This document shows, one piece after another, positions 1 through 64,000 of a stretch of 64,000 nucleotides of DNA (position 1 is its first letter; each line of letters starts with the position of its first letter). Position numbers and translations under genes: made by a program. The DNA is from Parvibaculaceae bacterium (GTDB lineage Bacteria > Pseudomonadota > Alphaproteobacteria > Parvibaculales > Parvibaculaceae). The stretch is taken from NCBI GenBank assembly GCA_028283765.1, contig JAPWJY010000008.1, forward strand, positions 1,059,001 to 1,123,000, given 5' to 3'. The notes beneath the pieces are model-generated. The model searched no databases. It was not told the DNA's origin and worked only from the letters and a program-made list of their open reading frames with translations.

Positions 1-741
1 GGCACCACCTCGGGCGTGCGCGTACCCAACGCGAGCTGGATTCCCGATGACCGCGAAGGGCTGACGATCTGCGATGCGACGTCGGCGGCCTTCGCGCAGG
101 AACTGGCCTGGCCCAAGCTCGACGTCACGACCTTCTCCTGGCAGAAGGTGCTGGGCGGCGAGGCGGCTCACGGCATGCTGATCCTGAGCCCGCGCGCCGT
201 CGAGCGGCTCGAAACCTACAAGCCGGACTGGCCGCTGCCCAAGATTTTCCGTATGACCAAGGGCGGCAAGCTGATCGAGGGCATCTTCCAGGGCGAGACG
301 ATCAACACGCCGTCCATGCTCTGCGTCGAGGATTATATCGATGCGCTCAACTGGGCCGAATCCATCGGCGGCCTTTCGTCCCTGATCGGGCGCGCCGACG
401 CGAACCTCGATGTCATCGGCGAGTGGGTGCAGCGTTCCTCCTGGGCTGAATTCCTGTGCGAGGATGTGGAGAACCGCTCCAACACCTCCGTGTGCCTCAA
501 GATCAAGGATCCGCGCGTGACCGCGCTTTCCGCCGACGAACAGGCCGCCATCCCCAAGGCGATCGCGAACCTGCTCGACAAGGAAGGCATCGCCTACGAC
601 ATCGCGGGCTATCGCGATGCGCCTGCGGGTCTTCGTATCTGGGCAGGCGCAACCGTCGAGATCGACGATCTGCTGGGCCTGCTGCCCTGGCTCGACTGGG
701 CCTACGGGCAGGCGACTGCAAAGATCGCAGCCGCCGCCTGA
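1..741 (+). CDS. serC: Phosphoserine aminotransferase, 3' part only
   Basis: Converts 3-phosphohydroxypyruvate plus glutamate to O-phosphoserine, the second step of serine synthesis, in the cytoplasm with PLP. The window opens inside the gene, so the N-terminal part is missing and 246 residues remain. The visible part starts with [12 protein letters not shown], and the PLP lysine is K49 of the visible sequence in [11 protein letters not shown], a pattern typical of the alphaproteobacterial SerC type. A C-terminal subdomain ending in [10 protein letters not shown] follows. serA lies 134 bases downstream on the same strand, which supports the call. No terminator is obvious between them, so co-transcription is likely. 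Confidence 0.93.
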
Positions 742-875
742 TTCAGAGTCCGTTTTCCTGTTTCCTGTCTTTAAGCTCATTCCCTCTTTCCGTTCAGGCC
801 CGTCCGCCTGCGGAGAGAGGTGAATGAAAGGCAGGGACCGTTTCCGATATTCCAGATTCCCCAGGGAGGCATTCA

Positions 876-2453
876 ATGCCCAAGGTTCTGATTTCCGACA
901 AGCTTTCCCCCGCCGCCGTCCAGATCTTCAAGGACCGTGGCATCGAGGTCGATGTGAAGACCGGCCTTGACCGCGATGAGCTGATCAAGATCATCGGCGA
1001 TTATGATGGCCTCGCCATCCGCTCGGCGACCAAGGTGTCACCGCCGGTCATCGAGGCGGCGAAAAATCTAAAGGTTATCGGCCGCGCCGGCATCGGCGTC
1101 GACAACGTCGATCTGCCCGCCGCGACGGCCAAGGGCATCATCGTGATGAATACGCCCTTCGGCAATTCGATCACGACGGCGGAACACGCCATCGCCATGA
1201 TGTTCGCGCTCGCCCGCCAGATCCCCGAGGCCAACGCCTCCACCCATGCGGGCAAGTGGGAAAAGTCGAAGTTCATGGGCGTCGAGCTGACCGCCAAGAC
1301 GCTCGGCATCATCGGCTGCGGCAATATCGGCTCCATCGTCGCCGAGCGCGGCATCGGCCTTAAAATGAAGGTGATCGCGTTCGATCCGTTCCTGACGCCG
1401 GAGCGCGCCGCCTCGATCGGTGTTGAAAAGGTGGAACTGGACGAGCTGCTCAAGCGCGCCGATTTCATTACCCTGCACACGCCGCTGACGGACAAGACGC
1501 GGAACATTCTCAATGCGGATGCTTTCGCCAAATGCAAGAAGGGCGTGATGATCATCAATTGCGCCCGTGGCGGGCTGGTGGTCGAAGCCGATCTCAAGGT
1601 TGCGCTCGAAAGCGGCCAGGTGGGCGGCGCGGCGCTCGACGTGTTCGAGGAGGAGCCCGCCAAGACCAATCCGCTGTTCGGCATGGAGAATGTGGTGTGC
1701 ACGCCGCATCTGGGCGCATCGACCAACGAGGCGCAGGAGAATGTGGCCTTGCAGGTGGCCGAACAGATGTCGGACTATCTGCTTTCGGGCGCCATCACCA
1801 ACGCTGTCAATGTGCCTTCGATCTCGGCGGAGGAAGCGCCCAAGCTGACGCCGTTCGTGGAACTTGCCACGCTGCTTGGCTCCTTCGCGGGCCAGCTCAC
1901 GGAATCCGGCATCCACGAGGTCGTGCTCGAATATGAAGGGCCGGTCGCCTCCATGAATACGCGGGTGCTGACCAATGCGGCGCTTTCGGGCCTGCTCAAG
2001 CCCCAGCTTGAGGATGTGAACATGGTTTCCGCGCCGGTCATCGCCAAGGAGCGCAACATTCAGGTGAGCGAGGTCAAGCGCGAGCAGCGTGGGGCCTATG
2101 AAACCTATGTGCGCCTCACCGTGAAGACCGACAAGATGGAGCGCTCCGTCGCCGGCACGGTGTTCGCCGACGGCCGTCCGCGCCTCATCCAGATCAAGGG
2201 CGTGAACATGGAGGCGGCGCTGTCCGACCACATGCTCTATGTCACCAACCACGACAAGCCGGGCTTTATCGGCGCGCTCGGCACCTTGCTGGGCACGGCG
2301 GGCATCAATATCGCGAACTTCAATCTGGGGCGCGAGAGCGAGGGCGGCAACGCCATCTGTCTCGTCGCCGTCGATGGCGCGGTGTCGCCCGCCGTTCTCA
2401 ACCAGATCAAGGCCTTGCCGCAGGTGGTGCAGGCGAAAGAGCTTTCCTTCTGA
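876..2453 (+). CDS. serA: D-3-phosphoglycerate dehydrogenase
   Basis: NAD-dependent oxidation of 3-phosphoglycerate to 3-phosphohydroxypyruvate, the committing step of serine synthesis. The protein has 525 residues, the long type of the family. It shows an N-terminal substrate domain, the NAD-binding GCGNIG at 147-152, catalytic Arg231 (NCARGG), Glu260 (DVFEEEP) and His278 (CTPHLGAST). An intervening ASB domain and a C-terminal ACT domain (from about 455, HDKPGFIGALGTLL) follow and normally bind serine for feedback control. AGGGAGG at 863-869 sits 6 bases before the ATG and fixes the start. It follows serC and ends before a strong terminator. Confidence 0.97.
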   Translation: MPKVLISDKLSPAAVQIFKDRGIEVDVKTGLDRDELIKIIGDYDGLAIRSATKVSPPVIEAAKNLKVIGRAGIGVDNVDLPAATAKGIIVMNTPFGNSITTAEHAIAMMFALARQIPEANASTHAGKWEKSKFMGVELTAKTLGIIGCGNIGSIVAERGIGLKMKVIAFDPFLTPERAASIGVEKVELDELLKRADFITLHTPLTDKTRNILNADAFAKCKKGVMIINCARGGLVVEADLKVALESGQVGGAALDVFEEEPAKTNPLFGMENVVCTPHLGASTNEAQENVALQVAEQMSDYLLSGAITNAVNVPSISAEEAPKLTPFVELATLLGSFAGQLTESGIHEVVLEYEGPVASMNTRVLTNAALSGLLKPQLEDVNMVSAPVIAKERNIQVSEVKREQRGAYETYVRLTVKTDKMERSVAGTVFADGRPRLIQIKGVNMEAALSDHMLYVTNHDKPGFIGALGTLLGTAGINIANFNLGRESEGGNAICLVAVDGAVSPAVLNQIKALPQVVQAKELSF

Positions 2454-2475
2454 ACGGTGCTCGGCTAAGAATCGC

Positions 2476-2509
2476 AAAAGCCCCCTCGGCCTGAGGTCAG
2501 GGGGCTTTT
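2476..2509 (+). terminator. Rho-independent terminator after serA
   Basis: Perfect 11-base arms AAAAGCCCCCT (2476-2486) and AGGGGGCTTTT (2499-2509) around a 12-base loop, with the T run forming the end of the stem. It closes the serC-serA unit and separates it from purA. Confidence 0.85.
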
Positions 2510-2584
2510 GGCATGTTTTGGGGATGAAAACGGGCTGTGGCCCGGGCAGCCCCTGATGCCTTCGGGCAAGCGTTAGGATCTGAA

Positions 2585-3877
<1,293 letters not shown>

Positions 3878-3979
3878 GTTGCCAGGGCCGCGCCGTTGAA
3901 CCTTTTCTGTCCGTGAGGCCGCTCACAGTTTTACGGACGGGGCAACGGGATGTTCATGATGTGAGCGGGGAGTTGCGCG

Positions 3980-4165
3980 ATGCTTGGATTTGTCGTCCGG
4001 ATTCTGCTGCTCGGCGCGGGCATTATCGCCGGCTGGCTCATCCCGCGGGATGATGCGGGCTTTGCCGTGGTCGAGTTCGTGATCGTGCTGGTGTTCTTCG
4101 CGCTGGCGAGCGTCGCCATCCTCTATGTGCCCAAACTCTGGGCGCGCTGGAAAGAGCGGAAGTAA
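3980..4165 (+). CDS. Small two-helix membrane protein, unknown
   Basis: A 61-residue protein with two hydrophobic segments, about residues 3-21 (GFVVRILLLGAGIIAGWLI) and 27-50, separated by a short PRDDAG turn and ending in a basic tail (WARWKERK). This predicts an inner-membrane hairpin with the tail in the cytoplasm. A GGGGAG ribosome-binding site lies 8 bases before the ATG, and a strong terminator follows 35 bases after the stop, so it looks like a real gene. I do not recognise a family and assign no function. Confidence 0.6.
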   Translation: MLGFVVRILLLGAGIIAGWLIPRDDAGFAVVEFVIVLVFFALASVAILYVPKLWARWKERK

Positions 4166-4199
4166 CCCCGGACGCCGCGCTGACAGGGAGAAAGCCTTT

Positions 4200-4233
4200 T
4201 CAGGCATGGCTGTCCATGCCTGAGGCTGTTTTT
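4200..4233 (+). terminator. Rho-independent terminator
   Basis: Perfect 10-base arms TCAGGCATGG (4200-4209) and CCATGCCTGA (4214-4223) around CTGT, extended by outer AGCC/GGCT pairing and followed by GTTTTTCTTT. It ends the small membrane protein gene and faces a convergent gene on the minus strand. Confidence 0.85.
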
Positions 4234-4255
4234 CTTTCCGGGAAGCGGGAAATGA

Positions 4256-4486
4256 TTACTTTTCGTCGCCCTTGCGCACGAAGGTGACGGCATACATCGG
4301 TTTGCCGTCGAAGAGATCGGCGGGTGCGCCCATGCCCTCGATGAGCTGGAACTTGCGCTGCACGATCTGGCCTTCCATCCGGTAGCCCTTTTCGCTCATG
4401 TTGCGGCGATGGAATTCCATTGCCGCAGGCGTGAACTCTGTCGCAAGCACGGTGATGCGTTCGGGGCTGTTCTTGTCGTCGGACAT
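4256..4486 (-). CDS. Conserved-looking small protein, unknown
   Basis: A 76-residue soluble protein starting MSDDKNSPERITVLATEF and ending VTFVRKGDEK. Its alpha/beta composition (EFHRRNMSEKGYRMEGQIV, then FQLIEGMGAPADLFDGKPMY) suggests a compact domain with no membrane segment or signal peptide. A weak AAAGAG ribosome-binding site lies just upstream. It has GC-rich third codon positions like its neighbours and is flanked by the convergent terminator at 4200. No family recognised. Confidence 0.6.
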   Translation of the reverse strand: MSDDKNSPERITVLATEFTPAAMEFHRRNMSEKGYRMEGQIVQRKFQLIEGMGAPADLFDGKPMYAVTFVRKGDEK

Positions 4487-4568
4487 GCCGGCTCTTTCTG
4501 GTCAGATTTCGTACGAGTAAATCCGGCGCAGTATGGTTCGCGGGTAGGAAAATGTCGAGCTTTTTGGC

Positions 4569-5602
4569 TCAGGAAAGGCCGAACGGGCCCGCGGGCGCAT
4601 TCACCGCCGTCACGAACAGAATGACCCCGATGGCAAAGACGAGAAGGCCACCGAGAAAGCCCAGCACCCGCTCGATGCGGGCCACCCGGGCGCTGCCGCC
4701 GGGGCCGACGATGCGCAGCGCCAGCGCGCGCGACGCAACGGTGAGGAAGCCCAGACTGGAAACGGTGATCGCCGTGCCGAGCGCCATGGCGAGCGTGCCG
4801 ACCACGCCGATCCAGAAAGCGCCCAGCGCTGCCGTGAACAGCAGCACCAGAATGGCCCCGCTACAGGGGCGCAGGCCCACCGAGAGCACCAGCGCGATGC
4901 TTTCCCGGCGACTGGTGTCCGGTCAAGCTGATCGGGGGCGAGGGTGTGGCTGTGGCCATGATGATCATGCCGTTCGTCGTAGGCACGCTCTTCATATTCG
5001 AAACCGTCATGTTCGCTGCCGCCATGCGCGTGGCCGGAACCGGCGCGAAGCGCGCGCCAGATCATCCACAGGCCCAGCATGGCCACCATGGCGAAGCTCG
5101 CCTTCTCGACATAGGGCACCGCGTTCATGGTCGCCCGGGTGGAAAGACCTGCGATCATGGCGAGCGCGCCAACCAGCACGATGGCGGTGATGGCCTGCAT
5201 GGCGGCGGAGAGGAAGGCAAGGCCGATGCCGCGCCGGAGCTTTCGCTCGCCCGCCAGCAGCCAGGAGGTGACAACGGCCTTGCCATGGCCGGGCCCGAGC
5301 GCATGGAGGATGCCGTAGAAAAAGGAGAGGCCCACAAGCGTGGCGGCCGCCGCGCCCGTCATCTGGTCCTGAAGGGCGGTCGCGGCCTTGGCGAGCGCGC
5401 GATAGGCCTGCGACTGCATCTGCTGGACGTAAACCAGCGCTTCGTCGAACGGGCTCGCGGCGGCGTCAGGCGGCGGGGCGGAAAACATGCCGGCGTGGGC
5501 GGGCGCGATGCTGAGGGCAAGGCAGATCAGGAGAGCAAGAAAAAGCACGGCCCGGAAAGGTTTCTCCAGGGCGATCGATTTGAAGACAGAGGGGACGCTC
5601 AT
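4569..5602 (-). pseudogene. NicO-type nickel/cobalt efflux protein, frameshifted
   Basis: Membrane exporter of the NicO/RcnA family, broken by a one-base shift. The 5' frame runs from the ATG at 5602 through a signal-like segment (ALLICLALSIAPAHA), GILHALGPGHGKAVV (family motif HX4DH-like region) and a His-rich loop (HAHGG, HDHHGHSH). The remaining family sequence (RRESIALVLSVGLRPCSGA onward to the stop at 4569) is in another frame. The switch must lie between about 4905 and the TGA at 4923-4925 of the second frame. The total length is 1034 bases, 3n+2, so one base appears missing. The ATG overlaps the DUF1007 stop by 4 bases. It may be a true mutation or a sequencing error. Confidence 0.8.
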
Positions 5603-6324
5603 TCTGCTCCGGTTCCCGTGGCCGCACAGACAAGGGTGGCATTGGCGGCGAATGCCTCGCCGAGATTGCCTGCCTTCGCGCTGGTAAAATAGCTTTCCGG
5701 CAGGCTGAGGAACACTTTTTCAGGGTTCTTCTGCGAGATGTCGATCTTACACTTTTGAGTCTGAGTCGGGGAAAGGCCATCGGACTTTATGCCGCCATAG
5801 TCGATGGAAACCGGGTCCGGTTTCACATAATCGATGGCGATGTAATAGGTCGGGTCGTAAATCCTGAAGCTCACTGGCGTGGCCTGGGGCGTTTTCAGCG
5901 GCAGCACGAAATCGAGGGTGAGCTGGCCGTTTTTGTAGCTCGATTTGCCGTCATGGGGCGGGGCCAGCGCCAGCTCGGACTTTCCCGCGAAAATATGGGT
6001 GAAATAGCTGTAGGCGGCGAGATCCGTAAGATTGACCCTGGCAAGGTCCGCCAGCGCGGCGGGATCGTAATCGCCATGGGTGTCCTTCTTCATGCCGTCG
6101 AGCGCGAAGGCGGTGTAGAACTCGTCGAACGTCCAGTTGATCCTGAGCGCGGTCAGCTTGCGGCTGTCATCCATGAGCGCCGTAACCCGCATATCGATCC
6201 AGACATGGGGATGGGCGCTCGCGGGCGTCGCCATGAGGGAGAGAAAAAGGGCGAGAGCAGTAATGATCTGTTTGCGAATGTTCCCTCGCCCCGGAAGAAC
6301 CCGATGTCTGTCAGTAGCCGGCAA
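5599..6324 (-). CDS. DUF1007 periplasmic protein
   Basis: About 241 residues with an N-terminal signal peptide (ITALALFLSLMATPASA, then HPHVWIDMR after cleavage). The HPHVWID start of the mature protein and the WTFDEFYTAF block are typical of DUF1007. These proteins commonly sit beside, or are fused to, NicO-type metal exporters and are thought to handle the metal in the periplasm; that role is inferred. The start is unclear: the only upstream in-frame candidate I see is TTG at 6324, which overlaps the acyl-CoA dehydrogenase stop by 14 bases. It overlaps the NicO gene by ATGA. Confidence 0.82.
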   Translation of the reverse strand: MPATDRHRVLPGRGNIRKQIITALALFLSLMATPASAHPHVWIDMRVTALMDDSRKLTALRINWTFDEFYTAFALDGMKKDTHGDYDPAALADLARVNLTDLAAYSYFTHIFAGKSELALAPPHDGKSSYKNGQLTLDFVLPLKTPQATPVSFRIYDPTYYIAIDYVKPDPVSIDYGGIKSDGLSPTQTQKCKIDISQKNPEKVFLSLPESYFTSAKAGNLGEAFAANATLVCAATGTGAE

Positions 6325-7450
6325 GCGTCGCGAAGCGGTCGCGGTGGAAGTTGGCGTCGCCGAAGGTGGCGGCGGCGACGCGTGCGCGCTTCATGAACAG
6401 GCCGACATCGAACTGGTCCGTCATGCCCATGCCGCCGTGCATTTGCAGACCCTCGTTGGTGACGAGCCGGGCGACATCGGAGAGGCGCGCCTTGGCGAGG
6501 CTCGCCATCTGCGCCACATCGTTGCGGCGCTCCGCCGCAGCGGAAAGCGCATCGAGCACGACGGAACGGCAGAGTTCGATTTCGGCGAACATTTCAGCCG
6601 CCCGGTGAGCCAGCGCCTGGAACGAGCCGATGGGCTTGCCGAACTGCTTGCGCTCCTTGAGGTAGGTCACGGTTTCCTCAAAGACCTGCGAGACCAGACC
6701 CAGCATTTCCGCCGCGAGACCGATACGGCCGAGATCGAGCACGGGATCGAGAATATCCGCGCCCGCGCCCACCGAGCCCAGCACATTATCGGAAGGGACC
6801 GACACATTCTCGAACTCGACGATGGCGGCGTTGCGGCTGTCGACCATTTTCGTGCGCGTCACCTTGAGGCCCGGCGTTCCGGCATCGACGATGAAGAGCG
6901 TGAGGCCGTGGCGGTCGGTATCGTGGCCGCCGGTGCGGGCGACGACGATGAACCTGTCGGCGACATGACCGTCGAGCACGAAGGTCTTGCGGCCGTTCAG
7001 GCGGTAGGTGCCGCTGTGGTCTTCCGCCGTCGTCCCGATCTTGTAGGGGTTGTGGTGGGCGCCTTCTTCCAGCGCCAGCGCCAGCACGGTCTCGCCCGCT
7101 GCAACCTTGGGCAGGATGTCGTTGCGCTGGAGTGCGTTGCCGCCCAGTTCGACGGCCGTTGCGCCGACCAGCACGGTGGAGACCAGTGGCGAGGCGGCCA
7201 GCGTGCGCCCCGCCTGCTCCAGCACGAGGCCAAGGCCGACGGGGCCGAAGCCGGTGCCGCCATGCTCCTCGCCGATCATGACGCCGGCAAAGCCGAGGTC
7301 GGCCATTTCCTTCCAGACGGATTTGTCAAAGCCGGTGGCGTCGTTCGTGTCGCGTAATTTGCGGAAATTGGCGACGGGCGCGCGCTCCTTGAAAAACTGG
7401 GCGGCGGTATCGCGGAGCATGGTCTGCTCTTCTGTCAGCACGAGGGCCAT
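6311..7450 (-). CDS. Acyl-CoA dehydrogenase, probable non-catalytic partner subunit
   Basis: A 379-residue member of the flavin acyl-CoA dehydrogenase family with the three usual parts: helical N-terminus, central beta domain and helical C-terminus (RKQFGKPIGSFQALAHRAAEM, LQMHGGMGMTDQ). The C-terminal place where one-gene enzymes carry the catalytic Glu (EGT/EGG motif) reads AAATFGDANFHRD and has no Glu. The neighbouring upstream gene (7505-8701) has that motif, so the two may form a mixed complex like the two-gene FadE pairs of actinobacterial steroid catabolism. The 54-base spacing supports an operon. Confidence 0.9.
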   Translation of the reverse strand: MALVLTEEQTMLRDTAAQFFKERAPVANFRKLRDTNDATGFDKSVWKEMADLGFAGVMIGEEHGGTGFGPVGLGLVLEQAGRTLAASPLVSTVLVGATAVELGGNALQRNDILPKVAAGETVLALALEEGAHHNPYKIGTTAEDHSGTYRLNGRKTFVLDGHVADRFIVVARTGGHDTDRHGLTLFIVDAGTPGLKVTRTKMVDSRNAAIVEFENVSVPSDNVLGSVGAGADILDPVLDLGRIGLAAEMLGLVSQVFEETVTYLKERKQFGKPIGSFQALAHRAAEMFAEIELCRSVVLDALSAAAERRNDVAQMASLAKARLSDVARLVTNEGLQMHGGMGMTDQFDVGLFMKRARVAAATFGDANFHRDRFATLAGY

Positions 7451-7504
7451 GGGAGTCTCTTTTAGGTTAACTGAAACAGGAACGAAGCGATGCGTTCAGG
7501 CGCA

Positions 7505-8701
7505 TCATTCGATGGGAAGGCCGAGCACGCGCTTGGCGACGACGTTGAGCTGCACTTCCGTGGTGCCGCCCTCGATCGAGTTGCCCTTGGAGCGCAGCCA
7601 GGCGCGCGGAATGGAGAGTTCCTCGGCGGTGAAGCTGTCGCCTTCCCAGCCGAGCGCCTGCGTGCCCGCAATTTCCAGCAGCAGTTCGTAGCGCCGCTTG
7701 TTCAGTTCAGTGCCGTAATATTTGAAGATGGAGCTGGCCGCGCCGGGGCCATGGCCAGCCTTGGCTTCCTCCATCGAGCGCTGCATGGTCAGCGCAAACG
7801 CCTTGCCATCCATGCGCTGCCGGGTCAGGTGCTCGCGCAATCCCGCACTGGCGATCTTGCCGTCGACCTCGCCGACATAATCCTTCGCCGCCTGCTCAAG
7901 GCTGGCGAAGCTCGACCCGGCCGAGGCATTGCCGAGGCCCATGCCGGAGATCATTTCACGCTCATGCTGCAGCAGCGCCTTGGCGATGGTCCAGCCCTTG
8001 TTCAGTTCACCGACGAGATTGCCCTTGGGCACCTTCACATCCGTGAGGAAGGTTTCGCAGAACGGCGATGCGCCCGAGATCATGGTGATCGGGCGCGTCT
8101 CGACGCCGCCGTTGGCCATGTCGATCAGCAGGAAGGAAATGCCTTCATGCTTCTTGCTGGTGTCGGTGCGGACAAGGCAGAAAATCCAGTCGGCGTAATT
8201 GGCGTAGGAGGTCCAGATCTTCTGGCCGTTGACGAGATAATGATCGCCCTTGTCCTCGCATTTCGTCTGGAGACCGGCGAGATCGGAGCCCGCGCCCGGT
8301 TCCGAATAGCCCTGGCACCAGCGGATTTCGCCGCGCACGATTTTAGGCAAATGCTCGAGCTTCTGTTCCTCATTGGCGTACTGGAGCAGGGCAGGCCCAA
8401 GCATCCAGATGCCGAAGCTCATCAGGGCCGGGCGCGCGTTGATGCGGCGCAGCTCCTGCATCAGCACGAGGTTTTCCTCCTTGGTCAGGCCGCCGCCGCC
8501 ATAGGCCTTGGGCCATGTCGGCGCGGTCCAGCCGCGCGAGGCCATCCGGTCCATCCAGAGCTTCGATTCGGGGTTCTTCCATTTGGGATTGCGCCCGCCC
8601 CATGGGCTTTCATCGTCGGGCATGGGGGTGCGGATGGAAGGGGGGCAGTTCGCCTCCAGCCATTCGCGGGTTTCCTGACGGAATGTTTCGAGCGCTTCCA
8701 T
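7505..8701 (-). CDS. Acyl-CoA dehydrogenase, probable catalytic subunit
   Basis: A 398-residue flavin acyl-CoA dehydrogenase. It shows GYSEPGAGSDLAGL and KIWTSYANYADW (flavin and substrate contacts), and near the end WLRSKGNSIEGGTTEVQLN, which carries the Glu expected to act as the base. It probably introduces a 2,3 double bond into an acyl-CoA, but the substrate cannot be read from sequence. ATG at 8701 (MEALETFRQ) is preferred over an upstream GTG at 8713. It is followed by the smaller acyl-CoA dehydrogenase lacking this Glu, and a hetero-oligomer is likely. Confidence 0.92.
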   Translation of the reverse strand: MEALETFRQETREWLEANCPPSIRTPMPDDESPWGGRNPKWKNPESKLWMDRMASRGWTAPTWPKAYGGGGLTKEENLVLMQELRRINARPALMSFGIWMLGPALLQYANEEQKLEHLPKIVRGEIRWCQGYSEPGAGSDLAGLQTKCEDKGDHYLVNGQKIWTSYANYADWIFCLVRTDTSKKHEGISFLLIDMANGGVETRPITMISGASPFCETFLTDVKVPKGNLVGELNKGWTIAKALLQHEREMISGMGLGNASAGSSFASLEQAAKDYVGEVDGKIASAGLREHLTRQRMDGKAFALTMQRSMEEAKAGHGPGAASSIFKYYGTELNKRRYELLLEIAGTQALGWEGDSFTAEELSIPRAWLRSKGNSIEGGTTEVQLNVVAKRVLGLPIE

Positions 8702-8792
8702 GGGCGTCCTCACTGATTTAACGGCTTGTTGGGCGCGAGAATAACAGCGGCGGACGCAGAGGCAAGCGGCAGGGGGCTTTTTACCAGCGGTC

Positions 8793-9836
8793 TCAGGCGG
8801 CCGGGCGGGTTCCCTCCATCACCACGGTGGCGGGCCGCCCGCCTTTGGCGAAGGCGTCCAGATTGGCGGCGATGGATTGCCAGCGGCGCAGGTCCGAACC
8901 CGGCGTGTGGGCCGAGCAATGGGGCGTCATGATCAGATTGTCGAGTTCATGGAACGCGAAGCGCGACGGGCGCGGGTTCGCCTCCGGGGTGCCGCCGGGG
9001 AGCGGGCGGTTGGGATAGATGTACCAGGTGTCGATGACCGCGCCTGCGATGCGTTTCGTGGACAAGGCCTCATAGAGCGCCTCTTCCTCGATCACGGGGC
9101 CGCGCGCGACATTGACGATGACGGCCCCCGGTTTCATCTTGCCGAAGGCGGCCTTGTCGAAGGCGTGGAGCGTCTCGGCATTGAGGTCGCAGACCAGCGC
9201 GATGTAGTCGCTTTCGGCCAGAAACCGGTCCATGTCGGCGCGGGTGCCCATCCAGTCCAGCGGGGCGGGCACCTTGTCGCGCGGGCTGCGGGCAATGGCG
9301 ATGGTGCGCATGCCGAAGGCGGCGGCGCGCAGCGCGGTCTGCTCGCCGATCAGGCCATAGCCGAAGATGCCGAGCGTCTTGCCATAGACTTCGCCATGCA
9401 GGCTGTTGGAGGTGCGGTTGGAGCCGGAATAGCGCCACGAGCCGCCGCGAAAATCGGCATCCATGTGGCGAAGCCCGATTTCCCATTCAAGCAATCCGGC
9501 GATGATGAATTCGGCCATCGCCTGCTCATGGCCCCTGGCGTTGCAGACAAGGCAGCCGGCTGGCAGCATTTCCGGTTTCAGCCAGTCATAGCCGGCGAAG
9601 GGGATCTGGAAGAGCTTCAGGTGCCGGGCCGCGGGCAGGATGCTGAAAGCGCCCCCCGAGACCAGCGCGTCGCTGCCGACGATGACGGCATCCGCGTCGC
9701 GCAGCAGGGCCTGCCCCGCGTCGACCGGCTCGCCCGGCAGCCACAGGCCGATGTCCCACCGGCTTTTCAGATGCTCATCGAGGTGAATGCGGTTGTCGGC
9801 GCAGGATTGGCCGAGAAGGGCGAGCTTGAAGGACAT
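8793..9836 (-). CDS. D-2-hydroxyacid dehydrogenase family protein
   Basis: A 347-residue NAD(P)-dependent oxidoreductase. The nucleotide-binding GYGLIGEQTALRAAAFGM, the substrate Arg in NVARGPVIEEEA and the catalytic His in MTPHCSAHTPG are present. The region normally reading DVFEPEP reads DTWYIYPNRPLPGG, so the usual catalytic Glu is absent. It may belong to a subfamily with altered chemistry or substrate. It is encoded alone between the acyl-CoA dehydrogenase pair (91 bases) and the acyl-CoA synthetase (110 bases), all on the same strand. Specific substrate unknown. Confidence 0.88.
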   Translation of the reverse strand: MSFKLALLGQSCADNRIHLDEHLKSRWDIGLWLPGEPVDAGQALLRDADAVIVGSDALVSGGAFSILPAARHLKLFQIPFAGYDWLKPEMLPAGCLVCNARGHEQAMAEFIIAGLLEWEIGLRHMDADFRGGSWRYSGSNRTSNSLHGEVYGKTLGIFGYGLIGEQTALRAAAFGMRTIAIARSPRDKVPAPLDWMGTRADMDRFLAESDYIALVCDLNAETLHAFDKAAFGKMKPGAVIVNVARGPVIEEEALYEALSTKRIAGAVIDTWYIYPNRPLPGGTPEANPRPSRFAFHELDNLIMTPHCSAHTPGSDLRRWQSIAANLDAFAKGGRPATVVMEGTRPAA

Positions 9837-9879
9837 GGATCACTCCGTACAGGAATTTCTGGGCAATGGATTTTCACTC

Positions 9880-9929
9880 TCATGGAGCGGCAGGCAGGAC
9901 CGCATCTTTTTCTGCCCGCCGTTCCATGA
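9880..9929. repeat. Imperfect 18-base inverted repeat
   Basis: Arms at 9880-9897 and 9912-9929 pair at 16 of 18 positions, plus one wobble, around a 14-base spacer. Core of the left arm: CATGGAGCGGCAGGCAG. It lies between the acyl-CoA synthetase stop and the 2-hydroxyacid dehydrogenase start. No T run follows on either strand, so it is not a standard terminator, but it could process or stabilise a shared transcript. Confidence 0.5.
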
Positions 9930-9946
9930 GGAAAGGAAATTGTCGA

Positions 9947-11554
9947 TCAGGCTACGTTCAGTTCGCGCCGGGCGAAGTCGGTGATGGTCTTGTAGTCGGC
10001 CTTGCCGTTGGGTGCCCGGAAGGGAAGGATGCTGATAAGAATGCGCTTGGGCGTCTTGTAGCCCGCCAGATGCTGGCGGACATAGGCGCGCAGCTCATCC
10101 TCATTGAAGTGAATGCCCGGCGCAACCTTGACCACGCCGGTGACGGCCTGTCCCCATTTGTCGTCGGGCACGCCGATGACAAGCGCATCCTCCACGGAGG
10201 GATGCTGCTTCAGTACTTCCTCCACTTCCTCGGGGTAGACCTTCTCGCCCGCGGTATTGATGCAGGCGCTGCCCCGGCCAAGCAGGGTCAGCGTGCCATC
10301 GGCCTCCACAATGCACCAGTCGCCGGGGATCGAGTAGCGATGGCCGGCAATGGTGCGGAATGTCTTCGCCGTCTTGGCTTCGTCCTTGTAATAGCCCGCC
10401 GGCAGATAGCCGCCCATGGCGATGATGCCGGATTTGCCCGAGCCCGGCTCGACCGGTTGGTCCTGCTCGTCGAAGACCTTGCATTGCGCGCCGATCTGGA
10501 ATTTCGCGGTCTTGATCTCGCCGTCGGCGGTCATGATCGATGAGCCGAAATTGATCGCCTCCGATGCGCCGAAGCTGTCGACAAGGGCGACCTGGGGGAT
10601 ATGACCCAGCAGGCCGCGTTTGACCTCGACGCTCCACATGACGCCGGAGGAGACGATGGTGGCGAGGCTGGAGGTGTCATATTTGCCCGGCGCATCGTCC
10701 AGCGCCTTGAGCATCGGCTTGGCGAAAGCGTCGCCCACGATGGAGATGGAGGTGACGTGATTGCGGGCGACGGCGGCCCAAAGTTCGTTCGCATCGAGGG
10801 AGGCATTGTCGAGCGTGACGATGGCGCCGCCGCTCGCCATCGCGGCGATGGCCGTGAAGAGGCCGGTGCCGTGCATGAGCGGGCAGGCGGGCAACACGAC
10901 GGAAGCCGGGCCCACCTTGATCGCCTCAAGCAGCGCTTCCATCGTTTCCGGCACGGGCCCGAGGCGGCGCGCGGCATCGAGCGCGGCGTTGCGATGGGCG
11001 TCATGGGTCCACATCACGCCCTTGGGCATGCCGGTGGTGCCGCCGGTATAAAGGAAAAACATATCGTCGCCTGAGCGCGCGATGCCCAGATTTTCTCCGT
11101 TGCCGGTGGTGGCCAGCGTTTCATAATTTTCGGCGAATGATGGCGCGTCGCCTGCTTCGTTGACCTCGATGAAGAGCTTCACCTTGGTCAGCCGGCCCCG
11201 GATTTCCTCGATGATGTCGCGGAACTCCGACCCGTAGACCACGACCGTCGCGTCGGAATTATCGAAGATGTAGAAAACTTCATCCGGCTTGTAGCGGTAA
11301 TTCACGTTGACATGGGTGAGGCGCGCCCGGAAACAGGCGGCGAGCGTTTCCATGTACTCGACGCGGTTGCGCATATAGAAAGCAACCTTGTCGCCGGTTT
11401 CAGCACCCCGGGCGAGCAGGACGCGGGCGAGATTGTTCGAGCGGCGGTTGAGGTCGCCCCAGCTGATGGTTCGGCTGGCGTGGACAAGCGCCGGTCGCTC
11501 CGGTGGCAGAATGGTTACAATGGTGTCAAGTATATCCCCGTAATTCCACGGCAT
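9947..11554 (-). CDS. Acyl-CoA synthetase (AMP-forming)
   Basis: A 535-residue member of the adenylate-forming superfamily that activates a carboxylic acid with ATP and CoA. The phosphate-binding loop FLYTGGTTGMPKG is clear, as are SFGASEAINFG, the hinge region GRGSACINTAGEKVYPEEVEE and the C-terminal catalytic Lys in LPFRAPNGKADYK. Fatty or other organic acids are possible substrates. It lies upstream of the 2-hydroxyacid dehydrogenase on the same strand, and a DUF1003 gene runs divergently 82 bases away. Confidence 0.92.
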   Translation of the reverse strand: MPWNYGDILDTIVTILPPERPALVHASRTISWGDLNRRSNNLARVLLARGAETGDKVAFYMRNRVEYMETLAACFRARLTHVNVNYRYKPDEVFYIFDNSDATVVVYGSEFRDIIEEIRGRLTKVKLFIEVNEAGDAPSFAENYETLATTGNGENLGIARSGDDMFFLYTGGTTGMPKGVMWTHDAHRNAALDAARRLGPVPETMEALLEAIKVGPASVVLPACPLMHGTGLFTAIAAMASGGAIVTLDNASLDANELWAAVARNHVTSISIVGDAFAKPMLKALDDAPGKYDTSSLATIVSSGVMWSVEVKRGLLGHIPQVALVDSFGASEAINFGSSIMTADGEIKTAKFQIGAQCKVFDEQDQPVEPGSGKSGIIAMGGYLPAGYYKDEAKTAKTFRTIAGHRYSIPGDWCIVEADGTLTLLGRGSACINTAGEKVYPEEVEEVLKQHPSVEDALVIGVPDDKWGQAVTGVVKVAPGIHFNEDELRAYVRQHLAGYKTPKRILISILPFRAPNGKADYKTITDFARRELNVA

Positions 11555-11636
11555 GGCGATCCTCCCAAATCATGTGCCTTATGGCTTTCTTGGCGCAATG
11601 ATAGCCCCTGGATGCAGGACGAGACAGAGGTTTGAA

Positions 11637-12128
11637 ATGAACATCGGCAAAATTCCGCGTCAGGAGCTCGACAAGTACGAGCTTGAGCTGCTGCATCGGC
11701 TGCGGTCGCGGCGCAAGGCGGCCAAGAGGAACAAGCCTTCCCATGACGCGCCCGCAGGAGCCCGAATCGCGGACGCCGTGGCGGCGACCATGGGATCGTG
11801 GCCCTTTATCATCGGGCAGAGCATCCTGCTGGGCGCATGGATCGTGCTCAACGTCACGGCCTATATCCGGAGCTGGGACCCTTATCCGTTCATTCTGCTG
11901 AATCTTGCGCTCTCGTTTCAGGCGGCCTACGCGGCTCCCTTCATCATGATGAGCCAGAACCGGCAGGCGACCATCGATCGCAAGGCTGCCGAGCATGATT
12001 ATGACACCAACACCAAGGCGGAACTGGAAATCGAGCTGCTGCACCAGAAGGTGGACATGCTGCGCGAGACGGAAATATCGGAACTGATCCAGCTTTTAAA
12101 GCGGCTGGAAGAACGTGTGCCGAAGTAG
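11637..12128 (+). CDS. DUF1003 membrane protein
   Basis: A 163-residue inner-membrane protein. The DUF1003 pattern is complete: GSWPFIIGQSILLGAWIVLN as the first membrane helix, DPYPFILLNLALSFQAAYAAP as the second, then MMSQNRQATIDRKAAEHDY and a charged coiled coil to the end. An earlier in-frame ATG (11553) would overlap the divergent gene, so the family-consistent ATG at 11637 (MNIGKIPRQEL) was chosen. The function of the family is not established. It ends just before a bidirectional terminator. Confidence 0.88.
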   Translation: MNIGKIPRQELDKYELELLHRLRSRRKAAKRNKPSHDAPAGARIADAVAATMGSWPFIIGQSILLGAWIVLNVTAYIRSWDPYPFILLNLALSFQAAYAAPFIMMSQNRQATIDRKAAEHDYDTNTKAELEIELLHQKVDMLRETEISELIQLLKRLEERVPK

Positions 12129-12153
12129 AGCCGGGGAGTCCCCCCGGACATGA

Positions 12154-12183
12154 AAAAGGCGACGCCTTGCCGCGCCGCCTTTT
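12154..12183. terminator. Bidirectional terminator between convergent genes
   Basis: Arms AAAAGGCG (12154-12161) and CGCCTTTT (12176-12183) with internal G/C pairs, giving A and T runs on both sides. It serves the DUF1003 gene on the plus strand and the ferritin-like gene on the minus strand. Confidence 0.75.
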
Positions 12184-12207
12184 CCTTATCGAGCCTTGAG
12201 TGGGGCT

Positions 12208-13345
12208 TTATTCGGCCGCCGAGCCCATGCTTTCCAGCGAATAGGCGCGCGCGCCCTGTCCGTTGAGCTTCAGCAGATATTTGATGCCTTCCTCGGCAAT
12301 GTCGTCGCCGACCATCCGGTCGCTTTCCGCATAAAGCTCCTTCATGTCGATGAAGGCGGCATAGTTGGGCGCGGTGCGCGCGGTGATGATGCCGGTCTTG
12401 AGCAGGGTCTTGATCAATACGCGGAAAATATTGGTCGATTCCTGCATTTCCTCACGGATATTGACGTCCGTGAGCGCTTCCATGAAAGCGCCCTGGACCC
12501 ATTCCCAGTCGAGGCCGACAGCGGCGTAGATGTGCTTTTTCTGTTCCGGCGAGCCCAGATTGTAAAGCAGGATCTGGAACACGTGCCAGGCCCAGTCCTC
12601 GATCATGTCGCGTTCGGCGGGATCGATATTGGGGATGGTACGGTCGGCCCAGATCTTGCCGAATTTGTGGTGGAACGCCTCATCCGTCATGGTGAGCTGC
12701 ATGAGCTGCACCATCAGCGGGTCGCGGCCATTCTTGTAGAAGGTTGCGAAGGCACCCATGGCCAGACCTTCGACCAGCATCTGCATGCCGACGATCTTTT
12801 TCCAGACGAGGGGGGAGAGCACCAGTTCGGTGACGATATCGCCGAGCGCCGGGCCGACTTTCACCGGCTTGCCCCAGCGGACCTTGATGTAGTTCGAGAA
12901 ACCGGCGACGTGGCGGGCTTCCTCGCGGGTCTGGTTCGCCGCATATTCCTGCGCGCCCGGATCCTTGAGGAATGTGACAGAGGCTGGCGGAAAGGGCGAG
13001 CGCGCCCGCTTCGCCGTGCAGGATCGAGGACAGCGACCATTGCACGTCCAGATTGACGAGCTTGATCTTCTGCTTTTCGTCGAGCTTGTCCTTGACGGCG
13101 GTTTTCAGGTCGGTGTTCTGCGAGGGATCGACCAGATACTCGTTTTCCATGTCGAAGGGCGTGGAAAAGTCGATGTACTTCGTGTCCATCGGGTCCCAGA
13201 AATGATCGTGGGTCGCCGAAATGATCTTGTTGAAGGCCGTGGAGCGCTGACCGTAGCGGTCAACATCCATCATCGCCGCGAAATCGTCCGGTGCAACCGC
13301 TTCATAAGCGCTGTCGACCGTGATGTTTCCATCCGTCTTTGCCAT
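12208..13345 (-). pseudogene. Diiron ferritin-like oxygenase, frameshifted
   Basis: Encodes about 378 residues once a one-base shift is repaired; the span is 3n+1 bases, so one base appears extra. The first frame (ATG 13345, MAKTDGNITVDSAY) carries SSILHGEAGALALSAS. From about 12985-12970 the second frame continues TFLKDPGAQEYAANQTREEARHVAGF. Carboxylate/His ligands are visible as HGE, REEARHV, LVEGL and TDEAFHH, the two-ExxH pattern of diiron oxygenases and ferritin-like proteins. AGGAGGAG just before the ATG marks the start. The substrate is unknown. Either the gene was recently inactivated or the base call is wrong. Confidence 0.8.
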
Positions 13346-13451
13346 GTTTCTCCTCCTCAGGGCATCTCTTCGGTCGCCCGGACTCATGGACAACCACGGT
13401 ACCTCACTAAAAACCACTATAACCCGTAAGGGCATTCGGGGCAAAGAAAAC

Positions 13452-13465
13452 TGACGCAAGCGTCA
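13452..13465. promoter_or_regulatory. Palindrome TGACG-N4-CGTCA, probable operator
   Basis: Perfect inverted repeat TGACGCAAGCGTCA between the divergent diiron-oxygenase gene and the alpha/beta hydrolase gene. The same TGACG-N4-CGTCA pattern occurs at 36006-36019, again in a divergent lipid-type promoter, which suggests a shared regulator. No regulator gene is adjacent. Confidence 0.55.
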
Positions 13466-13550
13466 TTTTGGGATGGATGGCATGACGGCTCTTGTGCGCG
13501 GGCTGAATATTTCCGACCTTGGGCTCTGGTTGCGGGAGAAATGGACAAGC

Positions 13551-14378
13551 ATGAGCGAAGGTTACATCGAGACGAGCCATGGCAGGCTGGCCTATCGGCA
13601 GACGGACGGGACGGGCCCCACAGTCCTGTTCATCCATGGCAATTCCGCCTGCAAGGAAGTGTTCAATCGCCAGACCGGAAGCGATTTATTGGCGGGTTAC
13701 CGGCTGATCACCCTCGATCTGCCGGGCCATGGCGCCAGCAGCGACGCGCCGGATCCGCAGCGCACCTATTCGATCCACGGCTTCGCGGATGCGGTGATGG
13801 AGGCGCTGGAGGGGCTCGGCGTCAGCCGTGCCGTCATTGTCGGATGGTCGCTGGGCGGCCATGCGGCGCTGGAGATGGCGGCGCGCTGGCCGGGCACCCG
13901 CGCCCTGTGGGTCACGGGCACGCCGCCAGTGGGCAATGATCCCGACGATATGGGGGCTGCTTTCCTGCCCTCGCCGCACATGGAACTGACTTTCAAGGAG
14001 CGGTTCACCCAGGAAGACGCCCGCCTTTACGCCCAGGCGACCATCGGGGGCAGCGCGGCGCTGGAGCCCTGGATGATGGCGGCCTGCTACCGGGCGGACG
14101 GGCGCTTCAGGCCGCTGATGCTGCAATCCGCGATGGCGGGGGGCGATGTCGATGGCCGGAAAGTCGCCGAGACGAGCCCGCTGTCGCTGGCCGTCGTATC
14201 CGGCGAGCGGGAGCCTTTCATCAGCAATGAATTTCTCAAGGGGCTGACCTATCGCAATCTTTGGGACGGGCAGGTGCATGTTCTGCCGGGGCTGGGCCAT
14301 ATGCCGTTCTGGGAAGCGCCTGAACTGATCAATCCGATGCTGAAGCGTTTTCTGGACGAGGTGACTGCAGAGGGATGA
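13551..14378 (+). CDS. Alpha/beta hydrolase
   Basis: A 275-residue hydrolase. HGNS (29-32) forms the oxyanion-hole strand, GWSLGGH holds nucleophile Ser100, and GLGHMPFWEAP near residue 254 carries the catalytic His. An acidic third residue is expected near VVSGEREPF. The start at 13551 (MSEGYIETSHG) has GGGAGA 11 bases upstream; longer in-frame starts exist from 13473. No signal peptide, so it is cytoplasmic. Its ester, lactone or thioester substrate cannot be read. It is divergent from the diiron oxygenase gene, with the TGACG palindrome between them. Confidence 0.85.
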   Translation: MSEGYIETSHGRLAYRQTDGTGPTVLFIHGNSACKEVFNRQTGSDLLAGYRLITLDLPGHGASSDAPDPQRTYSIHGFADAVMEALEGLGVSRAVIVGWSLGGHAALEMAARWPGTRALWVTGTPPVGNDPDDMGAAFLPSPHMELTFKERFTQEDARLYAQATIGGSAALEPWMMAACYRADGRFRPLMLQSAMAGGDVDGRKVAETSPLSLAVVSGEREPFISNEFLKGLTYRNLWDGQVHVLPGLGHMPFWEAPELINPMLKRFLDEVTAEG

Positions 14379-14432
14379 TCTGACGGCCGAAGACAGCCCC
14401 CGGACCTTTGCCCTCATCACGTCAGGTGTCTC

Positions 14433-14915
14433 ATGCGTTCCGCCCGATCTCTTGCTTTCTCTGTGTTGCGGCCTCTCGTTCAGCTCTGGTTCCGCCTGCG
14501 CCGTCCGCTGACGGCGGGGGTGAGGGCGATGATTTTCGACGAGGCGGGGCGCGTGCTGCTGGTGCGCCATACCTATATCGATGGCTGGTACATGCCGGGC
14601 GGCGGGGTCGACCGCAACGAGACGATGCTGGCTGCGGTGCGCCGGGAGGTGGATGAGGAAACGGGCGTGCTGATTGAAGCCGATGTGCGCCTGAGCCTGT
14701 TCGGGCTCTATGGTAATTTTCGTGCCTTCAAGTCGGATCACATCGCGCTTTATATCGTGCCCCATGGCACCTATTCGATGGTGCCAAGAGAAAGTCCGGA
14801 AATCGCCGAGATGGGCTTCTTTGCCCTCGATGCGCTTCCCGCGGACACCACCCCCGGCACGCACGCGCGCCTGCTTGAGGTGGCGCGCGGCGAGGAGCCG
14901 GCGGAACTCTGGTAG
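14433..14915 (+). CDS. Nudix hydrolase
   Basis: A 160-residue Nudix-fold pyrophosphohydrolase. The Nudix box is complete: GGGVDRNE, then REVDEETGV, giving GX5EX7REUXEEXGU at about residues 55-77. A hydrophobic, basic N-terminal stretch (LAFSVLRPLVQLWFRLRRP) precedes the domain. Nothing shows the substrate. It sits 54 bases after the hydrolase gene on the same strand and ends 2 bases before the convergent amidase stop. Confidence 0.88.
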   Translation: MRSARSLAFSVLRPLVQLWFRLRRPLTAGVRAMIFDEAGRVLLVRHTYIDGWYMPGGGVDRNETMLAAVRREVDEETGVLIEADVRLSLFGLYGNFRAFKSDHIALYIVPHGTYSMVPRESPEIAEMGFFALDALPADTTPGTHARLLEVARGEEPAELW

Positions 14916-14917
14916 GC

Positions 14918-16345
14918 TCAGAGCGCCGGGCGCTTGTCTGCCCACGGACGGGCCTGTTCCAGTTCACCGGCAAGGCGGAACAGCGTGGCTTCATCGCCAT
15001 AACGGGCGGTGAACATGGAACCGATCGGCAGCTTGTCGCTGTTCCAGTAGAGCGGCACCGACATGGAAGGCTGGCCCGTCATGTTGGCATAGCCCGCATA
15101 GGGCAGATAGAGGCCCATCAGGCGCAGATAATTGCCGACGTCGCTCGTCATCATGTCGATCTCGCCGAGCTTTACCGGCGGTAGGCCGAGAGTCGGGCAC
15201 AGGAACAGATCATATTCCTCATGAAAGGCCGCCATCTTCCGGCCAAGCTGGTGGATGAAAAGCGTCGCTTCGACATAGGCGGCGCTGTCGCGGAGCTTTG
15301 CTCCCTGCGCGATCAGCCAGGTGATATGCTCGACCTCGCCGCTTTCGATTGCGCGGCCGCGAGCGGCAGCCACATGCCTCAGGGTCATCTCGATATTGGC
15401 GCCGATGAGCGTGGCCTGATGCTGTCCCATCGCCGCCTGGTCGATCTGGGGTGTCTTTTCCTCGACATGATGGCCCAGACCGGAAAGCAGCTTCGCAGTT
15501 TCCGTGATCGCCGCCACCACGTCAGGATGACAGAGCGAACCGTCGATGCGCCGAGTCGTGAAGGCAATCTTCAGGCGCGCCGGTTTTGCCGTCACTTCCG
15601 TCAGAAAGGGTCTCTCGGGAGGCAGGCAGGTGTAGGGATCGCCGGGCGCGATGCCCGCCGTCGCATCGAGCATGGCGGCTGAATCGCGCACCGAGCGTGA
15701 GACGACATGGGAAATCGACATGCCGCCCCAGCCTTCGCCGCGATCCGGCCCCATGGGCGTGCGGGCCCGTGTCGGCTTGATGCCGAAAATACCGCAGGCG
15801 GAAGCCGGAACGCGGATTGAGCCGCCGCCATCCGAAGCATTGGCGACAGGCAGGATGCCGGCCGCGACCGCAGCCGCAGCGCCCCCCGAAGACCCTCCGG
15901 GCGAATGGGCCAGATTCCAGGGATTGTGCGACGGGCCGAAGAGGCGGGGTTCCGTCGTCGGCGCGGAGCCGAACTCGGGCGAACTGGTCTTGCCGAAAAT
16001 GACCAGACCGGCAGCCAGATAGCGCTCGGTCAGGGTCGAGTCGTGATCGGCCAGATTGTCCTTGAACAGGGATGAGCCGAAGGTCGTCAGGGTTCCCTTG
16101 CGCAACAGGTGCAGGTCTTTCAGGAGGAAAGGGACGCCCGTGAAAGGGCCGTCCGGCAGCCCATCGGCGATCTGCTTGCGGGCCAGATCATAATCGTGGA
16201 TGACCACGGCGTTGAGCTTGCCGTCCAGTTTTTCGGTGCGCGCGATGGCTTCATCGAGCAGCTCTTGTGGCGTCACTTCCTTTTTGCGGACAAGTTCAGC
16301 CAGCCCTAATGCGTCATAATCATCATAATTTGGAAAGCCACTCAT
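14918..16345 (-). CDS. Amidase signature family enzyme
   Basis: A 475-residue amidase. The Ser-cisSer-Lys triad is visible: Lys in [10 protein letters not shown], the cis-Ser in [16 protein letters not shown] and the nucleophile Ser in [16 protein letters not shown]. This matches amidase, GatA-like or 6-aminohexanoate-cyclic-dimer hydrolase relatives. No gatB or gatC neighbours are present, so it is not the GatCAB amidotransferase subunit. ATG at 16345 ([14 protein letters not shown]) is chosen over a longer start at 16381, since the family begins near there. Natural substrate unknown. Confidence 0.9.
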
Positions 16346-16381
16346 ACCCGTTCCCTCACGTTTCGTTTCTGGACACAGCAT

Positions 16382-16789
16382 ATGGGGATGTGCGGCGGCA
16401 GGGCCACCAAAAAGAGCAAGGGCGCGCTGCCCGGTATCGACCCTCGCAAGCGAGGCGATTATGCAAGGAAGGCATTTGTTGAGACGTCAACGGATGGAGT
16501 GACCTGGCGAGAACCAGACATGCACGAGGTTGATGAGGCGTTTGGCAGCATTCAGCGAGGTCGCAGGCAGGTTTTTGAGGTGCTGGTCTGGTTCCCCGGT
16601 ATCAGGTTTTTCAGGTATGGAACGTGCGGGGAGTCTAAACCCGGCGATATTGCTTCCGCTTCGCGTATGCTGGATATGAAAAGCGTCTTCGCTGACGGGA
16701 CGGATCGAGAAGTGGCCGATAAAATGTGGAAGGCGGATATGCTGAATATTTTCAGTATAACGGTTCGTGACTTTTACGGGAAATCCTGA
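16382..16789 (+). CDS. Possible orphan protein, unknown
   Basis: A 135-residue reading frame with no recognised family. It runs from MGMCGGRATKKSKGALPG through VFEVLVWFPGIRFFRY to TVRDFYGKS. GC at third codon positions is only moderate (about 60%), lower than the neighbours. There is no good ribosome-binding site at 16382, so the start may be internal. An overlapping minus frame at 16487-16831 has a better ribosome-binding site (AAAGGA 5 bases before ATG), but its residue make-up looks antisense. Only one of the two can be a main gene; I slightly favour the plus frame. Confidence 0.3.
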   Translation: MGMCGGRATKKSKGALPGIDPRKRGDYARKAFVETSTDGVTWREPDMHEVDEAFGSIQRGRRQVFEVLVWFPGIRFFRYGTCGESKPGDIASASRMLDMKSVFADGTDREVADKMWKADMLNIFSITVRDFYGKS

Positions 16790-17248
16790 CTTCCCTTCCA
16801 GCCATTCGATATGTAGCCCCTTGATCTCCATTTCTATCCTTTCACCCTTTTTGAAGCGGGGACGCACCGGGCGCGATGCCGCTTCACGGGAAGGCATGAG
16901 GGGGCTGCCGGGAAAGGAGGAGAGATCCCTTGCAAAAGCGCTACCTGAAAAGACATTTTCTGCCTCTTCAGCTGGCAAGAGTCGGGATGGAGAGAGGGGA
17001 CTCTCTGGAGGTTTTATCCTGTTGGTCATCCGCTTTTCCACGATTATAAGAGTCAAGTGCCGACTGTCAGCGGATCATCCAGTTTTACGGTTAATATTCG
17101 GTAATAAAAGGCTCTGGGCAGGGACCGTGTGAAGCAATTACTATGGCGGAAGAACGTTGTCCCGGAGGTTTTCTCAGGGTGATGTCTCGTTCCAGGTCAC
17201 TATTCGTTCCGTAGGCAGATTGGATGGCATAAATCTGGTGCCGGACAG

Positions 17249-17276
17249 AAAAAAGCCCGGCATGTGCGTGCCGGGC
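17249..17276 (-). terminator. Rho-independent terminator of the SDR gene
   Basis: Arms GCCCGGCA (17255-17262) and TGCCGGGC (17269-17276) followed, on the minus strand, by TTTTTT. It ends the SDR gene 36 bases upstream in plus coordinates. The same GCCCGGCA stem is used at 51214-51239. The stretch 17030-17248 holds nothing else I can support. Confidence 0.8.
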
Positions 17277-17312
17277 CTGATGTTCATATGATTCCGGTCC
17301 TTGGAAAGGCGC

Positions 17313-18227
17313 CTAGATCGGTTCCCATGTGAAGACCGAGGCTGTCGCGCCGAGGTCGGTGAAGCTGCCCTTGAGCGCGGGCAGGCCATGGGACAGCAGC
17401 GTTTCCGGCGTCCAGCCTTCAAGGCGGGCGATGCCTCGCACGGGGCGGGGCTGGCTCATCAGGAACACTTCATTGCCGCGCACGGTGAATATCTGGCCGT
17501 TGGTGTCGCAGGCCGGGGCGGCGAGCGCGACGGCGAAATTCGCCACCTGATCGGCGCGCATGGCGTTCTTCATGCGGTCGACCCGCTGGGCCGAGGCTTC
17601 GTCCTTGACCGGAATGGTCGCGATCATGCGGGTCCAGGCGAACGGCGCGATCACGTTCGAGCGCACGTTCTTGGAGGCCCCTTCCATGGCGATGATGCGC
17701 GACAGGCCGACGATGCCCATCTTGGCGGCGGCATAGTTTGCCTGCCCGATGTTGCCGATCAGTCCGCTGGTCGAGGTGAAGAGCGTGAAGCTGCCTTCCT
17801 GCTGCTCGCGGAAATGGTTGATGGCGGCGCGGGTGATGTTGTAGCTGCCCTTGAGGTGCACTTCGAGCACGGCGTCCCAGTCCTCGTCGGGCATCTTGTG
17901 GAACATGCCGTCGCGCAGGATGCCGGCCGGGCTGATGATCGAATGGAGCCCACCGAAAGTATCGAGCGCCTGCGTGATCATGTTTTCAGCGCCGGACTTG
18001 AGCGAAACGCTGTCGGAATTGGCCACCGCCTCGCCGCCCTCGGCCTTGATCTCATCGACGGTCTTCTGGGCTGCGCTGGCGTTGCCTTCGTCGCCGCCCT
18101 TGACGCTGCCGCCCAGATCGTTGACCACGACCTTGGCGCCCTGCCGTGCCGCGATCAGGGCGCATTCGCGTCCGATGCCGCCTGCCGCGCCGGTGACCAG
18201 AACAACCTTTCCTTCAAGCAATCCCAT
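17313..18227 (-). CDS. SDR-family dehydrogenase
   Basis: A 304-residue short-chain dehydrogenase of the 3-hydroxyacyl-CoA (MFE-2-like) type. The cofactor loop GAAGGIGRE is at 13-21, and VVVNDLGGSVKGGDEG suits NAD specificity. The Ser-Tyr-Lys active site is seen as STSGLIGNIGQANYAAAKMG. The usual NNAG motif reads SPAGILRD here, so both Asn residues are gone. The C-terminal extension after SNVIAPFAWTRM is longer than in small SDRs. AAGGAGGAAATATT just before the ATG sets the start. It probably acts on 3-hydroxyacyl-CoA, but this is inferred. Confidence 0.88.
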   Translation of the reverse strand: MGLLEGKVVLVTGAAGGIGRECALIAARQGAKVVVNDLGGSVKGGDEGNASAAQKTVDEIKAEGGEAVANSDSVSLKSGAENMITQALDTFGGLHSIISPAGILRDGMFHKMPDEDWDAVLEVHLKGSYNITRAAINHFREQQEGSFTLFTSTSGLIGNIGQANYAAAKMGIVGLSRIIAMEGASKNVRSNVIAPFAWTRMIATIPVKDEASAQRVDRMKNAMRADQVANFAVALAAPACDTNGQIFTVRGNEVFLMSQPRPVRGIARLEGWTPETLLSHGLPALKGSFTDLGATASVFTWEPI

Positions 18228-18251
18228 AATATTTCCTCCTTGGGCCGATAT

Positions 18252-18274
18252 GATTTTCGTTGGGGGAGAAGCTA
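18252..18274 (-). repeat. Copy 1 of a 15-base upstream element
   Basis: GATTTTCGTTGGGGG followed by AGAA and GCTA, lying 25 bases upstream of the SDR start codon on the minus strand. The same 15 bases plus a 4-base gap and GCTA recur at 58741-58763 before the ABC substrate-binding gene. It may be a promoter or leader element. Confidence 0.45.
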
Positions 18275-18496
18275 TCGGATGAAGGGCGGGCCGTGCCAGC
18301 CTTTTTCTGGCGCTTTACCTCATTCCCGCGCCGTGCTATCGGAGCGCGCATGACACGGTGCATTTCACAGCGACGACGAGAGAAGATGCGGGCCCTTCGG
18401 GCTGCCGCCATCCCTTGCCGCTGCGTCAGCCGCTGAGACCTCGCGTCCGGACGGCTTGCAGCCCGATCCGCTTGAAAGCCGGAAGTCCTTGTTCCC

Positions 18497-19036
18497 ATGT
18501 TTGACGTCATCCCCGAGCAGCCCGAACACGCGGCAGCCATTGAAGCCCTGCTTGATCTTTCCTTCGGCCCCGGCCGCTACGCCAAGACGGCCCAGCGCCT
18601 GCGCGAGGGCAACACGGCCGTGCCCGAGCTTTGCTCGGTCGCCTTCTGCGGTGAGGGCGAAAACCGGCGGATGGTGGGTTCGCTGCGCTTCTGGCCGGTG
18701 ATGCTGGGCAGCCGCCCGGGCCTGATGCTCGGGCCGCTCGCGGTCGAGCCGGCGCTGCGGAGCAAGGGTTGCGGCATTCGCATGATGGAACTGGCGCTCG
18801 CCGAGGCAAAAAGGCTGGGCTACAAGCTCGTCATCCTGGTGGGCGACCTGCCGTATTACACCAGGGTCGGTTTCGGCCCGGTGCCGCCGGGCAAGCTCAC
18901 CATGCCGGGGCCGGTCGATCCGGCCCGGTTTCTCTACCGTGAACTGGACATCGGCGCTTTCACCAATGTCCATGGCGCAGTGACGAAACCGGATGCGAAT
19001 GTGGATTTTGAAGCCCTGCTGGCCTGCGCCGACTAG
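18497..19036 (+). CDS. GNAT family N-acetyltransferase
   Basis: A 179-residue acetyltransferase of the GNAT fold, close to the YhbS type. LGPLAVEPALRSKGCGIRMM is the acetyl-CoA binding region, with RSKGCG as the pyrophosphate loop, followed by KLVILVGDLPYYTRVGFGPV, the usual C-terminal motif. The acceptor is unknown. It lies divergently to the SDR gene with a 269-base gap that holds the repeated GATTTTCGTTGGGGG element near the SDR end. A GGAAG ribosome-binding site is weakly placed upstream of the ATG. Confidence 0.85.
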   Translation: MFDVIPEQPEHAAAIEALLDLSFGPGRYAKTAQRLREGNTAVPELCSVAFCGEGENRRMVGSLRFWPVMLGSRPGLMLGPLAVEPALRSKGCGIRMMELALAEAKRLGYKLVILVGDLPYYTRVGFGPVPPGKLTMPGPVDPARFLYRELDIGAFTNVHGAVTKPDANVDFEALLACAD

Positions 19037-19063
19037 GTGCCGATCAGGCGATGCCGGGGACGT

Positions 19064-21136
19064 TTACCGTCCCTCGCGCCGCCATGCCAGCAGCAGCGCG
19101 CCAAGGATCAATATCAGCGCCAGAGGCCCGGTCAGCAGCGGCGTCAGCTTCACGTCGCTGACCAGATATTGCGCGTTTTCGCGCAGGCCCAGCCAGTCCG
19201 TGCCAGCCGCCGCCCGGCCGGGACGGATGCTGCGCACGCCCGGCGTGTCCTGGGCGTTCTCGCCCGCCCAGTAGATACCGCCTCTGGTTGCCTCGGCCAC
19301 CGGGGCGAGCAGCTTGCCCGTCGCGCGCACGTCGGCGAATTCGAGCGGGTTGAGCGGTCCTGCGGCGGCGACCGTATCAAGGCCGTCCTGCGATATGCGG
19401 TAGAGGCCGAATTCATCCGCGCCGGTACGCCCTGTGAACAGGCCCGGTTTCTCCTGCGCCAGCGAAACGGTCCGCTTTCCGCCCGAGGGCAGCGTCACGG
19501 TGGCGTCGGGGGCTGTGTCCTTCATGGTCCGGCGCCGGATGACGAGGGTATTTCCCTCGACATGGGCGTTCAGGCTCTCTTCTTCGAGGTCCGGCTCCTT
19601 CATCAGCCAGTGGGCGAGGCGGCGCAGCAGTTCGGCCTGCGGGCCGCCGCCCTCGAAACCGCGCGACCAGAGCCAGATCTGGTCCGACATGAGTTCGGCG
19701 ACGCGGCCCTTGCCGACGCGGTCGAGCACGAGCAGGGGCTGGCCGCCGGGGCCTTCCATCAGCGTGTCGCCATGATCGACCTTTGAATCGATGATGCGGA
19801 ACCAGCGGCCCCATGAGGGCGGATCGGTCTCGTCGCCCGGCAGGCCCGCCGTGACGGGATGCCGGCTGCCATAGCTGGTCATGTCTGGGGTGAAGCCACC
19901 CTCGAAAATATCCCCGGTCGGGTGCGCGGGCAGAACGGCGGCAAGCGGCGTGCGGTAGAGGCTGTAGTTGCCCGCGAAATCCGGGCCGCTCGCCACCAGC
20001 ACCGCGCCGCCATTTTCGACATAATGGGCGACATTTTCCAGATAGACGAGCGGCAGCACGCCGCGCCGCCGGTAGCGGTCGAAAATGATCAGATCGAACT
20101 GGTTCAGCTTGCGGTCGAACAGTTCGTCGGTCGGAAAGGCGATCAGCGCCAGTTCGTCCACCGGCGTGCCGTCCTGCTTTTCCGGGGGGCGCAGGATGGT
20201 GAAATGCACCAGATCGACCGATGGGTCGGCCTTGAGCAGGTTGCGCCATGTGCGTTCGCCGGGATGGGGCTCGCCCGAGACCAGCAGCACGCGCAGCCGG
20301 TCGCGGATGCCGTTGGTGGCGATGACGGCGCGGTTGTTGATGAGCGTGAGTTCGCGCGGTCCCGGTTCCGTGTCCAGCTCGATCACATTCGCGCCCGCAT
20401 GCGCGACGGGAATCTCGATCTTCACGGGCGAGCCGGTGGTCACCTTTTCGCTCACGGCCAGCTTGCCATCGATATGGACATTGACGGTGGCGGGCATGGG
20501 TTCGGCATTGCCAGGTCCCTCATCGACGACGCGGAAGCCGATGGTGGCCGTTTGGCCGACAAGGCCGTAGCGCGGCGCATTGTCGATGATCAGGCGGCGG
20601 TCGCCTTCATCCTTGCGGCCGATGATGATGGCATGGAGCGGCGCGTCGATGCCGAGGCTTTTTGCCTCCTTCGGCACGTCATGGACCTCGCCGTCGGTGA
20701 TCATGATCACGCCCGCGAGGCGTTCACGCGGCACGTCGGCAAGGGCGTTTTCAAGCGGGCCGAAAAGCCGGGTGCCGTCCGCGCCGTCAGGGGAACCCGG
20801 CACCTCGACGATGCGGGTTTCGAGGTTCGGCATCTGCGACAATTCCTTGCGCAGGCGGGCAAGCGCCAGATCGGTTTCCCGGCTCCGGACGCCGATGTTC
20901 TGGCTCTGGCTGCGGTCGACGAGAATGGCGGCGATGTCCGGCAGGGTGGTGTGTTCCTCGCGCCGGATCGCGGGGTTGATCATGGCAAGGACGATGAGGG
21001 CAAAGGCCGCCGCCCGCCAGATGCCGCCGCGCGCGCTCACATAGAGCGAGAAGGCGAGCACCGCCAGCGTCACAAGGGTTGCAAGCGCGATGAACCACCA
21101 GGGCAGCAGGGGATCGGGGATAATGTTCCAGCTCAT
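19064..21136 (-). CDS. Large membrane-anchored protein, glutamine-amidotransferase-like fold, MoxR cluster
   Basis: A 690-residue protein with two N-terminal membrane helices (about 12-30 and 36-50), a long periplasmic part and one C-terminal helix (LTGPLALILILGALLLAW). VLVSGEPHPGERTW to DLIIFDRYRRRGVLP and YVENGGAVLVASGPDFAG resemble the class I glutamine-amidotransferase-like fold seen in such cluster proteins. An early DIAAILVDRSQSQ stretch resembles the start of a von Willebrand A domain. It is the last gene of the moxR-DUF58-DUF4159 set, 9 bases from its neighbour. Its role is unproven. Confidence 0.82.
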   Translation of the reverse strand: MSWNIIPDPLLPWWFIALATLVTLAVLAFSLYVSARGGIWRAAAFALIVLAMINPAIRREEHTTLPDIAAILVDRSQSQNIGVRSRETDLALARLRKELSQMPNLETRIVEVPGSPDGADGTRLFGPLENALADVPRERLAGVIMITDGEVHDVPKEAKSLGIDAPLHAIIIGRKDEGDRRLIIDNAPRYGLVGQTATIGFRVVDEGPGNAEPMPATVNVHIDGKLAVSEKVTTGSPVKIEIPVAHAGANVIELDTEPGPRELTLINNRAVIATNGIRDRLRVLLVSGEPHPGERTWRNLLKADPSVDLVHFTILRPPEKQDGTPVDELALIAFPTDELFDRKLNQFDLIIFDRYRRRGVLPLVYLENVAHYVENGGAVLVASGPDFAGNYSLYRTPLAAVLPAHPTGDIFEGGFTPDMTSYGSRHPVTAGLPGDETDPPSWGRWFRIIDSKVDHGDTLMEGPGGQPLLVLDRVGKGRVAELMSDQIWLWSRGFEGGGPQAELLRRLAHWLMKEPDLEEESLNAHVEGNTLVIRRRTMKDTAPDATVTLPSGGKRTVSLAQEKPGLFTGRTGADEFGLYRISQDGLDTVAAAGPLNPLEFADVRATGKLLAPVAEATRGGIYWAGENAQDTPGVRSIRPGRAAAGTDWLGLRENAQYLVSDVKLTPLLTGPLALILILGALLLAWRREGR

Positions 21137-21145
21137 GGCATCCCC

Positions 21146-23959
21146 CTACTGTCCGAGCCGGTCGAGAAGGGCGGGGACATGCACCTGATCGCCCTTGTAG
21201 TTGCCGGTGAGGGCGTACATGACGAGATTGACCCCGAAACGGTAGGCGTACTGGCGCTGCACCTCACCGCCCGGCACGCAGGGGAAGAGCGGCTGGCCTG
21301 ACCTGTCCACGGCCCATGCGCCTGCGAAATCATTGGAGCCGATGACGATCGCGGAGACGCCGTCATTGGTCTGCCCGTCGCCTGCGCTGCCTGCGCCCTC
21401 GACCCAGAGCGTGCCGCCGTCGAAGCGGCCGGGAAAGCTTTGCAGCAGGTAGAAGGAGCGGCCCAGCACATGGCCTTCCGGCACGGGCACGAGCTGGGGC
21501 ACATCGAGGCGGCTCAATATGGCCTTGAGGCGGGCGGCCTGCGGGCTCTCCATGCCGGGCACCGCGCCGTTCTGGTCGCGGGTGTCGAACAGGATCAGGC
21601 CGCCGTTCTTCATGTAGATGTTGAGCTTCGACACGGCCTGCGGCGAGGGGGCGGGGGTGGCCTCCGTCACGGGCCAGTAGAGCACCGGAAAGAAGGCGAG
21701 GTCGTCCCGTCCCGGATCGACGCCCATGGGCGCACCCGGCTCCAGCGCGGTGCGCTCTTCCAGCGCCGTGGTCAGCCCCTGCAAGCCCTCTTCGCTGACC
21801 TGATCGACGGCGGGATCGCCGGTGATCACATAGGCCAGATGGGTGTCGTGGCTCGCCTTGATGGCGAACGCATCGTCGGCGCGGACCGCGCCCGCATGGC
21901 CGAAAGCAAAGCCAAATCCGAAGACAAGGATCAGCGCCGAACCGCGTCCGAGCTTGCGCCGGATGAAGCGGGCGGGCCGGGTGACGCGCTGCGTCTCGAA
22001 CCGGCCGGTGATGTGGAATGTCGCCAGCGTATCGAGCAGCAGCAATCCGAAGACGAGCGCCCAGGCAAGCGGCGCAAGGCTGGTCTCCACGCTCTGGGCA
22101 TAAGGTCTCGCCACGATACCGGGCAGGGACGCCGGCATGGGCGATAGCTGTTGATTGACGCCAATTGCATTCAGCGCGCTGGGAGAGGCGGCGGGGCCAT
22201 AAAGCCCCGGGGGATGGCGTGCGTCGCCCGCCGGGTGGCCAAGGGCCTCGCGCGGCAGGGCAAGGGTGGTGACGGGCGGGATGCCGAGCTGGCCGAAGCC
22301 GTCGAGAGTGCTGACCGGGGCCAGCATGGTGCTTTCCGCCTGCGTTGCGCCGGTGTCCGCGCCACCGGCCTGGGCATCGTCCAGCAATCGCCGCAGCATT
22401 TCCACATAGAGGCCGGAATAGGGCAGGTTCGACCATTGCACGTTGGCGGTCACATGGAACAGCACGATCCGTCCCTTGCCCCGGTTCAGGGCGGTGACGA
22501 GCGGCGTGCCGTCCTGCAGCCGTGCCCAGACATGTCCCTGCATGTCCGCCCCCGGTTCGGCCAGCACCTGCCGGTTGACGGTCACGTCCGGCGGAATATC
22601 CAGACCATAAAAGGGGCTCTGCGGCTCGAACGGGCTCAGTCTCTGCGGCGTGGTCCATGAGAGCGCCCCGCCCATGGCCCGGCCGCCGGTCCGCAGCGGC
22701 ACGGGGACAAGATCGTCGGACTGGGCGGCAAGGCGCGGCCCGGCGAAGCGGATGAGGAGGCCTCCCGCTTCGACCCATCGGGCGACGGCCTCCCGGTCAG
22801 GGCCGGAAAGCGTGCCGACATCCGCCAGCACCAGCACGGAAAGCGGGTGGGCAAGAAGGGTCGCTATCTCGCTCGCACCGGTCTTGCCGGCGTCCGTTTT
22901 GACGATTTCGGCATAGGGAGCCAGAGCGCGGCGCAGGAAATAAAGGTCTGACAGGAGCGGCTGGCTGTCCTCGCCCGGTCCCCCTGAAACAAGGCCGACG
23001 GTGCGCCGGTGCCAGCGGCCATCGAGCAGGCTGACCGCGCCCGCCGAGCGCTCGCCCGCCACTTCCAGCCGGGCAAGGCGGTTGCGCAGTTCGAGCGGCA
23101 GGGCGATGGCGAGGCTTGCCTTGTCCGCGCCGCTGGCGAAGGCGTAGGGCTCTTCCGCGATTACCCGGCCATCTTCGCCGAGCGCCCGCACAAAGCCCGT
23201 ACGGACCTCTCCAGGGCCGGGACGGACCACGCTGACGGTGAAGCCGCCCTCACCGGTTGCCGGTGGCGTCAGCGCAAGGGTTTCGTGCCCGGCGCGGGGC
23301 GTATAGAGGCTGACGGACCCGTCCTTCGCGAGCTTCGTCAGCGACGCGGCGAAAGCCTCCGCATCGCCATTGTCCACGCCGTCGCCGAGCCAGATCACAT
23401 CGGGCGCGGTCTTTTCGGTTTCGGCCATTTTCTGCAGGCGGAGTGTAAGGGCCGCGCGGTCCGGGGCGAGGGGCTGGGGGAGCCAGCCCCGGGCAAGGGC
23501 GAGGGCGTCGTCAGGGGCGTGGAACAGCAGGTCAGGCGCCGTGGCGCGGGGAGCCGTGCCTGCGATCATGACCGGTCGATTGTTCCGCCGGGCCTCCGCG
23601 ATGATGGTTTCCATGGCTTCCTGCCGGTCGGGCCATTGGCCTGCCGCCGCCCAGCCATCGTCAAGCACCAGAAGGAGCGGGCCGGACCCCTCGACGGGGG
23701 TGGCGGGGTTGAGCGTGGGACCGGCGAGCGCGAGGATCGCCAGCGCAGCGACCAGCAGCCGGAGTGCCAGCAGCCAGAGCGGCGTGTGGGCCGGCGTCTC
23801 CTCCTCCGGCGCAAGCCCCATCAACAGGCGGATGGCGGGGAAACGGACGCGTTTGGGCAGGGGCGGCGTCACCCTCAGCAGCCACCAGATGGCGGGCAGC
23901 GCGGCGAGCGCCAGCAGCAGCCAGGGCGTTGTGAAACTCAACGGAACGAGCGCGCTCAT
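21146..23959 (-). CDS. BatA-like/DUF4159 membrane protein
   Basis: A 937-residue protein. The N-terminus (MSALVPLSFTTPWLLLALAALPAIWWLLRV) and the next helix are those of BatA-type proteins. The middle part includes a helix near 650 (LAPLAWALVFGLLLLDTL). The C-terminal part after a second membrane segment (ALILVFGFGFAFGHAGAVRA) is a DUF4159 domain (THLAYVITGDPAVDQVSEEG, DTRDQNGA, SFPGRFDGG). ATG 23959 lies 5 bases after the DUF58 stop and fits the family start. It probably works with MoxR and DUF58 in the envelope, which is inferred from gene context. Confidence 0.88.
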   Translation of the reverse strand: MSALVPLSFTTPWLLLALAALPAIWWLLRVTPPLPKRVRFPAIRLLMGLAPEEETPAHTPLWLLALRLLVAALAILALAGPTLNPATPVEGSGPLLLVLDDGWAAAGQWPDRQEAMETIIAEARRNNRPVMIAGTAPRATAPDLLFHAPDDALALARGWLPQPLAPDRAALTLRLQKMAETEKTAPDVIWLGDGVDNGDAEAFAASLTKLAKDGSVSLYTPRAGHETLALTPPATGEGGFTVSVVRPGPGEVRTGFVRALGEDGRVIAEEPYAFASGADKASLAIALPLELRNRLARLEVAGERSAGAVSLLDGRWHRRTVGLVSGGPGEDSQPLLSDLYFLRRALAPYAEIVKTDAGKTGASEIATLLAHPLSVLVLADVGTLSGPDREAVARWVEAGGLLIRFAGPRLAAQSDDLVPVPLRTGGRAMGGALSWTTPQRLSPFEPQSPFYGLDIPPDVTVNRQVLAEPGADMQGHVWARLQDGTPLVTALNRGKGRIVLFHVTANVQWSNLPYSGLYVEMLRRLLDDAQAGGADTGATQAESTMLAPVSTLDGFGQLGIPPVTTLALPREALGHPAGDARHPPGLYGPAASPSALNAIGVNQQLSPMPASLPGIVARPYAQSVETSLAPLAWALVFGLLLLDTLATFHITGRFETQRVTRPARFIRRKLGRGSALILVFGFGFAFGHAGAVRADDAFAIKASHDTHLAYVITGDPAVDQVSEEGLQGLTTALEERTALEPGAPMGVDPGRDDLAFFPVLYWPVTEATPAPSPQAVSKLNIYMKNGGLILFDTRDQNGAVPGMESPQAARLKAILSRLDVPQLVPVPEGHVLGRSFYLLQSFPGRFDGGTLWVEGAGSAGDGQTNDGVSAIVIGSNDFAGAWAVDRSGQPLFPCVPGGEVQRQYAYRFGVNLVMYALTGNYKGDQVHVPALLDRLGQ

Positions 23960-23963
23960 GGGA

Positions 23964-24890
23964 CTAGCGGACTCCCCGGCGCGTGCCCATGTCGCCACTC
24001 CCGGCCAGCGCCGTATAGAGCGCCAGCAGCGCGGCCTGGGGCGGCCGGTCCGTGCGGTGGGCGGCGAAGGTAAAATCGAGTTCGCGGGCCAGTTGGCGGA
24101 TGAGGTTGCGGTGGGTTTCCAGCCGGTCGTGATAAGCTTGCCGCAGAGACTGGGCGCGCCCGACCATGATGCGCAACGTCTCCTCGACGCCCTCGAATTC
24201 GGTCCGGCCCTCGAAAGGAAAATCTTCCTCCGCCGGATCGAGCACCTGCACCAGATGAGTGCGGATGCCCTTGGCCGAAAGGTCCTTCATCAGCGCGGTG
24301 ATGTCGGCCGCCGGGGCGAGAAAATCGCTGATCAGCACAAGCTGGGCGTGGCGCGGCAGCGCGGCGGGCACCGGCAGGCTCGGCTCGCGGGGATCGGGGC
24401 TGTCGATCAGCCGGTGGGCAATCTGGCGCAAGGCTGCCCGCCCCGTGCCCGGCGCCGAGCCCTCGCCCAAGACCGCGACCCGTTCACCGCCCTGGATCAG
24501 AAGGGTGGCAAGCGCGAAGGCGAGTACGGTCGCGCGGTCGCGCTTGGCCGCGGGGGCATCATCCGAGCGGTAATCCATCGAGGCGGACCCGTCGCGCCAG
24601 ATATAGACGGCTTCGGCGGCTTCGGATTCAGTCTCGCGCACGAAGAGATGGCGTGAGCGGGCCGAGCGCCGCCAGTCGATGGAGGCGGCTTCATCGCCCT
24701 CGCGAAAGCGGCGGAACTGCCAGAAGGCTTCGCCAAGGCCGCTGCGGCGGCGGCCATGGACCCCCTGCGACACCGTGTTGGCGACATGCTCCGCTTCCGC
24801 CAGCAACGGCGGCAGGGCTTCGGCCAGCGCCTCGGCTTGCTCGCGCAGGCGGGCGGCGGGTGTCGCTGCGGGGGATTGGGGCGTTGCCAT
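23964..24890 (-). CDS. DUF58 domain protein
   Basis: A 308-residue protein of the DUF58 family, a von Willebrand A relative. The conserved block QFRRFREGDEAASIDWRRSARSRHLFVRE is clear, followed by the metal-site-like DGSASM (AVYIWRDGSASMDYRS). DUF58 proteins are encoded beside MoxR ATPases and are thought to bind partners as part of a chaperone-like system. It lies 14 bases after moxR and 4 bases before the BatA/DUF4159 gene, so the four genes form one operon. Confidence 0.92.
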   Translation of the reverse strand: MATPQSPAATPAARLREQAEALAEALPPLLAEAEHVANTVSQGVHGRRRSGLGEAFWQFRRFREGDEAASIDWRRSARSRHLFVRETESEAAEAVYIWRDGSASMDYRSDDAPAAKRDRATVLAFALATLLIQGGERVAVLGEGSAPGTGRAALRQIAHRLIDSPDPREPSLPVPAALPRHAQLVLISDFLAPAADITALMKDLSAKGIRTHLVQVLDPAEEDFPFEGRTEFEGVEETLRIMVGRAQSLRQAYHDRLETHRNLIRQLARELDFTFAAHRTDRPPQAALLALYTALAGSGDMGTRRGVR

Positions 24891-24904
24891 CCGTCCCCGC
24901 CCGG

Positions 24905-25903
24905 TCAGACCAGTTGCCGGGTGAGCCGGTCGATGACGCCGCCGACGGTGACGCCCTCGGCGCGGGCCGAGAAGTTGAGCGCCATGCGGTGGCGCAGCAC
25001 CGGGGCGGCCAGTTCGCGCACGTCGTCGATGGAGGGCGAGAAACGGCCGTCGATGAGCGCGCGGGCGCGCGCCGCCAGCATCAGCGCCTGGCTGGCGCGG
25101 GGGCCGGGCCCCCAGGCGACATGGCGGGCGACCTCGCCGGAGGCGTTTTCCTCGGGCCGGGCGGCGCGGACGAGGGTGAGGATGGCGTTCACGACCTTTT
25201 CGCCCACCGGCACCCGGCGCACCAGCGTCTGGATATGGAGCAGGTCCTCGACGCTCATGGAGGGGCGTGCCGTGGTTTCGCCAAGGCCGGTGGTTTCCAG
25301 CAGCATCCGCCGTTCGGCCTCCAGATCGGGATAAACGACGTCGATCTGCATCAGAAAACGGTCGAGCTGGGCCTCGGGCAGGGGATAGGTGCCTTCCTGT
25401 TCCAGCGGGTTCTGGGTGGCGAGCACATGAAAGGGCTTCGGCAGGTCATAGCGCGTGCCCGCGACCGTCACCTGCTTTTCCTGCATGGCCTGCAGCAGGG
25501 CGGACTGGGTGCGGGGGCTGGCGCGGTTGATTTCGTCGGCCATCAGCAACTGGCAGAAGACGGGCCCCTTGATGAAGCGGAACGAGCGCCGCCCGGTATC
25601 GGCTTCCTCCAGCACTTCCGAGCCCAGAATGTCGGCGGGCATCAGGTCCGGGGTGAACTGGACGCGCTTGTCGTCGAGCCCCAGCACGGTGCCCATGGTG
25701 TGGACAAGCAGGGTTTTCGCCAGTCCCGGCACGCCCACGAGCAGCGCATGGCCCCCCGCCAGCACCGTCACCAGCGTCTGGTCGATCACGGTTTCCTGCC
25801 CGTAGATAACCTCGCCAATGGCCGCGCGGGCCGCGGCGATCTTCGCGCCGGCGGCCTCGATCTCTTCGAGGATCGGGTCCCCGGCTTCACTGACTGTCTG
25901 CAT
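24905..25903 (-). CDS. MoxR-family AAA+ ATPase
   Basis: A 332-residue ATPase. Walker A is GVPGLAKT, Walker B is LLMADEINRASPRTQSALL, and sensor 1 is LATQNPLEQEGTYPLPEAQLDRF, all typical of MoxR. It acts as a chaperone that remodels or activates partner proteins, probably the DUF58 and BatA-like proteins encoded next. It is the first gene of the operon and diverges from the DUF1285 gene with a 113-base gap that would hold both promoters. Confidence 0.95.
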   Translation of the reverse strand: MQTVSEAGDPILEEIEAAGAKIAAARAAIGEVIYGQETVIDQTLVTVLAGGHALLVGVPGLAKTLLVHTMGTVLGLDDKRVQFTPDLMPADILGSEVLEEADTGRRSFRFIKGPVFCQLLMADEINRASPRTQSALLQAMQEKQVTVAGTRYDLPKPFHVLATQNPLEQEGTYPLPEAQLDRFLMQIDVVYPDLEAERRMLLETTGLGETTARPSMSVEDLLHIQTLVRRVPVGEKVVNAILTLVRAARPEENASGEVARHVAWGPGPRASQALMLAARARALIDGRFSPSIDDVRELAAPVLRHRMALNFSARAEGVTVGGVIDRLTRQLV

Positions 25904-26016
25904 TCGCCTACATATAGCTTTGAAATGGCTTATCTTCTAGCAAGAGTAGGATGGCAGGGGCTGGCCGGCAAAACAATTCCCGTCCATGTGCCCGCTCCAC
26001 AAACAAGGCGGAAGCA

Positions 26017-26637
26017 ATGACCTCGACCAATGGAGAGTCCAAAGCCCCTCCCCGGGCGGCCCAGGGCATCATGGCAGGGCTGAACGAGGCGGAGAGCGCC
26101 GGCAGGAAGGCGCGCGGCCTGCCGCCGGTCCATCTGTGGAATCCCGATTTCTGCGGCGATCTCGACATGCGAATCGCCCGGGACGGCACATGGTTCTATC
26201 TGGGCACGCCGATCGGGCGGGAACGGCTGGTGCGCCTGTTTTCGACCATCCTGCGCCATGACGAGGACGGCCGTTATTATCTGGTCACGCCGGTCGAGAA
26301 GGTGGGGATAAAGGTCGATGACGCGCCTTTTGTCGCCGTGGCGATGAAGGTGGAGGGCGAGGGCCGCGAGCAGGCGCTGACCTTCACCACCAATGTCGGC
26401 GACGACGCCGTGGCGGGCCCCGACCACCCGATGCGCTTCGTGGTCGATCCCGGAACGGGCGAGCCCGCGCCCTATGTGCATGTGCGCGCCCGCCTTGAGG
26501 CGCTGATCAATCGCGCCGTGTTCTATGATCTGGTCGCGCTGGGCGTGGAGGAGCCGCATCGGGGCGAACCGTGGTTCGGCGTCTGGAGCGGGGGCGTGTT
26601 CTTCCCCTTCATGCCTGCCCGTGAGGTTAATTTCTGA
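26017..26637 (+). CDS. DUF1285 protein
   Basis: A 206-residue soluble protein. PPVHLWNPDFCGDLDMRIARDGTWFYLGTPIGRERLVRLF is the hallmark of DUF1285, with the later YYLVTPVEKVGIKVDDAPF. The biochemical role is not established. ATG 26017 (MTSTNGESKAPP) is favoured over an upstream in-frame start. Its stop overlaps the ATG of the following Nudix gene by one base (TGATG), so translation is coupled and the pair with the CCA enzyme gene looks like one operon. Confidence 0.9.
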   Translation: MTSTNGESKAPPRAAQGIMAGLNEAESAGRKARGLPPVHLWNPDFCGDLDMRIARDGTWFYLGTPIGRERLVRLFSTILRHDEDGRYYLVTPVEKVGIKVDDAPFVAVAMKVEGEGREQALTFTTNVGDDAVAGPDHPMRFVVDPGTGEPAPYVHVRARLEALINRAVFYDLVALGVEEPHRGEPWFGVWSGGVFFPFMPAREVNF

Positions 26638-27284
26638 TGGATGCCGCCGTGGACTTTATCCCCGATTACCGCCGCCGCATCGCGGCCCTCGCCACGCATC
26701 GCTGGCCGGACCGCGCGGAAATGCTGGTGGGCCGGGCCTCGCGCAGCGATCAGGACCTGAACCCGGACCATACGGGCTATGCCGAGCCGCGCGAACTGCG
26801 TGCCGCCGCCGTGCTGGTGCCGATCATCGAGCGCGACGAGCCCTGGGTGCTGCTGACGCGGCGCTCCGACAGTCTCGGTTCCCATTCGGGACAGGTCGCC
26901 TTTCCCGGCGGCAAGATCGAGGAGGGTGAGGACCCGGTGAACGCGGCGTTGCGCGAGGCCGAGGAGGAAATCGGCCTCGACCGCTCGTTCGTCGAGGTCG
27001 CGGGCGTGCTCGATATTTATGAAACCGGCACGGGATTTCGCATCCTGCCGGTGATCGGCTTCGTCAAGCCCGGTTTCGTGCTGCTGGCGGCGGAAGCGGA
27101 GGTGGCTGAAATCTTCGAGGTGCCGCTGTCATTCCTGATGAATCCGGCCAATCATGAGCAGCATAATGCGGTCTGGCGCGGAGAGCGGCGGGAATATTAC
27201 GCCATGCCCTATGAAGGGCATTATATCTGGGGCGCGACCGCGGGTATGCTGAAGAATTTCTACGACCGGGTTTTCGCGGATTAA
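26637..27284 (+). CDS. CoA pyrophosphatase (Nudix)
   Basis: A 215-residue Nudix hydrolase of the NudL/YeaB type that cleaves CoA or its derivatives to phosphopantetheine and 3',5'-ADP. The subfamily motif LLTRRSDSLGSHSGQVAFPGG precedes a Nudix box (GGKIEEGEDP, REAEEEIGL). The length suits the family. It overlaps the DUF1285 stop by one base and is followed 20 bases later by the CCA-adding enzyme gene. Confidence 0.9.
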   Translation: MDAAVDFIPDYRRRIAALATHRWPDRAEMLVGRASRSDQDLNPDHTGYAEPRELRAAAVLVPIIERDEPWVLLTRRSDSLGSHSGQVAFPGGKIEEGEDPVNAALREAEEEIGLDRSFVEVAGVLDIYETGTGFRILPVIGFVKPGFVLLAAEAEVAEIFEVPLSFLMNPANHEQHNAVWRGERREYYAMPYEGHYIWGATAGMLKNFYDRVFAD

Positions 27285-27304
27285 AACATAACGGGAAGAA
27301 GCTC

Positions 27305-28567
27305 ATGAACGCGGCGAAAAAGATGCAGGGCGAACTTGCCCAGCACATCTGGCTGAAGGATGCGGATGCCCAGGTCATTCTGGCGGCGCTGGCGAGCGAG
27401 GGCGGCGAGGCGCGTTTCGTCGGTGGATGTGTACGCAATGCGCTGATGGGCGAGCCGGTGGCGGACATCGACATCGCCGCCACCGAGCGGCCGGAACGGG
27501 TGATCGCGCTGCTGGACGCGCGCGGCATCAAAACGGTGCCGACAGGTCTCGCCCATGGCACGGTCACCGCGGTGATGGGCGGGAAGACCTTCGAGATCAC
27601 CACGCTGAGGATCGATCTTGCCACGGATGGACGCCACGCCGAGGTGGCCTTCGGCACCGACTGGACCCGGGATGCGGAGCGCCGCGACTTTACCATCAAT
27701 GCGCTCTATGCCGAAGCGGATGGCACCGTGCATGATCCGCTCGGCACTGGCAGGGCGGATATTGCGGCGCGCCGGGTGCGCTTCATCGGCGATGCGGGAA
27801 ACCGCATCCGCGAGGATTATCTGCGCATCCTGCGTTTCTTCCGCTTCCATGCCCATTATGGCCGGGGCGAAGCCGACGAGACGGCGCTTCGCGCCTGCGC
27901 CGCGGCGAAGGAAGGTCTGCTGACGCTTTCCGCCGAGCGGGTGCGCGACGAACTGCTGCGTATCCTTGCCGCCGATGAAGCCGTGGCGACCCTGCGCCTG
28001 ATGGCGGCGGCGGGCATCCTGCAACTCGTGCTGCCGGAGGCCGCCCGCATGGACCGGCTGGAGACGCTGGCCGACATCGAGGCGAACCAGCTTTTCACCA
28101 GCGATCCCGTTCTGCGGCTCGCCGCCCTGCTCGACAGCGGCGCGGTGGGCGTCAATGCGCTGGCGGACCGGCTCAAGCTTTCCAACAAGGATCGCGCGCG
28201 CATTGTGGCGATGCTGACCGACACGACGAAAATCGTCTGCTATCTCTCGATGCGCGAGGTGCGCCGCGCGCTCTACCGGCTCGGGCGCGATCTCTTCAAG
28301 GACCGGGTGATGCTGGGCTGGGCGGGCGACGCGCGCAACCACAACGCCTTCCAGTGGCGCGCGCTGATCGCCATGGCCGACAACTGGGAGCGCCCGGTCT
28401 TCCCGCTTACCGGTGCCATGATCATGGCCGCCAGCGTGCCCGAAGGTCCGGAAGTGGGGCGCATCAGCGACGAGGTCGAGGAATGGTGGATCGATTCCGA
28501 TTTCATCGAGGATGAGTTCTCGATCATCGAGCGCCTGAAAGCCATCGTACAGGCGACGATTTACTGA
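27305..28567 (+). CDS. cca: CCA tRNA nucleotidyltransferase
   Basis: Adds or repairs the CCA end of tRNA. A 420-residue class II poly(A) polymerase-like enzyme. FVGGCVRNALMGEPVADIDIA holds the GG and DxD metal-binding motifs, TAVMGGKTFEITTLR the third strand, and RRDFTINALY the RRD nucleotide-selecting site; EDYLRILRFFRFHAHYG follows. No HD domain is evident. It ends the DUF1285-Nudix-cca operon and is followed by a perfect GC-rich palindrome. Confidence 0.93.
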   Translation: MNAAKKMQGELAQHIWLKDADAQVILAALASEGGEARFVGGCVRNALMGEPVADIDIAATERPERVIALLDARGIKTVPTGLAHGTVTAVMGGKTFEITTLRIDLATDGRHAEVAFGTDWTRDAERRDFTINALYAEADGTVHDPLGTGRADIAARRVRFIGDAGNRIREDYLRILRFFRFHAHYGRGEADETALRACAAAKEGLLTLSAERVRDELLRILAADEAVATLRLMAAAGILQLVLPEAARMDRLETLADIEANQLFTSDPVLRLAALLDSGAVGVNALADRLKLSNKDRARIVAMLTDTTKIVCYLSMREVRRALYRLGRDLFKDRVMLGWAGDARNHNAFQWRALIAMADNWERPVFPLTGAMIMAASVPEGPEVGRISDEVEEWWIDSDFIEDEFSIIERLKAIVQATIY

Positions 28568-28604
28568 GCTTTTTACTGAGCTTTGTGCGGGTCATCCATC
28601 CAGG

Positions 28605-28628
28605 CCCCTCTCCCGGCCGGGAGAGGGG
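28605..28628. terminator. Perfect 12-base palindrome between convergent genes
   Basis: Arms CCCCTCTCCCGG and CCGGGAGAGGGG abut with no spacer, followed by TTCTGTGTTT on the plus strand. It lies between the convergent cca and serine hydrolase genes and likely ends transcription. With no loop of its own it could also be a dispersed repeat unit. Confidence 0.6.
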
Positions 28629-28637
28629 TTCTGTGTT

Positions 28638-29879
28638 TCAATCCTCAAGCGCGGCGTAAACCAGTTGCTGGAACTGCGGCCGCAGGGGATAGGCGCCCGA
28701 CGGCATCAACTGGGTCATCATGATCGCGATCAGGTCTTCCTCGGGATCGATCCAGAAATAGGTGGAGGCGGCCCCACCCCACGAAATGGCGCCGGACGAT
28801 CCCGGCAACTGCGCCTCGACCGGATCGAGCAGCACGGAGAAACCGAGGCCGAAGCCCGAGCCTTCCGGGCGCGTCTCGGAAAAAGCGCTGTCGTCCATGG
28901 CCTTCATCGTCTGGTTGCCGGGCAGATGGTTCGCGGCCATGAATTCGATGGTTTTCCGGGAGATCAGACGGACGCCGCCGAACTCGCCGCCGTTCAGCAC
29001 CATCTGGCAGAAGCGCCAGTAATCCGCCTGCGTTGAAACGAGGCCGCCGCCGCCGGAAAGATAGGTGCGCCGCTTGGAATAGAGGCTTGATTCATCGGGC
29101 TTGTCGATCAGGCGCAGGGTGCGGCTTTTGGGATTGCGCTCATAGTTCGCGGCGAGGCGGTGAAGCTGTTCGCCCGGCACCCAGAAGCCGGTGTCGATCA
29201 TGCCCAGCGGCTCGAAGATGCGGGTGTTCAGGAATTCATCGAGGGGAACGCCCGACAGCACCTCGACCAGATAGCCGCAGACATCGGTCGCGATCGAATA
29301 GCTCCATTTCTCGCCGGGCGAGAACAGCAGGGGCAACTCCGCGAGCGCGAGCACGGTTTCCTTCAGGCTCAGCCTGTCGGTGAAGCCGCCATTGATGCCG
29401 GCCTTGCGATAGAGCGCATCGACGGGATGCGCCTGCATGAAGCCGTAGGTCAGGCCCGAGGTGTGGGTGAGCAGATCGACGATGGTCATCTCGCGTTCGC
29501 AGGGCTTCGTCTGATAGTCTTCGGCCGTGCCGCCTGCCCAGACCTTGAGGTTCGCGAATTCCGGGATGTAGCGCGAGACGGGATGGGAAATCTGGAAGCG
29601 TCCCTCATCGTGCAGCATCATCAGGGCGAGGCTGACGATGGGCTTCGTCATCGAATAGATGCGGTAGATCGTGTCGCTTTCGACGGGCAGGTTCTCCTCC
29701 GCGTAGCGCAGGCCATATTCGGCCTGATGGGCGATCTGGCCATGGCGCGAGACGAGGGTGGAAAAGCCCGTGAGCTTGCCCTTGTCCACATAGGATTTGA
29801 AGAAGTCCGTGATGGCGTCGAGCCGCCGCGCCGACAGGCCGACATCCTCGGGCTGCATGGTCTTCGAGATGACGTTCAT
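28638..29879 (-). CDS. Beta-lactamase-fold serine hydrolase 1
   Basis: A 413-residue class C beta-lactamase/EstB-type esterase. The SxxK motif is S76-M-T-K79 (IYSMTKPIVSL), the Tyr lies in KWSYSIATDVCGYL, and the third motif is SWGGAAS near the end. Such enzymes usually hydrolyse short esters or amides and few are true lactamases. No clear signal peptide, so it is cytoplasmic. It is in tandem with a second hydrolase of the same fold, 20 bases away, and runs in the same direction. Confidence 0.9.
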   Translation of the reverse strand: MNVISKTMQPEDVGLSARRLDAITDFFKSYVDKGKLTGFSTLVSRHGQIAHQAEYGLRYAEENLPVESDTIYRIYSMTKPIVSLALMMLHDEGRFQISHPVSRYIPEFANLKVWAGGTAEDYQTKPCEREMTIVDLLTHTSGLTYGFMQAHPVDALYRKAGINGGFTDRLSLKETVLALAELPLLFSPGEKWSYSIATDVCGYLVEVLSGVPLDEFLNTRIFEPLGMIDTGFWVPGEQLHRLAANYERNPKSRTLRLIDKPDESSLYSKRRTYLSGGGGLVSTQADYWRFCQMVLNGGEFGGVRLISRKTIEFMAANHLPGNQTMKAMDDSAFSETRPEGSGFGLGFSVLLDPVEAQLPGSSGAISWGGAASTYFWIDPEEDLIAIMMTQLMPSGAYPLRPQFQQLVYAALED

Positions 29880-29899
29880 GATCTCTCCCCGTTTTTGTT

Positions 29900-30949
29900 T
29901 TATTGAATGGCAGGAAAGCAGGCGGCCAGTTCGCCGACATAGTTTTTCGTGTTGTCCTTGAGATGCAGCGGCGTCTTGCCGTGGCGGACGATGACCAGAT
30001 CCTTGTCCGGCACGAGGGCCGTATACTGACCTTCAAAGCCGTTGGCGGAAAAAGAGCCCTTGCCCGCGATGCCGAGCCACCAGTGCGCGCCATAGGAATC
30101 TTCGCTGCCGGGCTGCTGGAAGGTGGCGGTGCGGGCATAATCGACCCAGCCCTCCGGCAGAATGCGGGTGCCGTCCCAGACGCCATTGCGCAGGTACAAG
30201 AGCCCGAAACGGGCGAAATCGCGCGGGGTCATGTAGCAGAAGGAGGAGCCGATGAAGGTGCCCGCCTTGTCGAACTTCGGCTTTGCGCTTTTGATGCCGA
30301 TGGGCCCGAACAGGCGCTCGTTCATGAAGCGCTCGAAGTCGGGACCGTAGGCGTCGATGGCCCGGGCGAGCGCGCGGGCGACGATATTGGTGGTGCCGCT
30401 CGCATAGGACCAGAAGCTGCCGGGCGCATGTTCGAGGGGCAGGGAGGCGGCGAAATGGGCGACATCGTCCTTGCCCTTGCCCCAGAGCATCTCGATCACG
30501 TCGGATTGTTCGCCATCCACATAATCCTCGCGAAAGGCGAGCCCGCTCGACATGCGCAGCAGCAGATCGAGCGTGACGGGCCTGCGCGGGTCATTGGCCG
30601 ACTGCCATTCCGGCACGTCCGCCGGGGCATGAATGTCGAGCTTGCCGTCGCCCACCAGAATGCCCGCGAGCGCCTGCGTGATGCTCTTGCCCTTGGACCA
30701 TGAAGGGCAGGTGGTGGCGGCGTCGAAACCTTCGCCATAACGTTCGGCGACAATGCGCCCGCCCTGCACGATCAGCGTGGCGTGGGTTTCGCCGTAAAGC
30801 TCTGTTTCCTTCGCGGCGAAGGCTTCATCGAGCAGGGTCTTGAGGCGGTGAGTGTCGGTGCCTTCGGGGGCGGGGCCTTCCGGCCATTCCCCGGTGGGCC
30901 AAGGTATGGTGGCGGGCTGGGCGGGCAGGGGCGGCAGGGCGTTTGTCAT
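29900..30949 (-). CDS. Beta-lactamase-fold serine hydrolase 2 (NylB-like)
   Basis: A 349-residue serine hydrolase of the same superfamily as its neighbour but a different branch, closer to 6-aminohexanoate-dimer hydrolase (NylB) types. The SxxK motif is S83-W-S-K86 (CPSWSKGKSITQ), Tyr in FWSYASGTTN. The downstream hydrolase follows by 20 bases, so both are probably co-transcribed and may process related substrates. The natural substrate is unknown. Confidence 0.88.
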   Translation of the reverse strand: MTNALPPLPAQPATIPWPTGEWPEGPAPEGTDTHRLKTLLDEAFAAKETELYGETHATLIVQGGRIVAERYGEGFDAATTCPSWSKGKSITQALAGILVGDGKLDIHAPADVPEWQSANDPRRPVTLDLLLRMSSGLAFREDYVDGEQSDVIEMLWGKGKDDVAHFAASLPLEHAPGSFWSYASGTTNIVARALARAIDAYGPDFERFMNERLFGPIGIKSAKPKFDKAGTFIGSSFCYMTPRDFARFGLLYLRNGVWDGTRILPEGWVDYARTATFQQPGSEDSYGAHWWLGIAGKGSFSANGFEGQYTALVPDKDLVIVRHGKTPLHLKDNTKNYVGELAACFPAIQ

Positions 30950-31030
30950 CAGGATCCTCCAGTGAGCCGGATGGTGACGCCTCGCGCCTCAAAGCGCAAA
31001 TGATGGATGCGTGAAAAGAGTGCCGCAGGC

Positions 31031-33124
31031 TCAGCTCCGGCCCGCCAGATCGAGCGCGAAGGCGTAGATCATCGCGGTTTCCTTCAGTTGCCCGAAGCGG
31101 CCCGAAGCGCCGCCATGGCCGGCGTCCATATTGGTGTTGAGCAGGGTGAGGCGTTCGTCGGTGCGCAGCGCGCGCAGCTTCGCCACCCATTTCGCCGGTT
31201 CCCAATAGGTCACGCGCGGATCGGTGAGGCCCGCAAGCGCGAAAATGTGGGGATAGGCTTTCGCCGCCACATTGTCATAGGGCGAATAGGAGGCGATGTA
31301 GTCATAGGCCTCGCGGCTTTCGAGCGGGTTGCCCCATTCCGGCCATTCGGGCGGCGTCAGCGGCAATGTGTCATCCAGCATGGTGGTCAGCACATCGACG
31401 AAGGGCACGTCGGCGATGATGCCGAGGAAGAGATCCGGCGCCATGTTTGCGACCGCGCCCATCAGCATGCCGCCCGCGCTGCCGCCGTGGGCGACGATCT
31501 GGCCGCGTGACGTATAGCGTTCTGCGCTCAGGTGCTCGCCCGCGGCGATGAAGTCGGTGAAGCTGTTCTTCTTTTGCAGCAGCTTGCCGGTGCGATACCA
31601 GCGATAGCCGCGCTCCTTGCCGCCGCGAATATGGGCGATGGCATAGATGAACCCGCGATCCGACAGCGACAGGCGCGTGACCGAGAACGAGGCGGGAATG
31701 CTGATGCCATAGGCCCCGTAGCCATAAAGGAGGCAGGGTGCGGAACCGTCGAGCGGCGTGTCCTTGTGGTGGAGAATGGAGATTGGCACCTGCTCGCCAT
31801 CGGCGGCGGTGGCGAAGATGCGACGGGTCACATAGTCGGCGGGATTATGCCCGCTCGGCACTTCCTGACGCTTGCGCAGGGTGCGCTCCCGGCTTTCCAG
31901 ATCATAGTCCCAGACCTCGGCGGGCGTGGCCATCGAGGTGTAGGTGAAGCGGATCGTGCCGGTTTCATATTCATAGCCGGAACTGAAGCCAAGATCATAG
32001 GCTTCCTCGGGAAACGCGACCGCATGTTCCGCGCCGTCGCCGAGCCGGGTGATGACGATGCGGGGCAGGCCGCCTTCGCGCTCCATGCGGATCAGATGAT
32101 CGCGCAGCGTGGCGTGGTTCAGCAGCAGTGTGCCTTCCCTGTGCGCCACGAGGTCGCGCCAGTGCTCCGGCCCGGACGTCGCCACCGGGGCCGTGACCAG
32201 CTTGAAATCCTCCGCACCGTCCGCATTGGTGCGGATGATGAAGCGGTCGCGGGGCGCATCATGCTCCAGATCATATTCAACGCCCGTCCGGCGCGCGGCG
32301 ATCAGCCGGGGCGCGGCGGTGGGATTGCCGGCGGGGATGACCCAGGATTCGCTGGTGGCGTGATCGTGCGTGCTGATGACGATGAAATCGCGGCTTTGGG
32401 TGAGCCCGATCCCCAGAAAAAAGCCCTTGTCCGTTTCCTCGAAGATCAGTTCATCGCTTTCGACGGGCGTGCCCAGCACATGGCGCAGCACTTTGAGCGG
32501 CCGGTGCTCTTCATCGAGGCTGACATAGAAGAAGCTCGCTCCTTGTGCATCCCAGACGAGGCCGGGATTGACGCCGGACACGATGTCGGGAAGGTCGCCG
32601 CCGCTGGCGATATCGCGAACCCGGATGGTGTAGAACTCCGAACCGTTGGTGTCCGCGCTCCAGCCGATCAGGCGATGGTCCGGCGTATGCTCGATCGAGC
32701 CGATATCGAAATAGGCATGGCCCTGCGCCTCGCTGTCGCCATCGAAAAGCAGCGTTTCCACGTCTTTCGCGTCGAGGCGGCAGAATTGCGGGTGTTCCGC
32801 GCCAGGCAGGTAGCGGGAGAAATAGCGCCACGCGCCATCCTTGGAGGGCACGGAGCTGTCGTCCTCCTTGATCCGGCCCTTCATTTCCTGAAACAGGGTT
32901 TCACGGAAATCCGCCAGCGGCGCGAAAGCGGCGTCACTATAGGCGTTCTCGGCTTCGAGAACCGCGCGGATGTCGGGCTTCAACGCCGCCGGATCGCGCA
33001 TCACCTCGCGCCAGTTGTCGTCGCGCAGCCAGCCATAGCCATCCTCAAGAATGATGCCGTGGTGGCTCTGGCTGTGGGGGCGACGCTCGACGAGAGGGGC
33101 GGACCGGGGCGGCGTCAGCTTCAT
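31031..33124 (-). CDS. S9 family oligopeptidase (oligopeptidase B-like)
   Basis: A 697-residue serine peptidase. An N-terminal seven-bladed propeller covers about residues 80-420, and the C-terminal hydrolase domain holds the nucleophile in AHGGSAGGMLMG, the Asp in LAGLTDPRVTYWEP and the His in MDAGHGGASGRFG. The N-terminus RPHSQSHHGIILEDGYGWLRD is characteristic of PtrB. It cleaves short peptides, often after basic residues. No signal peptide. It lies 11 bases from msrB on the same strand. Confidence 0.92.
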   Translation of the reverse strand: MKLTPPRSAPLVERRPHSQSHHGIILEDGYGWLRDDNWREVMRDPAALKPDIRAVLEAENAYSDAAFAPLADFRETLFQEMKGRIKEDDSSVPSKDGAWRYFSRYLPGAEHPQFCRLDAKDVETLLFDGDSEAQGHAYFDIGSIEHTPDHRLIGWSADTNGSEFYTIRVRDIASGGDLPDIVSGVNPGLVWDAQGASFFYVSLDEEHRPLKVLRHVLGTPVESDELIFEETDKGFFLGIGLTQSRDFIVISTHDHATSESWVIPAGNPTAAPRLIAARRTGVEYDLEHDAPRDRFIIRTNADGAEDFKLVTAPVATSGPEHWRDLVAHREGTLLLNHATLRDHLIRMEREGGLPRIVITRLGDGAEHAVAFPEEAYDLGFSSGYEYETGTIRFTYTSMATPAEVWDYDLESRERTLRKRQEVPSGHNPADYVTRRIFATAADGEQVPISILHHKDTPLDGSAPCLLYGYGAYGISIPASFSVTRLSLSDRGFIYAIAHIRGGKERGYRWYRTGKLLQKKNSFTDFIAAGEHLSAERYTSRGQIVAHGGSAGGMLMGAVANMAPDLFLGIIADVPFVDVLTTMLDDTLPLTPPEWPEWGNPLESREAYDYIASYSPYDNVAAKAYPHIFALAGLTDPRVTYWEPAKWVAKLRALRTDERLTLLNTNMDAGHGGASGRFGQLKETAMIYAFALDLAGRS

Positions 33125-33135
33125 TTAATCAGGAC

Positions 33136-33558
33136 TCACTCGTCGGGGATAAAATCGAGGGCGACGCCGTTCATGCAGTAGCGCTCGCCGGTCGGGCGCG
33201 GCCCGTCGGGGAAAACATGGCCGAGATGGGCGTCGCAGGTGGCGCAGATGATCTCCGTCCGGCGCATGCCGAAGCTCGTATCGGTGCGCGCACCGACCGC
33301 ATCCTCGCTGATCGGAGCCCAGAAGCTCGGCCAGCCGCTGCCGGATTCATATTTGGTGTCGGATTTGTAAAGCGGCGCGCCGCAGCAGATGCACACGAAG
33401 GTGCCCTTGCGCTTCTCGTCGACCCAGGGGCCGGTAAAGGCGCGCTCGGTGCCGTGCTGGCGGGTCACGGTATATTGCTCGGGCGTCAGTTGCGCGCGCC
33501 ATTCGGCATCGCTGCGAACGACTTTTTCACGGGTTCTGGTTGGGTGATCGGTCGTCAT
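33136..33558 (-). CDS. msrB: Peptide methionine (R)-S-oxide reductase
   Basis: Reduces methionine-R-sulfoxide in oxidised proteins. A 140-residue stand-alone MsrB. Zinc-binding CxxC pairs are visible in CICCGAPLY and [12 protein letters not shown], and the catalytic Cys is in [12 protein letters not shown]. An AGGAGG Shine-Dalgarno runs directly into an upstream ATG at 33564, so the second ATG (33558, [11 protein letters not shown]) with a 6-base gap is the likely start. Longer in-frame starts further upstream are spurious. It precedes the S9 peptidase gene in an operon. Confidence 0.93.
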
Positions 33559-33727
33559 GGACATCCTCCTGCCGGGCGTGAATGGCTTTGTCCCTGATAA
33601 TATAGGGCGGCGGGAGCGTTTTGTCGGCTTATCGGGGCAAGAATCGGGAAGATTATCGTTGCAGAGGGCTGAAACGAAGGCTTTCCCGGGCCGGCGCGGG
33701 GCCGGGCCCGGGGGGATCATTCAAATC

Positions 33728-34180
33728 TCATTCGTAGATGAGCGACAGCGTTTCGGCGACCAGCGCCGGGCGCTCCTGGCCTTCGATCTCCACGGTCACT
33801 TCATTGGTGATCTGGGTGCCGCCCGCCTTGGGCGTGGCGTCCTTCAGGGTCACGCGGGCGCGCACCCTGGAGTTGACCGGCACCATGTTGGTGAAACGGA
33901 CATTGTTCGAGCCGTAGTTGATGCCGCGGGTGGCGCTTTTCACGGTCGAAATCTGGCCCATCAGATAGGGCAGCAGCGAAAGGGTGAGGTAGCCGTGGGC
34001 GATGGTCGGGGCGCCCAGTTCCTTCTTGGCGCGCTCGGGATCGACGTGGATCCACTGGTGGTCGCCGGTCGCATCCGCGAACAGGTTGATCCGGGCCTGA
34101 TCGATTTCGACCCAGTCGCTGACGCCGATTTCCTTGCCCTTTTCGGCCACATATTCGGCGACATTGTTGAAGACGCGCAT
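33728..34180 (-). CDS. MaoC-type (R)-hydratase
   Basis: A 150-residue hot-dog-fold dehydratase. DATGDHQWIHVDPERAKKE holds the catalytic Asp and His, and TIAHGYLTLSLLPYL the following conserved helix. It hydrates or dehydrates acyl-CoA thioesters, often supplying R-3-hydroxyacyl-CoA, and a phasin gene at 51340 shows that polyhydroxyalkanoate granules are plausible here. The substrate chain length is unknown. The gene lies between msrB and the acyl-CoA synthetase on the same strand. Confidence 0.9.
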   Translation of the reverse strand: MRVFNNVAEYVAEKGKEIGVSDWVEIDQARINLFADATGDHQWIHVDPERAKKELGAPTIAHGYLTLSLLPYLMGQISTVKSATRGINYGSNNVRFTNMVPVNSRVRARVTLKDATPKAGGTQITNEVTVEIEGQERPALVAETLSLIYE

Positions 34181-34300
34181 CGGATTTCTCCATTGGTATT
34201 TTGTGAATTGGTTCCGGTCTGGTGGTGACGTTAGCCGCCCGGAGGGCTGACGCCAAGCCCCCGGACGGTCAACGCAAGTCCCTGATGACGCAGGGGCAGA

Positions 34301-35848
34301 TCAGACGATCTTCGAGTTGCGGTTGCCCCAGTAGCGGTCGCGGATGAGGCGCTTGTAGAGCTTGCCGGTGGGATGGCGCGGCAGTTCCTCGTCGAAATCG
34401 ACCGAGCGCGGGCATTTGATGGCCGAGAGCCGGCTGCGGCAATATTCCATCAGTTCCGCTTCCAGCGCCGGGCCGACGTCCGCCCAGTTGGCGGGCTGGA
34501 CGATGGCCTTGACCTCCTCGCCGAAATCCTCGTTGGGCACGCCGATCACGGCCACGTCCGCCACCTTGGGGTGGTTGATCAGCACGTTCTCGGCTTCCTG
34601 CGGGTAAATATTGACGCCGCCGGAAATGATCATGAAAGCCTTGCGGTCGGTGAGGTAGACATAGCCTTCCTCGTCGATCCGGCCGATGTCGCCGAGCGTG
34701 GTCCAGCCCTTCTCATGGCGGCTTTCGGCGGTTTTCTTCGGGTCGTTGAAATATTCGAACTGGGCGTCGCCCTCGAAATAGATGGTGCCGGATTCGCCCA
34801 GCGGCAGTTCGTTGCCCTCGTCGTCGCAGATGTGGACGGTGGCGGTCAGGCACCGGCCCACGGAGCCCTTGTGGGCAAGCCATTCCTCGCTGTTGAGCGC
34901 ACAAAAGCCGTTGCCCTCGGAGCCCGCGTAATATTCGTAAAGCACGGGCCCCCACCAGCCGATCATCTGCTCCTTGATCGGGATCGGGCAGGGGGCGGCG
35001 GCATGGATCGCGACCTTGAGCGAGGAGACGTCATATTTCAGGCGGACCTCGTCCGGCATCTTCAGCATGCGAACGAACATGGTCGGCACCCACTGGCTGT
35101 GGGTGGCCTTGTATTTCTCGATCAGCTTCAGCGCTTCCTCGGCGTCGAAATGCTCCATCACGATCACGGTGCCGCCGAGCTTCTGTGTCGTCATGCACCA
35201 GCGCAGCGGTGCTGCGTGATAAAGCGGGGCGGGTGAGATGTAGACGGTGTTTTCGTCGACGCCGTAAAGCGCCTGGGCAAGCCCCGTCAGCGCCGAAGGC
35301 TCGTCGATGGCGGCGCCGGTCAGCGCATGTCGGATGCCTTTGGGCGTGCCCGTGGTACCCGAGGAATAGAGCATGTCGGTGCCGGCGATTTCATCGGCGA
35401 TGCGTGTCGCGGGCAGCGCGTCGCGGGCGGCCTCATAGGATTCATAGCCGGGGATCGCGCCATCGACGGCAAAGAGGCGCGTCACGCCCGGCACCAGATT
35501 CTTCTCGACCAGCTCCAGGGCCACCTTTTCCAGGCCCTTTGACATGAACAGCAGCTTCGCGTTGCAATCCTTGGCGATATAGGCGATTTCGCCTGCCGTC
35601 AGGCGCGAGGAGATGCAGGTGAAATAGATGCCCGAGCGTTGCGCGCCCCAGCAGATTTCAAAATAGGAGCGGTTGTTTTCCATGCAGATGGCAATGGCGT
35701 CGCCATATTTCAGGCCGGCCGCGCGGATCAGTTGCGCCACCTGATTGGAACGGTCGTCAAGCGCCTTGTAGCTGACGGTCTCTCCGGTCGCGGCCATGAC
35801 ATAGGCCGCCTTGTCGGGGGTCTGCCGGGCGTGGATACTGGGGTGCAT
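34301..35848 (-). CDS. Acyl-CoA synthetase (AMP-forming), second
   Basis: A 515-residue adenylate-forming enzyme. Loop MLYSSGTTGTPKG, EYYAGSEGNGF, ISGGVNIYPQEAENVL and a C-terminal Lys in LPRHPTGKLYKRLI define the family. The substrate is unknown. ATG 35848 (MHPSIHARQTPDKAA) has GGGAGAGG upstream and matches the usual start; longer frames upstream are unlikely. It diverges from the crotonase gene across a 260-base region holding a TGACG-N4-CGTCA palindrome, and both probably act in one degradation pathway. Confidence 0.92.
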   Translation of the reverse strand: MHPSIHARQTPDKAAYVMAATGETVSYKALDDRSNQVAQLIRAAGLKYGDAIAICMENNRSYFEICWGAQRSGIYFTCISSRLTAGEIAYIAKDCNAKLLFMSKGLEKVALELVEKNLVPGVTRLFAVDGAIPGYESYEAARDALPATRIADEIAGTDMLYSSGTTGTPKGIRHALTGAAIDEPSALTGLAQALYGVDENTVYISPAPLYHAAPLRWCMTTQKLGGTVIVMEHFDAEEALKLIEKYKATHSQWVPTMFVRMLKMPDEVRLKYDVSSLKVAIHAAAPCPIPIKEQMIGWWGPVLYEYYAGSEGNGFCALNSEEWLAHKGSVGRCLTATVHICDDEGNELPLGESGTIYFEGDAQFEYFNDPKKTAESRHEKGWTTLGDIGRIDEEGYVYLTDRKAFMIISGGVNIYPQEAENVLINHPKVADVAVIGVPNEDFGEEVKAIVQPANWADVGPALEAELMEYCRSRLSAIKCPRSVDFDEELPRHPTGKLYKRLIRDRYWGNRNSKIV

Positions 35849-36004
35849 CTTCGGGTCCTCTCCCTTAACGATATTCATCCGGTCTCGTTTTGCGTGCCGG
35901 GTTTTGCGTGGCGATTTTTCTGGGGTTATCCCCGTGTACATTGTTATAAAGGCGCGAACAGGCATCCCTTTTATAGCCGTGCCGGAGCGAAAAGACACAG
36001 CAAC

Positions 36005-36020
36005 TTGACGGCCGCGTCAA
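36005..36020. promoter_or_regulatory. Palindrome TTGACG-N4-CGTCAA, probable operator
   Basis: Perfect inverted repeat TTGACGGCCGCGTCAA, whose core TGACG-N4-CGTCA matches the site at 13452-13465. It lies between the divergent acyl-CoA synthetase and crotonase genes, about 157 and 89 bases from their starts. The pattern resembles operators of fatty-acid or branched-chain-acid regulators, but the regulator was not identified here. Confidence 0.6.
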
Positions 36021-36108
36021 CGTGCTTGCGCATGGGGCCGGGGACTGACGTAGGGGAAGCGCCAAAATAGAAATTACGGCAATCCGCCAAACCAGGGAGA
36101 GATGAATA

Positions 36109-37014
36109 ATGGCTTATGAAACGATCCTCTACGAGGTCGAGGATGGTATCGCGACATTGACGCTCAATCGTCCCGACAAGCTCAATGCCTTCACCGGCAA
36201 GATGATGTTCGAGATGATCGACGCCTTCGATCGCATCGATGCCGACGACAATGTGCGCGCCGTGATCGTGACCGGCGCGGGCCGGGCTTTTTGCGCCGGG
36301 GCCGACCTTTCGGCGGGGGCGAAGACGTTCGATTATGCCAAGCGCGAGGACCGGCCGGAAAAGTCGGAGTCGCCCGTGCTCCCCAATGGCGAGATCAACT
36401 GGAGCCATGAGAGCGTACGCGACGGCGGCGGCCGCGTGACCTTGCGCATCTTCGAATGCCTCAAGCCCGTCATCGCAGCGGTTAATGGGCCTGCGGTCGG
36501 CATCGGCATCACCATGCAGCTTGCCATGGATATTCGTCTGGCGTCGGAGAACGCCCGCTTCGGCTTTGTCTTCGCCCGGCGCGGCATCGTGCCTGAGGCC
36601 TGCTCAAGCTGGTTCCTGCCTCGCCTCGTCGGCATTTCCCAGGCGCTGGAATGGACCTATTCGGGCCGCGTCTTCCCGGCGCAGGAAGCGAAGGAAGGCG
36701 GGCTCGTCAAGCAGGTCTATGCGCCGGACGATCTGCTGCCCGCCGCCCGCGCCCTTGCCCGCGAGATCGCCGACAACACCGCGCCGGTTTCCATCGCCCT
36801 CACGCGCCAGATGATGTGGCGGATGCTGGGTGCGGACCATCCGATGGAGGCGCACAAGATCGACAGCCGCGCCATCTATGCCCGGGGCGCATCGGCCGAC
36901 GCCAGGGAAGGCGTCATGTCCTTCCTCGAAAAGCGCCCGGCGACCTATCCCAACAAGGTATCGAGCGACATGCCGTCCTTCTACCCATGGTGGGACGAGC
37001 GCAAATACAGCTAA
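36109..37014 (+). CDS. Enoyl-CoA hydratase/isomerase family protein
   Basis: A 301-residue crotonase-fold protein, longer than the usual 260 residues owing to an insert at about 70-110 (KTFDYAKREDRPEKSESPVL). FCAGADLS and GPAVGIGITM build the oxyanion hole, and the RGIVPEACSSWFLPRLVG block carries a Glu in the usual catalytic place. It may hydrate or isomerise an unsaturated acyl-CoA. GGGAGAGATGAATA precedes the ATG. It is divergent from the acyl-CoA synthetase gene. Confidence 0.9.
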   Translation: MAYETILYEVEDGIATLTLNRPDKLNAFTGKMMFEMIDAFDRIDADDNVRAVIVTGAGRAFCAGADLSAGAKTFDYAKREDRPEKSESPVLPNGEINWSHESVRDGGGRVTLRIFECLKPVIAAVNGPAVGIGITMQLAMDIRLASENARFGFVFARRGIVPEACSSWFLPRLVGISQALEWTYSGRVFPAQEAKEGGLVKQVYAPDDLLPAARALAREIADNTAPVSIALTRQMMWRMLGADHPMEAHKIDSRAIYARGASADAREGVMSFLEKRPATYPNKVSSDMPSFYPWWDERKYS

Positions 37015-37024
37015 CCGTCATCGG

Positions 37025-37050
37025 CGCCATCACCCCTCGGGGTGGTGGCG
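37025..37050. terminator. Hairpin between convergent genes
   Basis: CGCCATCACCCC (37025-37036) and GGGGTGGTGGCG (37039-37050) pair with one mismatch around a 2-base spacer. It lies just after the crotonase stop and ends exactly at the stop of the convergent DUF488 gene. The T run is poor. Confidence 0.45.
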
Positions 37051-37674
37051 TTATCCATTCGCAGACGGATCATCCGTTCCGGCATCCACGCTGACGCCCT
37101 TCAGGTTGCGCTCCCGGTAGGCCAGCGCCACTCTCTGCGCCCGGGACAGCCACATATCCTCCTCGCTTCGTCCCGCAAGCTCGAGCAGCGCGTCCTCCAT
37201 GGCGGGCTGCGTCGTCAGTGCGCCATCCGCAAGGATATGGTTGACGGTTACGCCCCGGTCATGGAGCGCGCGCCCAACCAGCAGGCAGCGGTGGCAGTCG
37301 AGCGGGTGCTGCTCGGCGCACATCAGCGCGAGGCGGTAGCGGGCTCCGCCCTTCATCACCCGTTCAAGCCCACGCTGAAACAGGGCGGTTTTCGCCACTT
37401 TTTCATAGTCGGCCCGGCCTTTGACATAGAGCGAGGGATCCTGCGGCCTGCCGCCCAGTTCGCGGCCCAGATGCACATAGGCAATCCCCAGTTCCGGCAG
37501 TTTCTGCTCCAGCGCCTCCCGGTTGAAGCGGGGCGTGTGGCGCGACCAGGGCGCGGAGCGCAGATCGGCAACAGCGCTGATCCCCGCCCCCGCCAGCAGC
37601 GCGGCAAAGCGCTCCCATGGATGCGTGGAATGCCCGATCGTGAACAGCGCCAGCCCGTTACCCGTCATCTCCAT
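37051..37674 (-). CDS. DUF488 family protein
   Basis: A 207-residue cytoplasmic protein. FTIGHSTHPWERFAALLAGA and DLRSAPWSRHTPRFN are the DUF488 signature, and LMCAEQHPLDCHRCLLVGRAL the Cys/His motif. The activity is not known. GAGGTGAGGAA lies just before a pair of ATGs (37674 and 37668); the exact start is uncertain by two codons. It begins 4 bases after the stop of the citrate-synthase-like gene, so it is the second gene of that unit. Confidence 0.9.
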   Translation of the reverse strand: MEMTGNGLALFTIGHSTHPWERFAALLAGAGISAVADLRSAPWSRHTPRFNREALEQKLPELGIAYVHLGRELGGRPQDPSLYVKGRADYEKVAKTALFQRGLERVMKGGARYRLALMCAEQHPLDCHRCLLVGRALHDRGVTVNHILADGALTTQPAMEDALLELAGRSEEDMWLSRAQRVALAYRERNLKGVSVDAGTDDPSANG

Positions 37675-37678
37675 TTCC

Positions 37679-38899
37679 TCACCTCGGCGAAGGCCCCACA
37701 TAGCGCGCCCTCGGGCGGATCATCACGCCGGTCCGGTATTGCTCGATGGCGTGGGCGATCCAGCCTGCCGTGCGGGCGAGCACGAACAGGCAGAGGCCGC
37801 TGCCGGGCGGCATTCTGAGCGTTGCGCCAAGGGCGGCGTTGGCGAAGTCGATATTGGGCTGGAGGCCCGCCGCCTCGGCCATGGTGGCGGCCACGATCCG
37901 GGAGCGGATGAAGGCGGGGTCGTCGCCGAAGCGTTCCTCCATCAGGCTCATCATCAGCGCCGCGCGCGGGTCGCCCTGCGGATAGAGCGGATGGCCGAAG
38001 CCCGGCACCGGGTCGCCGTTCCTCAGCCGGTTCAGCACCGCGTCCGCCACGTCCTGCCGGTGGGCGATGTCGGTGAGGAAGCTTTCCACCCGTGTCGAAA
38101 GCCCGCCATGGCGCGGTCCCTGCGCGGCGCAGATGCCGGCCTGCACGGCGGCGTAAAGGTGCGTGCCGGTGCCTGCCGCGCAGCGCACGGTGAAAGCGGA
38201 GGCGTTGAGTTCATGGTCCGCGCAGAGCACGAGCGCGGCGCGGATCAGCTCCGAGGCGCGTTTGTCGCGGAAGGTGAAGGCGTGGGCCAGCATCTCGTGG
38301 ACGGGGCGCTCGCCCGGCGGCAGGGCCGTCATCGCGGCGGCGACGAGGCGCAGCACCCGCGCCCCGGTCGAGGCCATCCCCGTTTCCGTACGGTTATAAA
38401 GCGCCGGGTCGGCAAGGGCGGCGGCGGGCAGCATCACCAGCGCCCGTTCGACGGGAGGCAGCCTGGCCGCGTCGCGCGCCAGTGTTTCAAGGAGCGGGGT
38501 GAAGGCGGGGATGGCGTCCTTCGTGAAGGGCTGGACACCGGTGCAGCCCCACAGCAGCGCCGCCACCTGTTCGAGGCTGGAACTGCGGGCAAGGGCCGCG
38601 GCGTCCGCGCCCCGGTAATAGAGCCTGCCCTCGGCGATCAGCGTGATCGAGCTTTCCAGCACCGTTGCCCCGAAATTGAGGCCGGAAGCGGTGACGGTTT
38701 CCGCCGCCGGGCCAGTGCGGCGTTCCTTGAGGCGGCGCACATCCTCGGCCCGGTAGCGCCGGGCGCGGCTCTGGGGCGCGGGTTCCGAGCGGATCATGTC
38801 GCGGCTGACATAGGCGTAGAGCGTGGCGAGGCTGACGCCGAGTTCGGCGGCGGCCTCCCGGGCGCTCAGATAAAGCGGGCTGTCGGCGGATGCGCTCAT
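37679..38899 (-). CDS. HTH-citrate synthase fusion protein
   Basis: A 406-residue fusion. Residues about 9-62 (LSAREAAAELGVSLATLYAY, SRARRYRAEDVRRLKERR) form a MerR/HTH_17-type winged helix-turn-helix. The rest is citrate synthase fold: DHELNASAFTVRC, GPRHGGLSTRVE, GFGHPLYPQGDP and NIDFANAAL retain His, Gly-His-Gly, Arg-binding and Asp sites. So the catalytic pocket looks intact while a DNA-binding domain has been added. It may act as a metabolite-responsive regulator, an enzyme or both. A divergent second citrate synthase shares its operator. Confidence 0.9.
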   Translation of the reverse strand: MSASADSPLYLSAREAAAELGVSLATLYAYVSRDMIRSEPAPQSRARRYRAEDVRRLKERRTGPAAETVTASGLNFGATVLESSITLIAEGRLYYRGADAAALARSSSLEQVAALLWGCTGVQPFTKDAIPAFTPLLETLARDAARLPPVERALVMLPAAALADPALYNRTETGMASTGARVLRLVAAAMTALPPGERPVHEMLAHAFTFRDKRASELIRAALVLCADHELNASAFTVRCAAGTGTHLYAAVQAGICAAQGPRHGGLSTRVESFLTDIAHRQDVADAVLNRLRNGDPVPGFGHPLYPQGDPRAALMMSLMEERFGDDPAFIRSRIVAATMAEAAGLQPNIDFANAALGATLRMPPGSGLCLFVLARTAGWIAHAIEQYRTGVMIRPRARYVGPSPR

Positions 38900-38918
38900 G
38901 GGCCCATGATTTCATATA

Positions 38919-38945
38919 TTGATTGTATGAATCAAGATTGATTCA
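38919..38945. promoter_or_regulatory. Divergent operator with TTGATT/AATCAA inverted repeats
   Basis: TTGATT at 38919-38924, AATCAA at 38930-38935 and TTGATT at 38938-38943. The last pair extends to a perfect 8-base-arm palindrome, TGAATCAA-GA-TTGATTCA (38928-38945). It lies in the 93-base AT-rich gap between the two citrate synthase genes and is the natural target for the HTH domain of the fusion protein, which is inferred. Confidence 0.65.
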
Positions 38946-38992
38946 TGTGCGGGCGATGCGCAGCTTTGAGCGGTACACAAGGGAGTATGACC

Positions 38993-40120
38993 ATGGATAA
39001 ACCTCTCAAGGCCGCCGCCTCCGGGCTCGACAGCGTTATTGCCGCCGAAACGGCGCTGAGCCATGTCGATGGCGAGGCGGGCCGCCTCATTGTCGCGGGC
39101 CATGATATCGGAGCCCTTGCCGCCTCCCATGATTATGAGGGCGCGCTCGCCTTGCTCTGGCAGGCGGCGGGCCGCGCGCCTGAGACGGCCGGGAACATCC
39201 GCGCGGCGCTCGGCAGGGCAAGGCTCGATGCGTTCGGCCATGTGCCCGCGCTGCTTGCCGCCAGCGAAGGATTGACGGTGGTGGAAGGCTTGCGCGCCGG
39301 TCTGGCGATGCTGCCGGACGACCATGCGCTGGCGCCCGAATTGCGTCTGGTCGCCGCCCATCCGGTCTTTGTCGCCGCGCTCTGCAGGCGCGCGGAGGGC
39401 AAGGCGCCGGCCGCGCCGGACCCGGCCAGAGGACAGGCGGCGGATTTTCTGGCGATGCTGACCGGCGAGACGCCGAAGCCTGAAAAGGTGCGCGCGCTCG
39501 ATGCCTATCTGGTCACGGTGATCGACCATGGCATGAACGCCTCGACCTTCGCCGCCCGGGTCATCGCCTCGACGCGGGCGGGCATGGTTTCCGCCATTGT
39601 CGGCGGGCTTTGCGCGCTCAAGGGGCCGCTCCATGGCGGCGCGCCGGGGCCGGTGCTCGACATGCTGGACGAGATCGGCGTGGAGGAGGCGATCAGCCCA
39701 TGGCTCGATGCGCATCTGGCGGAAGGCGACCGGCTGATGGGCTTCGGCCACCGCATATACAAGGTGCGCGACCCGCGCGCGGACGTTCTCAACGGGGCCG
39801 TGGCCCGTCTTGCCGCCAGCGGTGCGGAGGGACCGGGTACTGAGGGATCTGGCGCGGGACGGATCGCCCTTGCCCGCGCCGTCGAGCGCAAGGCGCTGGA
39901 GGCGCTCCATGCGGCCAAGCCCGGCCGCCGGCTCGACACCAATGTCGAGTTCTTCACCGCCCTGCTGCTGGAAGCGCTGGCCATTCCGCGCGCGGCGTTC
40001 ACCGCCGTGTTCGGCATCGCAAGGGTGGGCGGCTGGACGGCCCATGTCATCGAGCAGGAGCGCGTGGGCCGGCTCATCCGTCCGCAGTCGGCCTATATCG
40101 GACCATGGCCGGAAAAGTGA
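38993..40120 (+). CDS. Citrate synthase family protein
   Basis: A 375-residue short citrate synthase, without any HTH. VIDHGMNASTFAARV, GPLHGGAPGPVLDML and GFGHRIYKVRDPRA are the active-site segments; the Asp of the NVDF-type motif is Glu (TNVEFFTALLLEAL), as also occurs in short CitA-like enzymes. It condenses oxaloacetate with acetyl- or propionyl-CoA, and which is not readable. ATG 38993 (MDKPLKAAASG) with GGGAG 7 bases before is preferred over 38987. Divergent from the fusion gene, across the TTGATT operator. Confidence 0.9.
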   Translation: MDKPLKAAASGLDSVIAAETALSHVDGEAGRLIVAGHDIGALAASHDYEGALALLWQAAGRAPETAGNIRAALGRARLDAFGHVPALLAASEGLTVVEGLRAGLAMLPDDHALAPELRLVAAHPVFVAALCRRAEGKAPAAPDPARGQAADFLAMLTGETPKPEKVRALDAYLVTVIDHGMNASTFAARVIASTRAGMVSAIVGGLCALKGPLHGGAPGPVLDMLDEIGVEEAISPWLDAHLAEGDRLMGFGHRIYKVRDPRADVLNGAVARLAASGAEGPGTEGSGAGRIALARAVERKALEALHAAKPGRRLDTNVEFFTALLLEALAIPRAAFTAVFGIARVGGWTAHVIEQERVGRLIRPQSAYIGPWPEK

Positions 40121-40135
40121 GCTTGCCCGCCGCCC

Positions 40136-40552
40136 TCAACAGCCGTCGTGACCGGCGAAAGCCTTGCTGGCGAGATCGATGGCAGGCTTGTCCATAAGCG
40201 CCGGGTTCCATTCGCCGGTGCGCACGATCAGGGCGGCCATCTGCGCATAGCTCATGCTGGCGGGCAGGCAGGCCGCCCTGGAACCTGTGGCGCCCGCGCC
40301 GCCGGATTCGGTCGGCGCATTGCCGGGGAAATCATCCTCGGCAATGCGCTTCTGCACCATCAGATAGCCTTCGAGATATTGCTTGCACCAGCGTGCGGCG
40401 CGCGGCATCGCGCCCTCGGGGCTCAGGTACCAGTTTTGCGCCTCGGCGCAGGCGTTTGAAAGATCGCGGCCGGTTTCAATCCGCGCGGCCGGGGCGGGCG
40501 TTGCGGACGCCATCGTCAGGATCATCAGCGCAAGGGCGAAAAGGCGGCGCAT
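40136..40552 (-). CDS. Rap1a/Tai-like periplasmic protein
   Basis: A 138-residue secreted protein with signal peptide (RLFALALMILTMASATPAPA). The mature part has four Cys in the order CAEAQNW, WCKQYLEGYLMVQKR, ACLPASMSYAQMAALIV and HDGC, which matches the Rap1a/Tai immunity-like fold. Family members neutralise type VI effectors in Serratia, but many are of unknown role, so immunity is not claimed here. It starts 25 bases after a small lipoprotein gene and no effector gene is near. Confidence 0.75.
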   Translation of the reverse strand: MRRLFALALMILTMASATPAPAARIETGRDLSNACAEAQNWYLSPEGAMPRAARWCKQYLEGYLMVQKRIAEDDFPGNAPTESGGAGATGSRAACLPASMSYAQMAALIVRTGEWNPALMDKPAIDLASKAFAGHDGC

Positions 40553-40577
40553 CGGCTACTCCCGGCATGTGTGGGAA

Positions 40578-40886
40578 TCAGTGCGGACCCTGGATCATCG
40601 CTCCGCCATTGCCGGGCATGCTCCAGTTCTGCTGAACCGGCCCGCCGCTCTGTCCGCAAGCGCCGTAACCAGCCCGCCAGCCCGCCGCATAGCCTTCATC
40701 CTCATGATAGAGAGCCTCATTGCGGTGGATGGTGCCGGGGTCACCCGGCTTGCGCGTGGTCGCGGTGCCGCAGCCGTCGGAATAGCCCAGCTCATAATTC
40801 GGGCTGTTGGTCAGGTCGTCGCTGCTGCACGCCGAAACGAGAAGGGCGGCGGCAAGAAACGACATGGAAAGAAAGCGTCCGGGCAC
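40578..40886 (-). CDS. Small lipoprotein, unknown
   Basis: A 102-residue lipoprotein. The lipobox LLVSAC gives Cys20 as the lipidated residue. The mature part (SSDDLTNSPNYELGYSDGCG, EGYAAGWRAGYGACG) is rich in Gly, Tyr and Cys and ends in a Pro-Gly tail. AAGGAG 6 bases before GTG at 40886 fixes the start. That site overlaps the end of the Rieske oxygenase gene, so the two are translationally coupled. Envelope location likely; no family recognised. Confidence 0.75.
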   Translation of the reverse strand: MPGRFLSMSFLAAALLVSACSSDDLTNSPNYELGYSDGCGTATTRKPGDPGTIHRNEALYHEDEGYAAGWRAGYGACGQSGGPVQQNWSMPGNGGAMIQGPH

Positions 40887-40898
40887 GATGGCTCCTTG

Positions 40899-41963
40899 CT
40901 AGCTGCGCCATTTCAGCGTCACGGGTTTGATCGGATTCTCGAAGGGGCGGCCCTGTTCCTGCGCCTCGGCCCATTCCGTCTTCAGGCGGTGGTACCATTT
41001 GGCCTGCACGTCCGCGTCATTGATCAGCATCAGCCGCGGCTCGAAGGCGAGGCCCTTCTGCTGGAGATTGACCATGTCGCGGTCCTGCCTGAGGAACGCC
41101 TTCATGAAGGGCCGCACGAAAGGCTTGAGCAGGCCCAGAAATGGCATGGTCCAGTAGAAGGACTGGGTGATCTCGGTGGTCTTCTCGTCGATGGGCGTGA
41201 CCGTGGTGAGCCCGATCAGCCGGTGCGCGCCGACGCTGATGCGCTCGATGCGAAGGCCGGGCAGGGCGAAGGCGATCTCTGTCGTCGGCTGGCCGCCCAG
41301 CAGCTTGTAGGCGAAGGAATTGCTCGACGGCTTGTGCTCGACCATCTTGAAGCCGAGCGGCGAGGGCGCGAACGCCTTGGCCTTCTCGTGGATCGAGGCA
41401 CGGCTGCGCCAGTACCAGGAGCGGTGGACGAAGGGGCCGTGGGCCGGATCCATCAGGCCGATCACCGCATGGTCGATATGGCAGGAAAAGCTCATGGTCT
41501 CGCGCATCCGGGGCGCATAATCCGCCTGCACGGGAATGCCCGGCATCTCGGGCGGTTCCTGGGTGGGCGCAAGGTCCGCCCGGGCGTTCTCCGCCATCCA
41601 GACCCAGATGTTGCCTTGCACCTCGCGCACGGGATAGCGGCGCACGCGGATGCGCTCCACCTCCATGGCCTGACCGGGCACGAGGGAGGGGATTTCGGCG
41701 CAGCGCCCGTCGGTCCGGAACTTCCAGCCATGATAGGGGCACTCGACGGCGGCTTCGCCGCAACCGCTGGTCTGCGCCCCGTAAAGCGTGCCCGCCGAAA
41801 GCGGCACGCCGCGATGGGGGCAGATGTCGCGCAGGGCAAAAAGCTCGCCTTCCGGGGTCCGGCCGATCACCAGCGGTTCGCCCAGCAGCACCTTGTGGAC
41901 CATGTCTCCCGGCTTGAGCACTTCGCCCGCTCCGCCGAAATACCAGATGTCGCGCAGAAACAT
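40899..41963 (-). CDS. Rieske non-haem iron oxygenase, alpha subunit type
   Basis: A 354-residue aromatic-ring-hydroxylating or demethylase-type oxygenase. Rieske motif: ICPHRGVPLS, then VECPYHGWKF. The mononuclear iron site is HAVIGLMDPAHGPFVH, with the Asp/His set typical of the family. It needs a separate reductase, and no ferredoxin or reductase gene is near. The substrate is unknown; vanillate-type or steroid relatives are possible. It is the first gene of a unit with the lipoprotein and the Rap1a-like gene. Confidence 0.9.
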   Translation of the reverse strand: MFLRDIWYFGGAGEVLKPGDMVHKVLLGEPLVIGRTPEGELFALRDICPHRGVPLSAGTLYGAQTSGCGEAAVECPYHGWKFRTDGRCAEIPSLVPGQAMEVERIRVRRYPVREVQGNIWVWMAENARADLAPTQEPPEMPGIPVQADYAPRMRETMSFSCHIDHAVIGLMDPAHGPFVHRSWYWRSRASIHEKAKAFAPSPLGFKMVEHKPSSNSFAYKLLGGQPTTEIAFALPGLRIERISVGAHRLIGLTTVTPIDEKTTEITQSFYWTMPFLGLLKPFVRPFMKAFLRQDRDMVNLQQKGLAFEPRLMLINDADVQAKWYHRLKTEWAEAQEQGRPFENPIKPVTLKWRS

Positions 41964-42039
41964 GGACCCTCTTGCTTGCCTTGCCGATTCCCGGTTCCGG
42001 CTAATCTTCTACAGCGGCCACCGGCTCAGGGGGAAAAAA

Positions 42040-42420
42040 TCTTGAGAGGCGTCTGCCGGTTCTCTTATGTTATGGATAAATATTATAGGTCTTTATCAGT
42101 ATGGAAAAGTAGAGAGATAAAATTCATGTTTTTTGAAGAAATAAGGTGAGTGCGTATCCAAGATACATAAAACAATATGAGCTTTCGTTTGGCATAAATT
42201 GGTCAGTCCAGTCATGGAAATTTGGTTTTTATCTTTCCGGGCCATTACTATCTTTATATATTTTGTTTACATTTAATATCTTTTGCGGGAAAAATGCAGT
42301 ATCAGTGTCGGTGACTTATTCAAGAACCGGGTTGTCTTTCAATTTTCGGCGAATACGCAAGACTCTGGTACGAAAATCAGAAATTTATTGATGAGTTCCA
42401 GATCAGAGCAGGAATTCTTC
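42040..42420. other. AT-rich island upstream of mucR
   Basis: A stretch of about 380 bases with far more A+T than the rest of the window, inside the 470-base gap 41964-42433. It holds only weak reading frames (42146-42391 with a poor GTG start). The likely role is promoter and regulatory space for mucR, since MucR-type proteins bind AT-rich DNA and often control their own gene; this is inferred. No repeat or mobile-element signs were seen. Confidence 0.6.
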
Positions 42421-42433
42421 CGGAGTTTTTACA

Positions 42434-42862
42434 ATGGCGCAGGACGATCAACTGATCGATATCACCGCGGAAATAGTGTCTGCCTATGTAGGGCAAAATA
42501 ATATTCCACCCAATGATGTGCCCCATTTGATCGAACAGGTTTACATGGCGCTTCAGGGCGTTGTAAGCGGTGAGATACGTCACGATGAGCCAAAGCCCGA
42601 ACCGGCCGTGCCGCCGCGCCGGTCTGTCACGCCGGACTACATTGTCTGTCTTGAGGACGGCAAGAAGTTCAAATCCCTGAAGCGGCATCTGCGGACTCAC
42701 TATGATCTCAGTCCTGAGGAATATCGCAGCAAGTGGGGGTTGCAGAGCGATTATCCCATGGTTGCGCCCAATTACGCCGAGGCCCGCTCGCGGCTGGCGA
42801 AAAAAATGGGACTGGGCCAGAAGGGCAGGCGAGGGCGGCGTCCGGCAAAGGCGGCGGGCTGA
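42434..42862 (+). CDS. mucR: MucR/Ros-family transcriptional regulator
   Basis: A 142-residue regulator with a prokaryotic zinc finger. SLKRHLRTHYDLSPEEYRSKWGL and SDYPMVAPNYAEARSRLAKKMG are the family blocks, and CLEDGKKFKSLKRHL places Asp where many members have the second Cys, as in Brucella-type MucR. It acts as an AT-rich-DNA-binding silencer or activator of surface polysaccharide, motility and cell-cycle genes in this lineage. The N-terminal part (residues 1-50) should oligomerise. Confidence 0.95.
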   Translation: MAQDDQLIDITAEIVSAYVGQNNIPPNDVPHLIEQVYMALQGVVSGEIRHDEPKPEPAVPPRRSVTPDYIVCLEDGKKFKSLKRHLRTHYDLSPEEYRSKWGLQSDYPMVAPNYAEARSRLAKKMGLGQKGRRGRRPAKAAG

Positions 42863-42961
42863 GTCCGTCCCTGATATCCCCGGCGCGCCAGAATCGATGC
42901 CGGTTCTGTGTCTGGCGGCTGGCCAGAGCGGTCCTTCCCAGAGCGGCGCTTCATTGTCAGA

Positions 42962-42976
42962 ATGAACCCGGTTCAT
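42962..42976. promoter_or_regulatory. Palindrome ATGAACC-C-GGTTCAT
   Basis: Perfect 7-base arms with a single central base, 74 bases before the start of the secreted-protein gene at 43051 and 100 bases after the mucR stop. It looks like a dimer-binding operator. Which protein binds it is unknown. Confidence 0.5.
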
Positions 42977-43050
42977 GTATCCGCTCCCTGTCCGTCCCTG
43001 CCGGGGCGGGCCTGAGAAGAGCGGAACGTTACGGGCGGGGAGACGGCACT

Positions 43051-43524
43051 ATGTCCGGTGGTTCTGGGTCATCTATCTTTCTGTTTGCGCCGGGATTTCT
43101 ATGCGCGCTCATTCTGGCGCTGTCGCCCCTTGCTGCGCAGGCGCAGGACGCGGGTTTTCAGGGCGGCGCGATGACGCTGGCGCAGGGCGAGGACGTTACC
43201 TTTCCGATCGTGACGGATAATCAATCCCCTGCCGATTTTCATACCCGCTGCACGCTGGAAGGGGGCGATGGCCCCGCCATGCTGACCTTCGACGCCGAAC
43301 GCTACATTCCCTTGTCTGAACCACAGGTCGGGCAGCGGATTACGCTGGGCGCCCATGAGCAGCGTCTTTACGAATTGTCGGGCACCATCGAGCCTGGTCA
43401 GGTGGACGCCTATATTTCCTTCGCTTTTGCTGGTGCGCCGGAAGCCTTGTGTCTGCCCGGCATGGATTGCGGAAAGGCCGCGAAGGGCGCTTCGTCCGTG
43501 AAGGTTGCCTGTACATCCAGATAG
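43051..43524 (+). CDS. Secreted protein, unknown
   Basis: A 157-residue protein with a clear signal peptide (SIFLFAPGFLCALILALSPLAAQA, cleaved before QDAGF). The mature part has a beta-rich look (AMTLAQGEDVTFPIVTDNQ, RITLGAHEQRLYELSGTIEP) and four Cys (TRCTLEG, LCLPGMDCG, VACTSR), so it probably forms disulphides in the periplasm. GGGGAG precedes the ATG by 9 bases. I do not recognise a family. It lies between mucR and the DnaA-helix gene, with its own palindromic upstream site. Confidence 0.7.
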   Translation: MSGGSGSSIFLFAPGFLCALILALSPLAAQAQDAGFQGGAMTLAQGEDVTFPIVTDNQSPADFHTRCTLEGGDGPAMLTFDAERYIPLSEPQVGQRITLGAHEQRLYELSGTIEPGQVDAYISFAFAGAPEALCLPGMDCGKAAKGASSVKVACTSR

Positions 43525-43731
43525 TCCCCCTGTCTTCGGCCTTCAGACAATCGCCGCCCGGCCCATCGCGCGCGGCGGTCCGGCAGGCGTTTGCGCCTGT
43601 CTGCGCTCTCTGCCCGCGCAAAGCCCGTTCTGACTTATCCCCGCCCGCTGACGCCTACGTAAGTTTGAAGCGGATTGATTTTTCGCAAGCGGGTTTGGGG
43701 CTCGCCCGAAAACACAAAGGGGAGACGGTCC

Positions 43732-44163
43732 ATGTCGAAATATGCAGAAAGGGCGGAATTGGTACCCGCGAGTTTGGCGCGCCGTGAGTTGGCCGGACAT
43801 CGGGGAAGCCCCGAGCGGTGGCTGCGCCGGGAAATTGAACGGACGTCCAATATCGCACTGTTGCAGGAAACGGTGGCGCTCGCATGGTGCGTTTCCATTA
43901 TCGAATTGAGAGCGCCGACGCGGCGGTGCGCGCGGGTCGCGTTCGCCCGGCAGGTGGCGATGTATCTGGGCCATGTGACGTTCGGGCTCAGTCTTTCTGC
44001 GGTCGGACGGCATTTCGGCCGTGACCGGACGACGGCGGGATATGCCTGCCGGACGATCGAGGATCTGAGGGACGACCGCCATTTCGACCAGTTGCTTGAG
44101 CGGCTTGAGATTGTTCTTCGTGTCCGGCAGGACCGGTTGAATGGAGAGGAGGCCGGTCAATGA
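43732..44163 (+). CDS. DnaA-type helix-turn-helix protein
   Basis: A 143-residue protein whose second half resembles DnaA domain IV: ARQVAMYLGHVTFGLSLSAV, RHFGRDRTTAGYACRTIEDL. This is the part that contacts DnaA boxes. There is no AAA+ domain, so it cannot initiate replication by itself. GGGGAG before ATG 43732 (MSKYAERAELVP) sets the start. Its stop overlaps the DUF6456 start by ATGA. It probably acts as a DNA-binding regulator; a TTATCCCC site lies about 90 bases upstream. Confidence 0.8.
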   Translation: MSKYAERAELVPASLARRELAGHRGSPERWLRREIERTSNIALLQETVALAWCVSIIELRAPTRRCARVAFARQVAMYLGHVTFGLSLSAVGRHFGRDRTTAGYACRTIEDLRDDRHFDQLLERLEIVLRVRQDRLNGEEAGQ

Positions 44164-44945
44164 GCGGGCACATTTCTCCACAGGAACTCGATCGTGAAAT
44201 CAGGCGCTGCTTTCGCTGGCTCGACCGCGATGGAGCGTTTCTGCGGGAGGAGGCGGGCGGCGGCGCGGGCGTTCATCTGCCGCGCCGCGGGGGCGGCAGG
44301 GCGATGATGCGGGTGCCGGCCGCCATATGGGAGTGGTTCCGCGCCCATGATCTGGTGGAGCGGATGCCGGAAGGTGAGGCGCTGCAGCAAGGTGGCTGGC
44401 GGATCAGCGCCACGGGCAGGGCGCGGTGGCAAAGGCTTTGTTCGGACGATCCGTTCCGGGACCAGCACCGGCTTGCCGGGCGGCGGGTGCTTGAGGGGCC
44501 GGACGGCGTGATGCGGGAATATGAGATCGATCTCAATCTTTCCGCCCTCGCCTGGCTTCACCACCGCAAAAGCCGGGATGGAGCGCCGCTCATCGACGCG
44601 CGCCAGTTCGAGGCCGGTGAACGGCTCGAACGGGTGTTCCGGCAGGCGGCCCTGAGCCAGCGCGTCACCTTCGACTGGACGGCGGCCCATGCCCCGCAGG
44701 CGGCGGGCCGGGGGCGCGATCCGGCGATGGCGAGCGACCAGGCCATGGACGCACGCAAGCAGATGCGCCGCGCGCTCGATCATGTCGGGCCGGGGCTTGC
44801 GGAGATTCTGGTCGAGGTCTGTGGCTATCAGCAGGGGCTGGAAGCGGTGGAGCGGTCGTTCAACTGGCCCCGGCGCTCCGCCCGGGTGGTGCTGCAACTC
44901 GCGCTCGACCGGCTGGCCGATCATTACGGTCTTCCGCGGCTTTAA
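44160..44945 (+). CDS. DUF6456 domain protein
   Basis: A 261-residue protein of an alphaproteobacterial family. The C-terminal block RQFEAGERLERVFRQAALSQ through DQAMDARKQMRRALDHVGPG and GLEAVERSFNWPRRSARVVLQL fits DUF6456, which looks like a helical DNA-binding fold. The N-terminal 120 residues are winged-helix-like (VPAAIWEWFRAHDLVERMP, WRISATGRARWQRL). The 4-base overlap with the DnaA-helix gene means coupled translation. Function unknown. Confidence 0.8.
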   Translation: MSGHISPQELDREIRRCFRWLDRDGAFLREEAGGGAGVHLPRRGGGRAMMRVPAAIWEWFRAHDLVERMPEGEALQQGGWRISATGRARWQRLCSDDPFRDQHRLAGRRVLEGPDGVMREYEIDLNLSALAWLHHRKSRDGAPLIDARQFEAGERLERVFRQAALSQRVTFDWTAAHAPQAAGRGRDPAMASDQAMDARKQMRRALDHVGPGLAEILVEVCGYQQGLEAVERSFNWPRRSARVVLQLALDRLADHYGLPRL

Positions 44946-44946
44946 A

Positions 44947-45378
44947 TCAGCCGGCCGTGTCCGCAAGGGCGACTTCCGCGTCATGGCGGATGCGGCCGAC
45001 CATCGAATAAAGCCCGTTCGAGCGCTGGGGGCTCAGATGCTCGTTGAGGCCGAGCCCTTCGAGCGTGGCGCGGGCATCGACGGCGAGGATTTCGGCCGGG
45101 GTCAGCCCATCGTAAAGCCGCATCAGGATGGCGACGAGGCCGCGCACGATGAAGGCGTCGCTGTCGCCCCGGAAATGAAGCCGCAGATGGCCCTGCGCAT
45201 CCCGGCGGGCCTCGCTGGTCAGCCAGACCTGACTGACGCAGCCCTGAACCTTGTTCGCGGCCGAATGCTCGGCCTCGCTCAGCGGCTCAAGCGTTTTGCC
45301 AAGCTCGATGACATAGCGGTAGCGGTCTTCCCAGTCATCGAGAAAGGCGAAATCATCGACAAGATCATCAATCGGCAT
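44947..45378 (-). CDS. sufE: SufE family sulfur acceptor
   Basis: A 143-residue SufE protein that takes persulfide sulfur from a SufS desulfurase and hands it to Fe-S assembly. The reactive Cys is in NKVQGCVSQVWL, with SDAFIVRGLVAILMRLYDG and LSPQRSNGLYSMVGRI as family blocks. No suf operon lies nearby, so it is a stand-alone copy. It is convergent with the DUF6456 gene, with stops one base apart. Confidence 0.93.
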   Translation of the reverse strand: MPIDDLVDDFAFLDDWEDRYRYVIELGKTLEPLSEAEHSAANKVQGCVSQVWLTSEARRDAQGHLRLHFRGDSDAFIVRGLVAILMRLYDGLTPAEILAVDARATLEGLGLNEHLSPQRSNGLYSMVGRIRHDAEVALADTAG

Positions 45379-45450
45379 AGGCGCTCAGCCTCCATTCGCC
45401 CCAGATATAAGGGGCAAACGGGGAAAGTGTAAGGGAGAGGACCGGAGCGG

Positions 45451-46653
45451 CTACTTGTAGGCCGCCTGAACCGCGCCTGCGGGGAACCCGGCCGACAGGC
45501 AGGAACGGACCTCCTCGACGGCATGCTTGCCCGTGCAATAGGCCTCTTCCGAAGGGTAATGGGCCGCGGCGAGACACTGGCTGAGGTTGAGGCGCGCCCA
45601 GGTCAGGCATTGTACCGTGTCGGGGTCCGACGCATAGAGGGGCGGGGTGTCGCCGCCGACCTTGCCGAGCACGACATCGCGCGCGCCGACGATCAGGATG
45701 CGCTCCATGACCATATGGGCGGCGGCCTCGGCGGGCGTCACGGGCGCCAGTTCCGTCATCCCGGCGCGCAGGCCGGCCTTCAACTTATCGAGCCAGTTGG
45801 TGGCGGCGGCCTCCTGCACCGGCGGCGTGGCGGTGAATTCCGGCGGCAGCGGGGTCATCATGCCCCATTTGCTGGTGCCCATGACCCTTGTGGCCTCGGA
45901 GAATTTCGACGCGACCGCGCTCATGCGCCGGTCGTCCTGGGCGATGGAGGCCATGACCGCCTTCTGGGCGTTGGCGGCGCCGGGCAGGTTCATCGCATAA
46001 TTGACGTTGTTGGTGAGGCTCGCGAGGAACTCATCCTTGCCGAGCCTGGCGGCGGTGTCCTGCACGCCTTTACGGAAAACGGGATCCTGCGCCGCGATAT
46101 GGCCCTGATAGGAATACCAGCCGACCGCCAGCGCGTGGGCGTCGCTATAGCGCATGGTCGCAAGCGCGCCGCGCACCTGCTTGGGCGTCTTCAGGGGGGC
46201 TGCGCCGGCCAGATCGACGTTCTTGAAATAGAGCGCGTAATTCTGGGCGTTGCCGGTGATCGCCGGACGCAGCAGCGAACTGGTGAGGCCTGCGGAAGGA
46301 TCGATCGAGGCGACCTGAACACCGGGCGCGCTGGCGATCGAGCGCTCGCGCGGCGAGGGGATCGGGATCGGTATGCCCTCGACCAGAGGCTGGCCCGCGG
46401 ACGACAGCATGATCGCCAGATCGGTCGGGTTGACGCTGGTGGCGACGGCGTTGGCGGTGGGCTGCGCGGCGACGGGCTTGGGGGCTGGCGTGGTGCTGGT
46501 GCTGGCCGTCTGCTTGTCCAGGAAAGAGCATCCGGTGAGCAGGGTGAGGGTCAGGCCCAGAACGAGTGTGCCGGATGCGGCTCTCCGCCTCACGGTGCTG
46601 CGCAAGCCGCTGCCGGTGCCTGCGATGACAGAGCGAGCAAGATCAAAACGCAT
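45451..46653 (-). CDS. Putative lipoprotein, unknown
   Basis: A 400-residue envelope protein. After an unusually long N-region (about 30 residues), TLVLGLTLTLLTGCSF gives a lipobox with Cys42. A Pro/Thr/Ala-rich linker (TASTSTTPAPKPVAAQPTA) leads to a mostly helical domain (YALYFKNVDLAGAAPLKTPK, LASLTNNVNYAMNLPGAAN). Three more Cys near the end (VQCLTWARLNLSQC, CLSAGF) could pair. No family recognised. The start could be internal, near the hydrophobic segment. Confidence 0.75.
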   Translation of the reverse strand: MRFDLARSVIAGTGSGLRSTVRRRAASGTLVLGLTLTLLTGCSFLDKQTASTSTTPAPKPVAAQPTANAVATSVNPTDLAIMLSSAGQPLVEGIPIPIPSPRERSIASAPGVQVASIDPSAGLTSSLLRPAITGNAQNYALYFKNVDLAGAAPLKTPKQVRGALATMRYSDAHALAVGWYSYQGHIAAQDPVFRKGVQDTAARLGKDEFLASLTNNVNYAMNLPGAANAQKAVMASIAQDDRRMSAVASKFSEATRVMGTSKWGMMTPLPPEFTATPPVQEAAATNWLDKLKAGLRAGMTELAPVTPAEAAAHMVMERILIVGARDVVLGKVGGDTPPLYASDPDTVQCLTWARLNLSQCLAAAHYPSEEAYCTGKHAVEEVRSCLSAGFPAGAVQAAYK

Positions 46654-46923
46654 AAGCGCCCCCGAAACGTGCGAACGAGGCTGTGGTCCCGTTCCCGCGC
46701 ACCCATGAAAAGGGTAATGAATTCAAGCGCAAGATTAGCAATCTTCACAGTCCGGCGCAACAAATAGTGAAATTATGGGATCACTGTGCCTATATTTCAG
46801 GCGCGTGTCGCGAAATGCTTTTAACCGGGTATATTTGGCGGCAGGAAGGTCCGTCTTCCGCCGCTCTGAAAGCTCCTTGACGGGGCGAACCAGCCGCTTT
46901 TCGGCGTTGCAGAGGCATTCCGC

Positions 46924-47259
46924 ATGGTCATCCGGCTTACCTCGGATATTTTTGTGCACGCCCTGATTCGCAGGGCGGAACTCAATGGCGCTGCCGCGAT
47001 GGTGGTGTGCCGGGGCGACGCGACCGGCGGCGGCATCTTCGTCAAGCTCAATACGCTGGACGGCATGGCGATCGTATTCAGCCAGAGCCGGACCCTTGAT
47101 GGCGAGCCCATGTGGGTGAGGGGCACCGGGCCTGAGCCGGTGAGCGATGAAAAGGCGGAGGCCTATCTGACGCGCCAGCGCGGTTTCGATCCCGACATAT
47201 GGATCGTCGAGATCGAGGACCGGCAGGGCCGGCATTTCCTGCTGGAGCCGGTGGCGTGA
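46924..47259 (+). CDS. DUF1491 protein
   Basis: A 111-residue protein of the alphaproteobacterial DUF1491 family. VHALIRRAELNGAAAMVVCR, GDATGGGIFVKLNTLDG and EAYLTRQRGFDPDIWIVEIE are diagnostic. A mixed alpha/beta soluble fold is likely. Role unknown. It lies alone after a 270-base gap that is relatively AT-rich and contains no further gene, and is convergent with the diguanylate cyclase gene 4 bases away. Confidence 0.93.
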   Translation: MVIRLTSDIFVHALIRRAELNGAAAMVVCRGDATGGGIFVKLNTLDGMAIVFSQSRTLDGEPMWVRGTGPEPVSDEKAEAYLTRQRGFDPDIWIVEIEDRQGRHFLLEPVA

Positions 47260-47263
47260 GCTT

Positions 47264-48679
47264 TCAGGCCGCCGTGAAAATCTCGACGCGGTTGCGTCCA
47301 TTGTTCTTGGCCGCATAAAGCGCCTGGTCGGCTTCGTCGAGGGCGTCCATCAGCGGCACGTCCCGGCGGCCGGCGGCAATGCCGATGGACACGGTCACCG
47401 GTTCGTTGATGCCGATGCCCCAGGCCAGATTGTGCTCGGCAATCGAATTGCGCAGCTTTTCGGCAAGCCCATGTGCACGCGGAACATCGCAACCGGGCAG
47501 CACGGCCACGAATTCCTCGCCGCCGAAGCGCACGAGGACGTCGCCGATGCGGAAAAATTTTCCAATCTGGCTGGCAATCAGCCGCAACACCTCGTCGCCC
47601 CGCTCATGGCCGAAACGGTCGTTGATCTTTTTGAAATGATCGATGTCGATCATCAGGATCGAGACGGCCCGGTTCGCGGCGAGAGCCCTTTCGTAGATAT
47701 GCCGGCCTTCCGTCTCAAGTTTGCGGCGGTTGCCCATTTTCGTCAGGCTGTCCTCGATGGCTGCGCGCCGGATCAGCCGGTCCGCGAGCCGGGCGCGCCG
47801 TTCGGACTGGTCATAGGCGATGGCGCCCAGTCCGATGGTGAGCGAGTTGACAAGCGTGAGAAAGATGACGAGCGCGGGCATCCCCTGATAGACCCGGATG
47901 TGCAGCACAAGCTCCATGCCGAGCCCGGCCAGAAAGGGCGAGATGGTGAGAATGGCAAGCTGGATCCGGGCAAGCCGTCCGCTGCGCCAGGGATTCGTCA
48001 GTACACGGGCAAGACCCTGGCGCGAGGTTGAGAAAAACGCGCCGAGCGCCAGCAGGGATGCGCCCGCGACGGTCAGGAGGGACATCTGCCCATAAAAGGA
48101 GGCGTAGCCATAGCCATAGCCGACAATGGCGATGAGGGGGCTTGCCGCCGCGCTCATGGCGATGATCTGCGAGGTGAGGGGGCGGTTAAGATAGCGGGCG
48201 AAAAGCGAGAGAGACAAAAGAACGAAGAACAACGCCGTGTTCCAGCCCATGCGGATCGGGGTTCCTTCGCGATCCGCCTGCGCGATCACGGATTTGAAGG
48301 GGCTGAGGAAATTGATCAGGCCGGTATGGAAGCGAATATCCAGCAGGCCCAGAAGGCCGAGGAACAGGGCCAGGGCAAAGCAGGCAAGGGACTGGGGAGG
48401 CGTGCGGAACGGCTGGATGAATATCAGCGCCCCGCCGGTCAGGATCAGGCCGGTTGCCGTCATCGGATGGGTGGCCGGCCCGCCGCTTATCGGCCGGTAG
48501 AGCATCTCGATGCCGGTGACAAAGCCCAGGAGGGTGAAAATCCCGATCGCCGCGCTCATGGCGCCGAAAGGGACGACAAGCGAAAGCATGCGAAGTGTAA
48601 GCACATTGCTTCGATGCCGGGACCCGCGAGTCAGGATTGTTTCGAGAGAGGGAGGTGGCATATCTGGATGGACTTTCAT
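47264..48679 (-). CDS. Membrane-bound diguanylate cyclase
   Basis: Makes the second messenger c-di-GMP from two GTP. A 471-residue protein with about seven or eight membrane helices over residues 30-300 (for example FGAMSAAIGIFTLLGFVTG) and a C-terminal GGDEF domain. The active site reads VRFGGEEFVAVLPG, and an inhibitory I-site RIGD lies 5 residues before it, so product inhibition should work. DHFKKINDRFGHERGDEVL binds GTP. No extracellular sensor is recognised; the helices may sense membrane or small signals. Confidence 0.92.
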   Translation of the reverse strand: MKVHPDMPPPSLETILTRGSRHRSNVLTLRMLSLVVPFGAMSAAIGIFTLLGFVTGIEMLYRPISGGPATHPMTATGLILTGGALIFIQPFRTPPQSLACFALALFLGLLGLLDIRFHTGLINFLSPFKSVIAQADREGTPIRMGWNTALFFVLLSLSLFARYLNRPLTSQIIAMSAAASPLIAIVGYGYGYASFYGQMSLLTVAGASLLALGAFFSTSRQGLARVLTNPWRSGRLARIQLAILTISPFLAGLGMELVLHIRVYQGMPALVIFLTLVNSLTIGLGAIAYDQSERRARLADRLIRRAAIEDSLTKMGNRRKLETEGRHIYERALAANRAVSILMIDIDHFKKINDRFGHERGDEVLRLIASQIGKFFRIGDVLVRFGGEEFVAVLPGCDVPRAHGLAEKLRNSIAEHNLAWGIGINEPVTVSIGIAAGRRDVPLMDALDEADQALYAAKNNGRNRVEIFTAA

Positions 48680-49002
48680 GGTTTCTTAACGGGGGAAACC
48701 GGCCATGCTTTTTATGATTATGTCTGATAAATCATCTGTCTCGTCAGACAGCGAATATTTGCTGATTTTCAAATCCTGTAACGGCATTTTCGGCGCATTT
48801 ACAGGCCGACTACTGGATATATCAAGAAAAATAAACACGAATTTTAAACATTTATCTAAGTTTTACAGGAAATTCGAAGTCCTGAATTTTCATAAAATAC
48901 AGATTTAATTTGTTTTTTCGGTCTGGGATAAGGTCGCAGAAAAATAAGCAATCCTCCCGTTCCCCGGCTCTGCGGCCGGGAAACGGGGGCTGATTTGCCA
49001 GC
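48680..49002. other. AT-rich intergenic region with a hairpin
   Basis: This 323-base gap is AT-rich from about 48700 to 48945. A weak 67-codon plus-strand frame at 48705-48908 has low GC at third positions and no family, so it is not called. A hairpin at about 48957-48988 (CCCGTT and AACGGG with an inner CCGGC/GCCGG stem) lies just downstream of the minus-strand 72-residue gene and, with the T run further on, may end it. Confidence 0.5.
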
Positions 49003-49221
49003 TCAGGGCCGCATGAACATGAAATCCTCGTCGGGGTCGAGATGATCGGCGGCGGCGATGAGTTCGCTGCGCACATCGGCCGGATCGCGCACCTCGCGCC
49101 AGATGCGCAGCACCTGCTCGAACAGGATGCGGGCGATATTGTCGGCGGGAATCTTGTTGGCGGCTGCTTCCGCCAGAGCCGTCTCGATCAGGGGTTTTAC
49201 GATTTCGCGTGCGGTGGTCAT
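49003..49221 (-). CDS. Small conserved-type protein, unknown
   Basis: A 72-residue helical protein, MTTAREIVKPLIETALAEAA onward, ending HLDPDEDFMFMRP. A Glu/Asp/Ala-rich amphipathic make-up suggests a dimerising helical domain. GAGG lies 5 bases before the ATG. It sits between the hairpin at 48957 and the RF3 gene, in the opposite direction to RF3. I do not recognise a family. Confidence 0.6.
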   Translation of the reverse strand: MTTAREIVKPLIETALAEAAANKIPADNIARILFEQVLRIWREVRDPADVRSELIAAADHLDPDEDFMFMRP

Positions 49222-49423
49222 GGAAACCTCGTCTCATGTCGAATGGTTGTTGAATGTCGGATAAGCCATCCTGCCATGCCCCGTAAAGGCCGCCTATAGC
49301 CATAATGTCGCCATGGGTATTGCCGCTTCTGCCGCCGGGTGGCATCCGGCGGGACGATGAGGTAGTTTGCGCCCGCGCGCGGGAGTCTCCCATGGTTCCC
49401 GCCGCCTTCAGGGAGCAAACCAC

Positions 49424-51007
49424 GTGACGACCATCGAGGCCGCGATCCGCGACCGGCGCACCTTCGCCATTATTTCCCATCCGGACGCGGGCAAGACGAC
49501 GCTGACCGAAAACCTGCTGCTCATGGGCGGCGCGATCCATCTGGCGGGCCAGGTGAAGGCGCGCGGCGCAAGCAGGCGGGCGCGCTCGGACTGGATGAAG
49601 ATCGAGCAGGAGCGCGGCATCTCGGTTTCGGCCGCCGTGATGACGTTCGAATATGAAGGCATCATCTGCAACCTGCTCGACACGCCGGGGCATGAGGATT
49701 TCAGCGAGGACACCTACCGCACGCTGACGGCGGCGGATTCCGCCATCATGGTGATCGACGCGGCCAAGGGCATCGAGGCGCAGACGCTCAAGCTGTTCGA
49801 GGTCTGCCGCCTGCGCAACGTGCCGATCATCACCTTCGTCAACAAGATCGACCGTGAGGGCATGGACCCGTTCGCGCTGATGGACGAGATCGCCCAGAAG
49901 CTCGCTCTCGATGTGTCGCCGATGATGTGGCCGGTCGGCATGGGCGGCCTGCTCAAGGGCATCTGCAATCTCGACGGGTCCGGCTTCGTGCCCTATGACC
50001 GGGCCGGTAGCGGCAAGGAGCCTGCGGCGCTTTCGGGCGGCCATGTCTCGGACCATCTGCCTGCGGCCGAATTTGCCGAACTGAACGAGCAGCTTGAGCT
50101 GGCGCAGATGGGCTGCCCTGAATTCGATCTGGAGCAATATCGCGCAGGCCACATGACGCCGGTTTATTTCGGTTCGGCGCTGCGCCATCTGGGCGTGCGC
50201 GAACTGCTGGAGGCCGTGGTGAAGCTCGCGCCGCCGCCCCAGCCCCAGCCCACGACCGGGCGCACGGTGATGCCTGAGGAAAACAAGGTGTCGGGCTTTG
50301 TCTTCAAGGTGCAGGCGAACATGGATGCAAACCATCGCGACCGCATCGCCTTCATGCGCATCTGTTCGGGCGAGTTCAAACGGGGCATGAAGCTCAGGCT
50401 GTCGAGCAGCGGCAAGATGATCGCGGTCCACAACCCGATGCTGTTCTTCGCCGCCGACAGGGAACTCGCCGACGAGGCCTTTGCGGGCGACATCATCGGC
50501 ATCCCCAACCATGGCACCATCCGCGTCGGCGACGCGCTGACCGAGGGCGAGGATCTGGTCTTCACCGGCATCCCGAATTTTGCGCCGGAAATATTGCAGC
50601 GCGTCCGCCTTGAGGATCCGATGAAGGCCAAGCACCTGCGCCGCGCGCTGGAAAGCCTGGCGGAGGAGGGCGTGACCCAGGTGTTCAAGCCCCAGCTTGG
50701 CGCGAACTGGATCGTCGGCGTCGTCGGGCGTCTTCAGCTCGAAGTGCTTCAGGCGCGTATCGATGCCGAATATGGGCTGAAGGTGATGCTGGAGCCCGCG
50801 CCCTATGAAACCGCGCGCTGGATCACGGCGGACGACCCGGCCGAGATCAAGCGCTTCGAGGAAGCCCACCGCGGCAACATGGCCGAGGACCGCGACGGCG
50901 CGCCGGTGTTCATGGCGAAGAGCGACTGGGAACTGAACTACACCGCCGGCAAATGGCCGGCGATCCGGTTTACGGCGACAAGGGAGCGCACAAGGGTCGC
51001 AGCCTAG
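49424..51007 (+). CDS. prfC: Peptide chain release factor 3
   Basis: GTPase that removes RF1 or RF2 from the ribosome after termination. The 527 residues match the family length. G1 SHPDAGKTTLTE, the switch-II-type DTPGHEDFSEDTYRTL and G4 NKIDREGMDPF are present. The start is GTG at 49424 (VTTIEAAIRDRRTFA), chosen because GGGAG lies 8 bases upstream and the family begins there; a longer in-frame start at 49367 is not supported. It sits alone, divergent from the small gene at 49003. Confidence 0.96.
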   Translation: MTTIEAAIRDRRTFAIISHPDAGKTTLTENLLLMGGAIHLAGQVKARGASRRARSDWMKIEQERGISVSAAVMTFEYEGIICNLLDTPGHEDFSEDTYRTLTAADSAIMVIDAAKGIEAQTLKLFEVCRLRNVPIITFVNKIDREGMDPFALMDEIAQKLALDVSPMMWPVGMGGLLKGICNLDGSGFVPYDRAGSGKEPAALSGGHVSDHLPAAEFAELNEQLELAQMGCPEFDLEQYRAGHMTPVYFGSALRHLGVRELLEAVVKLAPPPQPQPTTGRTVMPEENKVSGFVFKVQANMDANHRDRIAFMRICSGEFKRGMKLRLSSSGKMIAVHNPMLFFAADRELADEAFAGDIIGIPNHGTIRVGDALTEGEDLVFTGIPNFAPEILQRVRLEDPMKAKHLRRALESLAEEGVTQVFKPQLGANWIVGVVGRLQLEVLQARIDAEYGLKVMLEPAPYETARWITADDPAEIKRFEEAHRGNMAEDRDGAPVFMAKSDWELNYTAGKWPAIRFTATRERTRVAA

Positions 51008-51203
51008 AAATTCTCTGCAACATGCAAGGCGAGTGGCAAGCCCGGATGGCGCGCCCTCGAAAGCAAACGGATCGAGGAACTGCCGCCGCCAGAAAATCGG
51101 CTCAAATTTTGACCTGTAAGCGGATCATATAAGAAATTTGCGATCTGTTTATGGATCAACTGTCGGATTCTGAGGGGGCTGGCTTCACGCCGTCTGCGCC
51201 AAT

Positions 51204-51239
51204 CCCAAAAATAAAGCCCGGCATTTTCATGCCGGGCTT
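51204..51239 (-). terminator. Rho-independent terminator of the phasin gene
   Basis: Perfect 11-base arms AAGCCCGGCAT (51214-51224) and ATGCCGGGCTT (51229-51239) around TTTC, followed on the minus strand by TTTATTTTT. It shares the GCCCGGCA stem with the terminator at 17249. The rest of the 332-base gap 51008-51339 holds nothing else I can support. Confidence 0.82.
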
Positions 51240-51339
51240 CGGATACGCGGTACGCAACATCATGACGCAACAGGGTACAAACGCGAGATACTCAACAATA
51301 CTCAGTACGCAACAGATAAAACAGGTCGGCAGGAAGGGC

Positions 51340-51690
51340 TCAGTGAGCCTTCATCTTGTCGAAGAATTCGGTCACCTTGGCGGTGAAGGGGGCAAAGGTC
51401 TCGCGGGCGGCGGCCAGCGAAATCTCGTTCAGTTCCTTCGCGGCTTCAACGTTGCGCTTGAAGGTTTCGCGAATGAGTTCGTTCTGAAGCTCGAAAGCAT
51501 CGCGCGGGCTCTTGGTCTTGGCGACGGCGCGGGTGGTTTCGAGGGCTTCTTCGTAATTCGTGCGGGCCAGATCGGCAAGGATGGCCGATGCGGTCTCGAA
51601 ATGGTTCTTGGCTTCGACGGTCTTCGCCGCGGCGGCGGCAGACGCGGCCTTGGCGGTGCTCTTCACTTTTTCGGCTGTGGTCTCGGTCAT
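51340..51690 (-). CDS. Phasin family protein
   Basis: A 116-residue amphipathic helical protein that coats polyhydroxyalkanoate granules. NHFETASAILADLARTNYEEALETTR and FELQNELIRETFKRNVEAAKELNEIS are typical phasin helices, with an Ala/Lys-rich start. It is not next to PHA synthase genes here, but the MaoC and acyl-CoA genes upstream would feed hydroxyacyl-CoA. A strong terminator follows. Confidence 0.9.
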   Translation of the reverse strand: MTETTAEKVKSTAKAASAAAAAKTVEAKNHFETASAILADLARTNYEEALETTRAVAKTKSPRDAFELQNELIRETFKRNVEAAKELNEISLAAARETFAPFTAKVTEFFDKMKAH

Positions 51691-51842
51691 GTTGAAATTT
51701 CCTATCTCACCCGTTAGGCACGCCGGCGAAGCATGAACTCCGCAATTCCTTCATCGCCGGTCTCTTGTGCGTTGCGGTAAAGATATGGACCGGCATCCCC
51801 GGGGTCAAGGTCTTTTTGTGCAGCGCAGCAAAAAATATCCAT

Positions 51843-53138
51843 TTAAATTTTATGGAATCTCGAAAGGCTGAAATCGTCGGCCTTCACGGCGGGCTGGCGC
51901 TCCTCCACCAGATCGGCGGCGAGCGACGCACTGCCGGCGCACAGCGTCCAGCCGAGCGTGCCGTGGCCGGTGTTGAGCACCAGATTGTCGTATCTGGGTA
52001 CGCGGTCGATGATCGGGCTGCCGTCCGGCGTCATGGGGCGCAGCCCACACCAGAACTCGACATTGGCATCCTTCTCGCCCAGTTCAGGGTTTACCTGCGG
52101 GTACAGATCGCACAGCGCGTTCAGCACCGAGCGCGCCCGGGGCATTTCGAGCGTCAGGTCATAGCCGCCCACCTCGGCCTGTCCCGCCGAGCGCAGGCGA
52201 TCGCCGAGGCGGCTGACCACGACCTTGCGGGTTTCGTCGCTGACGCTCACTTCCGGCGCGAGCGTGTCGGGCGCGGGGATGGTGACGGAGTAGCCCTTGA
52301 CCGGATAGACCGGAATGCGCACGCCCGCCGCCTTCGACAGCGCGGCGGAGCCGACGCCCGCCGCCAGCACCACGCCGTCGGCCTCGTGGAAGGCGCCGTC
52401 GATGACCACGCCCTGCACGGTGCGGCCCCTTGTGACGAGGCGTTCCGCCGTCGCGCCATAGTGGAAACGCGCGCCGCTCTTTTCAGCCGCTGCCGCGATG
52501 TTCTTTGCATATTTGTGGGCGTCGCCGGAGCGGTCGCCGGGGCAGTGGATGCCGCCCTGGATTTCGCCGCGCTGAAAGGCCGGGGCAAGCGCCGGTTCGA
52601 TGGCGAGGCATTCCTCCGCCGTGAGACGGAGCTGCGTCAGCCCGGCGTCGTTCATGGGGCTGAGCTCGTGCAGCGCCTGGTCGAGATAGGCCTGCTCGCG
52701 GTAGATTCGCAGGATGCCCTGCTGGCGCTCGTCGAAGTCGAAGCCTTCGCCCCGGGCCTCAAGCCCGGCGGCGATGGCGTCCATGCGGGCGCGGCCATGC
52801 AGCGCCAGCGTCAGGTTCGGCACGATCCGGCTTTCGCGCGCCCCGGGGCGGCAGCGCAGCAGGAAGCGCATGAGCCAGAGCCATTGATCCGGGTCGGCCT
52901 TGATGCGCATCCGGAAGGGGGCCTTGGGGTCGCCCATCCAGCGCAGCACCTCGCCGGGGATTTCAGTTCCTGCCCAGGGCGCGACTTCACAGGCGGAAAG
53001 CTGGCCGCCATTCGCGTAGCTCGTTTCGAGTCCCGCGCCCTCGCGCTTCTCGAACACATCCACCTCATGGCCGCGCGCCGCCAGCTCATAAGCCGTGGTC
53101 GCGCCCATCAGACCCGCACCCAGAACGATGATCTTCAA
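51843..53138 (-). CDS. dadA: D-amino acid dehydrogenase
   Basis: FAD enzyme that oxidises D-amino acids to 2-oxo acids, passing electrons to the respiratory chain. A 431-residue protein starting with the dinucleotide loop MKIIVLGAGLMGATTAYELA. YANGGQLSACEVAPWAG and a C-terminal GHGTLGWTLCAGSASLAADL are typical of DadA. No alanine racemase gene (dadX) is adjacent. It lies between the phasin gene and the sulfite reductase locus in its own transcription unit. Confidence 0.92.
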   Translation of the reverse strand: MKIIVLGAGLMGATTAYELAARGHEVDVFEKREGAGLETSYANGGQLSACEVAPWAGTEIPGEVLRWMGDPKAPFRMRIKADPDQWLWLMRFLLRCRPGARESRIVPNLTLALHGRARMDAIAAGLEARGEGFDFDERQQGILRIYREQAYLDQALHELSPMNDAGLTQLRLTAEECLAIEPALAPAFQRGEIQGGIHCPGDRSGDAHKYAKNIAAAAEKSGARFHYGATAERLVTRGRTVQGVVIDGAFHEADGVVLAAGVGSAALSKAAGVRIPVYPVKGYSVTIPAPDTLAPEVSVSDETRKVVVSRLGDRLRSAGQAEVGGYDLTLEMPRARSVLNALCDLYPQVNPELGEKDANVEFWCGLRPMTPDGSPIIDRVPRYDNLVLNTGHGTLGWTLCAGSASLAADLVEERQPAVKADDFSLSRFHKI

Positions 53139-53286
53139 GGGACACCTCCAGTAACCGCCTCTGGCCTAGAGCTTTTGGTGCGGTGCCGCAAGAGGAGGGG
53201 CGGCATGAATAATCAAAAACCGGCCCCTGGGGGGACGTTGACCCTGCGATCGGGATGACAGGCAGGAAGCGCCGGATATGACCCGT

Positions 53287-53805
53287 TCAGTCCGCCGCGT
53301 TTTTCGCGGCGAGGCGCTGGCGCAGCGACATGACGGCGGGGCGGCCGTCGGCCGCCGTCTGGTAGGCGTGGGTGAATTCGCCGGTCATCTCGGCATAGAT
53401 GGCGGGGGTGATGTTGTCGGCCACCTCCAGCGCGTCGAAGCCGCAACGGATCATGTTCAGGAACTGGTCGCGCAGCACGTTGCCGACGGCGCGGACCTCG
53501 CCCTTGAAGCCATAGCGCTGGCGCAGCAGGCTGGCGTAGGAATAGGCCCGGCCATTGCGGTAGGCGGGAAATTCGAGCCCGACGAGGGAAAGCTTGTCGA
53601 GGTCGCGGGCGATTTCCGACGGGTCCTGCCCGCTTTTCAGTTGCACGCCAAGCGGACGGCCGCTCGCGGTCAGTTCGTTCGACTCCCGCTGCCAGCGCTC
53701 AAGGCTGACGATGACGCCGGCATCGGGCGCGCCGGGCAGGGCATCCTCGTCCCCCACATGGGTCCACGGGTCGGCAATGAACGCGCCGTCCTTAATGAGT
53801 TGCAT
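53287..53805 (-). CDS. DUF934 sulfite-reductase-associated protein
   Basis: A 172-residue protein of DUF934. VQLKSGQDPSEIARDLDKLS, FPAYRNGRAYSYASLLRQRY and GFKGEVRAVGNVLRDQFLNM are diagnostic. DUF934 is found beside the siroheme sulfite reductase of alphaproteobacteria and is needed for sulfite reduction in some members, perhaps as an electron-transfer or stabilising partner. Its start overlaps the sulfite reductase stop by 14 bases. Confidence 0.93.
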   Translation of the reverse strand: MQLIKDGAFIADPWTHVGDEDALPGAPDAGVIVSLERWQRESNELTASGRPLGVQLKSGQDPSEIARDLDKLSLVGLEFPAYRNGRAYSYASLLRQRYGFKGEVRAVGNVLRDQFLNMIRCGFDALEVADNITPAIYAEMTGEFTHAYQTAADGRPAVMSLRQRLAAKNAAD

Positions 53806-55450
53806 AAAGTTTGTCCTTGAACGGCTGGAGCCCGACGCGGCGATAGGTATCGAGGAATATCTCGCCTTCCTGCCTGATGTCGAGGTAGGTCATCACGATG
53901 GTCTCGATGGCGTCCACGATCTTGTCGTCGGTGAAGCCGGGGCCGATGATGTCGCCCACAGAGGCCGTCTCGTCGGCGGCCCCGCCCAGCGTGATCTGGT
54001 AGTTCTCGATGCCCTTCTTGTCCACGCCCAGAATGCCGATATGGCCGACATGGTGATGGCCGCAGGCATTGATGCAGCCCGAGATATTGATGTGCAGGCG
54101 GCCGATGTCGTGCTGCAGCTTCAGATCGGCGAAGCGCTCGGAGATTTCCTGCGCGAGCGGGATCGAGCGGGCATTGGCGAGCGCGCAATAGTCGAGACCG
54201 GGGCAGGCGATCTGGTCTGAGATCAGGCCGATATTGGGCGTGGCGAGGCCCGCGGCGGCGAGCCCGTCATAGACCGCGCGCAGGTCCTTCTTGCGGACAT
54301 GGGCAAGCGTCAGGTTCTGCTCATGGGCCGCGCGCAGTTCCGAGAAGGCGTAGGCTTCGGCGAGGTCCGCCACCGCTTCCATCTGTTCCGAGGACATGTC
54401 GCCCGGCGTGCCGCCGATGGGCTTCAGGGAGATATTGACGATGGCGTAGCCTGGCGTCTTGTGCTTGACCGTGTTCTGCCTGACCCAGTGGGCGAAGTCC
54501 TCGTCCTTCGCCATCTCGGCGTCGAGTTCGGCGGACTGGTCCGGCAGGGTCTCGAACGCAGGCGCGGCGAAATAGCGGCGGATGCGCTCCACTTCCTCGT
54601 CGGGAAGCTGGAGGCGGCCTTCCTTGCGGATTTCCGCGAATTCGGCCTCGACCCGGCGCTTCATTTCCGCTTCGCCGATTTCATGAACCAGAATCTTGAT
54701 GCGCGACTTGTACATGTTGTCGCGGCGGCCCGACATGTTGTAGACGCGCAATGCCGCTTCCAGATAGGAGAGAAGATCCTCGCGCCGGATGAAGTCGCCG
54801 ACCTTCTTGCCGATGATGGGCGTGCGCCCGAGGCCGCCGCCGATCCAGACCTCATAGCCGGTCTCGCCGAGCCCGTTCTTCAGCACGCGGATGCCGATGT
54901 CGTGCACCCGGATCGCGGCGCGGTCATGCTCGGTGGCGGAAACCGCGATCTTGAACTTGCGCGGCAGGTAGGTGAATTCCGGGTGGAAGGTGGACCATTG
55001 CCGGATGATCTCGCAGATGATGCGCGGGTCCTCGACCTCGCCCTCCGCCGCGCCGGCGTAATGGTCCGAGGTGACGTTGCGGATGCAGTTGCCCGAGGTC
55101 TGGATGCAGTGCATCTCGACGGTCGCCAGTTCCTCGATCAGGTCCGGCATGTCCTTGAGGGCGGGCCAGTTGAGCTGGAGATTCTGCCGCGTGGTGAAGT
55201 GGCCGTAGCCCCGGTCATATTTGCGGGCGAGTTCGGCGAGCTTGCGCAACTGGCGCGAGGAAAGCGTGCCGTAGGGCACGGCGATGCGCAGCATGTAGGC
55301 GTGAAGCTGGAGATAGACGCCATTCATCAGGCGCAGCGGCTTGAACTCGTCCTCGGTGATTTCACCCGAGAGGCGGCGCGCGACCTGGCCGCGGAACTGC
55401 TTCACGCGCTCGCGGACAAGCTGATGATCGAACTCGTCATACCGGTACAT
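53792..55450 (-). CDS. Siroheme/4Fe-4S nitrite/sulfite reductase
   Basis: A 552-residue reductase that takes six electrons to reduce sulfite to sulfide (or nitrite to ammonia). IQTSGNCIRNVTSDHYAG marks the first half repeat; CPGLDYC and GCINACGHHHVGH supply the four Cys for the Fe-S cluster bridged to siroheme. With DUF2849 upstream and DUF934 downstream, assimilatory sulfite reduction is the better reading. It is a ferredoxin-type enzyme, since no flavoprotein subunit is present. No cysG was seen in this window. Confidence 0.93.
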   Translation of the reverse strand: MYRYDEFDHQLVRERVKQFRGQVARRLSGEITEDEFKPLRLMNGVYLQLHAYMLRIAVPYGTLSSRQLRKLAELARKYDRGYGHFTTRQNLQLNWPALKDMPDLIEELATVEMHCIQTSGNCIRNVTSDHYAGAAEGEVEDPRIICEIIRQWSTFHPEFTYLPRKFKIAVSATEHDRAAIRVHDIGIRVLKNGLGETGYEVWIGGGLGRTPIIGKKVGDFIRREDLLSYLEAALRVYNMSGRRDNMYKSRIKILVHEIGEAEMKRRVEAEFAEIRKEGRLQLPDEEVERIRRYFAAPAFETLPDQSAELDAEMAKDEDFAHWVRQNTVKHKTPGYAIVNISLKPIGGTPGDMSSEQMEAVADLAEAYAFSELRAAHEQNLTLAHVRKKDLRAVYDGLAAAGLATPNIGLISDQIACPGLDYCALANARSIPLAQEISERFADLKLQHDIGRLHINISGCINACGHHHVGHIGILGVDKKGIENYQITLGGAADETASVGDIIGPGFTDDKIVDAIETIVMTYLDIRQEGEIFLDTYRRVGLQPFKDKLYATH

Positions 55451-55519
55451 TTTATCTTCCTGTCATTCTCGCATCTGGCGTATCCGGCGCTTTGCCCGTG
55501 GCGGGCGGCGGCGCGGCGC

Positions 55520-55849
55520 TCAGACCTTGCCTTCGGCCTGCTTGCCGAGATCGAGCCTTACGGTGGGGCCTGCCTGCCGGATGGCCTCGCGCACGCTCAT
55601 CGCGCGGATGCCGCCATGCTCGTCGCCCTCGACCTCGAACAGATAGACGTCGACCACATCGTTGCTGCCCAGAAAAGCCTGGCCGCGGGCGAGGAGGGCG
55701 GCGGCCTCTTCCTTGCCGTCGGCCACGTCGGCGTCCTGCATTTTTTCCGACCAGTGGTTGTCCGGCGTCAGATAGACGACGATTCCGTCCTGAAGACGGT
55801 TCGCGGTCAGCGCCTGAACCTTCGCGCCCTTGCGCATATGCTGGGCCAT
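55520..55849 (-). CDS. DUF2849 protein
   Basis: A 109-residue protein. GAKVQALTANRLQDGIVVYL, WSEKMQDADVADGKEEAAAL and IRAMSVREAIRQAGPTVRLD are DUF2849 blocks. It is normally encoded in front of alphaproteobacterial sulfite reductase genes, as here (69 bases to the start of the reductase gene), and its role is not known. The 200-base gap upstream (55850-56051) should hold the promoter for DUF2849, reductase and DUF934. Confidence 0.93.
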   Translation of the reverse strand: MAQHMRKGAKVQALTANRLQDGIVVYLTPDNHWSEKMQDADVADGKEEAAALLARGQAFLGSNDVVDVYLFEVEGDEHGGIRAMSVREAIRQAGPTVRLDLGKQAEGKV

Positions 55850-56051
55850 GGGGCCCTCCTGCTTCGCTTGCCTGATATTGGTATTAATCTTGTTGGGTGA
55901 CCTTATGGGCCTTCGACCGCCCTTCGATCAAGCGGCGCGCGCCTTGGTTCCCTGATTACGCGCAATATGACGCGCCATGGTAATTAGGTCAATGTGAACG
56001 TGAAATGGTGTATTGCACATGAATTTCATGGGGATTTAACGGCGGCCTGGC

Positions 56052-56846
56052 CTAGTTTTCCCGTTTCACCGCGCTTTCATGCCAGTGGCGCAGGGTCAGG
56101 TGTTCGAGCAGGGTGAGGGCGAAGAAGATCGCGATGCCGAGGCCCGAGAGCAGGAAGAGGGCGGCGAACATCTTGGCGATCTGGAGCCGGTTGGCGGATT
56201 CGATGATCCGCCAGGCAAGGCCGGTCGAGGTGCCGGAGCCCGCGACGAATTCCGCCACCACCGCGCCGATCAGCGCCAGCCCGCCGGAAATCTTCATGCC
56301 CGCGAGAATATAGGGCAGCGCCGAGGGCAGTTGCAGTTCGGTCAGGGTCTGCCAGCGGCTCGCGCCATAGAGCTTGTAGAGGTCGCGCAGATTATGATCG
56401 GCGGAGCGCAGGCCGAGCGTGGTGTTGGACAGCATCGGAAAGAAGGCGACGATCCAGGCGAGGATCAGCAGGGCCCGTTCGGCATGGTCGAGCCCGACCC
56501 AGATCAGGATGAGCGGGGCGATGGCCACCACCGGCGTCACCTGCAGCACCACCGCATAGGGGAACAGCGCCATTTCGATGAGCCGGTTCTGTGAAAACAG
56601 CACGGCGAGGCCGACGCCGCCCACGACTGCAAGCGCGAACGCCGCCAGCGTGACCTTGAGCGTGACCCAGAGCGAGACCATCAGATTGTCCGCGTTCGCG
56701 GCGAAGGCCTGCCAGATGGCCGTGGGGGCGGGCAGCAGGAAGGCCGGCACCTGATAGAAACGAACCAGCCCTTCCCATGCGATGAGCACGCCCACGCCCA
56801 CGGCCAGCGGCACGGCGACGCGCAGGAATGGGGCACGGGCGATCAT
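56052..56846 (-). CDS. ABC transporter permease (SsuC/TauC type)
   Basis: A 264-residue inner-membrane permease with about six helices. The cytoplasmic loop that docks the ATPase reads KLYGASRWQTLTELQLPSALPYILAGMK, followed by LIGAVVAEFVAGSGTSTGLA. This branch imports sulfonates, nitrate, taurine, pyrimidine precursors or similar anions. It is the last gene of SBP-ATPase-permease, overlapping the ATPase gene by 4 bases. Confidence 0.9.
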   Translation of the reverse strand: MIARAPFLRVAVPLAVGVGVLIAWEGLVRFYQVPAFLLPAPTAIWQAFAANADNLMVSLWVTLKVTLAAFALAVVGGVGLAVLFSQNRLIEMALFPYAVVLQVTPVVAIAPLILIWVGLDHAERALLILAWIVAFFPMLSNTTLGLRSADHNLRDLYKLYGASRWQTLTELQLPSALPYILAGMKISGGLALIGAVVAEFVAGSGTSTGLAWRIIESANRLQIAKMFAALFLLSGLGIAIFFALTLLEHLTLRHWHESAVKREN

Positions 56847-57610
56847 GCGGGCACACCCTTTCTGAGCGCCGACGACACCGCGCGGCAGGCGGCGTGGAAA
56901 GACGGGCTCTCGCGAAAGGCGGTGCGGGGATAACCGGCATCGATCACGATCTCCTCGACGATGCGGCCGGGTCTGGTGCCCATCACCAGCACGCGCTGGG
57001 ACAGGTAGACGGATTCATAGACGCTGTGGGTGACGAAAAGGATGGTCAGCCCCTGATCCCGCCAGAGGGTCAGCAGATCGTCATCGAGCTTTTCCCGGGT
57101 GAATTCATCGAGCGCCGCGAAGGGCTCGTCCATCAGCAGGATCGGCGGATCGGTGACGAGCGCCCGGGCAATGGAAACCCGCATCCGCATGCCCCCGGAG
57201 AGTTCGCGCGGAAAGGCGTCCGCCCGCTCGGCAAGACCGACGAGGGAAAGGGCGGCCATGATGCGGGGCCCGGCCGTCTTGCGCGCGATCCCCTGAAGCT
57301 TGAGCGGCAGCCAGACATTGTCGAACACCCGCGCCCAGGGCATCAGCGTCGCGTCCTGAAAGACGAAGCCGAGATTGGCGGGCCGCGCGCCATCCTGCCA
57401 GCGCACCTCGCCCTCGCTCGCGCGGGTCAGTCCGGCGGCGATGCGCAGCAGGGTGCTCTTGCCGCACCCTGACGGCCCGACCAGCGAAACGAAGCTGCCG
57501 CGCGCGATTTCAGCGTCGATGCCCGCAAGGGCCGGCGTGCCGTCGTCATAGGTTTTGCCGACACGGGCCAGGGTGAGCAAGGAGGGGGCGGGGGTGAGCA
57601 AAGGGGGCAT
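56843..57610 (-). CDS. ABC transporter ATPase (SsuB/TauB type)
   Basis: A 255-residue ATPase. Walker A is GPSGCGKSTLLR, Q-loop FQDATLMPW, signature LSGGMRMRVSIARAL, Walker B ILLMDEPFAALDEF and the switch His in FVTHSVYESVYL. It powers the adjacent permease. A terminator-like hairpin (57645) separates it from the substrate-binding gene, which would let that protein be made in excess. Confidence 0.93.
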   Translation of the reverse strand: MPPLLTPAPSLLTLARVGKTYDDGTPALAGIDAEIARGSFVSLVGPSGCGKSTLLRIAAGLTRASEGEVRWQDGARPANLGFVFQDATLMPWARVFDNVWLPLKLQGIARKTAGPRIMAALSLVGLAERADAFPRELSGGMRMRVSIARALVTDPPILLMDEPFAALDEFTREKLDDDLLTLWRDQGLTILFVTHSVYESVYLSQRVLVMGTRPGRIVEEIVIDAGYPRTAFRESPSFHAACRAVSSALRKGVPA

Positions 57611-57644
57611 GGTCCCGGGAAATCAAGACATTGATTGAAATAGA

Positions 57645-57675
57645 AACTCTCTCCCCCGTCGGAGGAGAGAGTTTT
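57645..57675. terminator. Hairpin between SBP and ATPase genes
   Basis: Arms AAACTCTCTCC (57645-57655) and GGAGAGAGTTT (57665-57675) around a 9-base loop, with TTTCTATTT following on the minus strand and TTTTT on the plus. It lies just after the substrate-binding gene stop (57693) and before the ATPase start. It is probably an attenuator or mRNA 3'-end stabiliser. Confidence 0.7.
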
Positions 57676-57692
57676 TCAGAATAGTCCGGTCC

Positions 57693-58724
57693 TTACTTCT
57701 TCAGGTCCAGCCCGACGCCCTTGTTGATAAACTGGTCGGTGTAGGCCTTTTTGTAATCCACGGTGGCGGGATAGACCCCGTCCTTCACCATCTCGTCGAA
57801 AAAGGCCTGCCAGCGCTCCGCCGTCATGGCGCCGATGCCGGACTTCAGCGTGTCGCCGCTGTCGACAATGCCATATTCTTTCATCTTGGCGATCGACTGG
57901 TCGATGATCGCCTGCGTCATGTCCGGATTGTCCTTGAGGATCAGCGCATTGGCCGGAGCCGGGTCGCCATAGAGATAGGAATACCAGCCCTTGACGGTGG
58001 CGTCGACGAAGGCCTGGACGATCTCGGGCTTCTTCGCGATCAGGTCGTTTGAGGCGAGCACGAAGGAGGCGTAGCCGGTGTAGCCGGAGTCGGCGAGCAG
58101 AAACACCAGCGGCTTTTCCTTCATCTCCTGCTCGTAGCTATAGGGCTCCGACGTCAGATAGCCTTCCTGAATGGCGGTCTTGTCGGACAGGAAGGGTGCG
58201 ATGTTGCCGGTGTATTTGCGAATCTGGTCGTCGGTGAAGCCGTATTTGGCCTTGAGCCAGGGCCAGAACGCGGAAATGGTGGCGTCCGAAATCAGGACGG
58301 GCTTGCCCTTGATGTCCGCGAGCGAGGCAAGGTCGCTGCGCGGATGGGCCATCAGCACCTGCGGGTCCTTCTGGAAGATGGCCGCGACGGCGGTGGCGGG
58401 AACGCCGGCCGTGACATTGTTGATCGCGATCGGGCTGTTCGAGCCGATGCCGAACTGGGCCGCGCCGGTGGCGAGCAATTGCGGCACGTTGACGTCGGGG
58501 CCGCCCTGATGGATCGTCACATCGAGGCCCGCGTCCTTGTAATAGCCGAGCGCCAGCGCCTCGTAGAAGCCGCCATGCTCTGCCTGGGCCTTCCAGTCCG
58601 AGACGAAGGTGACCGGGGTCAGGCCGGGCTTTGCGGCCTCCTTGAGCGGTTTGCCGCCAAAGACGAACCAGACCACTGCCGCAACAATGACAATCAGGGC
58701 ACCCCATATAAGCCGCATGTTCAT
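57693..58724 (-). CDS. ABC substrate-binding protein (NMT1/SsuA-like)
   Basis: A 343-residue type-II-like binding protein. TPVTFVSDWKAQAEHGGFYEAL, GPDVNVPQLLATGAAQFGIGS and DLASLADIKGKPVLISD are NMT1/SsuA-type motifs. The N-terminal hydrophobic segment (LIWGALIVIVAAVVWFVFG) is followed by KPLKEAAKPG with no clear signal peptidase site, so it may stay anchored in the membrane. The ligand could be a pyrimidine, sulfonate or other small anion. A GATTTTCGTTGGGGG element lies 17 bases upstream. Confidence 0.9.
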   Translation of the reverse strand: MNMRLIWGALIVIVAAVVWFVFGGKPLKEAAKPGLTPVTFVSDWKAQAEHGGFYEALALGYYKDAGLDVTIHQGGPDVNVPQLLATGAAQFGIGSNSPIAINNVTAGVPATAVAAIFQKDPQVLMAHPRSDLASLADIKGKPVLISDATISAFWPWLKAKYGFTDDQIRKYTGNIAPFLSDKTAIQEGYLTSEPYSYEQEMKEKPLVFLLADSGYTGYASFVLASNDLIAKKPEIVQAFVDATVKGWYSYLYGDPAPANALILKDNPDMTQAIIDQSIAKMKEYGIVDSGDTLKSGIGAMTAERWQAFFDEMVKDGVYPATVDYKKAYTDQFINKGVGLDLKK

Positions 58725-58740
58725 TTGGACCTCTCCCGCG

Positions 58741-58763
58741 GATTTTCGTTGGGGGCGATGCTA
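58741..58763 (-). repeat. Copy 2 of the 15-base upstream element
   Basis: GATTTTCGTTGGGGG, then CGAT and GCTA, 17 bases upstream of the substrate-binding gene on the minus strand. The first copy (18252-18274) has the same 15 bases, a 4-base gap and GCTA before the SDR gene. Confidence 0.45.
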
Positions 58764-58796
58764 GAGCAGCGTTTCAGAAAGGAACAGGGGTTTCCG

Positions 58797-59321
58797 TCAG
58801 GCGGGCGCGCAACCGGACTGGTGGCGCAGCTTGTCCATCGCCTCCCGGGCCGCCGGGCCCGTCACGAGGAAGCGGAAAAGAGCGACCCCCTTGTCGGAGG
58901 GGCTGATCACCAGCGTTTCCCCGGGGTGCGGCTGCACCTCCTGATCTTCGCTCGCGAGCAGGACATCGACCGACTTCGAGGGCAGCTTGCGATCGTCGAT
59001 TGCATAAAAATTGTCCGAATTGTCGGCAAAGAAGGAGAGCGACCAGTAGCCGTCCGGCACCAGGCCGGTGAAGCGGACGGGGTTCTTGTCGACATCATAG
59101 ACGCAGGCGACATAGAGCAGGTCGGGGCTGGGACGGACCACGCCGCGCGAGGTGGCGGTGGGCGCCGGCGGGAAGGAGGGTTTGTTCACGCCGCCCGCGT
59201 TTTCGCTCATGCGGCTCATCGCGCGGTGCATGACGGCATAGGGAATGGTGTGGATCGTGATGATATGGATAATCACGGACAGCATCAGCGTGGCGAAAAT
59301 CCAGGAAAGAGCAGCCCTCAT
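58797..59321 (-). CDS. DUF1254-type membrane-anchored protein
   Basis: A 174-residue protein with an N-terminal membrane segment (SWIFATLMLSVIIHIITIHT) and a periplasmic domain (DLLYVACVYDVDKNPVRFTG, VPDGYWSLSFFADNSDNFYA) of DUF1254 type. The first residues overlap the DUF1214 gene by ATGA, so the pair is coupled. Pairs of these domains occur widely in alphaproteobacteria with no settled function. The DUF1254 label is by overall pattern and is less sure than DUF1214 for the partner. Confidence 0.75.
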   Translation of the reverse strand: MRAALSWIFATLMLSVIIHIITIHTIPYAVMHRAMSRMSENAGGVNKPSFPPAPTATSRGVVRPSPDLLYVACVYDVDKNPVRFTGLVPDGYWSLSFFADNSDNFYAIDDRKLPSKSVDVLLASEDQEVQPHPGETLVISPSDKGVALFRFLVTGPAAREAMDKLRHQSGCAPA

Positions 59322-59908
59322 GAGCAGGACTCCAGGGTGATCGCGGGAAGCGTTGCATCTTGCGGGTTTTTGACCAGCGCTTCCTCGGGATTATAAAGCC
59401 GGATCATCAGGATGAAGGTTTGGCTGTCCGCGGGCATGCCCGTGGGAATCCAGTTGCCGGCGCCGGCATCGGGGCTGACAGAAATATTGAAGCTGCCGTC
59501 AGCCTCCCGCAGAAGGCCGGTCTTGGCCACGGAATAGCGTTCCTGGGAATTGGGGATGAGATAATTGTCCGGCCCATAGGCGGTGACGCTCCACCAGCGG
59601 GCGGGCAGATCCCTGCCTGTGAGCTTGTAGGTGCAATTCACCATGAGCGGCTTTCCACCTGAATCCATGGTGGCGGTGAAATAAAGGCTCTGGGCCGGGG
59701 TGAGGGCGAAAAGGCCGTTCAGCGCGACGACCGCGCGCGTATAGGGGTCCGCTTTTTCGGACCCGGAGGCAAGTTCGCTCTGCCAGGGGCCGACCCTGAC
59801 GATGCTGACATTGATGCCCCGTTGCGTCACCCAGATCGCGGACCCGACTCCCAGAGCCAGCGCCACCAGGAGCATAAGGCAAATTCTCACCAGCCGACTC
59901 AAGCGCAT
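59318..59908 (-). CDS. DUF1214-type periplasmic protein
   Basis: A 196-residue protein with an N-terminal anchor (ICLMLLVALALGVGSAIWV) and a C-terminal DUF1214 domain: TYKLTGRDLPARWWSVTAYG, NYLIPNSQERYSVAKTGLLR, ISVSPDAGAGNWIPTGMPAD and MIRLYNPEEALV are typical. The DUF1254-type gene follows with a 4-base overlap. Both products are likely periplasmic and interact; function unknown. Confidence 0.85.
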   Translation of the reverse strand: MRLSRLVRICLMLLVALALGVGSAIWVTQRGINVSIVRVGPWQSELASGSEKADPYTRAVVALNGLFALTPAQSLYFTATMDSGGKPLMVNCTYKLTGRDLPARWWSVTAYGPDNYLIPNSQERYSVAKTGLLREADGSFNISVSPDAGAGNWIPTGMPADSQTFILMIRLYNPEEALVKNPQDATLPAITLESCS

Positions 59909-60019
59909 CCCCCCTCTATCTTTCCGGCACTATGCTTAGCCGAAAAAGACGGCGACGGGAAATGGGGTTCCTGGACCAGGGATTTGCCGTCGTACGCAGA
60001 TGTTCCCGCGGGTGCGGCT

Positions 60020-60514
60020 CTATTCTCCGGCATGTTTGACGGTCAGATGAAATCCCATCTCGGGACTGGTCTCGGCATCCCAGTCCCAGATGGCCCGCGG
60101 GTTATGGCCGCCACGGACGTAATCGCGATGCTGGAAGGGGGTGGGAACGGAAACGAGCCCATGGGCTGCAAGGCGATTTTCCCACCATTCCCGGGGCCGG
60201 AGCGTGACGTGCCACACGGCGCCGGTTACGGGGTCCTTGTCCTCGAACAGGGCGACGGAACAGACAAACATGCCTCCTGGCGCAAGATGGGTAACGATAT
60301 TGGCAAAGAGGCCATCGATCTTATCCTCGGGGATATGTTCCAGAACTTCCCAGGCGGTGATGACGTCGAACTGGAGGGGCGTCCCGTTCCGGGAGGCCGA
60401 GAATGGTCTGGTAATGTCGGCCGTGAACAGATAGTCTGGGATCGTGCGCCATTCAGCGCGCTGTTCGAGAAGAGAGAAATCGCTTCCTTCCAGCCCGATG
60501 GAAATATGGCCCAT
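60020..60514 (-). pseudogene. SAM methyltransferase lacking its 5' part
   Basis: Only 164 residues remain, beginning MGHISIGLEGSDFSLLEQRA (second strand of the fold), then PDYLFTADITRPFS, FDVITAWEVLEHIPEDKIDG and APGGMFVCSVALF, which are motifs II-V of class I methyltransferases. The first strand with the GxGxG SAM-binding loop is missing. Upstream in the same frame are only two codons and then the TGA TGA of the ABC-F gene. The gene therefore lost its head at this junction, or a frameshift hides it, though I found no such sequence in the other frames upstream. Confidence 0.75.
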
Positions 60515-60523
60515 TTCGATTCA

Positions 60524-62329
60524 TCATGCGCCAAGCCCCTCGCGCTTCATTTCGAGGTCGAGCCATTGTTCCTCGCAGGCGGCAAGGTCGGCCTTGCGGT
60601 CGTCGAGCATCCGGGTGACGCGGTCGAATTCGGTCCGGTTCTTGCTGTAGAGGGTGGGATCGGCGAGGCGCTTTTCGAGGCCCGCGATTTCCTCCGTGAG
60701 CCGTGGCATCTGCTTTTGCAGCTCCTCCAGCGCGCGGCTGTCCTTGTAGCTGAGCTTGGTCGCGGGCTTTGGCCGTTCCGCGCCGCTGTCGCCGGATGAT
60801 TTCCGGGCGGACTTCGCCTGCGCCTCGTCTTTCGCCGTTTGCGCGCGCTGGCGCAGATAATCCTCATAGCCGCCGGGATATTCCCGGGCCTCGCCCTTTT
60901 CGAGCGCGACCACGGAGGTGACGACCCGGTCGAGGAAATCGCGGTCATGGCTGACGAGCAGCACGGTGCCGTCATAGTCGCCGAGCATTTCCTGAAGGAG
61001 ATCGAGCGTTTCCATGTCGAGATCGTTGGTCGGCTCGTCGAGGATCAACAGGTTCGAGGGCTTCGCCAGCGCCTTGGCCAGCAGCAGGCGGCACTGCTCG
61101 CCGCCCGAGAGCGTCTTGACCGGCTGGCGGGCCTGGCTTTCGCGGAACAGGAAATCCTTGAGGTAGCTCACCACATGGCGCGGCTCGCCCCGGACCATGA
61201 CCTGATCGCCGCCGCCCTCGCAGAGCGTTTGCCATAGGGTGGCCTCGGGATCGAGACCGGCGCGGGACTGGTCGACATAGACCGGCGTGAGATTGGTGCC
61301 GAGACGGACCGTGCCTTCATCGGGCTTGAGCGCGCCGGTGAGCATTTTCAGCAGCGTCGTCTTGCCCGCGCCATTGGGACCGATGAAGCCGATCTTGTCG
61401 CCGCGCAGGATGCGGGTGGAAAAATCGCTGACCACGGTTTTGCGGCTGCCATCGGCGCGCTGCCATGTCTTGGAAATATGTTTGGCTTCCACGACAAGCG
61501 TGCCGGACTGGGACCCGGCCTCGACCGCCAGCGCCGCCTTGCCGGTGACGTCGATGCGCTTCGCCACCGTTTCACGCATGGAATAGAGGCGGCGCAAGCG
61601 GCCCTGATTGCGCTTGCGGCGCGCGCTGATGCCCTCGCGCGACCACTGGGTTTCCTGAACGATGAGCCGGTCGAGCTTGCGCGCGACCACCTCCTCCTCG
61701 GCCAGAATGGTTTCCGACCATTCCTCGAAGAAGGCGAAGCCCTTGTCGTGGCGGCGCACGATGCCGCGATCGACCCACAGGCAGCCCGCCGTGAGGCGGC
61801 GCAGGAAGGCGCGGTCATGGCTGATGAGCACGAGCGCGCCGCGGAAGGCGGCCAGCCGGTCCTCGAGCCACTCGATGGAGGGGAGGTCGAGATGGTTGGT
61901 CGGCTCGTCGAGCAGCATGATGTCGGCGCCCGAGCCGAGCGTGCGGGCGATGGCGGCCTTGCGCGCCTCGCCGCCCGACAGGAGCCGGGGATCGGCGGCA
62001 GGGGAAAGGCCCAGCTCGTCGAGCAGCGCTTCCGCCTCGTAGGATTCGGCGCCCCCCGCCATGACATAATCGAGCACGCTCGCCATCTCGCCGAAATCGG
62101 GCATCTGCGGCAGATAGGCGACGCGGGTGCCCGGTTGCAGGAAGCGCTCCCCGCCGTCCGGCTCGACAAGGCCCGCCGCGATCCGCAGCAGGGTGGATTT
62201 GCCCGTGCCGTTGCGTCCGACAAGGCAGAGCCGGTCGCCCCGGCCGAGCGAGAAGCCCGCGCCATCGATGAGGGCCTGATCGGCGAAACGGACGACAATG
62301 TCCTTGAGCATGAGCAACGGAGGCGCCAA
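60524..62329 (-). CDS. ABC-F family ATPase (Uup-like)
   Basis: A 601-residue soluble protein with two ATP-binding domains and no membrane part. Walker A: GRNGTGKST and GPNGAGKTT; signatures LSGGEARKAAIA and LSGGEQCRLLLAKAL; Walker B IMLLDEPTNHLD and LLILDEPTNDLD. A linker (about 235-285) and a charged C-terminal coiled coil (about 520-601, LEELQKQMPRLTEEIAGLEK) follow. Uup-like proteins act in ribosome or DNA-related housekeeping, not transport. The methyltransferase remnant follows directly. Confidence 0.92.
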   Translation of the reverse strand: MAPPLLMLKDIVVRFADQALIDGAGFSLGRGDRLCLVGRNGTGKSTLLRIAAGLVEPDGGERFLQPGTRVAYLPQMPDFGEMASVLDYVMAGGAESYEAEALLDELGLSPAADPRLLSGGEARKAAIARTLGSGADIMLLDEPTNHLDLPSIEWLEDRLAAFRGALVLISHDRAFLRRLTAGCLWVDRGIVRRHDKGFAFFEEWSETILAEEEVVARKLDRLIVQETQWSREGISARRKRNQGRLRRLYSMRETVAKRIDVTGKAALAVEAGSQSGTLVVEAKHISKTWQRADGSRKTVVSDFSTRILRGDKIGFIGPNGAGKTTLLKMLTGALKPDEGTVRLGTNLTPVYVDQSRAGLDPEATLWQTLCEGGGDQVMVRGEPRHVVSYLKDFLFRESQARQPVKTLSGGEQCRLLLAKALAKPSNLLILDEPTNDLDMETLDLLQEMLGDYDGTVLLVSHDRDFLDRVVTSVVALEKGEAREYPGGYEDYLRQRAQTAKDEAQAKSARKSSGDSGAERPKPATKLSYKDSRALEELQKQMPRLTEEIAGLEKRLADPTLYSKNRTEFDRVTRMLDDRKADLAACEEQWLDLEMKREGLGA

Positions 62330-62455
62330 GGGATTTCCTTAAAATGGATGGATTTGGCCCGCTTATATACCGATGAAGCGACAAGTCACAGGGCCGCCCG
62401 CCGGATTCGGCCGGATTTGGATTGCGGGCAGGGCAAAGCCTGTGGCAAATGAACC

Positions 62456-62953
62456 ATGGCCGAGCCCTTGCCCTTCTGGAAAACCAAGACCCTGGCGGAA
62501 ATGACCGCGCCGGAATGGGAGAGCCTGTGCGACGGCTGCGGCAAGTGCTGCCTCGTCAAGCTGGAGGACGAGGACACCGGCGCGCTCGCCTTCACGGAAA
62601 TCGCCTGCCACCTGCTCGATTGCCAGAGCTGCCAGTGCAAGGACTATGAGAACCGTTCGCAGATCGTGCCCGATTGCGTGAAGCTGACGCCGGAATCCCT
62701 CGACGAGATCGACTGGCTGCCCGACAGCTGCGCCTACCGGCTGGTCGCGGACGGCGACGACCTGCCCAACTGGCATCCGCTGGTGAGCGGCGAGCGCGAC
62801 AGCGTGCACCGGGCGGGCGCTTCGGTGCAGGGCCGGGTGCATCTGACCGACCGGGACGTGCCGCTCGAACATTTTCAGGATTATATCGCGGACTGGCCGA
62901 TGGACTGGCCCGAAGACTGGCCAGCGGACGAGACTGCCGGGCGTTCCTCATAG
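62456..62953 (+). CDS. YcgN family cysteine-cluster protein
   Basis: A 165-residue protein. [18 protein letters not shown], then [15 protein letters not shown] and VPDC and SCAYR carry the Cys set of the YcgN/UPF0260 family, thought to bind a metal ion or cluster. Length matches the family. Function is not known. It is divergent from the ABC-F gene (126 bases) and ends before the right-edge phage-like cluster. Confidence 0.9.
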
Positions 62954-63055
62954 TTTTCGCTTTATTTTGAGCGCGCCAACTTATCCCCACTTGTCGAGCG
63001 CGCGGACGATCCCATTTCTTCTCCATATCCAGAAATGTATCTGAACGGACGAAAC

Positions 63056-63079
63056 GGAATTATTTTCAAGAATAATTCC
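63056..63079. promoter_or_regulatory. Inverted repeat at the phage/GTA-like cluster start
   Basis: Perfect 9-base arms GGAATTATT (63056-63064) and AATAATTCC (63071-63079) around TTCAAG, ending two bases before the first candidate start of the small-terminase-like gene. The position suits an operator or a leader hairpin. Confidence 0.5.
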
Positions 63080-63081
63080 GT

Positions 63082-63600
63082 ATGCGTCTTGATGGAGCGA
63101 GCGGTCGAGCCCATCTCATGGTCCATATCCAGAATTGCGCAGAAACGGCCGACTGGTCCCGCATCGAGCGGGACTATGTGGCCGGTGTCCGTCCCGTCAT
63201 CGAAATCGCGAACGAGGCGGGGATGCCCGTGGGCGTGCTCGTGCGCGAAGTACGCCGTCGCGGCTGGCCGCTCAGGACCGGCAAGAAGAAAGCCGGATCG
63301 CGCCATGGCCTTGCCGCCCGGCTGAAAAAGCTGATCGAGGCGGAAATAGAAGACATAGAGGGACAGGAGCTGGGCGAGCGCAACGCGGCTGATCGCGAGC
63401 GCGACGCCCGCCGCCTGTCCTCGTTGCTGGGTTCGCTCGGCAAGCTTTTCGAGATCGAGCGCGACCAGTCAAAGGGGAAAAAGACCCCGGTCAGGAAGGG
63501 GGAAGGCGATGCTTTCATCCAGGAGCTTGAACGCCGCCTCGCTCGCATCGCAGCCGCCGGACATCCGGCTGAAATTCCTGAAGAGCCTCAACCCGCGTGA
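63082..63600 (+). CDS. Putative small terminase (GTA g1-like)
   Basis: A 172-residue protein. The N-terminal half (DWSRIERDYVAGVRPVIEIA, PVGVLVREVRRRGWPLR) looks like a helix-turn-helix; the rest is charged and helical (RLKKLIEAEIEDIEGQELGE, EIERDQSKGKKTPVRKGE). The large terminase gene starts inside its last 92 bases, so the two are tightly coupled. This order fits the first genes of a GTA or prophage packaging module. The start could be 63082 or 63118; neither has a strong ribosome-binding site. Confidence 0.6.
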   Translation: MRLDGASGRAHLMVHIQNCAETADWSRIERDYVAGVRPVIEIANEAGMPVGVLVREVRRRGWPLRTGKKKAGSRHGLAARLKKLIEAEIEDIEGQELGERNAADRERDARRLSSLLGSLGKLFEIERDQSKGKKTPVRKGEGDAFIQELERRLARIAAAGHPAEIPEEPQPA

Positions 63601-64000
63601 AGCGGAACGATTGACCGGCCACTGGCCGTTCTGGGCGCGCACCGACCAGTTGCCGCCCGAAGGCGACTGGACGACATGGCTGGTGCTGGGGGGACGGGGT
63701 GCAGGCAAAACCCGCACAGGCGCCGAATGGGTGCGCGAGGAAGTGACGCGCGGCCGGGCCGGGCGGATCGCGCTCATCGGCGAAACCTATAATGACGTGC
63801 GCGAGGTGATGATCGAGGGGCCTTCGGGCCTGCGCTCGCTCAGCATGGGCGACGAGCGGCCGCGCTATGAAGCGACAAGGCGGCGTCTGCTCTGGCCCAA
63901 CGGCGCGGTGGCGCAGGCCTTTTCGGCGACGGAACCAGACGGGCTGCGCGGTCCGCAGTTCGATGCGGCCTGGACCGATGAACTGGCCAAGTGGCGCTAT
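63509..64000 (+). CDS. Large terminase subunit, 5' part
   Basis: The first 164 residues of a packaging ATPase/nuclease; the window ends inside the gene. Walker A is LVLGGRGAGKTRTGAEWV and the Walker B/catalytic Glu region is QFDAAWTDELAKW. The start MLSSRSLNAASLA has AAGGGGGAAGG upstream. The overall pattern (WPFWARTDQLPPEGDWTTWL, RIALIGETYNDVREVMIEGP) is that of terminases in GTA clusters and lambdoid-like prophages of alphaproteobacteria. It overlaps the small-terminase-like gene by 92 bases in another frame. Confidence 0.88.
   Translation, partial: MLSSRSLNAASLASQPPDIRLKFLKSLNPREAERLTGHWPFWARTDQLPPEGDWTTWLVLGGRGAGKTRTGAEWVREEVTRGRAGRIALIGETYNDVREVMIEGPSGLRSLSMGDERPRYEATRRRLLWPNGAVAQAFSATEPDGLRGPQFDAAWTDELAKWRY

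Follow-up and report, generated by a model that had tools for sequence, protein, structure and literature searches.

What use might a bacterium have for a citrate synthase that carries a DNA-binding domain at its N-terminus and whose gene diverges from that of a second citrate synthase? Such a pair lies in the window, by which we mean the whole stretch of 64,000 nucleotides analyzed here, from a Parvibaculaceae genome of 3.24 Mb to which, among named organisms, Parvibaculum and other Hyphomicrobiales-type records stand closest. A sequence-only reading of this DNA had suggested that the first enzyme has become a regulator of its own paralogue, and it placed both genes correctly: the fusion at 37679-38899 (minus strand) and the second synthase at 38993-40120 (plus strand), with a 93-base gap between them (38900-38992). 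The fusion encodes 406 amino acids and, on the strength of profile matches, relatives and a structure model, is here proposed to be a one-component regulator. Its N-terminal HTH_17 domain, which the earlier reading had recognized, is found by Pfam at residues 10-61 (38717-38872, minus strand) and appears in the model as a MerR-like winged helix-turn-helix (HTH). The HTH_17 score is marginal, barely above the cut-off (27.3 bits against 27), and that of MerR_1 falls just below its own (21.4 against 21.6), with MerR lower still (17.1 against 28.2); in PADLOC, the sole match is a weak one to an HTH (mad1, 28.5 bits). From the model and the alignment, we take the second helix, residues 24-33 (LATLYAYVSR; 38801-38830, minus strand), to be the recognition helix. 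The remainder of the protein is a citrate synthase domain (PF00285, residues 77-397; 37709-38671, minus strand) that scores 218.8 bits against a cut-off of 27 and retains, as had been claimed, its active-site segments: H229, H264, H303 and D351 are all present, as are the oxaloacetate arginines R312, R376, R395 and R397. The assignment of these residues, and the position of the catalytic Asp, are presumed from pig citrate synthase. Against NCBIfam, the fusion stays below the cut-off in all 21 families listed, the best being TIGR01800 (163.4 against 421.3 bits). The AlphaFold2 model is of high confidence (mean pLDDT 92) and well ordered outside residues 65-77, which form a loose linker behind the winged HTH; the C-terminal coiled coil and effector domain of MerR-type proteins are absent from it, the citrate synthase domain following directly after the short linker.

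The second synthase, the proposed main target, had been described as a plain enzyme. It is indeed a citrate synthase (304.5 bits with the Pfam Citrate_synt profile), but its residue at the catalytic Asp position is Glu (TNVEF), in contrast to the Asp (PNIDF) of the fusion. It belongs to the CitA type, with 400.5 bits to NCBIfam PRK12350 (cut-off 332) and B. subtilis CitA (2c6x) as its best structure match. The Glu is found in 47 of the 50 divergent partners readable at this position, the remaining three, with Asp, being of the GltA type; since the sequences of the B. subtilis and M. tuberculosis CitA structures have Glu as well, it is a trait of the subfamily. An AGGGAG at 38980-38985 resembles a ribosome-binding site and is consistent with a start at 38993. 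Four genes in this genome match PF00285: besides the divergent pair there is a GltA-like gene (462 bits), and a frame of 287 codons matches in part. Given the GltA-like gene, the pair is extra to the likely housekeeping enzyme.

If the fusion is a regulator, the gap should be the place to look for its target. The three half-sites reported there are present: TTGATT at 38919-38924, AATCAA at 38930-38935 and TTGATT at 38938-38943. When the mononucleotides of the gap were shuffled 20,000 times, a single shuffle contained at least three such half-sites. Conservation, a motif search and shuffles together lead us to propose as operator the three-half-site element TCAATCTTGATTCATACAATCAAT (38918-38941, minus strand), 18 bases from the start codon of the fusion and 51 from that of the synthase. 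When the 24-base operator consensus was searched with up to three mismatches, the window gave a single match, this one (38918-38941, minus strand, no mismatches), against a chance mean of 0.01. The gap holds two overlapping inverted repeats, one perfect (38927-38935/38938-38946, a 9-2-9 arrangement) and one of 89% (38916-38924/38930-38938). The earlier description of a palindromic operator needs refining: relatives conserve all three half-sites, and the perfect 9-2-9 palindrome, ATGAATCAA/TTGATTCAT (38927-38946, overlapping the operator and containing two of the three half-sites), is not the conserved unit: among 51 gaps compared by eye it occurs only in the near-identical one of the nearest relative, L005. 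The gap of L005 differs from that of the window at no position inside the 24-base operator and at five elsewhere, numbers so small that by themselves they carry no weight.

As the earlier reading had stated, the fusion architecture is not peculiar to this genome. A scan of genome contigs gave 214 relatives, of which the best 80 were used, and a class-wide search added 29 loci. The fusion loci come from six phyla (Pseudomonadota, Acidobacteriota, Gemmatimonadota, Chloroflexota, Myxococcota and one Latescibacterota MAG), in part represented by MAGs only; because many of the relatives are MAGs, single phylum placements may be wrong. Upstream DNA was available for 108 fusions, a set that excludes both the window itself (L145) and L165, where the fusion stands at a contig end; it includes near-copies (L148, for example, appears to be L015 again), and 92 rows are left after their removal. 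The site was scored as TCAATnTTGATT-n3..6-AATCAAT over 18 positions with a threshold of 15. The earlier reading had called for a survey of whether the site is kept beside homologous pairs, and such a site was found near the fusion start in 97 of the 108 loci (83 of 92 without near-copies), whereas none of 455 shuffled upstream regions (five for each of 91 loci) reached the threshold. In most loci the end of the site is close to the fusion start; for loci scoring at least 14, its position ranges from about -19 to +84 bases relative to the expected start. The spacing is 4 in 26 and 5 in 69 of 95 sites at or above the threshold, all of which share T1 C2 A3 A4 and T8 G9 A10, an invariance that is partly due to selection, as only above-threshold sites were counted.

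Eleven loci fall below 15. The site overlaps the start of the aligned region in three (L066, L070, L071), three others score 14 (L154, L158, L159), L062 has a variant site and L054 a partial one, and pattern scoring found none upstream of the fusions of L075, L077 and L078. The L075 genome holds another fusion-CitA pair that does have a site, so that at least this fusion is a second copy. A separate search of Chloroflexota matched the L056 fusion at 1e-40 in 18 of 151 genomes. Sixteen further loci from this phylum were examined, two of which (L242, L243) lack the HTH; nine of the 14 HTH-bearing loci score at least 15, two (L239, L241) score 14, and no site was found near the fusion in L237, L238 and L244.

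A residue alignment of 125 rows, two of them without the HTH, bears on both halves of the protein. Among the outcomes that would count against it, the sequence-only reading had named homologues that lack recognition-helix residues and whose neighboring gaps lack the inverted repeat; this did not occur. Y28, Y30, S32 and R33 are invariant in all 123 HTH-bearing rows, and T26 of the same helix is Thr in 119 and Ser in four. The arginines presumed to hold the ligand likewise do not vary where they can be read: R312 in 125 of 125 rows, R376 in 124 (one unreadable), and R395 and R397 in 124 each (one gap). The four catalytic residues are all readable and intact in 115 of the 125 rows, and a catalytic His or Asp is changed in nine, from several branches, every one with the HTH: H303Q in L015, L148, L060, L070 and L082, and other changes in L062, L244, L240 and L048 (in L048 merely Asp to Glu). 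Seven of the nine keep the site: six reach the score (L015, L148, L060, L082, L048, L240) and L070 has the strict match. Of the others, L062 has the variant and L244 none. Members with changed catalytic residues thus retain the HTH, the arginines and mostly the site, so that the protein can apparently do without turnover. Conservation of the binding residues through changes of the catalytic ones points to ligand sensing, and the 115 intact rows make a working enzyme possible.

The explanation we consider probable is that the fusion is a one-component, self-regulating repressor in which the citrate synthase active site serves as a metabolite sensor. The winged HTH would bind the three half-sites in the gap, and the bound protein would hold down both its own gene and that of the second citrate synthase. 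The citrate synthase part, presumably dimeric like its enzyme relatives, would act as the sensor: when oxaloacetate, an acyl-CoA or their product fills the active site, the subunits would close, closure would shift the HTH pair by way of the flexible linker (65-77) and the DNA would be released. The spare synthase would then be made when its substrates or its product accumulate, and some members of the family may still turn over substrate. The regulator reading is based on the presence of the site, on how well it is conserved and on its association with the fusion gene. The sign of control is its weakest step, and the HTH and the site may have coevolved for a reason other than sensing.

The strongest competitor, a real if lesser possibility, is a trigger enzyme: a catalytically active citrate or alkylcitrate synthase that, when substrate is scarce, doubles as a repressor of its own gene and of the neighboring one, both roles being under selection. 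The four intact catalytic positions in 115 of 125 rows are what this would predict, and the best 50 of 510 Foldseek matches to the fusion model are citrate and methylcitrate synthases. The nine rows with catalytic changes, all with the HTH and seven with the site, argue against it, if less forcefully than their number implies, since L048 has only an Asp to Glu change and L148 appears to be L015 again. Moreover, the genome already possesses both the GltA-like enzyme of 462 bits and the CitA-type one. Activation rather than repression, with the ligand-bound protein remodeling the synthase promoter in the manner of MerR, seems unlikely to us, in spite of the MerR-like winged HTH and of a dyad-rich site well placed for two divergent promoters. 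No sigma-70-type promoter was found in 38800-39100, in a scan limited to spacers of 16-18 bases; a MerR-type dyad would be expected inside a spacer of 19-20 bases. Self-repression fits better with a site so close to the fusion start, at 18 bases in the window and nearby in relatives.

If the fusion did nothing but control its paralogue, the gene across the site should always be a citrate synthase. This is true of a majority of the 108 loci: the divergent gene is a CitA-type citrate synthase in 68 (called by tblastn only, with L016 and L031 cut by a contig end) and a GltA-type one in five (L058, L060, L066, L071 and L163, of which L071 is cut, the NCBIfam comparison covering L066). The others are an HMGL-like gene in nine (L044, L047, L048, L053, L056, L063, L064, L065 and L069, all Chloroflexota), a CoA-transferase III in nine, a cupin in four (L070, L072, L082, L169) and a DUF2332 gene in three (L073, L171, L174). 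The last ten have other genes (a carboxymuconolactone decarboxylase-like gene in L062, an IS1595 transposase in L043, an MFS gene in L074, a methyltransferase in L161) or none: L014 stands at a contig end, L015 and L148 have no convincing gene, and L075, L077 and L078 have no gene there. All assignments other than CitA-type and "none" were confirmed with Pfam. On the fusion tree, the divergent gene changes 17 times among 92 rows with seven labels (the least possible being 6) and 12 times among the 85 rows left when the "other" label is dropped. Since the site persists where some other enzyme is encoded across it, it follows the fusion gene and not the second citrate synthase. The proposal of a regulator of its own paralogue is therefore right for the window, as homologues keep both the recognition helix and the site, but too narrow for the family, which appears, judging from these gene neighborhoods, to regulate a small and changing set of genes, many of them for acyl-CoA and di- or tricarboxylate enzymes. 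The same turnover of partners renders very improbable the idea that the two synthases form a mixed enzyme, the HTH being incidental or only autoregulatory. Fusion and CitA-type synthase do stand side by side in 68 of 108 loci, and Glu in 47 of 50 partners against Asp in the fusion could suggest complementary active sites; however, the divergent gene is unrelated in 25 of the 108 loci (HMGL-like, CoA-transferase III, cupin or DUF2332), and the Glu is the subfamily trait noted above.

Several of these partners recur in other positions. In L073, L171 and L174, DUF2332 is the only gene facing the fusion across the site; in L010 (2678-3736, minus strand) it lies directly behind CitA, and it falls into the same neighbor cluster in L006, L009 and L026; this recurrence is a lead to the function of that unnamed family. 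The cupin is similarly found behind the GltA-type synthase in L060, and in four loci it faces the fusion across the site by itself. The Chloroflexota HMGL-like enzyme is nearest to the NifV/LeuA type and is a candidate Re-citrate or homocitrate synthase. We do not adopt the Re-citrate synthase identity, although it is possible, as the three enzymes scanned score far below the cut-off of every family listed. Each of the eight HMGL-locus genomes searched (that of L065 excluded) also has a strong ordinary citrate synthase. In the 16 further Chloroflexota loci, the gene divergent from the fusion is citrate synthase-like in 10 and no HMGL gene lies within the 1.5 kb flank of any; HMGL is thus one option in the phylum and not the rule. 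As for the CoA-transferase III genes under the site, those at L041 (3462-4853, minus strand) and L104 (63-1451, minus strand) have a C-terminal half that matches the profile from 1 to about 210 and an N-terminal half that matches 155-322, so that the protein looks circularly permuted; the N-terminal half of the L170 protein gave no match of the permuted type. In L043 the IS1595-type transposase (3958-4839) replaces the synthase gene, and the DNA beside the fusion reads like that of L049.

Does the site track the fusion across whole genomes as well? Among 289 alphaproteobacterial genomes, 31 have a fusion (E of 1e-40 or better) and 37 contain the strict pattern, against two for a reversed-pattern control. 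The strict site occurs in 21 of the 31 fusion genomes and in 16 of the 258 without a fusion (Fisher p 7e-15), and in all 21 it adjoins the fusion gene (this includes G201, where a contig break has put the N-terminal piece, with the site next to it, on a different contig). Of 61 relatives, 36 contain the strict pattern, once in each except G009, which has two copies, and none the reversed control; the genome of the window has the strict pattern once. These numbers leave little room for a site that belongs to some other regulator, the HTH of the fusion having lost its function. In favor of this scarcely credible alternative are the 16 of 258 fusion-less genomes that match the pattern, 12 of which are of 2 Mb or less, and a half-site, TTGATT/AATCAA, that resembles FNR-type half-sites; against it, the site tracks the fusion gene and not the genome or the target, the 83 rows of the fusion tree require only five changes in its spacing, and the recognition-helix residues are invariant. 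A larger regulon was sought with up to three mismatches in the 61 relatives and discarded: among the matches listed, the extras lie mostly at three mismatches and look like noise. The second exact operator of G009, a member of the window's family, is located away from the fusion (L104 1451-1523; G009:C5:19592) before a CoA-transferase III gene, the type of gene that is divergent from the fusion in Paraburkholderia; it lies behind what looks, by eye, like the end of an acyl-CoA dehydrogenase gene. Four Paraburkholderia genomes (L215, L217, L221 and L223) have a similar site with a spacing of 3, of the TCAATCTTGATTTGAAATCAA type, adjoined in L215 and L217 by a hutH-like gene. We have not counted it as a target, as its spacing and place differ and it may well be the site of another regulator.

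The recurring companions, the second G009 site and the changes of partner are more easily explained by a transcription factor with a few metabolic targets than by a subunit of a single enzyme. We incline to the broader proposal that this is an old, multi-phylum transcription factor family, with the citrate synthase active site as its sensor and a regulator-operator cassette, with its dedicated three-half-site operator, that has come to stand before different and partly unrelated genes. There are instructive parallels. The plain enzyme of the window resembles B. subtilis CitA, of the same PRK12350 subfamily, whose gene is likewise divergent from that of a repressor, citR, of the LysR type; however, CitR is a LysR protein, whereas the regulator in the window would itself be a citrate synthase with a winged HTH. 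With the MerR-family one-component regulators the fusion shares the N-terminal MerR-like winged HTH and an inverted-repeat site, but where they have a coiled coil and a small effector domain, it has a whole enzyme. BirA, NadR and PutA are enzyme-derived or bifunctional regulators in which an enzyme fold with a DNA-binding part reports on its substrate; the role proposed for the fusion is alike in principle, although the fold and the pathway differ. In the citrate-sensing LysR regulators CcpC and CcpE, a TCA-cycle metabolite likewise controls metabolic genes by means of an unrelated type of protein.

The HTH-citrate synthase architecture is presumably already in the public domain databases, and what is new is therefore the operator, its coupling to the fusion and its re-targeting. 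We found no description of an HTH-citrate synthase regulator in the open full-text literature, a coverage that omits most subscription papers; the passages of PMC12016533, PMC3971608, PMC9739823, PMC12542777 and PMC7324645 include text that deals with SCO5831 and with a "citrate synthase family protein" of Collimonas, which describes no regulator. Should the proposal be correct, a core TCA-cycle enzyme would have been turned into a gene switch. One could then test readily whether the closing of citrate synthase on its substrate yields a signal at the DNA, and the dedicated operator could be employed to sense oxaloacetate, acyl-CoA or citrate in a biosensor. Proteins of this architecture now named citrate synthase might then be regulators, a matter of concern to annotators and metabolic models, and DUF2332, a cupin and an odd CoA-transferase would be linked to the fusion's regulon.

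Two minor observations concern the rest of the genome. The fourth PF00285 gene, the 287-codon frame (G000:C3:918696-919277; L004), matches only positions 153-349 of the domain and possibly encodes a citryl-CoA-lyase-like protein. Besides two PrpD-like genes and one for a PrpB-like lyase (264 of 354 bits), a cluster on contig C8 (G000:C8:26951-39456; L249) contains LeuC and a CoA-transferase III, and two more of its genes look MaoC-like by eye, a content that makes a C5 or alkylcitrate-type pathway possible. As contig C8 carries these Prp-like genes and no PF00285 match, the CitA-type synthase could be the one to make methyl- or alkylcitrate.
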